Source: a virus. Taken from it: a stretch of 25,007 bases of DNA. The position numbers and the translations under genes are program-made. Shown piece after piece: positions 1-25,007 of the stretch (position 1 is the first letter of the stretch; each line of letters opens with the position of its first letter). Under the pieces are notes generated by a model. The model did no database searches. It was not told where the DNA came from and saw only the letters and a program-made list of their open reading frames with translations. The stretch spans positions 1 through 25,007 of IMG/VR virus record IMGVR_UViG_3300048021_000222; one strand, 5' to 3'.

Positions 1-568
1 GAATAACACCCTTGTTGATAGTTGTTTCAAACATGTTATTATGTGCATGTGCGTAGGCACATAGTTGTAGGAAGTAATCTTCTACCCATTCAGTTCGCTT
101 TGGCTTATTGGTTTGTTTAAAGTCCATAATTGCAGGATCACCATCATGTACACCAACTAGGTCAGTTGTGCCAGCGTAAAGTCCACTGTAGTAAAGTGGA
201 ACTTCTGTACCCCAATACTCGTCAGCATTTTTAAGTCCATGCTCCAATATGAGACTTGCCATTTTGTGACTTTGTTGACTGTAAGGATTGCTACCTGGCT
301 CTCCGATCTCTCCAGTCATAACATAGTCCTCAAGCCACTTGTGTAAGCGTGTACCTCTGCCTGCTGCCTCTGTAACAATCTGCTGTGCTTTGGCTTCACC
401 TACACGCTTCTTCCAGTTGTTCAGTGCTTGCATTTTTTCCTTGGACTTTGTCTTGTCAAGGATTGTTGTAACACTAGGCACAGCGTTTCCGTCAGGAGTT
501 GCATAGTGCCTCTTGCCTTCAATTGTTTTTCTGTTTATGGGTTTATAGTTGTATTTGTTAATAAGCAT
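1..568 (-). CDS. RecB-like PD-(D/E)XK exonuclease, 3' end cut by window
   Basis: Read from the sequence as an open frame of 189 codons starting at ATG 568 and running off the window start. Visible PD-(D/E)XK nuclease signature: His76 in RGTRLHKWLE, Glu122 in WGTEVPL, Asp136 in GTTDLVG, then Asp149-x-Lys151 in MDFKQ, followed by Q168-x3-Y172, the QxxxY motif typical of RecB/AddB/Cas4-type nucleases. This order matches the RecB-like exonucleases commonly encoded by T4-like marine phages, which probably act in DNA processing or recombination. The C-terminus lies outside the window. No ribosome-binding site precedes the ATG; a TATAAT box sits 6 nt upstream instead. The family call is firm; the exact role in replication or host DNA degradation is inferred. 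Confidence 0.85.
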   Translation of the reverse strand, partial: MLINKYNYKPINRKTIEGKRHYATPDGNAVPSVTTILDKTKSKEKMQALNNWKKRVGEAKAQQIVTEAAGRGTRLHKWLEDYVMTGEIGEPGSNPYSQQSHKMASLILEHGLKNADEYWGTEVPLYYSGLYAGTTDLVGVHDGDPAIMDFKQTNKPKRTEWVEDYFLQLCAYAHAHNNMFETTINKGVI

Positions 569-574
569 ACACTT

Positions 575-604
575 ATTATACTATACTACCAAGTGATATA
601 CCAA
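575..604 (-). promoter_or_regulatory. Probable early (sigma70-like) promoter of the exonuclease gene
   Basis: On the minus strand there is TTGGTA (604-599), an 18-nt spacer and a perfect TATAAT (580-575). Only 6 nt separate the TATAAT from the ATG at 568, so a normal start point would fall on the start codon and give a leaderless mRNA. The box overlaps the 3' end of the upstream gene. Confidence 0.45.
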
Positions 605-945
605 TAAAAATATGTACCGCTAGAGCTTTTTCTTGCGATGGTATAGCCCTTGTTCTCAAAATGTGCAATAACTTCATTCATCTGTTCTGTTTTGACAGCG
701 TCAGTTGTTGTACCTTGATAGACTTTGTAGTAGTTTTGACCGTCTGTGTCATTGTCTGTCATCGGGCTACCTGTAATAGTAGTGCCCTGGATAGTAACAG
801 TTGAGGTGTTGCTAATGGTTGCTGCAAACGCACTGGTTGCAATAGCATCCAGTACAGCAATTTCCATGATACTGATTTGCTGTGCTAATACGTTGTTGTT
901 TTGCGCTCTTTCACGAGCCTGTGCGCCTGTAGGGAAGTATGCCAT
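586..945 (-). CDS. Hypothetical protein, possible small virion protein
   Basis: A 119-residue protein not recognised as a named family. It has a helical N-terminus (about residues 8-42, rich in Ala, Ile and Gln), then a Thr/Ser/Gly-rich beta-like segment and a final aromatic stretch. The composition suits a small virion or tail-associated protein. Its ATG overlaps the stop of the upstream gene (TAATG), and AGGA lies about 7 nt before the start, so it is the last member of a translationally coupled series running from about 2955. No signal peptide or membrane segment is seen. The virion assignment rests on context and composition only. Confidence 0.6.
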   Translation of the reverse strand: MAYFPTGAQARERAQNNNVLAQQISIMEIAVLDAIATSAFAATISNTSTVTIQGTTITGSPMTDNDTDGQNYYKVYQGTTTDAVKTEQMNEVIAHFENKGYTIARKSSSGTYFYWYITW

Positions 946-1985
946 TATTTGTTCCTAAAGTTTTTAAACTTAATGCGTTGGATCATCTTACGAATCTCAT
1001 CTGTATTTGTAGTAGCCTTGTTAGCATACTTGCCAATAATTGCATCAGTACTCATGCCTGCTTCAATGTCAGCAGCAATCTTATCTTCCATGCTTTTGCC
1101 TTCGTTCATGCTTGCATGTTTTGCAGCCATGTGTGCTTTGTACTTGGCACTGCCTTTTGGATGTGGGCTAGAACCTTCGCTAATCATGTTAAACAGTTTA
1201 GGCATTAGTTTCATAAACTTTTCAATTGTACCAATACGCTGGATGATTGCTTCTTTACTGTTGTCGTTAACTTTGTCATAGATTTGTGTAAGCACACTAG
1301 CAGTATACATGTCCACCATTTGCTTGCCGTCACCAAACTCTACTTCCATTGCACTCTTGTTGTCTACAATGTCGCGCATCTGTTTCATAACATCTGTGCG
1401 TGTTTCAACTTGACTGCCATCCTTGCCAAACATTTTTGCTAGGTGTGGCGGAAGTTCTGCTTCGTCAATATTAACTTTGTCTAGCACTGCTTGTAGAATG
1501 TCATCGATTGCTTTATCTGGAGCACCAAGTTTTTGTGCCATGCGAATGATTTCATTGCTGTTCTCTGGCTGCATGTCTACTATCTGATCTATAATATCTT
1601 GGTGTCTATCAAATTCAGTTAGTGTTGTTTCAATAAATTCTTCAGTTCTCATCTTAGTAGCCCTTTGTGCCATTTTGCTAACACGCTCATCATCTGGCAT
1701 GTCACCTTGCGGCTCCTCATATTCTGCGCCTTCGTCATCACTGTCGCCAACAAATGTAATCTCGTCTTTGTTGAACTGTGCAATAACATTTTTAAGTTGA
1801 GGATTAGTATCGAAAACTGTTTTAAATCCGTCATAATCCATCATAATACCTGCGTTAGCAAGCATTTGTAGAAAGCCGTTAATGCTAAGTTTACCCTGTT
1901 TGCCACTATTACTAGCACGGGTTTGTGCAAGCATTGCCGCACTCATTATAGCATCAACACTACTATCTACTTCGTAAAATCTCAT
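945..1985 (-). CDS. Hypothetical 346-aa phage protein, likely virion or assembly factor
   Basis: Largely alpha-helical and charged, with an acidic stretch at about residues 78-98 (DSDDEGAEYEEPQGD) and a basic C-terminus (KFKNFRNK). It begins MRFYEVD, resembling the MR-x-x-E starts of other proteins in this block, but no clear prohead-protease site follows. No catalytic motif is seen. Its start overlaps the stop of the 68-residue gene upstream (TAATG) and its own stop overlaps the next start, so it belongs to a coupled cluster. A role in head, neck or scaffold assembly is a guess from position. The reading frame itself is secure. Confidence 0.6.
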   Translation of the reverse strand: MRFYEVDSSVDAIMSAAMLAQTRASNSGKQGKLSINGFLQMLANAGIMMDYDGFKTVFDTNPQLKNVIAQFNKDEITFVGDSDDEGAEYEEPQGDMPDDERVSKMAQRATKMRTEEFIETTLTEFDRHQDIIDQIVDMQPENSNEIIRMAQKLGAPDKAIDDILQAVLDKVNIDEAELPPHLAKMFGKDGSQVETRTDVMKQMRDIVDNKSAMEVEFGDGKQMVDMYTASVLTQIYDKVNDNSKEAIIQRIGTIEKFMKLMPKLFNMISEGSSPHPKGSAKYKAHMAAKHASMNEGKSMEDKIAADIEAGMSTDAIIGKYANKATTNTDEIRKMIQRIKFKNFRNK

Positions 1986-2191
1986 TACTGAGTAAAGCCC
2001 ATTACGCCACTGCGTCCTAGCATGTCTTTAAGTTCTGCTAGTTCTGCATCACCGTTAGAATTTTCAATTGGTGCTTCTTCAACTTGTGGTGCTTCTTCTG
2101 GCTGTTCTTGAACTGGTGCTGCTTCTTCTGCAACTTCAGTCATTGCTGTTAAACGATCTTGTAATTTTCTCATGTCAACTGTTGTATACAT
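1985..2191 (-). CDS. Hypothetical small acidic protein
   Basis: A 68-residue protein very rich in Glu, Ala, Pro and Gln (for example EEAAPVQEQPEEAPQVEEAP at residues 22-41), so probably disordered in the middle, with short helical ends. It is coupled on both sides through TAATG overlaps with the 254-aa and 346-aa genes, with a purine-rich AGAGAG upstream of the start. The acidic, low-complexity character and the position next to another acidic helical protein suggest a scaffold or assembly accessory role, but no family is recognised. Confidence 0.55.
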   Translation of the reverse strand: MYTTVDMRKLQDRLTAMTEVAEEAAPVQEQPEEAPQVEEAPIENSNGDAELAELKDMLGRSGVMGFTQ

Positions 2192-2955
2192 TATGCTCTC
2201 TTTTCTCTGCCCACTGGTGCTTCTTCGCCACCCTGTGCGGCAGGTGCTGTTTCAAAGTCATCTTCAATTGGTTCCATGTCCATTTCGTCAGGTGCAATAT
2301 CACCTTCTGCTGGCATAGGCTCGCCCATTGGTGCTGCTGGTGCCTCACCTGTTAGTATTCTACTAGCATCGTCTGCAACCATACGGTCTTGTTTCATACC
2401 TGCCATTGTAGCATTTAGTGCATCTGTCATTGTTGCTAGATATTGTTCCGCAACGTCAGAACCCATTTCGTCACGAATTTTATCTACTAGTGGAGTTAGT
2501 TGTTCATTAAGCATTTCACCAACATCCTGGATCATTGCGTCATACTTGTCAACCATGCTTTTAGCAGCCATAATTAGTTCACTGCCTTCGATAGCACCTT
2601 CAGTAACTACACTTTCGTTTGCTTTGTCTTTTTTATCTTTAGCAGCCTTTTTCATTGACTCTTCTTTATCGCCGTCACCGTCGATGTCAATATAGTCTGG
2701 CTTTGCTTTCTTTTCAGCAATGTGCTTTGTAAGTGCTTCAAGTGCAATTTTCATTTCGTAATACTTTGTACGAGTTTGACTTGCACTGCCTAGTTTACTT
2801 TCATAAATGTTCATTTGGCTACTGAGGTTCTTATGTAGACGCTCTGCCTTTGCTTCACTTAGATTATCCAAGTCCAGTGCATATCCAAATACACGTTTTG
2901 CTAGTTTGTTTACTTTTTCTGCATTTGGTGCAGGTACGAGATCGTTAAGGTTCAT
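2191..2955 (-). CDS. Hypothetical acidic helical protein, candidate scaffold/assembly protein
   Basis: A 254-residue protein with an N-terminal helical region (residues about 10-80, including FGYALDLDNLSEAKAERL), a short calcium-loop-like segment DIDGDGDKEE at about residues 89-98, a second helical region (about 120-205) and an acidic, Pro/Ala-rich tail. Similar-looking proteins occur in marine T4-like phages, without a function I can name. The acidic helical make-up is what phage scaffold and core proteins look like, but that is inference. Start ATG 2955 is supported by AAGGGAAG about 6 nt upstream and by a late-type promoter box at 2981-2990. It heads the coupled series 2955 to 586. Confidence 0.6.
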   Translation of the reverse strand: MNLNDLVPAPNAEKVNKLAKRVFGYALDLDNLSEAKAERLHKNLSSQMNIYESKLGSASQTRTKYYEMKIALEALTKHIAEKKAKPDYIDIDGDGDKEESMKKAAKDKKDKANESVVTEGAIEGSELIMAAKSMVDKYDAMIQDVGEMLNEQLTPLVDKIRDEMGSDVAEQYLATMTDALNATMAGMKQDRMVADDASRILTGEAPAAPMGEPMPAEGDIAPDEMDMEPIEDDFETAPAAQGGEEAPVGREKRA

Positions 2956-2980
2956 GGTTCTTCCCTTTTAATTATATAGT

Positions 2981-2990
2981 GTATTTATTA
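2981..2990 (-). promoter_or_regulatory. Late-type promoter box upstream of the 2955 gene
   Basis: Minus-strand TAATAAATAC, close to the T4 late consensus TATAAATA. A start about 6 nt downstream would give a leader of roughly 20 nt that carries the AAGGGAAG ribosome-binding site. The box overlaps the stop codon of the upstream gene. Confidence 0.5.
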
Positions 2991-3416
2991 AACTGATATG
3001 GTTTTTAGGAGTTGGGTGAGTGCAGCATCTGCTTCATGCAAGTAGGGCATGTCAGCACTTATACGGTGACTCATGATGTTTTTGCGTACTTGATTAGTGC
3101 TGCGTAAAGTATGGTGATAGAAATCTATATCTGTTTTTATTTTTTGTAGTTTACTATCTAGGTCTTTTATTTGTTTTGCTTTTTTTGTGTCATTGCGCAA
3201 CAAACAAAGCGCATATCCCACAGCACTTTTGCGTCTATAGAAATTTTCATCTTTGCATGTCCAAGCGCCATAGCGATTGTCAATCACAATGTCATTGACT
3301 TTTATACTGCCATGTTCAAGTTTGGTAATTTTTATTTCGGGAACAAAGTCTAGTAGACGATCAATACGTTGATGAAGAGTTTGCTGCTTTGGAAATTGTA
3401 AAATAGATGCTGTCAT
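2988..3416 (-). CDS. Hypothetical 142-aa protein
   Basis: No named family recognised. The N-terminal half is mixed alpha/beta with a compact motif IVIDNRYGAWTCKDENFYRRKSA (in part, residues about 45-67); the second half is a helical hairpin or coiled coil (about residues 78-140). ATG 3416 lies inside the preceding gene, giving an unusually long 56-bp same-strand overlap with 3361-3588. No other ATG occurs before about residue 115, so a later start is unlikely unless a non-ATG codon is used. AAGG lies about 12 nt upstream. Confidence 0.55.
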   Translation of the reverse strand: MTASILQFPKQQTLHQRIDRLLDFVPEIKITKLEHGSIKVNDIVIDNRYGAWTCKDENFYRRKSAVGYALCLLRNDTKKAKQIKDLDSKLQKIKTDIDFYHHTLRSTNQVRKNIMSHRISADMPYLHEADAALTQLLKTISV

Positions 3417-3588
3417 CGTGCTTTTGCCTTGTTAGGATAGATTTTTCGGTTAAGCGGCGTGCCACTTGTTGTTCTCTCTCAGTCAAATCTCTTTTTTTAA
3501 CAGGACCTTTACTCATTGTTTCAATGAGCTCCTGCTCCTCCTTGGTTACAAAAGTCTGTAGACCACTTGTAAATTCTACAAAACGCAT
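3361..3588 (-). CDS. Small protein with winged-helix-like C-terminal half
   Basis: A 75-residue protein beginning MRFVEFTSG, similar to the MR-x-x-E leaders of neighbouring genes. Residues about 30-65 (KKRDLTEREQQVARRLTEKS, then a short strand-like DDSIYF) have the spacing of a winged helix-turn-helix, so it may bind DNA or be a head-associated adaptor. Its ATG overlaps the stop of the 94-residue gene upstream (TAATG). The wHTH resemblance is by eye only. Confidence 0.5.
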   Translation of the reverse strand: MRFVEFTSGLQTFVTKEEQELIETMSKGPVKKRDLTEREQQVARRLTEKSILTRQKHDDSIYFTISKAANSSSTY

Positions 3589-3872
3589 TATCTAATGCTG
3601 CTTACGTTAACGTTAACCATTGCACCTTTTGCGCCGCGAATTAAGTTCGCACGTTCTGCAGGTGATAGTTCATCTGTTATTTCAATACCGCCATTGCCAG
3701 ACATATCAATCTTCTTATCTGAAAGATTAAGTTGAAAAGTAATACGCGGATCTTCAGGATCACTTAGCGTAGCAGTAAAGCCCTGTACATTCTTGAGGAT
3801 ATACTGTGCTTCATTAATTGTTACAGTGTCACCTGGATTAAGTTCGCTCTGTACTACTTCAAATATTTTCAT
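3588..3872 (-). CDS. Hypothetical 94-aa protein, candidate packaged protein
   Basis: Starts MKIFEVVQSE, like the short N-terminal leaders found on T4 internal head proteins, then a beta-rich domain (residues about 12-60; NPGDTVTINEAQYILKNVQG, in which 'NEAQY' and a following 'SDPEDPR' loop are visible) and a helical tail rich in Ala and Arg. ATG 3872 overlaps the stop of the basic 89-aa gene (ATGA) and its stop overlaps the next start (TAATG). Function unknown. The leader lacks a clean (I/L)xE cleavage site, so packaging is only a possibility. Confidence 0.55.
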   Translation of the reverse strand: MKIFEVVQSELNPGDTVTINEAQYILKNVQGFTATLSDPEDPRITFQLNLSDKKIDMSGNGGIEITDELSPAERANLIRGAKGAMVNVNVSSIR

Positions 3873-4138
3873 CTGCTTGCCTTGTTTAGTGCTGCTACAC
3901 GTTTACTTGCTGGATTAACTCTTTTTGTTTTCTTTGCTTTGCGAGCCATTCTTGCGCCCAGTCTTGCACGAGTCATTTTCATCTTAATACGCTTCTTAAG
4001 ATCTGGTGCTGCAAAGCACTGTGCTGGATTACTTACTACACGACTTTTGCGCCTGCCGCTGACACAGCGAAATTTGCGAACAACTTTGTTGCCGCGTTTT
4101 GCCCATGTCATACCTTCTGTAAGCTCACTTAAAATCAT
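3869..4138 (-). CDS. Small, very basic protein with probable capsid-targeting leader
   Basis: An 89-residue protein. The first eight residues, MILSELTE, end in an (I/L)-x-E site followed by Gly, which matches the consensus cut by the T4 prohead protease gp21. The remaining 81 residues hold 28 Lys/Arg and a single acidic residue, with runs such as KKRIKMKMTRARLGARMARK. That composition is what T4 internal head proteins look like after cleavage: basic, and packed with DNA. Similar small basic proteins are common in marine T4-like phages, usually without a name. A promoter box sits 4 nt before ATG 4138, with no ribosome-binding site, suggesting a leaderless mRNA. The targeting claim is inference. 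Confidence 0.6.
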   Translation of the reverse strand: MILSELTEGMTWAKRGNKVVRKFRCVSGRRKSRVVSNPAQCFAAPDLKKRIKMKMTRARLGARMARKAKKTKRVNPASKRVAALNKASR

Positions 4139-4141
4139 ACT

Positions 4142-4149
4142 GTATTTAT
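4142..4149 (-). promoter_or_regulatory. Late-type promoter box abutting the 4138 start codon
   Basis: Minus-strand ATAAATAC followed by AGT and ATG. The same 14-nt string ATAAATACAGTATG recurs at the 18405 start. A start point about 6 nt past the box would fall on the ATG itself. Confidence 0.45.
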
Positions 4150-4151
4150 GT

Positions 4152-4403
4152 TTATTTTAGCATCATAAACAAAAGAGTACAACATGCTGCAGCGAGTGCG
4201 CCGATAATAGCAACTCCCCAATTAATTAATTGTTGGTTACGTTCTGCCTTTTGTTTAATGATCATATCTCGCATTTCTGTAAGCATTTTTTCAAACTTAT
4301 CCATGCGTTCACCCAAGTGTTTCAATTCTCTGTGCAACCCGTTATACCTCTCAGAACACATGTCCACATGCGCTTCTAAAGACTCTTTTTCTAATTCCGC
4401 CAT
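4152..4403 (-). CDS. Coiled-coil protein with C-terminal membrane anchor (XhlA-like, holin candidate)
   Basis: An 83-residue protein. Residues about 1-58 are a charged heptad-type helix (HRELKHLGERMDKFEKMLTE within it); residues about 60-82 are one hydrophobic membrane segment (INWGVAIIGALAAACCTLLF) ending in Lys. This layout matches the haemolysin XhlA-like and related one-pass phage membrane proteins, which are often linked with holins or lysis. No murein hydrolase lies next to it here, so lysis is only one option; a virion membrane-contact role is another. ATG 4403 is preceded by AAGGTAGG, partly covered by a hairpin (4409-4428). Confidence 0.55.
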   Translation of the reverse strand: MAELEKESLEAHVDMCSERYNGLHRELKHLGERMDKFEKMLTEMRDMIIKQKAERNQQLINWGVAIIGALAAACCTLLFMMLK

Positions 4404-4408
4404 AACTA

Positions 4409-4428
4409 ATCACCTACCTTGGGGTGAT
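4409..4428 (-). promoter_or_regulatory. Hairpin over the ribosome-binding site of the 4403 gene
   Basis: Perfect 6-bp stem ATCACC / GGTGAT with an 8-nt loop, ending 5 nt before the ATG. On the mRNA the loop and the 3' arm contain the AAGGTAGGTGA Shine-Dalgarno region, so folding should limit ribosome access. Confidence 0.4.
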
Positions 4429-4452
4429 GTCTAGATTATCTATTTGTTTAGT

Positions 4453-4507
4453 ATGTGCCTAATATTATTTTAAATGTGCCTGTATTTCTAGCATCTATAT
4501 ATTTATT
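4453..4507 (-). promoter_or_regulatory. Late-type box and direct repeats upstream of the 4403 gene
   Basis: Minus-strand AATAAATA at 4507-4500 overlaps the stop codon of the 4503-4976 gene and could start the 4403 transcript with a leader of nearly 90 nt. Within that leader the plus-strand octamer ATGTGCCT occurs twice (4453-4460 and 4474-4481), 21 bp start to start. Their role is unknown. Confidence 0.3.
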
Positions 4508-4976
4508 CAGCAGTTGGTGCAACAAAATATTGTATGTTAATTAAGTCACTGTTTCGTGTATGAAAAACGCTGGGCGTTAATTGTATAGTTTCTTCAAGGC
4601 TATGATGCACGGGTATAAGGTCAAAAACATTATTAAGTTGTTGGGCTTTTTCACCGAATACGTCTGCTTGTTCTGCACCTAGTGCAAAAACCCATAGGTT
4701 TACATTAGCATTGAGCATTTGTATTTGAAATTGGTGTTTGTTGCCTATCTTTTTATAAAGCTCGCTACCTACAAAACTGTCACTGTTATTATAACTGTGT
4801 AGCTCAGGTTTTTGCAATACAATTGGCTGCGTAAGCAACCCCACAGTTTGCAGCACTGTTTCCCAATTACGCTGCTGATTACGTTGTTTACCATGGCCAC
4901 GAGTAACACCAGTTGCAGTTATGTCCACCAAACTTATACCCCATACTGCACTGGGTATATCAAACACTGCGCCCAT
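4503..4976 (-). CDS. Hypothetical 157-aa protein
   Basis: Start chosen at ATG 4976 because GGAGG lies exactly 6 nt upstream. The frame is open further upstream to a TTG at 5030, but that has no ribosome-binding site and would lengthen the overlap with the upstream gene. The product is beta-rich (GAVFDIPSAVWGISLVDITA at the N-terminus, later FQIQMLNANVNLWVFALG), with no signal peptide or membrane segment. No family recognised. It overlaps the ParB-like gene upstream by 17 bp, so the two are probably made together. Confidence 0.55.
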   Translation of the reverse strand: MGAVFDIPSAVWGISLVDITATGVTRGHGKQRNQQRNWETVLQTVGLLTQPIVLQKPELHSYNNSDSFVGSELYKKIGNKHQFQIQMLNANVNLWVFALGAEQADVFGEKAQQLNNVFDLIPVHHSLEETIQLTPSVFHTRNSDLINIQYFVAPTAE

Positions 4977-5388
4977 GCTTGCCTCCGTTGAGTGGATCTT
5001 GTTCTCTGAGATATACTCCAAGTTTAACAAGTTGGTTTACATCGTCAAATAGTATTGCATCTGCACTTGTATATCCCATGAATTTTAAACAACGCAGTCT
5101 ATTACTGCCTGTTTTAAGTGCCCAGATCATTCCATCTTCGCAAACTACAGGAGGATTAATATAGGGCCATGCTTTGTTTGCACCGAACCAGCTCTTATAT
5201 CCACCGTTCCACCATTCAGGAGTTACTTTGTAATACAGTATAGGATACCACATACCATCATCTATCATTTTAGGTAAGTCACGCCAATACCAACGATTGT
5301 CCTGATGATGACTCATTGGACTTATTTTGTTTAGTTCTATACTATGGATACCAGGATGATCCTGCCAAAGGCTATTACAGTGTTTCAT
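4960..5388 (-). CDS. ParB-like fold hypothetical protein
   Basis: A 142-residue protein rich in Trp and Tyr in its first half (RWYWRDL, YKSWFGANKAWPY). Residues about 80-118 (PPVVCEDGMIWALKTGSNRL, then RCLKFMGY and AILFDD) resemble the core of the ParB/sulfiredoxin-like domain, where a GxxR segment precedes a helix and a beta strand. In bacteria such domains bind CTP or ATP or act as nucleases; nothing here says which. Its start at 5388 follows a TTAAATAC box by only 8 nt of spacer counted from TTAAATA and lacks a clear ribosome-binding site. The ParB similarity is by eye and moderate. Confidence 0.5.
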   Translation of the reverse strand: MKHCNSLWQDHPGIHSIELNKISPMSHHQDNRWYWRDLPKMIDDGMWYPILYYKVTPEWWNGGYKSWFGANKAWPYINPPVVCEDGMIWALKTGSNRLRCLKFMGYTSADAILFDDVNQLVKLGVYLREQDPLNGGKHGRSV

Positions 5389-5395
5389 TATAACT

Positions 5396-5403
5396 GTATT
5401 TAA
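5396..5403 (-). promoter_or_regulatory. Late-type promoter box close to the 5388 start
   Basis: Minus-strand TTAAATACAGTTATAATG: a TTAAATA box, then 8 nt, then the ATG. This predicts a leader of only about 2-3 nt. It shares AAATACAGT with the boxes at 4142 and 18409. Confidence 0.4.
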
Positions 5404-5408
5404 CTCAT

Positions 5409-5440
5409 AAAAAAAGACCCAGTAAAAACTGAGCCTTTTT
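5409..5440 (-). terminator. Intrinsic terminator after the 5460-5798 gene
   Basis: On the minus strand GGCTCAGT and ACTGGGTC form an 8-bp stem (two G-U pairs) around a TTTT loop, followed by seven T. It ends the transcript that carries the two small genes at 5460-6259. A run of five T on the plus-strand side means it may also act in the other direction. Confidence 0.8.
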
Positions 5441-5459
5441 GTTAGTTTATGTTAGCCGC

Positions 5460-5798
5460 TTAGAGTGGCTGTTGATCAAAATCAGCTAGTAGTGAACTTG
5501 TGATACCTGTTGAACCTGTACCAAAGTTTGATGCTGCTGTAAATGCACCTGATCCCTGGATTGCAATTTGCACGTTATCAGTTGTGCCTGTTGTAAACAC
5601 GCCTGATTCTGTAAGTACACTTACACCTGCAATACCGTGTGCATCGTTTGTACCTGCAACATCGCCTGCTGCGAGGTAAAGTAGAGCTGCATCTAGTTCT
5701 GCTTGTGTCATGTTTGTTTTTGCAAGGTTAATGATACGGGTGCGTGGACCAATGCCACTGCCTGCTGTACCTTTTGCATTGTTGGTTAGTTCTGCCAT
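5460..5798 (-). CDS. Small Gly/Thr/Ala-rich probable virion protein
   Basis: A 112-residue protein. The first ~50 residues are mixed helix (TQAELDAALLYLAAGD), the rest beta-prone and rich in Gly, Thr, Ser and Ala (SGVFTTGTTDNVQIAIQGSG within it). No named family. Three things point to a strongly expressed late structural protein: a late-type box, a leader hairpin with a strong GGAG ribosome-binding site, and a good terminator just after the stop. The leader and first codons share 20 identical nucleotides with those of the upstream neighbour 5858-6259. A head decoration or tail surface protein is possible; nothing in the sequence decides between them. Confidence 0.6.
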   Translation of the reverse strand: MAELTNNAKGTAGSGIGPRTRIINLAKTNMTQAELDAALLYLAAGDVAGTNDAHGIAGVSVLTESGVFTTGTTDNVQIAIQGSGAFTAASNFGTGSTGITSSLLADFDQQPL

Positions 5799-5853
5799 TT
5801 TCTTATCTCCAAATTAATGATGTGTATCTCTACACTGTATGTAATTATTTATT
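5791..5853 (-). promoter_or_regulatory. Leader: late box, 5' hairpin and strong RBS (5798 gene)
   Basis: Minus-strand AATAAATA (5853-5846), then a hairpin GTGTA-GAGA-TACAC (5835-5822, 5-bp stem, 4-nt loop) starting about where the RNA 5' end should be, then GGAGATAAGAAAATGGCAGA (5810-5791). The last 20 nt are identical to those at 6271-6252. Confidence 0.5.
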
Positions 5854-5857
5854 AAAC

Positions 5858-6259
5858 TTATACGAATTCTAAGCCACTGCTTGAAACTGTTGAGCCGCTA
5901 ACGTCTACACTGTTACTACCAACTGCAGCACCCAGTGCGCGGATGGCTGTTTGTAGTGTTGATGTTGTCCATGCATCTTTGCCTTTGACTGCTACACTGA
6001 TCTGACCAGTTGTATCTCCTTCAACTTGATACATTTCAACATTTGCTTTTGTTCCGATTAGTGTTAGAATTGCTGCAACTGATTCGCCTACGTCTAATTC
6101 GTTACGAATGTCAGCAACGTCACCTGAGACATCTTGTACAATAATTTTAAAATAATCCATATTCATGTCATTTAAAATGACTAGCTCATCAGCACTAATT
6201 GCGCCTGCTGGTGAACCATGTGCTTTTCCGTTACCGTGTACACGAGTAATGTCTGCCAT
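5858..6259 (-). CDS. Small probable virion protein
   Basis: A 133-residue protein: a short Gly/His-rich start (RVHGNGKAHGSPAG), then an alternating alpha/beta domain (residues about 25-115) and a Ser/Thr/Val-rich end (VSGSTVSSSGLEFV). No named family recognised. It has its own late-type box, leader hairpin and GGAG ribosome-binding site, nearly copied in the next gene, so the two are probably produced in large and similar amounts late in infection. The tail of the protein is beta-prone, as in surface-exposed phage proteins. The structural role is inferred from expression signals and neighbours, not from a domain. Confidence 0.6.
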   Translation of the reverse strand: MADITRVHGNGKAHGSPAGAISADELVILNDMNMDYFKIIVQDVSGDVADIRNELDVGESVAAILTLIGTKANVEMYQVEGDTTGQISVAVKGKDAWTTSTLQTAIRALGAAVGSNSVDVSGSTVSSSGLEFV

Positions 6260-6308
6260 TTTCTTATCTCCTATTGGTGCAAGCCTTTGCTTGCATAGTA
6301 GTATTTAT
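6252..6308 (-). promoter_or_regulatory. Leader: late box, 5' hairpin and strong RBS (6259 gene)
   Basis: Minus-strand ATAAATAC (6308-6301), then a perfect hairpin GCAAGC-AAAG-GCTTGC (6294-6279, 6-bp stem) beginning at about +1 or +2 of the predicted RNA, then GGAGATAAGAAAATGGCAGA (6271-6252), identical to the leader of the next gene. Confidence 0.5.
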
Positions 6309-6324
6309 GTAATTTAAGGATTTA

Positions 6325-6993
6325 TTAGTTAAAGAATCCAGTGCGTCCAACAGCAACACCGCCTGCAAATGCGCCTGCTGCTTTGGCCCACATTGGTATG
6401 CCTTTTTTCTGATCTGGAATAAGTTTTTTGTCGTTTATTGTTCCCATGTATTGCTTGCTGATATCACTGCGGAACTTGCCATCCTGTCGTTGACTGTTAA
6501 CCATTCTTGCACTTAGCCCAGTGCGTTCACCTGCACTGGTGCGTCCATAGTCTGCACTTGCACGTCTTGCTTGCTTTAGGAAACTACTTGTAATACCTAG
6601 ATTACGTTGCTGCTTCATTAAAAATGTTCTATCCATGCCAGTATTACTTCTGCCTGCTGCAATATCACGCAAGTAGCGTTTAAATCCTAGTTCATCAAAA
6701 CTAACACTGCCGCCGCTGGTAACACCTTTGTATTTGCTTGGGTTAGCAATAATACTTGCAAGATTGTGTAAGTCAGTTCCGCCTGGTTTGACACTATTAA
6801 AGTTCATAAACTTTAGTGTATCTTTAGCATACTTTTTTGCAAATGCTGGATTTTCAAAACGCATTTGCTGTAGCATAAGCAGTTGTTCAAAGAAACTTTC
6901 AGCAACATCAGTTGCATCTCTACCAATTGTATCACCAGCAGTGCGGATATATCTTGCTTCTGTAATCTCTTCTCTGATAAATTCAAATGCCAT
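6325..6993 (-). CDS. Candidate internal head protein with prohead-protease site
   Basis: A 222-residue protein. Residues 1-12, MAFEFIREEITE, end in an exact (I/L)xE site followed by Ala, as in T4 prohead-protease substrates. After that it is basic and helical (LLMLQQMRFENPAFAKKYAK; FLKQARRASADYGR) with a Gly/Ala-rich segment near the C-terminus (residues about 203-217, AKAAGAFAGGVAVGR) that could be a glycine-zipper or membrane-inserting piece. Its ATG overlaps the stop of the Lys/Ala-rich gene upstream (TAATG). I infer a protein packed in the head and perhaps ejected with DNA; no named family is recognised. Confidence 0.6.
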   Translation of the reverse strand: MAFEFIREEITEARYIRTAGDTIGRDATDVAESFFEQLLMLQQMRFENPAFAKKYAKDTLKFMNFNSVKPGGTDLHNLASIIANPSKYKGVTSGGSVSFDELGFKRYLRDIAAGRSNTGMDRTFLMKQQRNLGITSSFLKQARRASADYGRTSAGERTGLSARMVNSQRQDGKFRSDISKQYMGTINDKKLIPDQKKGIPMWAKAAGAFAGGVAVGRTGFFN

Positions 6994-7913
6994 TATTTTA
7001 CACCTTGCTGCGTTGATAGACTAGTAGTGTTTTGTTTTGGTAACTTGGGATCTTTTGCAGTTGGTACTGGACTATTGCTATCCATGGTTTTAGTGTTTAT
7101 AGTTTTTGGTTTTTTATACAATGGATCATTGACACCTTGTACTTTTTTAATTGGTGGATTCTTTTCTTTACCAAAGTATACAACGCCATCGCCCACATCA
7201 CCTGCAGTGCCTGTACCTTTTTTTATTTTATCTACTATGCTATCAAATTTGTCGCCTATTGAGCCTGATCCTATAGCATCATTTGCTTGATTTGCTAGTG
7301 CACCTGCTATAGCACCACGTCTAACTGCCTTACCTGGAATTAACTTCTTAGCCTTGCTGCCCATTGAAGCAGCCGTAGCACCGGCTTTTGCGGCATCGTC
7401 ACCTTTCTTAGCAACTGCACCAGCGGCTGCACCAGTTTTGCCAGCGGTTTTTTTATTCTTTGGATCTTTTGCTGCTTTTTTAATATTTGCAATTGCTTTT
7501 TTATCGCCAGGCTTTACTGTAGTAGGCTTGCCGTCAACACCTGCTATGGCCTTCTTGCCGTCTGCGGTTTTAACAACACTGCCTGGTTTTGGTGCTTTGT
7601 CTGCTTGTTTAATTGCGTCTTTTGTAGTGTCCAATGCTTCTTTACCAGCACCTTTAAATTTCATAGCACTCTTAATTGCGCTCCAGCCAACTGATAGGCC
7701 TTTACCAATCGCGCCGCCCACAACTGCGGCTGCAGCATCAGTACCAATGCGTTTACTAAGTTCCGCTCCATCTATTTTTCCACTTTTATAATCTTGAATG
7801 TCATTGTATGTTTCAACACCTTGCCACACTACACCGGCGCCCATGAGAAGTGGAAGAAATATTGCCTCATCTAATTTCTGGTGATCCTCACTGATAAATT
7901 CTTTTGCTCTCAT
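6993..7913 (-). CDS. Lys/Ala/Gly-rich candidate internal head or ejection protein
   Basis: A 306-residue protein beginning MRAKEFISE, which closely follows the pattern of T4 internal-protein leaders and ends in an (I/L)xE site. Residues about 18-33 and 58-78 are Gly/Ala-rich hydrophobic segments (TDAAAAVVGGAIGKGLSVG). Then a long low-complexity region of Lys, Ala, Asp, Gly and Pro (about residues 95-215; for example KKAAKDPKNKKTAGKTG) makes the protein strongly basic. The C-terminal third is Lys/Pro/Thr-rich and probably unfolded. It is coupled by TAATG at both ends. Such proteins could bind packaged DNA or insert into the host membrane at ejection. Both roles are inference. Confidence 0.6.
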   Translation of the reverse strand: MRAKEFISEDHQKLDEAIFLPLLMGAGVVWQGVETYNDIQDYKSGKIDGAELSKRIGTDAAAAVVGGAIGKGLSVGWSAIKSAMKFKGAGKEALDTTKDAIKQADKAPKPGSVVKTADGKKAIAGVDGKPTTVKPGDKKAIANIKKAAKDPKNKKTAGKTGAAAGAVAKKGDDAAKAGATAASMGSKAKKLIPGKAVRRGAIAGALANQANDAIGSGSIGDKFDSIVDKIKKGTGTAGDVGDGVVYFGKEKNPPIKKVQGVNDPLYKKPKTINTKTMDSNSPVPTAKDPKLPKQNTTSLSTQQGVK

Positions 7914-9133
7914 TACTTGCTCCAGTTCTTAACAGCACTGAAGTTGTTTTTACTAAACTCCATGCGGTCCACTAGTTTAACTGCACCACTGTCTGTGCCA
8001 ATAGCAACAAATCCTTCTGGGTTTGTTACTTCGTAGCCTGTGTCTGTGCGGATAAGTGACTTAATACTGTCTACTTTATTCAATTTATTTATAAGCATAT
8101 TTTTTAATGCAATAATGTCTTTGTACACTGCAAGCGCACTGGCAATACCTGTCATGTTGTCAGTAATAAATTTGTTCTGTGCATCAATTTTATCTGTGCG
8201 ATTCTTTACTGCAGGTGCTGCTGGGTCTTGATTCTTTAGTTTTGCAATCTCTTTTTGTATGTAATCATTGTACCACTGTGTAAAGTCTTGCGCAAAACTC
8301 TTTGCATCATCTATTTGTGTATCGCCACGTTTAATTCTTGCATTTACATACTGCATAAGCAGTGCTTTATAGTCGCCGCTAACTGCTGTAAAGTCTGCAG
8401 TTTTAAGTGCGCTGGCTGCAGCATTTAGCCCTTGTAGTATTTGTTTATTCTCTTGCTGTGCTAGACTTGCTTGTCCACTTAGGTCTTTGTAGGTTGCATC
8501 ATCAAACCATACTGCGCTGGTCTTGTTTAGTTCATTTACATCTGCACCAAAACTTGCAGTCATTTCTGGCACACTATCACCTGTGTAGGTTGTGTGAAAT
8601 ATAATACCCATTTGACTTGCGGCAATACGCTTGCCTAGTTCACTGTTTTTAGGAACAGCATAAGCAATAGTGTTGGGTTGGAACACCCAACTCTCTTCGC
8701 CATCAATGTCAGCAGTTTCTAAATCACTTTTGGTATACATCATGTCGCCTTGTAGCACACCTTGTATACCCAGTCCAGATAGCAGTTTAAGTGCCTGTGC
8801 AAGTTTTTCACGAATGCCGCCTTCATAGCCATACTTGTCAAGGTCTGCAGTACTTTTTACAAGTTTGCCGGTTTTGCTAAACACACCTTTAGTACCAACA
8901 AAAAACTTACCATCACTTGGATCAGTGCCAGCAAATATAGCAGGAGCACCATCCCACTTAACAGTTATGTTACCACTGTCGCCGCCATTCTCCAGCATGT
9001 CACGCACACTGTTAATATACTGTAGCGCACTCTGCGCACCAGACTTGCCTTGAAGAAATACTAGATCCTCAATGTGTTCCAAGTGTGTATTTTTGCCTTC
9101 AGCAGCCTCGGCTACTATTTCTCTGAAGCGCAT
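7913..9133 (-). CDS. Ligase-like covalent nucleotidyltransferase homologue with capsid-leader-like N-terminus
   Basis: A 406-residue protein. It begins MRFREIVAE followed by Ala, like T4 internal-protein leaders. The rest shows the ordered motifs of ATP-dependent DNA/RNA ligases and mRNA capping enzymes: motif I Lys59-Trp-Asp-Gly62 (VKWDGAPAI), a motif III-like GVLQGDMMY around Asp130, a motif IIIa-like GIIFHTTYTGD at 176-186, motif IV PEGFVAI around Glu373, and motif V VKLVDRMEFSK with Lys386. An all-helical insert (about residues 215-355) separates motifs IIIa and IV, far longer than in T4 RnlB-type enzymes. The protein looks like a conserved but functionally unassigned family of marine T4-like phages. 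The enzymatic activity is inferred from motifs; the substrate (RNA, DNA or other) is unknown. ATG 9133 lies inside the upstream gene. Confidence 0.6.
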   Translation of the reverse strand: MRFREIVAEAAEGKNTHLEHIEDLVFLQGKSGAQSALQYINSVRDMLENGGDSGNITVKWDGAPAIFAGTDPSDGKFFVGTKGVFSKTGKLVKSTADLDKYGYEGGIREKLAQALKLLSGLGIQGVLQGDMMYTKSDLETADIDGEESWVFQPNTIAYAVPKNSELGKRIAASQMGIIFHTTYTGDSVPEMTASFGADVNELNKTSAVWFDDATYKDLSGQASLAQQENKQILQGLNAAASALKTADFTAVSGDYKALLMQYVNARIKRGDTQIDDAKSFAQDFTQWYNDYIQKEIAKLKNQDPAAPAVKNRTDKIDAQNKFITDNMTGIASALAVYKDIIALKNMLINKLNKVDSIKSLIRTDTGYEVTNPEGFVAIGTDSGAVKLVDRMEFSKNNFSAVKNWSK

Positions 9134-9378
9134 TTGCTTTCGTTGACTTTCCGAATACCTCGCACAAACTTACGACTGTCCTGATGACGAATACTGTTAA
9201 TAAGTCTACGTTCCAGGTCACCTGCCACATCGGCATCGTAGTGCTTGTGCATTTCATTAATAAGATTGATTGCGCTCTCTATCACGTTAGTTGCTCGACT
9301 TTCCATTACATGCTGTCTATCTTTGTCAACAATCATGCTGTTTAGTTCGTGTAGTATACTACGGGTCTGTTTACGCAT
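9115..9378 (-). CDS. Hypothetical small helical protein
   Basis: An 87-residue, almost wholly helical, charged protein (MRKQTRSILHELNSMIVDKD at the start; later AINLINEMHKHYDADVAGDL). No family recognised. It is the first gene of the left minus-strand unit after the divergent promoter at 9401, with GATAGGAT about 6 nt before ATG 9378, and it overlaps the ligase-like gene by 19 bp, so their translation is probably coupled. An (I/L)xE triplet occurs at residues 10-12 (LHE), but the context (Leu after it) is poor for prohead-protease cleavage. Confidence 0.55.
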   Translation of the reverse strand: MRKQTRSILHELNSMIVDKDRQHVMESRATNVIESAINLINEMHKHYDADVAGDLERRLINSIRHQDSRKFVRGIRKVNESKCASEK

Positions 9379-9400
9379 GGTTTTTATCCTATCGTTTTTA

Positions 9401-9419
9401 GTATTTATCGGTTAAATAC
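9401..9419. promoter_or_regulatory. Divergent late-type promoter pair
   Basis: Inverted repeat GTATTTA-TCGGT-TAAATAC. Read leftward it is GATAAATAC, serving the 9378 gene; read rightward it is TTAAATAC, serving the lipase gene at 9451. The two boxes are almost back to back, so one site could load polymerase in either direction. Confidence 0.5.
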
Positions 9420-9423
9420 AACA

Positions 9424-9447
9424 TTACATATTGTAACATGGAGAGAG
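9424..9447 (+). promoter_or_regulatory. 5' hairpin and strong RBS of the lipase mRNA
   Basis: TTACA-TAT-TGTAA (9424-9436, 5-bp stem) begins about 6 nt after the TTAAATA box, so it should form the very 5' end of the RNA. It is followed by GGAGAGAG (9440-9447), ending 3 nt before the ATG. Confidence 0.4.
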
Positions 9448-9450
9448 AAT

Positions 9451-10182
9451 ATGTCAACTATAGAGAACCCTGGGTTGCACTTTGCAACTCTGGCTAAAAT
9501 AGCCTATATGACCGAAAAAGAAAGTAAGCCAATTGCACACACAATGGGTTATACTAAAACAAAACTTATAGATCGTAAAGGTGCAGAGTGCTTGTTCCTT
9601 GAAAACAGTGAACGCATTGTACTTGCATTCAGAGGCACAGAGCCAAAAGAGTTCAGTGATATCAAAGCAGATCTAAAAGCATGGAAACGTCCCAGCGACA
9701 CTGAAGGCATGGTACATGCTGGCTTTTATGATTATCTAGAGCGCATCTGGGATACTGTAGAGAATCATATCAACTATGGTAAACGCGAAGAAAAACAACT
9801 GTACATATGTGGACATAGTCTAGGTGGTGCAATGGCAACACTTGCTAGTAGTAGACTAAACGACAGAGTAGTTGCTTGCTATACATACGGAAGTCCTCGT
9901 GTAGGTGGTCCTGATTGGCTTGCAAAGCAAACGTTTGAGAATCATAGATATGTAAACAACAATGATGTTGTTCCTCGTGTTCCATTTTGGATAATGGGTT
10001 TTAGACACTATGGTGAACTACATTACATTAACTACTATGGAAATATGCGCAAACTTACACCTTGGCAGAAGTTTAAAGACAGTTGGCGTGGACGCTTTCG
10101 TGCTTGGAGTAAACTAGAACTATTTGATGGTGCTAGAGATCACAGCATGGATGCATACGAACAGAAGATATCCAATAATTAA
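9451..10182 (+). CDS. Class 3 lipase (alpha/beta hydrolase)
   Basis: A 243-residue protein of the fungal-lipase-like class 3 family, which hydrolyses acylglycerols or phospholipids. The nucleophile elbow is GHSLGGA with Ser123; Asp172 in NNDVVPRVP and His231 in RDHSMDAY complete a plausible catalytic triad. The oxyanion region AFRGTEP (59-65) and YGSPRVGG (146-153) are also characteristic. There is no signal peptide, so the enzyme acts in the cytoplasm unless released, for instance on the inner membrane at lysis or as a virion component. The start has a very strong ribosome-binding site (GGAGAGAG). It is divergent from the virion block and overlaps a small secreted-protein gene at its 3' end. 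Family and triad are clear; the role in infection is not known. Confidence 0.85.
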   Translation: MSTIENPGLHFATLAKIAYMTEKESKPIAHTMGYTKTKLIDRKGAECLFLENSERIVLAFRGTEPKEFSDIKADLKAWKRPSDTEGMVHAGFYDYLERIWDTVENHINYGKREEKQLYICGHSLGGAMATLASSRLNDRVVACYTYGSPRVGGPDWLAKQTFENHRYVNNNDVVPRVPFWIMGFRHYGELHYINYYGNMRKLTPWQKFKDSWRGRFRAWSKLELFDGARDHSMDAYEQKISNN

Positions 10183-10372
10183 GTGGTTGTTAGTGATGGT
10201 AACCCTTAGTAATGGTGTACCACAAGCAGAAAGTATAGCAACGTATGAAAGGCTTGCTGATTGTTATTTTAATATAACTCAGCAAGAAATGAAATACGAC
10301 TTTGATACACTTAAACGCGACTGGGTATGTGTGCGCAGTGAAGGTGATTGGGATCTTGTTCTGCGTTACTAA
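10151..10372 (+). CDS. Small protein with N-terminal signal peptide
   Basis: A 73-residue product from ATG 10151. Residues 1-25 form a typical signal sequence: basic MHTNRRYP, hydrophobic IIKWLLVMVTLS, then GVPQA before a likely cleavage. The mature part of about 48 residues (YERLADCYFNITQQEMKYDF within it) has two Cys that could pair in the periplasm. The frame is open to a TTG at 10124 and an ATG at 10127, but starting there would put extra residues before the signal sequence. The gene overlaps the 3' end of the lipase by 32 bp and probably depends on its translation. A periplasmic lysis or superinfection role is possible but unproven; no family recognised. Confidence 0.5.
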   Translation: MHTNRRYPIIKWLLVMVTLSNGVPQAESIATYERLADCYFNITQQEMKYDFDTLKRDWVCVRSEGDWDLVLRY

Positions 10373-10404
10373 ACCAAAAATTAATAAACTACACTAGTCT
10401 CTTA

Positions 10405-10435
10405 CTAAATAAAGTGTGACAGAAATGTTACACTT
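10405..10435 (+). promoter_or_regulatory. Candidate promoter box and leader hairpin of the DnaE-like gene
   Basis: The gap 10373-10474 holds CTAAATA (10405-10411), a phage late-type box, directly followed by AAGTGTGAC-AGAAAT-GTTACACTT (10412-10435), a 9-bp stem with one G-U pair. No T tract follows, so it is not a typical terminator. AGAGG lies about 8 nt before ATG 10475. The hairpin starts too close to the box to lie wholly within the RNA, so promoter use here is uncertain. Confidence 0.35.
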
Positions 10436-10474
10436 GGCACAAACAAAAGAATTTAGGCAAAAAAGAGGCACACA

Positions 10475-12172
10475 ATGAAGTTACCTAAGGACGCAACGGC
10501 TCAATTAGAACGATTACTAGGCAGATTCATAAGGCATATTCCGAACAATGCTGAATATCATAACAGGCTTATCGAAGAACTAGAGATTATTCTCAAACTT
10601 CGTTTCGTCGATTACTTCCTCACAATTTGCGATGTACTGACGCTAACCCGTGACATTACTCATATGACTCGTGGTTCAGCAGGGTCTAGTCTCGTCTGTT
10701 ACCTACTGGGTATTACAGACGTGGATCCCATAAGATGGCAAATACCGGTTGCACGTTTCCTAAATCCTTTGAGAGATGATTTACCAGATGTGGATATAGA
10801 CTTTCCACATTGGCAACAGAATGCTGTAATGCAACGGATATTTGATAAATGGCCCGGCAAAAGTGCCAGGATCAGCAACTATGTTACCTACAAGGAGCGC
10901 GGTGCTCGCAGAGAAGCAGCACGACGTCTTGGCGCATCTGGTAAACTTCCTCGCAATTTCAAATACGAAGATTTAGACATCGACAAGGAAGAAGCAATGA
11001 GAATCGAAAAGAAACTAATAGGCAAAAAGAAGGCAATATCAAAACACTGCGGAGGTATACTTGTATTCAATCACAAGATACCAAAAAGTTTAATCAACGC
11101 AGACAATCAAATACTACTGGACAAGCGTGAAGTAGAAGACCTAGAGCATTTAAAAATAGACATACTTGCTAACAGAGGACTTAGTCAACTACTGGAAATA
11201 GACAGCGAAACACCATTGGAAGCATATCCTGAGCAGGACTTTGAAACAAGTCAAATGCTTTGCAGAGGAGAAGTTATCGGTGTAACACAAGCAGAGTCGC
11301 CAGCAATGCGCAGACTATTCCAAGCAATACAACCGCAGAGTAAATCAGACTGTGTGTTTGCTACTGCACTTATACGTCCTGTTGCTACTACAGGCAGACA
11401 AAAAGCAAGTTTTTTCCAGGACTGGACAGAACAAAGACTGGAAGATACGATTGTATATGAGGACGATGCTATTCGTAAAATAGCAAAACTTATCAACTGC
11501 GACATGTATGAAGCAGACATGTATCGTCGTGCGTTTGCAAAACGTGACGAACAAAAAGTTATGCAGTTTATGGAACGCATGGGTGAGAGTGAAAACAAAG
11601 AACAGATCATACAAGAACTATATGGGCTGGGCAGTTTTGGATTGTGCAGAGCGCATGCTGTAAATTTAGGTAGACTTATATGGGCACTTGCATATCAAAA
11701 GGCTCACAACCCCAAGGAGTTTTGGAGGGCAGCACTTAAACATTGTCAGGGCAGTTACAAACGCTGGGTACACAAAACAGAAGCAAAGAATGCTGGCTGG
11801 GATCTGCGTGACCTAGGTTATCCAAACGGCATTACAGAATCACCACAGCAACAATACAAACGTCATGGATATTGGACACAACCAGAGTTTATGCCCAATA
11901 TGTTTGTACAGGAAACCTGGGGTGACAGAGTAAACTTTGCAGGACTAGTTGCTAATGGCCGTGTGTTCAGAGGTGAAGGTGGACGCTATGTTACGTTTGT
12001 AACACTGGGAGTTGCCAATGGCGAGTATGTGGATGTTACTATTAAAAAGCCTTTTGGGTACCGAGACACAGATGTAGTTGCAGGCAGCGGCAAGATACGC
12101 ATGAGCAATGGTAGTCGTTACATTGACTGCTATGATGCAAAAGGTTATAGGTTAGATAGATACTTGTCTTAG
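10475..12172 (+). CDS. C-family DNA polymerase (DnaE, Pol III alpha) homologue without PHP domain
   Basis: A 565-residue protein aligning by eye with the palm, fingers and OB parts of bacterial Pol III alpha, which is about 1,160 residues long. Visible landmarks in order: RGSAGSSLVCYLLGITDVDP (66-85); FLNPLRDDLPDVDIDF (95-110) with catalytic Asp105 and Asp107; YVTYKERGARREAARRLG (136-153) matching the ITFGT.. helix; KHCGGILVF (190-198) matching R/KHAGG; LKIDIL with the third catalytic Asp229; GVTQAESPAMRRL (269-281) matching GVFQLES.GM; RP (301-302); then GFGLCRAHAVNLGRL-like near residue 385 and an OB-like beta region from about 485. The PHP domain, beta-clamp tail and tau-binding domain are absent. 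The catalytic triad is intact, so activity is possible. It is a plus-strand gene, converging with the radical SAM gene. Confidence 0.75.
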   Translation: MKLPKDATAQLERLLGRFIRHIPNNAEYHNRLIEELEIILKLRFVDYFLTICDVLTLTRDITHMTRGSAGSSLVCYLLGITDVDPIRWQIPVARFLNPLRDDLPDVDIDFPHWQQNAVMQRIFDKWPGKSARISNYVTYKERGARREAARRLGASGKLPRNFKYEDLDIDKEEAMRIEKKLIGKKKAISKHCGGILVFNHKIPKSLINADNQILLDKREVEDLEHLKIDILANRGLSQLLEIDSETPLEAYPEQDFETSQMLCRGEVIGVTQAESPAMRRLFQAIQPQSKSDCVFATALIRPVATTGRQKASFFQDWTEQRLEDTIVYEDDAIRKIAKLINCDMYEADMYRRAFAKRDEQKVMQFMERMGESENKEQIIQELYGLGSFGLCRAHAVNLGRLIWALAYQKAHNPKEFWRAALKHCQGSYKRWVHKTEAKNAGWDLRDLGYPNGITESPQQQYKRHGYWTQPEFMPNMFVQETWGDRVNFAGLVANGRVFRGEGGRYVTFVTLGVANGEYVDVTIKKPFGYRDTDVVAGSGKIRMSNGSRYIDCYDAKGYRLDRYLS

Positions 12173-12185
12173 TTTATCTAACCTA
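12148..12185. terminator. Stem-loop at the convergent gene ends
   Basis: Perfect 11-bp inverted repeat TAGGTTAGATA / TATCTAACCTA with a 16-nt loop. It contains the stop codons of both converging genes (plus ends 12172, minus ends 12152). No strong T tract follows on either side, so termination efficiency is uncertain; it may instead protect the 3' ends. Confidence 0.5.
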
Positions 12186-13078
12186 GTTATGTAATCATCA
12201 AACACTGGACTATCTAAACTACAAGGCCCACTAGCCAACTGTTCAGAAAATTCATTTGGATCACCTAATCTATTTGTAGGAAAACACTGTGCAAACCACG
12301 CATCAAGTTCAGTTCGATGATGTTCGTTAAGTTTGCTAATAGTTCTGTTTATACCAAACATCATGTTAACAGGAGCAACATCTCTGTACCAAAACATATT
12401 GGCTTCCACTTGTTTCCAATCTGCATTGGTGCGCTGATAGTTGAATCTATCTCCAACATCGTCTATGCTGAATACAAGTTTAACCAGTTTAAATTTACTC
12501 CAAACTTCAAACACACTGTCTTTAACCTTTATGGTACCGTTGGTGTTATAGTATACACTGCATTGTTGTGGATTTGGTATACGAGCTAGTATATCCAAGT
12601 GTACATCTGTAAACAATGGTTCACCACCATTGAAATGTAACCATTCTACTGTGTTTAGATCAGCAGTAATACTGTCAGGGTCAAATTTAAAATTGTTGTA
12701 AGTTTTCAATCCCATTGCTTGTGCATCTTTACGCCAAGCACTACTCCAACGATTTCTACATATTACACACTTGAGATTGCAATAATTGCCCAAATGTATT
12801 TCTAAATTTTTGACAGTGTTGACAACAGGTTCTTGACAAGTTTGTCTTCTACTGGGCACGCCATTTTTTTCATTAAGAACACAGTAGTTACACACATCAG
12901 GCACAGTGCCTGCTTCAAATTGTTCTCTTACACTCGCTAAACTGGGCTGATCATATAATCCAACTGCGTGATCATAGGGTTGCGTATCTGCTACACAACA
13001 TGGAGCAACTTGTAGTCCTTGATCAGTTTGTTCAAGATAAGCAGTATTATAAGGCTCACTGCAAGTCCATTTACTCAC
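12152..13078 (-). CDS. Radical SAM enzyme with N-terminal twitch/SPASM-like cysteines
   Basis: A 308-residue protein. The [4Fe-4S] cluster motif CNLKCVIC (Cys100, 104, 107) is followed by the SAM-binding GGEP (151-154), both hallmarks of radical SAM enzymes. Before them lie paired cysteines, CC at 27-28 and CNYC at 63-66, the pattern of the auxiliary cluster of twitch/SPASM domains, which in most family members is C-terminal. Marine phages are known to carry proteins of this type; the substrate is unknown, with peptide modification a possibility. The start is GTG 13078, supported by AGGA 8 nt upstream; no in-frame ATG is near. It overlaps the end of the helicase gene by 8 bp, so it is co-translated with the replication cluster. 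Family certain, function unknown. Confidence 0.8.
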   Translation of the reverse strand: MSKWTCSEPYNTAYLEQTDQGLQVAPCCVADTQPYDHAVGLYDQPSLASVREQFEAGTVPDVCNYCVLNEKNGVPSRRQTCQEPVVNTVKNLEIHLGNYCNLKCVICRNRWSSAWRKDAQAMGLKTYNNFKFDPDSITADLNTVEWLHFNGGEPLFTDVHLDILARIPNPQQCSVYYNTNGTIKVKDSVFEVWSKFKLVKLVFSIDDVGDRFNYQRTNADWKQVEANMFWYRDVAPVNMMFGINRTISKLNEHHRTELDAWFAQCFPTNRLGDPNEFSEQLASGPCSLDSPVFDDYITRLDKLRQVSI

Positions 13079-14468
13079 TTTTAAGTCCTGCCAGCATGTT
13101 CTTTAGTTTACTGCTTTGTACACTTGCAGTAATCTTGCCTGCGGGCTCATCACCTGCATCAACTACGCCACCACTGTCTTTGTTTTTAAGTTGATCATAG
13201 ATACTGCTACTCTGTTTCTTAAACTGTTGATACTCTTCATCCTCACCCAAGTCTCGGATGCGTAGACTTTCAATGTCAAACTCCAAGTCAATCTTTTGAC
13301 CAACGCCGCTACTACTTCTAGTTTTCATTAACTGTATCTGATAGCGTCCACGCTCACGCATAGCACGACTTGTAAAGATACCAAACACGTTATCCGCTGT
13401 GTTGATCTTACTAAGTCCACCACTGATGTGCGAATGATCAAACTCTATTTCATCAACTGCGCCTCTGTTCAACTGCGATGCTGTTACAAATACACAGTCC
13501 AGTTCCTTGGCCAAGTTGCGTAGTTCCTCACTAACATACTTGTCTTTAACAAACAAATCACTTGGGCTTACTTTAGCACTTACTGGCATAAGCAAATCCA
13601 AGTAGTCAATAAGCAAGAAGTCCACAGTCCAGTTGTTCTTGATCTGTAGTTCTTTCAAGTATGCACGAATATCATTTACATTGCTTTGTGCTGGCATGTA
13701 TTTGATCTGCAAGTTGCCTGCTTTCTTGCCTGTCATCTTAACTTTCATCTCAACAGTATCCAAGTCTTTGAATACTTCTTTGGTGCTTACATTTGTAAGC
13801 ATGCTATCAATACGCATAGCACTTAGACCTTCGCTAAGTTCCAGTGTCAAATACACCCCATTCAGTCCTTGTGTCACCCAGTTAACTGCTAGGTTCTGCA
13901 TAAACAAACTCTTGCCTGATCCTGATCCACCTGCAAAAATATTGAGTTCGCCTTTGTTCATGCCGCCAAACAGTTTACGATCCATGGCAGGCCAGCCTGT
14001 GCTGATCTGTCCGTTATTGTCTTTGAGAGCCATAAGTCTCGCTCTGGGATCTTCAAAGTAATCTGTACCCATGTCTTTTGTAAGACTGATTTGTACAGCG
14101 TCCTTGATGATCTTTTCAACTGGTTCGTATTCGCCTTTCTCAAGTAGGTCTGCACTCTTGAGAATAGCACGTTCTAGTTCCTGCCGCTTGGTGAATCCTT
14201 CAAACTCTGCTAGGAACCAGTCATTGTGACTTTCTGTAATATCAGGCACAGGCTTTAGTTCTACACCTGTTACTGCTTGTACCTGTTGTGCAGTGGGCAA
14301 TGCACCATGTTCATCACTGTGTTCTTTTACAAACACCGCAGTGTCATGTAAACTGCGATCAAAATTATCTACGTTATAGATGTTCTGTACACGCACAAAG
14401 TTCTGCGCATCATGCAACATCATTTCTAAGAATAACTTTTGTAAGTCTGCTGTATATTCTTTACTCAT
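13071..14468 (-). CDS. 41: Replicative DNA helicase, DnaB/T4 gp41 family
   Basis: A 465-residue protein with a helical N-terminal domain (about 1-130) and a RecA-like motor. Walker A is GGSGSGKS (180-187), Walker B FLLIDYLDLL with Asp288. The DnaB-type H3/H4 region is recognisable in VTASQLNRG and SHISGGLSKINTADNVFGIF, and an arginine-rich QLMKTRSSSGVGQ follows near the end of the motor. The length matches T4 gp41 (475 residues). It forms the hexameric ring that unwinds DNA 5' to 3' and works with the primase encoded at 15345-16307. The C-terminal tail is acidic and then Lys/Ser-rich. It overlaps the preceding gene by 8 bp (ATGAGTAA). Confidence 0.92.
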   Translation of the reverse strand: MSKEYTADLQKLFLEMMLHDAQNFVRVQNIYNVDNFDRSLHDTAVFVKEHSDEHGALPTAQQVQAVTGVELKPVPDITESHNDWFLAEFEGFTKRQELERAILKSADLLEKGEYEPVEKIIKDAVQISLTKDMGTDYFEDPRARLMALKDNNGQISTGWPAMDRKLFGGMNKGELNIFAGGSGSGKSLFMQNLAVNWVTQGLNGVYLTLELSEGLSAMRIDSMLTNVSTKEVFKDLDTVEMKVKMTGKKAGNLQIKYMPAQSNVNDIRAYLKELQIKNNWTVDFLLIDYLDLLMPVSAKVSPSDLFVKDKYVSEELRNLAKELDCVFVTASQLNRGAVDEIEFDHSHISGGLSKINTADNVFGIFTSRAMRERGRYQIQLMKTRSSSGVGQKIDLEFDIESLRIRDLGEDEEYQQFKKQSSSIYDQLKNKDSGGVVDAGDEPAGKITASVQSSKLKNMLAGLKSE

Positions 14469-15348
14469 AAAATTCTTTTATCCTACTACTTGTTGGGAAG
14501 TCGTTTAAATTCCAGCAGCGTAATTCAGTGCCATGTTCTCGTAACTGATATTGTATCATTGCTTCAAGTCCAACTTCGCCAAATAAATCTACATCATGAT
14601 TTGCTTTACCATGTATTGTATCTTTATATTTTACATAATTTTCCCATTTTTGCCAAATATTATCTTGTCCCTGTGTCCATTCTTGTGTAATAAAATCAAA
14701 ACTAGTTTTATCTGTAATTGTACATTCAATACGATCTATTATATCAAGTAGCACTAGATCCAAGTTTTCGAAGATATACTTGGTATCATAACAAACAAAT
14801 CCCAGTTGCTTTGCAGTATTCCATTGGTCTCGCATTTCAGGGATCCAATATTGCATCCAATGCATGCTAAGGAATTCTCTTAGTTCCCAGTTATCTAGTT
14901 CTTTGTTGTTCCAGTTCTTCAAACTATGACTACTAGTACTAACAAGGTCATCAATATAGTTTACTCCTATTTTACTAAATGTTATAGCAGCAAACTCTGC
15001 ATTGCTGGGGTTTGGACCCAAGTAGAACATATTAGTATCATCGTAAGTTTCTCTTATATATGTTAGCGTTTCACTGCCAGTCCAGTCGCCCCATTGAGGA
15101 ACAAGAGGAGTAAAAATATTATCCTCAGCAATTTCGTATTCTGGATTTAGTAATTCATCCTGAGTATTAGGATGCCATTGTTTTCTAAATCCGTGACTAG
15201 TCCTAGCGCCATAAGTTGCTATATCCTTTTCTAAATCTAAAAATTTTACTTCATCTTTATCAATTGTTTTTAGATCTGTACATTTACGAAGTACGGCTTC
15301 CACAGTGCTTCCAGCACTTCCAGCAACAGCATTAATCCAAATATTCAA
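14461..15348 (-). CDS. Hypothetical 295-aa protein in the replication operon
   Basis: Not recognised. It begins MNIWINAVAGSAGSTVEAVL, where GSAGSTV could be a degenerate nucleotide-binding loop like that of sulfotransferases or P-loop kinases, but no Walker B or partner motif is seen. The rest is rich in Trp, Asp and Asn (LKNWNNKELDNWELREFLSM within it). The start is TTG 15348, overlapping the primase stop as TTTGA; ATGAGGA lies 8 nt upstream and there is no useful in-frame ATG nearby, so the TTG is credible. It sits between primase and helicase, a place often used in marine phages for accessory genes. Any sulfotransferase idea is weak. Confidence 0.6.
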   Translation of the reverse strand: MNIWINAVAGSAGSTVEAVLRKCTDLKTIDKDEVKFLDLEKDIATYGARTSHGFRKQWHPNTQDELLNPEYEIAEDNIFTPLVPQWGDWTGSETLTYIRETYDDTNMFYLGPNPSNAEFAAITFSKIGVNYIDDLVSTSSHSLKNWNNKELDNWELREFLSMHWMQYWIPEMRDQWNTAKQLGFVCYDTKYIFENLDLVLLDIIDRIECTITDKTSFDFITQEWTQGQDNIWQKWENYVKYKDTIHGKANHDVDLFGEVGLEAMIQYQLREHGTELRCWNLNDFPTSSRIKEFYE

Positions 15349-16307
15349 AGGCGTTTCCTCATTAAATTAATTTTTAAACTCATTGTTTGCTTTGCATCAA
15401 TGATGCTCTTTAGTGTAAACAGTTTGCCGTATCTTACTACAGCATCATTAATATCTTTTACATCACTTTCCCATTCAGGAAAACTAACACTCCATCCATA
15501 CTCAAGTGCATCATCAATTAACTTTTGTCCCGCTGCATCTCTGTCTGGCACTAGTATAACTTCTCTAGCAAGTGTGTCAATAATCTCTGCTTGCGTTTCG
15601 CTGGCATTGTTGCTTAGTATGCCTACACCACCAATACACATTGCATCCAATATACCTTCTGTTACAACAACAAACTTTGCATTGGGCAACTGGTCATCCA
15701 TGCCATACACATAGCCTGTATCATAACTGTTGTGATACTTGGGCTTGCTAAGAGAATCTGTTGCTCTTGCAGTGTAACCAATTAATTTGTTTTCATATGT
15801 GCAAGGAATAATAAAACGCTTCCACATACCTGCAGGCTTTGTATTACTGTATAACAGTCTTGTGCTGTCTAATCCTCGCTGTGCTACATAGTCTTGTATA
15901 CCTTGTGGCGCACGATCAAGTGTAACAACATTGTCTGGCAGTGGCCTAGGCTTAAATTCCACAGTGAACTCTTTTTCAAGTTCTTGTTCTATTACTACTG
16001 TGTCTTTGATACGCAGTGCTTCAATGTTAAGCATACTGCGAGTGTTTTCATCCACGTTCAACCATGTTAGCAGTTTACGCATTTTAAAACTAATGTGTCT
16101 GCCTGGTTGCCATCCTGTTTTAAAGTTACAGTTAAAGCAGTGATAACTTATAGCATCTCCACTAGCAATAACACCGCCTCTGCTACGCTTGTCCATGCTC
16201 TCGCCATTGTGATGACAGCATACGGCATTAAACGAAATCCACCCGTTAGTAGTACGCTTTTGTTTGCCCGGCAAGGCATCTAAGACTGCTTGTTGTATAC
16301 TATTCAT
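15345..16307 (-). CDS. 61: DNA primase, T4 gp61-like
   Basis: A 320-residue protein that makes RNA primers for lagging-strand synthesis together with the gp41-type helicase. An N-terminal zinc-binding motif is visible: VCCHH (30-33) paired with YHCFNC (55-60). A Toprim domain follows, with VVTEGILDA (Glu217), LVPDRDAAG (Asp255 and Asp257) and DVKDINDAV (from Asp282). The length is close to that of T4 gp61 (342 residues). It ends in a TTTGA overlap with the unknown 295-aa gene, two genes upstream of the helicase, so primase and helicase are produced from one unit. No strong ribosome-binding site is seen at ATG 16307. The assignment is firm. Confidence 0.9.
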   Translation of the reverse strand: MNSIQQAVLDALPGKQKRTTNGWISFNAVCCHHNGESMDKRSRGGVIASGDAISYHCFNCNFKTGWQPGRHISFKMRKLLTWLNVDENTRSMLNIEALRIKDTVVIEQELEKEFTVEFKPRPLPDNVVTLDRAPQGIQDYVAQRGLDSTRLLYSNTKPAGMWKRFIIPCTYENKLIGYTARATDSLSKPKYHNSYDTGYVYGMDDQLPNAKFVVVTEGILDAMCIGGVGILSNNASETQAEIIDTLAREVILVPDRDAAGQKLIDDALEYGWSVSFPEWESDVKDINDAVVRYGKLFTLKSIIDAKQTMSLKINLMRKRL

Positions 16308-17000
16308 CTATAATATTTTACATTCATTTATAAAATTATACAACCTCGAGGCTATATCACTGTGACCTAATTCGTTAGGGTGCAGATCATTGGGTATTAT
16401 TTGATCAGGTTTAAGATAATCTTGGACATTTGTATCAGGCAAATAATAATTTTTATAATCATGATATGTATGATGATCACCCAATGCATTGAACTGCACG
16501 AACGGAATATTTCTAGATTCACACACACTGTTTACTAATAATTTTGCACTATCTGTGAGTGCCTGATTCCCATCTCCTTCTCCTCCTTGGCTGTGCAATA
16601 ACCATTCTTTTCTACTATTTTCAAACTTATTTGCTCTTCCAGCAAGTCCTTTCCAGGGAATTATTCCCTGCTCGTTCCACCAACCACTGTGAGCCCAGCA
16701 ATGCGCTTCTTCGTCCCACCAACTCATCCTATCAACTTGTGTCCAGCCCACACACACCATAACAGGTTCGTCACACATATGCAAATCATAGTTGATAAAA
16801 CGTGCAAAATTTTGTCCTATTGCAAAATTGCCTGCGCCACCGTCCCCTAAATTAATGTAGTCTTGTCCTAGTTTATCAGCAAGTTGGCCTACCCAACAAT
16901 TTTTTTCTCTATAGGGAGTATTATATTCATAGGACTGCAGAGGATCTGCTGCCAAGCCTGCTCCTTGAGTAAAACTGCATCCAATACCTACTAATATCAT
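16308..17000 (-). CDS. SGNH/GDSL-like hydrolase, copy 1
   Basis: A 230-residue protein with the block I motif GCSFTQG (nucleophile Ser9), a block II-like GDGGAGN (52-58) supplying Gly and Asn of the oxyanion hole, a VCVGWT strand (82-87) and a block V-like DLHPNELGH (205-213) with His207. This is the SGNH esterase/acyl-hydrolase fold. There is no signal peptide, so the enzyme is cytoplasmic or carried in the virion. It lies next to a paralogue (17003-17653), and a third copy is at 23903. A perfect TATAAT sits 6 nt before ATG 17000, so the gene may have its own early, leaderless transcript. The substrate is unknown. Confidence 0.75.
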   Translation of the reverse strand: MILVGIGCSFTQGAGLAADPLQSYEYNTPYREKNCWVGQLADKLGQDYINLGDGGAGNFAIGQNFARFINYDLHMCDEPVMVCVGWTQVDRMSWWDEEAHCWAHSGWWNEQGIIPWKGLAGRANKFENSRKEWLLHSQGGEGDGNQALTDSAKLLVNSVCESRNIPFVQFNALGDHHTYHDYKNYYLPDTNVQDYLKPDQIIPNDLHPNELGHSDIASRLYNFINECKIL

Positions 17001-17002
17001 AG

Positions 17003-17653
17003 TTATATTATACGTTCTTTTGCAAAATCATGCAACCTAAATGTGAAATATTCATGCCCTGCTTCATTGGGATGTCCACCACTTGCAAACAAATTTAATC
17101 TATTGTCTTCTTGTGCAGCACGTTTAAGTGTACTGTTCATAGTTAATCCATTTATGAAGTAATTGTCATACTTGCTAACACTGTGCCTGCCCAGTGCATT
17201 AAACTGTAGTATTGGTACACCATGTGCTTTGCATATACTATTAACCATAAGTTTAGCATTGTTAGTCCACATATCGTGACTATTGCTAGTAGATTTAATA
17301 ACCCATTCCCGACAACTAGAATTCCATTCATCTTTAACAAACCCATTGTGTGTCCATGATTCATTGTACCAACTAAAACGTGTTCGTTCTGTCCATGCTA
17401 CACAAATTACAATATGTTCATGAGGATCTCTTGTGTGTAAAAAATAATTTGCAACCTGTTGTGCTATAGCCATATTGCTATTAGCAGGCTCTGCTAGATT
17501 ATCATACTCACAGTTTAAACGTTTTGCTAGTTGTCCTAGCCAAACATTTTCATTTCTGTAACGTGTGTTTGCCCAGTGATCAGTTGGATCTATGTCTGGC
17601 GATTGTAGTTCACTGCCGTAGGTAAAACTACAACCGAATCCTACTAACTTCAA
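17003..17653 (-). CDS. SGNH/GDSL-like hydrolase, copy 2
   Basis: A 216-residue paralogue of the adjacent 16308-17000 product. Block I is GCSFTYG with Ser9; the oxyanion segment is AEPANSN (54-60); a VCVAWTERTRFSW stretch parallels the first copy; FNALGRH is shared almost exactly with FNALGDH of that copy; block V is GGHPNEAGH with His194. The Asp two residues before His in copy 1 is replaced by Gly here. The start is TTG 17653, overlapping the upstream stop as TTGA, with no in-frame ATG before the essential motif. No signal peptide. The pair looks like a tandem duplication that has diverged widely. Confidence 0.72.
   Translation of the reverse strand: MKLVGFGCSFTYGSELQSPDIDPTDHWANTRYRNENVWLGQLAKRLNCEYDNLAEPANSNMAIAQQVANYFLHTRDPHEHIVICVAWTERTRFSWYNESWTHNGFVKDEWNSSCREWVIKSTSNSHDMWTNNAKLMVNSICKAHGVPILQFNALGRHSVSKYDNYFINGLTMNSTLKRAAQEDNRLNLFASGGHPNEAGHEYFTFRLHDFAKERII
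17007..17035 (-). promoter_or_regulatory. Possible early promoter of SGNH copy 1
   Basis: Minus-strand TTGCAT (17035-17030), 17-nt spacer, TATAAT (17012-17007), then 6 nt to ATG 17000. The -35 matches only TTG of TTGACA, so support rests on the -10 and its spacing. Confidence 0.35.
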
Positions 17654-18405
17654 GGTCTATATAATACTTGACTCAGGGTTCCACTAGTAGTTGTACGCTT
17701 AAAACGTACTGCACTGTATACACCTGTAAAGTTTACATAGGCATTGTCAGTTTGTGCAGTGTATGTTTCTGTTGCTATAGTTGTAAAATCAGCGTTTTGA
17801 ATACTATTACTTGGATTAATTGAGCCCTGTATCTCCAGGGTGCCTGTAAACGCACTGCTAAAATAAACTTGTGCAGTGTGTTGCGCTGTGTTGCGATTTA
17901 CATAGGGTTTAATACTGATGGTGCTACCAAGGTCTCCACTGGCAAAATCTTCTGTCGTGCTTGCTACAAATGTAGGATACACACCATCTGTTACTTCTAG
18001 GACACCATTTGCACCATAGTTGTCGTCTGCGTATGCTGGTGCAGTACGATCTTCACCGTCTGTTACTTTAAGTGCATAATTGTAAAACTTTGCATCTAGA
18101 TTAAGTAAGTCACCTTGTGTGATGCTTGCTTCCATAATACCTTTGGCTTCGTTAACCACTGTTAACGCACGTTCAAAATAAGCAACGTTATTTTCTTTGT
18201 CTAGCACAACAATATTTGCAGTCTTGCCGGACATATTAACTCGCTTTTGGTCACGGTTTTTAAATTCAATTCGTATATAGTTGTCAATACCTCTATATAC
18301 TTTTACATTTGGTGTATAAAACATACTCATGAGGTTGCTTACTCCAGTATCAGTAATAACTGCGGTGTGTTTTTGTGCATATAAATATCCAGTAGTAACA
18401 GTCAT
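17650..18405 (-). CDS. Probable virion/baseplate protein with Ig-like N-terminal domain
   Basis: A 251-residue protein from ATG 18405. The segment VKVYRGIDNYIRIEFKNRDQ and the following VNMSGKTANIVVLDKENN resemble the immunoglobulin-like N-terminal domain of phage baseplate upper-protein-type and other tail proteins. The remainder is beta-rich with many Thr, Ser, Tyr and Asn, ending in SAVRFKRTTTSGTLSQVLYR, a pattern seen in tail and fibre proteins. The frame is open upstream to 18582, but that extension overlaps the divergent gene at 18429 and has no start signal. A late-type box lies 4 nt before the ATG. It is the only obvious structural gene within the replication block. Confidence 0.6.
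   Translation of the reverse strand: MTVTTGYLYAQKHTAVITDTGVSNLMSMFYTPNVKVYRGIDNYIRIEFKNRDQKRVNMSGKTANIVVLDKENNVAYFERALTVVNEAKGIMEASITQGDLLNLDAKFYNYALKVTDGEDRTAPAYADDNYGANGVLEVTDGVYPTFVASTTEDFASGDLGSTISIKPYVNRNTAQHTAQVYFSSAFTGTLEIQGSINPSNSIQNADFTTIATETYTAQTDNAYVNFTGVYSAVRFKRTTTSGTLSQVLYRP
18380..18387 (+). promoter_or_regulatory. Exact late consensus TATAAATA for the plus-strand pair
   Basis: TATAAATA on the plus strand, inside the start of the divergent 17650-18405 gene. A start about 6 nt downstream gives a leader of roughly 35 nt to ATG 18429. Confidence 0.5.
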
Positions 18406-18408
18406 ACT

Positions 18409-18416
18409 GTATTTAT
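18409..18416 (-). promoter_or_regulatory. Late-type box abutting the 18405 start codon
   Basis: Minus-strand ATAAATACAGTATG, identical over 14 nt to the box-plus-start of the 4138 gene. A leaderless transcript is predicted. Confidence 0.45.
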
Positions 18417-18428
18417 CGAAAGAATTGA

Positions 18429-18803
18429 ATGCCACCACTAGCAGAAGAAATATTTGAAAAATATCCGTTTTTGAGTCTAGTAACTTATGGTGGTGCAGAG
18501 TTTGTAGGTATAGTGCAGAATCAAGATGATACTGTACTAAGCATGTATGATTATAGCAAGATACCTGATGAACTAAAAACAATTTTTTTGGAATTAGGAG
18601 ATGTTTGGTGGTGGGAAAGTAATAGAATGATTCCTATTAATTTATTCCTAAAACAAGACTTCACACAGTTCGCCGGCATATTAATTACTTTTAATATTCG
18701 AGACACAGAAGTTGTTAGAGGTCCTAGTGTAAGTATTGCTGACCTAGCAAAAAAACGCAGCAAGAGACGTAATATTCAATTGGTAAAGAAAGTAACAAAA
18801 TAA
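18429..18803 (+). CDS. Conserved-looking hypothetical protein
   Basis: A 124-residue protein (EIFEKYPFLSLVTYGGAEF near the start; FLELGDVWWWESNRMIPINL in the middle; a basic KKRSKRRNIQLVKKVTK end). I recall similar proteins in marine T4-like phages but know of no function. The Trp-rich central motif is distinctive, and the C-terminal basic tail could bind nucleic acid. It has its own TATAAATA box and is followed without a gap by the membrane-protein gene (TAATG overlap), so the two form a small unit transcribed against the surrounding block. No clear ribosome-binding site is seen before the ATG. Confidence 0.6.
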   Translation: MPPLAEEIFEKYPFLSLVTYGGAEFVGIVQNQDDTVLSMYDYSKIPDELKTIFLELGDVWWWESNRMIPINLFLKQDFTQFAGILITFNIRDTEVVRGPSVSIADLAKKRSKRRNIQLVKKVTK

Positions 18804-19153
18804 TGGAATTTTTTTTAGTGCTTATGATAAAACATTTCATTGTTGATCTAGGAGTACAACAGTATATAGGCCCAAGCAATAAACACAAATGGTTAGGCGA
18901 TGGACACACACATTATTTTCATCATGGTTTATCAACAATGTTTATTGCGCTATGGTTTGCGCCTGAGATTGCAGTAGTAATTGGCATACTTGATTATGTA
19001 ATACACTGGCACATTGACTGGGGCAAGCATCATTTAAATAGGCTAATTAGTTGCAAACCACAAAGTGAAGCATGGTGGTGGACTAATGTACTGGACCAAT
19101 GCCTACATGTGCTAACTTATTATGCACTGGTTGTGATTGCTAGTGGCGTGTAG
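18803..19153 (+). CDS. DUF3307-like small membrane protein
   Basis: A 116-residue protein with three to four hydrophobic segments: about 2-16 (FFLVLMIKHFIVDLG), 42-66 (LSTMFIALWFAPEIAVVIGI) and 98-115 (HVLTYYALVVIASG). Conserved-looking polar residues lie near the membrane: KHFIVD, HYFHHG, DYVIHWHIDWGKHH and LDQCLHVLTY. This His/Asp pattern matches the DUF3307 family of bacterial and phage membrane proteins, of unknown function; the many His and Asp could bind a metal. It is joined to the upstream gene by TAATG. It ends inside the 3' end of the converging 19140-19385 gene (14-bp overlap). Confidence 0.65.
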   Translation: MEFFLVLMIKHFIVDLGVQQYIGPSNKHKWLGDGHTHYFHHGLSTMFIALWFAPEIAVVIGILDYVIHWHIDWGKHHLNRLISCKPQSEAWWWTNVLDQCLHVLTYYALVVIASGV

Positions 19154-19385
19154 GGCCGCCCTTGGTATAGTCTTTAATATCCAAATCGTCTGATATAGTT
19201 TCTGCTACATGCGCAAGCATTTGCTGAATCTGATCATCTTCTAAAAAAGTTTTATACAATACCAAACTATGCTTTAGCAGCATAGTAGCAACATACATAA
19301 AATCTTCGTCACTTGTCAACTGTGTTTGAATGTGTGCTACTAGTGCATTTTGTATATCTTGCATACGTTGTGTGTCGTTACTCAT
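19140..19385 (-). CDS. Hypothetical small acidic helical protein
   Basis: An 81-residue, helical, Asp/Gln-rich protein (MQDIQNALVAHIQTQLTSDE; later DDQIQQMLAHVAETISDDLD) with a short basic end. No family recognised. ATG 19385 overlaps the last codons of the mini-DnaE gene by 8 bp, so it is the end member of that coupled series. At the junction with the converging gene there is a small GC-rich inverted repeat (AGGGCCGCCCT, 19152-19162) that might help end transcription, but it is too short to call a terminator. Confidence 0.55.
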   Translation of the reverse strand: MSNDTQRMQDIQNALVAHIQTQLTSDEDFMYVATMLLKHSLVLYKTFLEDDQIQQMLAHVAETISDDLDIKDYTKGGPTRH

Positions 19386-19944
19386 TACTTTCCTCCAATA
19401 TATTCATGTGTACTGCTACTAGTTGTGCGTAGGCCACACTGTGACTTTTCTTAAAAAAGTATTCATTGCCTTGTGGGCGTTGCCATACACTCTGCGCTAC
19501 CTCTGCCCAGGTCTTGCCTACTAGATGTCTTTTGCCAGGACGAATAACAGCAAGGAACATTGCCATACGAGGTATACTGTTAACTGGTTCAGGCATCTTA
19601 CACATTAGATCCCAGTGATTGCCAATATGTATAACACTCTCAAACCGTGTTTTATCCAAGAGTGTAAGCCAATTAGGATCCTGCATAAGTTCTACTAGGT
19701 GTAGTTCATTGCGTACATGTTCATATACATTTACATTAAGCAAATCTAATTTAAAGTATCCTATATCTTCTGCTCGTTTGTGTTCCAGCGTAGCAATACC
19801 ATCATGTGCAACAGGAATATCTGTAAAGTAAACTCCAGTGTTATGTCGTGCATCAGTGTTGAGCCTAGCGGGCACACCTTGAATGTAGTCTAGCAACCGT
19901 GTGCGATCAGCAAAGTCAATGTCGACATCTGGCATATCATACAT
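19378..19944 (-). CDS. Mini DnaE-like protein (Pol III alpha palm motifs only)
   Basis: A 188-residue protein from ATG 19944, which overlaps the upstream stop (TAATG) and has AGGA 5 nt before it. It opens directly on the Pol III alpha active-site motif: MPDVDIDFADR with Asp6 and Asp8. Further DnaE landmarks follow in order: HNTGVYFTDIP (34-44, compare HAGGVVIAP), GYFKLDLLNV with third Asp67, a VIHIGNHWDLM segment where DnaE has FQLES.GM, AVIRPGK (132-138, compare ALYRPGP) and YFFKKSHSVAYAQLVA (162-177, compare YGFNKSHSAAYA). Fingers, PHP, OB and clamp-binding parts are missing. I recall similar short proteins in other marine T4-like phages, unassigned. With no fingers it is unlikely to polymerise alone. 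Confidence 0.7.
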   Translation of the reverse strand: MYDMPDVDIDFADRTRLLDYIQGVPARLNTDARHNTGVYFTDIPVAHDGIATLEHKRAEDIGYFKLDLLNVNVYEHVRNELHLVELMQDPNWLTLLDKTRFESVIHIGNHWDLMCKMPEPVNSIPRMAMFLAVIRPGKRHLVGKTWAEVAQSVWQRPQGNEYFFKKSHSVAYAQLVAVHMNILEESNE

Positions 19945-20675
19945 TATAGTCCTGCTTCCTTGAGTATATGTTTTACCCATTCTGTGTCCGCAAAGTAATC
20001 TACAAACTTGCGCTTCCAATAGTCTGGATCAATATATGGAAATATCATTTCAATCTGCTCTGTGCTTAGTTTGTCCAGTGCTTGTTGCCCACTAGTACAG
20101 TTAAAAATAATCCAAGCACTGATGCGTCCTGTTGTAATATGCTGCACAAGAACATTACCGTTAACATAGTTAAAGTAATGGTTGAATACACTTTCTTTTT
20201 CTTCTGCCCAGGTTTCCATGGTCTTTATGCTACGCTCCAGTGCATCCTGTGTTGCTTCTTTGCGCAAGTGCTCCATCAAATATTCCTGATACACTGCATC
20301 CTTGCACCAGTAGTCCAGTTTCTTATTGCTTTTAATTACCCAGTCAATAAACTTAGCAGTGTTAATAGCACGAATATTCACCATGTGTCTACCAAACTTT
20401 ACAAACGCATTATAGTATGCACTGTCACTAAAGTCTTTGTACGTCTTAAATTTTGCACTGCCCTGTGTAAGTTCATAGAAACGCAAATAAGCAGTCATGC
20501 CCAGTTTAACACCTGCTTCATTCTCTTGTTGTGCTCTGCGCTTTGGCTCGCAAAGATGCGCAGCAAGTGTGCTTTCCTTGCGATACGCTTTGCCGCAGTA
20601 CTGGCATATGTAGTCTTTAGTTTCCATACTATAGTTAATTATAGCATCTTTTATAACGCTTGTAAAATCGTTCAT
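19944..20675 (-). CDS. C2HC zinc-finger protein, conserved-looking in marine T4-like phages
   Basis: A 243-residue protein. A single zinc-finger-like element near the N-terminus has Cys24-x2-Cys27 (YICQYCGKAY), then His40-x-Cys42 (AAHLCEPKRR). The rest is helical and Trp/Tyr-rich (FVKFGRHMVNIRAINTAKF; HITTGRISAWIIFNCTSGQQ; IDPDYWKRKF), without catalytic motifs I recognise. The finger and basic patch suggest DNA or RNA binding. ATG 20675 overlaps the upstream stop (ATGA); Met17 is an alternative start just before the finger. It sits between the gp62-like and mini-DnaE genes, overlapping both, so it is made with them and may share a replication complex. That last point is inference. Confidence 0.65.
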   Translation of the reverse strand: MNDFTSVIKDAIINYSMETKDYICQYCGKAYRKESTLAAHLCEPKRRAQQENEAGVKLGMTAYLRFYELTQGSAKFKTYKDFSDSAYYNAFVKFGRHMVNIRAINTAKFIDWVIKSNKKLDYWCKDAVYQEYLMEHLRKEATQDALERSIKTMETWAEEKESVFNHYFNYVNGNVLVQHITTGRISAWIIFNCTSGQQALDKLSTEQIEMIFPYIDPDYWKRKFVDYFADTEWVKHILKEAGL

Positions 20676-21115
20676 AGATCACCGTAAAGTTTTGCTATTG
20701 CTTTAAGGTCCTTGTCTGTGTACATGTTAGCAAGCATGTCCAGTTCATCACTTTTTGCAAGTGGATGCAGTCGTTCTACTTCTTTACGCCGCTTGCTACT
20801 ATTGTTCTTGTCTTTCTTTTTATGACCAACCCACTGATGAAACTGTGTTCCCATGCCAGGACTTACTGTGCATAATAGTTGCCACACCAGTTTAGGGTGC
20901 CGTGCTAGTTCAAAGTAAGTGCAGTTAACACGCTGATTGCCAGCCATTAAGTAGTACGCTTGTAGTTCACCACTGCCTTTTACTAAACTTACATAACGGT
21001 TTAGTAAGAACGGTGCTAGTTGTTTTTGATGCTCAGGTGTAAGCCCATCATAGAACGCATAGTCTTTGCGATCTATTGCAGCAAGCACTGTGTTTAGGGG
21101 CAACTTGTCAGTCAA
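20672..21115 (-). CDS. 62: Probable clamp-loader small subunit (T4 gp62-like)
   Basis: A 147-residue protein resembling, by eye, the short gp62 proteins of marine T4-like phages: an N-terminal LPLNTVLAAIDRKDYAFYDG, then LAPFLLNRYVSLVKG, LARHPKLVWQLLCTVSPGMG and a basic HQWVGHKKKDKN segment, ending in a helix (ELDMLANMYTDKDLKAIAKL). T4 gp62 itself is 187 residues and joins gp44 to load the gp45 clamp. The start is TTG 21115, with GGAG 6 nt upstream and no early in-frame ATG, overlapping the upstream stop. gp44 and gp45 are not in the window, so the name depends on weak similarity and context. Confidence 0.55.
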   Translation of the reverse strand: MTDKLPLNTVLAAIDRKDYAFYDGLTPEHQKQLAPFLLNRYVSLVKGSGELQAYYLMAGNQRVNCTYFELARHPKLVWQLLCTVSPGMGTQFHQWVGHKKKDKNNSSKRRKEVERLHPLAKSDELDMLANMYTDKDLKAIAKLYGDL

Positions 21116-21398
21116 ATCTAACTCCGTGTGTATCTATTACATCACTAAATGATAGCACAAACATGCGGGCATCGTCAAGTGTTTCAAACTCTAAAACTAT
21201 TGTATCGTCAACGCTTTCTATTCTATGGTCTGTGTCTGTGCGATGTTCTAAATAACGTCTCACACGATCTGTTAAATTTTGGGCTAGGGTTCCGTGCTTT
21301 ACTGCAGTGTGAAAGTCTAACATATGGCTAAATTCAAAGCATCTATAGTCTGTGCGAGTTATCCTGCCTGGAGTAGTCATACCAGGACGCCAAGGCAT
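21108..21398 (-). CDS. Hypothetical 96-aa protein
   Basis: Not recognised. The start is taken at ATG 21398 (MPWRPGM), just after the TAG stop of the upstream gene; the frame extends to a TTG at 21416, but that lies inside the upstream gene without a ribosome-binding site. The product has an N-terminal Arg/Pro segment, a helical HTAVKHGTLAQNLTDRVRRY and a beta-alpha-beta end (TIVLEFETLDDARMFVLSF) that looks like a small ferredoxin-like fold. It precedes the gp62-like gene and overlaps it. Confidence 0.5.
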   Translation of the reverse strand: MPWRPGMTTPGRITRTDYRCFEFSHMLDFHTAVKHGTLAQNLTDRVRRYLEHRTDTDHRIESVDDTIVLEFETLDDARMFVLSFSDVIDTHGVRFD

Positions 21399-21399
21399 A

Positions 21400-21903
21400 C
21401 TACCACGCTTTGTCAATGCTTACAATCTCGTTTTGCTTGTTGATCTCTTTTGCGCAGAACACACAACGAGGATTTTCTACGCCTGTTTCAATTGGAATTG
21501 CAAGTATCTGTCCCTGTTTAAGTTTAGGAAAGAACCATTTGACATCGCTGTAAATGTCCACAATGTTTACTGGCAAATAGTTGTGTCTAAAGTCTCCCAG
21601 TGGATTAAACACAAATGCATCAAACCCACGATCGTTTAGACTGCTAAAGTTTAGCATCTCTAGGTCACCAATGTCTCTGTCACCAATAAGTATTTTCCAA
21701 TCCACTGGCATGCGAATCATGTTACCGCCAACATCTAGCACTACTGCTGGACTGTTAAAACTTTCTAGAAAGATAAGCGGAATGAAAAAGTAATCTGGGT
21801 CTGCTGGATTACTGTTGTCCAGTATTGCAAAACGAAGATCATCTACCTCGTCTGGTATGTCATTCATTTCATATGCTGTGTTTTCTAATGTAAGTATACG
21901 CAT
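21400..21903 (-). CDS. Conserved-looking hypothetical protein
   Basis: A 167-residue protein. Distinctive stretches are FFIPLIFLESFNSPAVVLDV, RMPVDWKILIGDRDIGDLEM and FPKLKQGQILAIPIE, then a CVFCAKEI CxxC pair near the C-terminus (PRCVFCAKE) that could bind zinc. I recall close relatives as unassigned proteins in cyanophages and pelagiphages. ATG 21903 overlaps the stop of the ClpP gene (TAATG). Being fixed between UvsW/ClpP and replication genes suggests a role in DNA metabolism or its regulation, which the sequence itself does not show. Confidence 0.6.
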   Translation of the reverse strand: MRILTLENTAYEMNDIPDEVDDLRFAILDNSNPADPDYFFIPLIFLESFNSPAVVLDVGGNMIRMPVDWKILIGDRDIGDLEMLNFSSLNDRGFDAFVFNPLGDFRHNYLPVNIVDIYSDVKWFFPKLKQGQILAIPIETGVENPRCVFCAKEINKQNEIVSIDKAW

Positions 21904-22469
21904 TAGTATACCTCTACAATTTTATCAGCAATGCCATATTTCTTTGCTTCCTCTGCACTTAGCCAAACATCTTCTGCAGGAAGTAGTACTTCACGAATCT
22001 TCTTTTCAGTTAAGCCAGTGCATTTTTTATAGTGTTCCAGCATACGCTCACTGCTAAGTTCAAACTCACGCATTGTAGCAAACAGCTCATGTTCTTTACC
22101 ACGTGATCCCCAACTGTATTGATGTGACAGTATACTGGTGTTTGGTGTAATTACACGGCGGCCTTTTGTGCCTGCCATAAACGTAAGGATACCACAACTT
22201 GCAATAAGTCCTAGTCCAACCGTTTTAATTGGAATCTTACTGCCTTTCATAGTATCAATAAGTGCAAATGCTGCATGCACACTGCCACCAGGACTGTTAA
22301 TAATAAGTGTTAGTTCTTTAGGACGTTGACTTGCTGGCAACATATTCTGTTCAATAATCCAAGTAACAAACGGCGCAGTGCTCTTATTATTAAATTGCTC
22401 ATAGAAGTAAGCAACTCCGCTGTTATACATAGTTTCGCCTAGTTTTGGCTTTTCCATCTTTTCACTCAT
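21903..22469 (-). CDS. clpP: ClpP-like serine protease
   Basis: A 188-residue protein, close to bacterial ClpP in length (about 190-205). INSPGGSV (57-64) is the substrate-binding loop; the catalytic triad is plausible as Ser91 (GLIASCG), His116 (LSHQ) and Asp167 (EDVWLSAEEA). The nucleophile context IASCG differs from the usual ASMG. ClpP forms a tetradecamer that degrades proteins handed over by Clp ATPases. No Clp ATPase gene is seen here, so it may use the host's ClpX/ClpA or work as a stand-alone peptidase; a prohead-protease role is another idea. It overlaps the next gene by TAATG and follows UvsW closely. Confidence 0.85.
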   Translation of the reverse strand: MSEKMEKPKLGETMYNSGVAYFYEQFNNKSTAPFVTWIIEQNMLPASQRPKELTLIINSPGGSVHAAFALIDTMKGSKIPIKTVGLGLIASCGILTFMAGTKGRRVITPNTSILSHQYSWGSRGKEHELFATMREFELSSERMLEHYKKCTGLTEKKIREVLLPAEDVWLSAEEAKKYGIADKIVEVY

Positions 22470-22470
22470 A

Positions 22471-23928
22471 CTAATTCCAATCTGCTTTCTCTACCGTAAA
22501 CGGATAGTTTGCTTCTTTATAAAATGCTTTACGTTTTGTTAAATGTCTTTTAGCGTATTTTGCTGTACTGGTTATGTCCCAGATTTGTACGAAGTCTTTG
22601 TCTTCCGCTTTGCGAATGCCGCGACCAATGCTTTGTATAACTCTAACAAAACTTTTACCGGGCTCAACAAGCACAAGATTAAAGATACGAGGAATATTGA
22701 TACCCACCGCTGCAACTCCATAAGTGGCGATAATGACCTTGCCTGTAGCAGTTGATACCTCGTCATATTCTGTTTTTCTGTCTGCACCTTTTGTACTTCC
22801 TGATACGAACACACTGTCTGGGATACGACTTGCTAGTTCATTGCCTGCTGCAATTCTGTCCACTAGTATAAGTGTGTTGCCTGTGTCCTTGATACTATCA
22901 CATAGTCCTGAGATATAATCAAGTCTGCCTTTATCTTCTAGTAAGTATTTAAGCTCGCTTTGATAATTTGTATGCACAACTGTATCAATCATTTGTACAA
23001 CGTTCACGTGACACTGTGCAAGCACACCTTTGTCCTGCAGTTCTTTTGCGCTGATCTGATTTATAACAGGACCAATACTGCACACAATACCCACGTTCTC
23101 AAACTTCTCTTTAGGTACTGTGCCAGTTAGTCCCCAACGTATGGGTATATGGCTCATTACACCCGTTAGCAGGGCTGTAAGGGCGTCTGCTTTAGCCATA
23201 TGCACTTCGTCCACCATAATACACACCACATCCTCAAGGAACTCACCAATGCTTATAGGCGCTACTGCGTTCTTTGTATTTTTTAGTAGTATGTTTAGAC
23301 TTTGCCAAGTGCAAATGGTATGTGTTTTACCAAACTCTTTACGCTCACCATAGTACACTCCAACATCCAATCCCATGTTGACATAGTCTTCTTCTGTTTG
23401 TGTAACTAGACTTTTGTTGGGAACAATAACTACACTGCGTCCATAGTTCTCAACACTCTTGCTCAGTGCTGCAGTCATCAGCGTTTTACCTGCACCGGTA
23501 GCAATCTCTTGTAGGCTCTGTGGATTTGCTAGGAACTCGTTGATTGTTTCAACTTGGTAGTCACGCAATATAATAGGCTTACCCTGTGCAGGATGCCCCT
23601 TTGGCCACGCTACATGACTAAAACTTTCTTCTGTTACAGGCTCTAATACAAACTCAGTCTGATATTCACGCATGTCATTCAGCGTAACATCATATCCCTG
23701 TTGTACCAGTACTGGAAGAATGTCCGGGAGGAGGTTTATATATGTACTCCCTCCAAGTTGAAAAAATGCTTTTTTGCCGTCCCAGCGTCCAAGTTTGACA
23801 GCAGGTAGATAACGAGCATAGGGGATCTCATACTTGAACATATTGGATAACTTTTTGCGAGTATCCAAGTCCAATCCTTCGATCTTACAGTTCACTTCGT
23901 CTTTAACGTGTATTATTGCAGGCTTCAT
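22471..23928 (-). CDS. uvsW: UvsW-like DNA/RNA helicase (SF2)
   Basis: A 485-residue protein of the T4 UvsW family, which remodels recombination intermediates and removes R-loops, ending origin-dependent replication. Motifs: RDYQ (122-125), Walker A ATGAGKT (143-149), DEVH box at 240-243, motif III GLTGT (266-270) and motif VI QSIGRGIRK (432-440). An N-terminal domain of about 115 residues (RWDGKKAFFQLGG within it) matches the small DNA-binding part of UvsW. The length is close to T4 UvsW (503). The start at ATG 23928 has GGAAAAG upstream and overlaps the SGNH gene by 26 bp. Confidence 0.92.
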   Translation of the reverse strand: MKPAIIHVKDEVNCKIEGLDLDTRKKLSNMFKYEIPYARYLPAVKLGRWDGKKAFFQLGGSTYINLLPDILPVLVQQGYDVTLNDMREYQTEFVLEPVTEESFSHVAWPKGHPAQGKPIILRDYQVETINEFLANPQSLQEIATGAGKTLMTAALSKSVENYGRSVVIVPNKSLVTQTEEDYVNMGLDVGVYYGERKEFGKTHTICTWQSLNILLKNTKNAVAPISIGEFLEDVVCIMVDEVHMAKADALTALLTGVMSHIPIRWGLTGTVPKEKFENVGIVCSIGPVINQISAKELQDKGVLAQCHVNVVQMIDTVVHTNYQSELKYLLEDKGRLDYISGLCDSIKDTGNTLILVDRIAAGNELASRIPDSVFVSGSTKGADRKTEYDEVSTATGKVIIATYGVAAVGINIPRIFNLVLVEPGKSFVRVIQSIGRGIRKAEDKDFVQIWDITSTAKYAKRHLTKRKAFYKEANYPFTVEKADWN

Positions 23929-24550
23929 ATATCTTTTCCGCTATTTGTTTATGACCTTGTTCCAGTGGATGGCCGCCAGGTCCATGCGGTGTATCATATG
24001 CCCATTCGACAAATCCAAGATTGGGCCAACCTAGAAACTTAGTTTCATCTATTAGTTCGTAATACCCTTGATTGTCTTTATAGTATTTGCCAAAACGGTG
24101 CTGATTGTCAAACACATTACACATTATATAATCTATTCGTTTATTTTGCAAGAAACTCTGTAATAGAATAACTTGTCGCAACCAACGCCTGTATTCATGC
24201 TCGGCATTGTTATTAATAGTAATATATTTAATAAGTTCTTTGCGATATTCTAACACAGGATCTTGATCAAAAACGCGACTACTGCAGCCAGGCCATATGT
24301 CATAAGCACCCCATTCATCAGCATGCTCTTGTCTACCGCAACTTGTCCAAGCAACTACTACTAACTTTGGTTTGTGCTTTGCAACTGCTTGAATAGTTTT
24401 CTTTACAATAAACTCATTACCAACACCAGGAGTACCATCGTTAATTAAATGGCAACCAAGACGATCAGCAAGTAACACAGGCCAGGCTTGCGTTGCCGGA
24501 TCTGGCAATTCTTGTCCGTATGTAAAACTATCACCAACTGTGTAAAGCAT
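23903..24550 (-). CDS. SGNH/GDSL-like hydrolase, copy 3
   Basis: A 215-residue product if started at ATG 24550 (MLYTVGDSFTYG), which places the nucleophile Ser8 at the same distance from the start as in copies 1 and 2; ATG 24559 adds three residues. Block I is GDSFTYG; the oxyanion segment is DGTPGVGNE; a VVVAWTSCGR strand matches VCVAWT in the others; block V is GGHPLEQGH. The HRFGKYYKD region is unique to this copy. TATAAT lies 7 nt before the ATG chosen here, overlapping the earlier ATG, which favours the later start and a leaderless mRNA. No signal peptide. Substrate unknown. Confidence 0.72.
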   Translation of the reverse strand: MLYTVGDSFTYGQELPDPATQAWPVLLADRLGCHLINDGTPGVGNEFIVKKTIQAVAKHKPKLVVVAWTSCGRQEHADEWGAYDIWPGCSSRVFDQDPVLEYRKELIKYITINNNAEHEYRRWLRQVILLQSFLQNKRIDYIMCNVFDNQHRFGKYYKDNQGYYELIDETKFLGWPNLGFVEWAYDTPHGPGGHPLEQGHKQIAEKIYEACNNTR

Positions 24551-24557
24551 AATATCC

Positions 24558-24586
24558 ATTATAACATAAAGTGAACGGGTAGTCTA
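24558..24586 (-). promoter_or_regulatory. Probable early promoter of SGNH copy 3
   Basis: Minus-strand TAGACT (24586-24581), exactly 17-nt spacer, perfect TATAAT (24563-24558), 7 nt to ATG 24550. The -35 matches TTGACA in 4 of 6 positions and lies in the loop and arm of the hairpin at 24573-24604. Confidence 0.5.
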
Positions 24587-24673
24587 TTTCTAAACTACCC
24601 GTTCTGAACCGCGATTGGAGGAGAGAGGAGAGAGGAGCCGCGGTTCAATCCGTCAAATTTTTAACAACCGTTT
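24560..24673 (-). other. Structured non-coding gap with two hairpins and a purine repeat
   Basis: No open frame of note. Hairpin A is GAACGGGTAGT / ACTACCCGTTC (24573-24583 with 24594-24604; 11-bp perfect stem, 10-nt loop). Hairpin B is GAACCGCG / CGCGGTTC (24606-24613 with 24639-24646) whose 25-nt loop is almost pure purine on the plus strand, with a GGAGAGA period at about 24617-24637. Neither is followed by a T tract in either direction. A small RNA, an RNA-processing site or a protein-binding region are all possible. Confidence 0.45.
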
Positions 24674-25007
24674 TTACAGCCGTTTCATACAAGTGCTTTC
24701 TGCAAGCGCACGCCAGTTGTTAGGACTGATTTTCATTAGATCTGCAACTTTAAGTGCCATACGCAAACTAACTTCACGGAACTTGTTGCAATTTTCAGCC
24801 ATAAAATCTACTATCTCGGCTTCTTGTTGCATGTCCATGCTGTAGTCCTTGAACAAATCACCTACTGCGGCAATCTGTTTTACACGCAGTATCTTATCAC
24901 GCATGGTGTCCAGTGTGAGATCCAGGTAGTGACAGCGAGACTGCAATGCTTCAAGATGATCTTGTAGTCGCTTGCTCTTAACATTCTCAAACTTAATGTT
25001 AGTAATA
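24674..25007 (-). CDS. AAA+ ATPase, C-terminal part (5' end beyond window)
   Basis: The frame is open from 24674 to the window end without a stop (111 residues); a TTG at 24946 would give a shorter frame, but the sequence upstream of it reads as normal coding (ITNIKFENVKSKRLQDHLEA in part). The segment ALQSRCHYLDLTL resembles the end of an AAA+ core, where a sensor-1/arginine-finger strand names the hydrophobic beta strand after 'SRC', and the helical NCNKFREVSLRMALKVADLM resembles the sensor-2 lid helix with Arg. Similar AAA+ proteins occur in cyanophages near UvsW. The Walker motifs should lie outside the window; without them the call is provisional. Confidence 0.55.
   Translation of the reverse strand, partial: ITNIKFENVKSKRLQDHLEALQSRCHYLDLTLDTMRDKILRVKQIAAVGDLFKDYSMDMQQEAEIVDFMAENCNKFREVSLRMALKVADLMKISPNNWRALAESTCMKRL

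Follow-up and report, generated by a model that had tools for sequence, protein, structure and literature searches.

A DUF6267 protein of marine T4-like phages as a putative nucleotidyltransferase with a head-targeting leader

Do some phages carry a ligase-like enzyme in their heads and deliver it with their DNA? The question is raised by a virus contig of 25,007 bases, analysed here as a whole and called the window (the record is the window itself). One of its open reading frames combines motifs of covalent nucleotidyltransferases with an N-terminus resembling the leaders of T4 internal head proteins, as an earlier note on this DNA had pointed out. A ligase-like appearance together with a head-loading tag at the N-terminus implies that the phage probably delivers the enzyme into the host with its DNA. 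The reading that we favor, with a probability of about 0.65, is that of a divergent covalent nucleotidyltransferase that is loaded into the head, cut after Glu9, and injected with the DNA.

7913..9133, minus strand: DUF6267 protein, putative covalent nucleotidyltransferase with a capsid-targeting leader, 406 aa, ATG start

The open reading frame is real. It lies on the minus strand, which the earlier note did not state, and consists of one full-length DUF6267 domain (PF19782; 347 bits against a curated cut-off of 27, Pfam E 2e-103). It also belongs to PHROG 455, and neither family has a recorded function; the member in phage Syn1 is T4-LIKE GC 71. Relatives are found in 467 phage records, 374 of which cover at least 80% of the length of the protein. 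Nearly all of these phages are T4-like phages of Synechococcus or Prochlorococcus; other carriers are phages of Methylophilales, Pelagibacter, Stenotrophomonas, Vibrio, and Pseudoalteromonas. The family is spread over Kyanoviridae and further marine T4-like phages. The literature searched does not mention DUF6267, and no earlier description of its nucleotidyltransferase motifs or leader was found. A search of NCBIfam gave nothing useful, and a close search with the member from Vibrio phage EniLVp02 gave no matches. By these searches the family is already known but uncharacterised, and placing it in the ligase superfamily and among head cargo is likely the new part. The earlier note had the observation right, and its interpretation is supported in part: the catalytic and the targeting side both withstood tests capable of refuting them. 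It omitted the known family, the cyanophage members that lack a leader, and the fact that the leader is one residue shorter than in T4.

Catalytic motifs and predicted fold

Conservation was assessed in two alignments, one of 42 divergent homologues (down to 25% identity) and one of 99 sequences. Seven residues, K59, D61, G62, D130, E373, G374, and K386, are invariant in both, and the invariant residues follow the motif I, III, IV, V order of covalent nucleotidyltransferases. Since they are invariant in both sets, the motif string is not a product of chance. R390, H20, E22, K82, H180, N264, and K344 are also invariant in the 42 homologues.

8948..8959, minus strand: motif I, K59-W-D-G62, with the candidate nucleotide-accepting lysine; K59, D61, and G62 invariant
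8744..8752, minus strand: motif III-like Q128-G-D130, on strand 126-134; D130 invariant
8582..8611, minus strand: motif IIIa-like strand, residues 175-184; H180 invariant in the 42 homologues, and G176, H180, T181, and Y183 in the 99 sequences
8072..8458, minus strand: all-helical insert, residues 226-354, with invariant N264 and K344; shorter in homologues of about 300 aa
8006..8017, minus strand: motif IV, E373-G-F-V376; E373, G374, and V376 invariant; in register with E227 of T4 Rnl1
7964..7978, minus strand: motif V, K386-L-V-D-R390; K386 and R390 invariant

The motifs that the earlier note had named (K59-W-D-G62, D130, E373-G-F, and K386) are all present, and Lys59, whose conservation it had proposed as a check, is invariant in both alignments. 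Its segment 176-186 lies on the predicted strand 175-184 and holds the conserved G176, H180, T181, and Y183. The helical insert does split the motifs, but it spans about 129 residues rather than about 140. In the AlphaFold model (pLDDT 88, pTM 0.83), motif I is flanked by predicted strands 55-59 and 65-70, and the last two strands carry motifs IV and V. For the base-stacking aromatic residue of motif IIIa, the conserved Y158 and strand 175-184 offer at most a candidate.

T4 RNA ligase 1 (Rnl1, also RnlA or gp63) shares with DUF6267 the KxDG of motif I, the EGxV of motif IV, and the 13-residue spacing from the motif IV glutamate to the motif V lysine (E227-K240 in Rnl1, E373-K386 here), but there is no sequence match at the family level. 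The helical domain of Rnl1 comes after its catalytic domain, whereas that of DUF6267 sits inside it. Rnl1 lacks the capsid-targeting (CTS) leader that the window protein bears, and it is not known as a packaged protein. The acidic position of motif III, normally Glu in covalent nucleotidyltransferases, is the invariant Asp130 in a QGD or QAD context. Motif V keeps its first lysine, Lys386, but has Val at the +2 position, so the second lysine of KxK is missing. About 16 residues follow motif V, and DUF6267 therefore has neither the C-terminal OB fold nor the motif VI of DNA ligases.

The Asp in motif III, the missing lysine in motif V, and the lack of an OB domain are compatible with a packaged internal head protein that has no enzymatic activity and whose ligase-like fold has decayed, and T4 IPI sets a precedent as a packaged protein that is an inhibitor and no enzyme (PMC3012670). 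A decayed fold, however, would not keep its would-be catalytic residues invariant across 42 diverged sequences, and phage S-PM2 carries a fusion of the domain with a cytidylyltransferase-like enzyme domain. We regard such decay as unlikely.

Structural comparison points to the ligases through many individually weak matches. A Foldseek search of the PDB with the full-length model is dominated by the insert and gives no significant match; DNA ligases appear at ranks 14, 20, 25, and 32. Against a library of viral models, RNA ligases are the first named matches outside the family (ranks 17, 21, 24, and 26, all weak). Because the full-length form gave no significant PDB match, a 298-aa homologue whose insert is much smaller was modelled as well (pLDDT 86.5). 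DNA ligases, the ligase type also matched in the PDB by the long form, take all of its first eight PDB ranks. Of the 50 PDB matches listed, 31 are ligases of DNA or RNA or capping enzymes; the other 19 comprise 18 carbonic anhydrases and one other protein. The structure prediction that the earlier note had called for therefore yields an enrichment of ligases and capping enzymes for the nearly insert-free form, but the best E is 0.066, and no PDB match of either model reaches E 0.001.

A Pfam scan of 42 DUF6267 members finds no ligase family, and a PDB sequence search with the protein and the family profile finds no ligase, just low-complexity matches to the helical insert. When the family profile is aligned with T4 Rnl1, motifs IV and V fall in register with E 0.025; the accepted pair Rnl1-Rnl2 gives E 0.017. 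Among 141 single sequences, hhalign scores fail to rank ligases above decoys (RnlA is 8th, gp30 19th, and RnlB 60th), and in the same test the motif IV glutamate of both T4 RNA ligases aligns in register. As we read these profile comparisons, the score is too weak to discriminate and the register alone is informative. The ligase-like identity proposed in the earlier note is supported by ordered invariant motifs and by the order of secondary structures, but sequence profiles do not settle the superfamily. Taking together the invariance and order of the motifs, the order of secondary structures, and the enriched but individually weak fold match, DUF6267 very probably belongs to the covalent nucleotidyltransferase superfamily.

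The same results bear on whether the protein might be a packaged enzyme of another kind, with a convergent KxDG...EG...K order and ligase matches that reflect a generic beta core. No single fold match is significant, carbonic anhydrases are also within the top 50 PDB matches, and profile searches leave ligases mixed with decoys. Convergence would nevertheless have to produce seven invariant residues in the correct order and a motif IV glutamate in register with both T4 RNA ligases; it would also have to explain why the leading coherent matches of the insert-free form are ligases, which turn up in both structure libraries and for both models. We consider it improbable. Weak matches to LigA adenylation domains and an NMNAT-like neighbor raised the idea of an NAD+-dependent, LigA-like variant, which was set aside because the evidence was too thin.

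The leader and its genomic setting

9107..9133, minus strand: leader MRFREIVAE, residues 1-9, with a predicted prohead-protease cut after Glu9 (V-A-E/A, the slash marking the cut); E9 conserved

The N-terminus reads MRFREIVAE-A, as the earlier note had it, and is a variant of the T4-type leader. E9 is at least 90% conserved in the alignment of 99 sequences, and residues 1-13 are disordered in the AlphaFold model (pLDDT < 50). T4 IPII, IPIII, and Alt, the last a packaged and injected enzyme, likewise have a short N-terminal leader that ends in hydrophobic-x-Glu (MKTYQEFIAE/A in IPII/IPIII); the T4 leader has 10 residues rather than 9, and the bodies of the T4 internal proteins are unrelated in sequence to the window protein. 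The first 10 residues are enough for packaging in T4; targeting needs residues 4 and 7, processing needs residues 8 and 10, and the protease gp21 cleaves after L/I-x-E (PMC9026906). The window leader falls outside this exact register: it has F3-I6-V7-E9, which keeps the spacing one residue shorter, with Val in place of Leu/Ile at P3.

Leader statistics were taken over 101 leader-bearing homologues (< 85% identity); the homologues share descent, so their counts are not independent. [LIVFM]-x-Glu stands directly before the conserved HLEHxED core in 98 of the 101 leaders (2000 shuffles: mean about 32, maximum 47). The fuller pattern hydrophobic-x-x-hydrophobic-[ILVMF]-x-Glu is found in 74, against 2.8 in shuffles, and 53 homologues have the exact T4 register (residues 4, 7, 8, and 10). 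In several relatives, 60 to 290 extra residues separate the N-terminus from the DUF6267 core, and hydrophobic-x-Glu still directly precedes the core (NVTE/A in L008 and L030, QLVE/G in L066, VVCE/S in L077, ITLE/D in L037). Judged from these sequences, a site kept despite domain insertions shows the behavior expected of a cleavage site under selection.

Six of these relatives (L008, L009, L010, L030, L031, and L032) have an extra N-terminal domain of 115-120 residues (YGDCPIFAIAL...HAFV...VIDANG) between leader and DUF6267. It has no Pfam match; its Cys, His, and Asp residues hint at a papain-like fold, and the candidate domain would be released by a second VTE/A site.

The genes around DUF6267 are also suggestive of head cargo and late expression.

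9115..9378, minus strand: upstream overlapping gene, first of the operon, PHROG virion structural protein (head and packaging; phrog_11854, E 5e-15)
9402..9409, minus strand: T4-type late-promoter element GATAAATA, 23 bp before the first gene of the operon
6993..7913, minus strand: downstream gene, 306 aa, Ala/Lys-rich, with a leader-like start MRAKEFISE/D... (I-S-E/D)
6325..6993, minus strand: next gene, 222 aa, beginning MAFEFIREEITE/A..., with an I-T-E/A site

Of the eight minus-strand NATAAATA sites in the window, six are followed by a start codon within 60 bp (P 7e-6). It is this placement alone that stands out; the window as a whole shows no excess of the element. Upstream of DUF6267 in other loci there is a weak excess only, since the gene often lies inside operons. 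The placement of GATAAATA and NATAAATA suggests that the operon may be transcribed late. Neither the 306-aa nor the 222-aa gene has the strict leader pattern; their starts are looser and leader-like, and the 306-aa product is possibly further head cargo. Among 825 same-strand neighbor ORFs of DUF6267 loci, 69 have CTS-like starts, where shuffles predict 7.1, and 60 of the 69 are no more than 1.5 kb away.

Elsewhere in the window (3869-4138, minus strand), a small, very basic protein beginning MILSELTE/GMTWAKR... has a possible L-T-E/G site and lies 4 bp behind a CATAAATA element. By its sequence, it is a candidate internal head protein.

Leaderless orthologues and virion proteomes

Cyanophage members begin MAKNTHLEHLED or MPNKHLEHLED, which is the start point of the trimmed form of the others. 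They have no leader and retain every motif, and their gene is found near the replication genes uvsX, gp41, and mazG. A tree built from the core only requires at least six changes of leader state (98 rows with a leader and 22 without); in the wider clade of the window protein, leader and cleavage site are present in all 27 rows. Many short cyanophage forms (L213, L222-L301) begin MCDSTLTCYNNGI... ahead of MPNKHLEHLED. This extension is conserved and is not a CTS, and alternatively MPNK may be the real start.

Leaderless members provide a comparison with tagged proteins of the same phages. In S-SZBM1 the leaderless DUF6267 protein (taken to be S-SZBM1_141 from its position next to _140) is absent from the 30 virion proteins detected, and the adjoining cytidylyltransferase, which starts MRFRQFIIEA, is present (PMC9146016). 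Leaderless gp87 of S-CREM2 was likewise not detected in the virion, and three tagged enzymes were: a cytidylyltransferase (MKNFSSFLTEA), a kinase (MKRFDAFLTEE), and a SAM hydrolase (MKDFDSFLEEF) (PMC10665884). Over the 202 ORFs of S-CREM2, the strict leader pattern picks out four virion proteins and one other (Fisher P 0.008). The cytidylyltransferase of S-SM1, which begins MKKFSAFLNEA, was detected in the virion; its S-PM2 counterpart in GC 190 was not (PMC3037559). In S-PM2 a leaderless DUF6267 comes first, with the cytidylyltransferase-like (CTP_transf_like) domain fused after it. The search turned up no virion proteome of any phage whose DUF6267 carries the leader. The pattern of leaderless proteins absent and tagged proteins present is consistent across the lists, and absence is weak evidence for any single protein.

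The cyanophage virion cytidylyltransferase, T4-LIKE GC 190, is usually the next gene or a near neighbor of DUF6267, has a CTS-like leader in several phages, and is detected in the S-SM1, S-SZBM1, and S-CREM2 virions. Its CTP_transf_like domain has a nucleotidyltransferase fold other than that of DUF6267, and the window holds no copy. The S-PM2 fusion (L368:2026-3805, p141-p142) is split into two ORFs in the reference record; a 591-aa viral model (A0A0M6VVW4) spans both domains. S-CREM2 gp12 (L219:7704-10313), annotated as a Cas9 nuclease and detected in the virion, has a CTS-like RFASFMAE/A near residues 18-25, and may therefore also be head cargo.

A nucleotidyltransferase that acts only in the cytoplasm during replication, with an incidental N-terminal extension, probably describes the cyanophage members, given their leaderless starts with all motifs kept, their replication-gene neighbors, and their absence from two virion lists, but is very unlikely for the window protein, whose whole clade keeps leader and site even with domains inserted behind the leader, whose neighbors are enriched for the same leader, and whose operon follows a late-promoter element. 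The head address proposed in the earlier note is strongly supported by five comparative lines: the leader statistics, the site kept behind insertions, the CTS-tagged neighbors, the virion proteomes of relatives, and the late-promoter positions.

Proposed role at phage entry

From the computed motif invariance, leader conservation, fold resemblance, tagged neighborhood, and late-promoter positions, we infer packaging, cleavage, injection, and activity of the putative nucleotidyltransferase as follows. The protein would belong to the lysyl-NMP superfamily of DNA ligases, RNA ligases, and capping enzymes, with an all-helical domain between motifs IIIa and IV. It would be synthesised late and drawn by its N-terminal capsid-targeting sequence into the prohead core, where the prohead protease would trim it after Glu9. 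The trimmed form would be stored in the head and then injected alongside the DNA. In the cell, a nucleotide would be charged on Lys59 and passed to a nucleic-acid end; the most likely purpose would be the sealing or repair, as infection starts, of RNA or DNA that host nucleases have damaged. The substrate is a guess: an RNA end is our tentative first choice, and a DNA nick or end, or else a protein or other target, are each possible though rather unlikely.

The HTVC008M block that contains DUF6267 and the cytidylyltransferase also encodes a P-loop kinase of the Zeta/AAA_33 type and a nucleotidase, HAD NT5C (L083:9727-10389 and L083:14293-14883). This block recalls the T4 PseT kinase-phosphatase, the partner of RNA ligase. 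Together with the S-PM2 fusion, it hints at nucleic-acid repair or nucleotide metabolism at entry. A broader and doubtful idea is that marine T4-like phages inject a pre-made repair kit, in which tagged DUF6267, a tagged or neighboring cytidylyltransferase/NMNAT-like protein, a P-loop kinase (AAA_33/Zeta), and a HAD-phosphatase (as in HTVC008M) would, during the first minutes, reverse a loss of NAD+ or the effects of the host's nuclease defences; cyanophages would make the ligase-like part in the cell. If true, this would to our knowledge be the first phage-packaged ligase-type enzyme.

The proposal gives DUF6267, a family in hundreds of sequenced phages for which no function is recorded, a testable function and location. 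It would add a third kind of head-delivered enzyme to T4 Alt and the cyanophage virion kinases and cytidylyltransferases. The presence or absence of a leader on otherwise matching enzymes amounts to a natural experiment on what leads phages to package particular enzymes, and the leader rule allows head cargo in marine T4-like phages to be predicted from sequence.

Two further sets of genes in the window are of note. The ORFs at 10475-12172 (plus strand) and 19378-20019 (minus strand) resemble bacterial DNA polymerase III alpha, the first by Pfam and the second by eye, and are possibly a split or unusual polymerase; the phage also has T4-like helicase and primase genes. Three similar GDSL/SGNH-hydrolase-like proteins are encoded at 16308-17000, 17003-17653, and 23903-24559 (minus strand), the first with a weak Pfam match.
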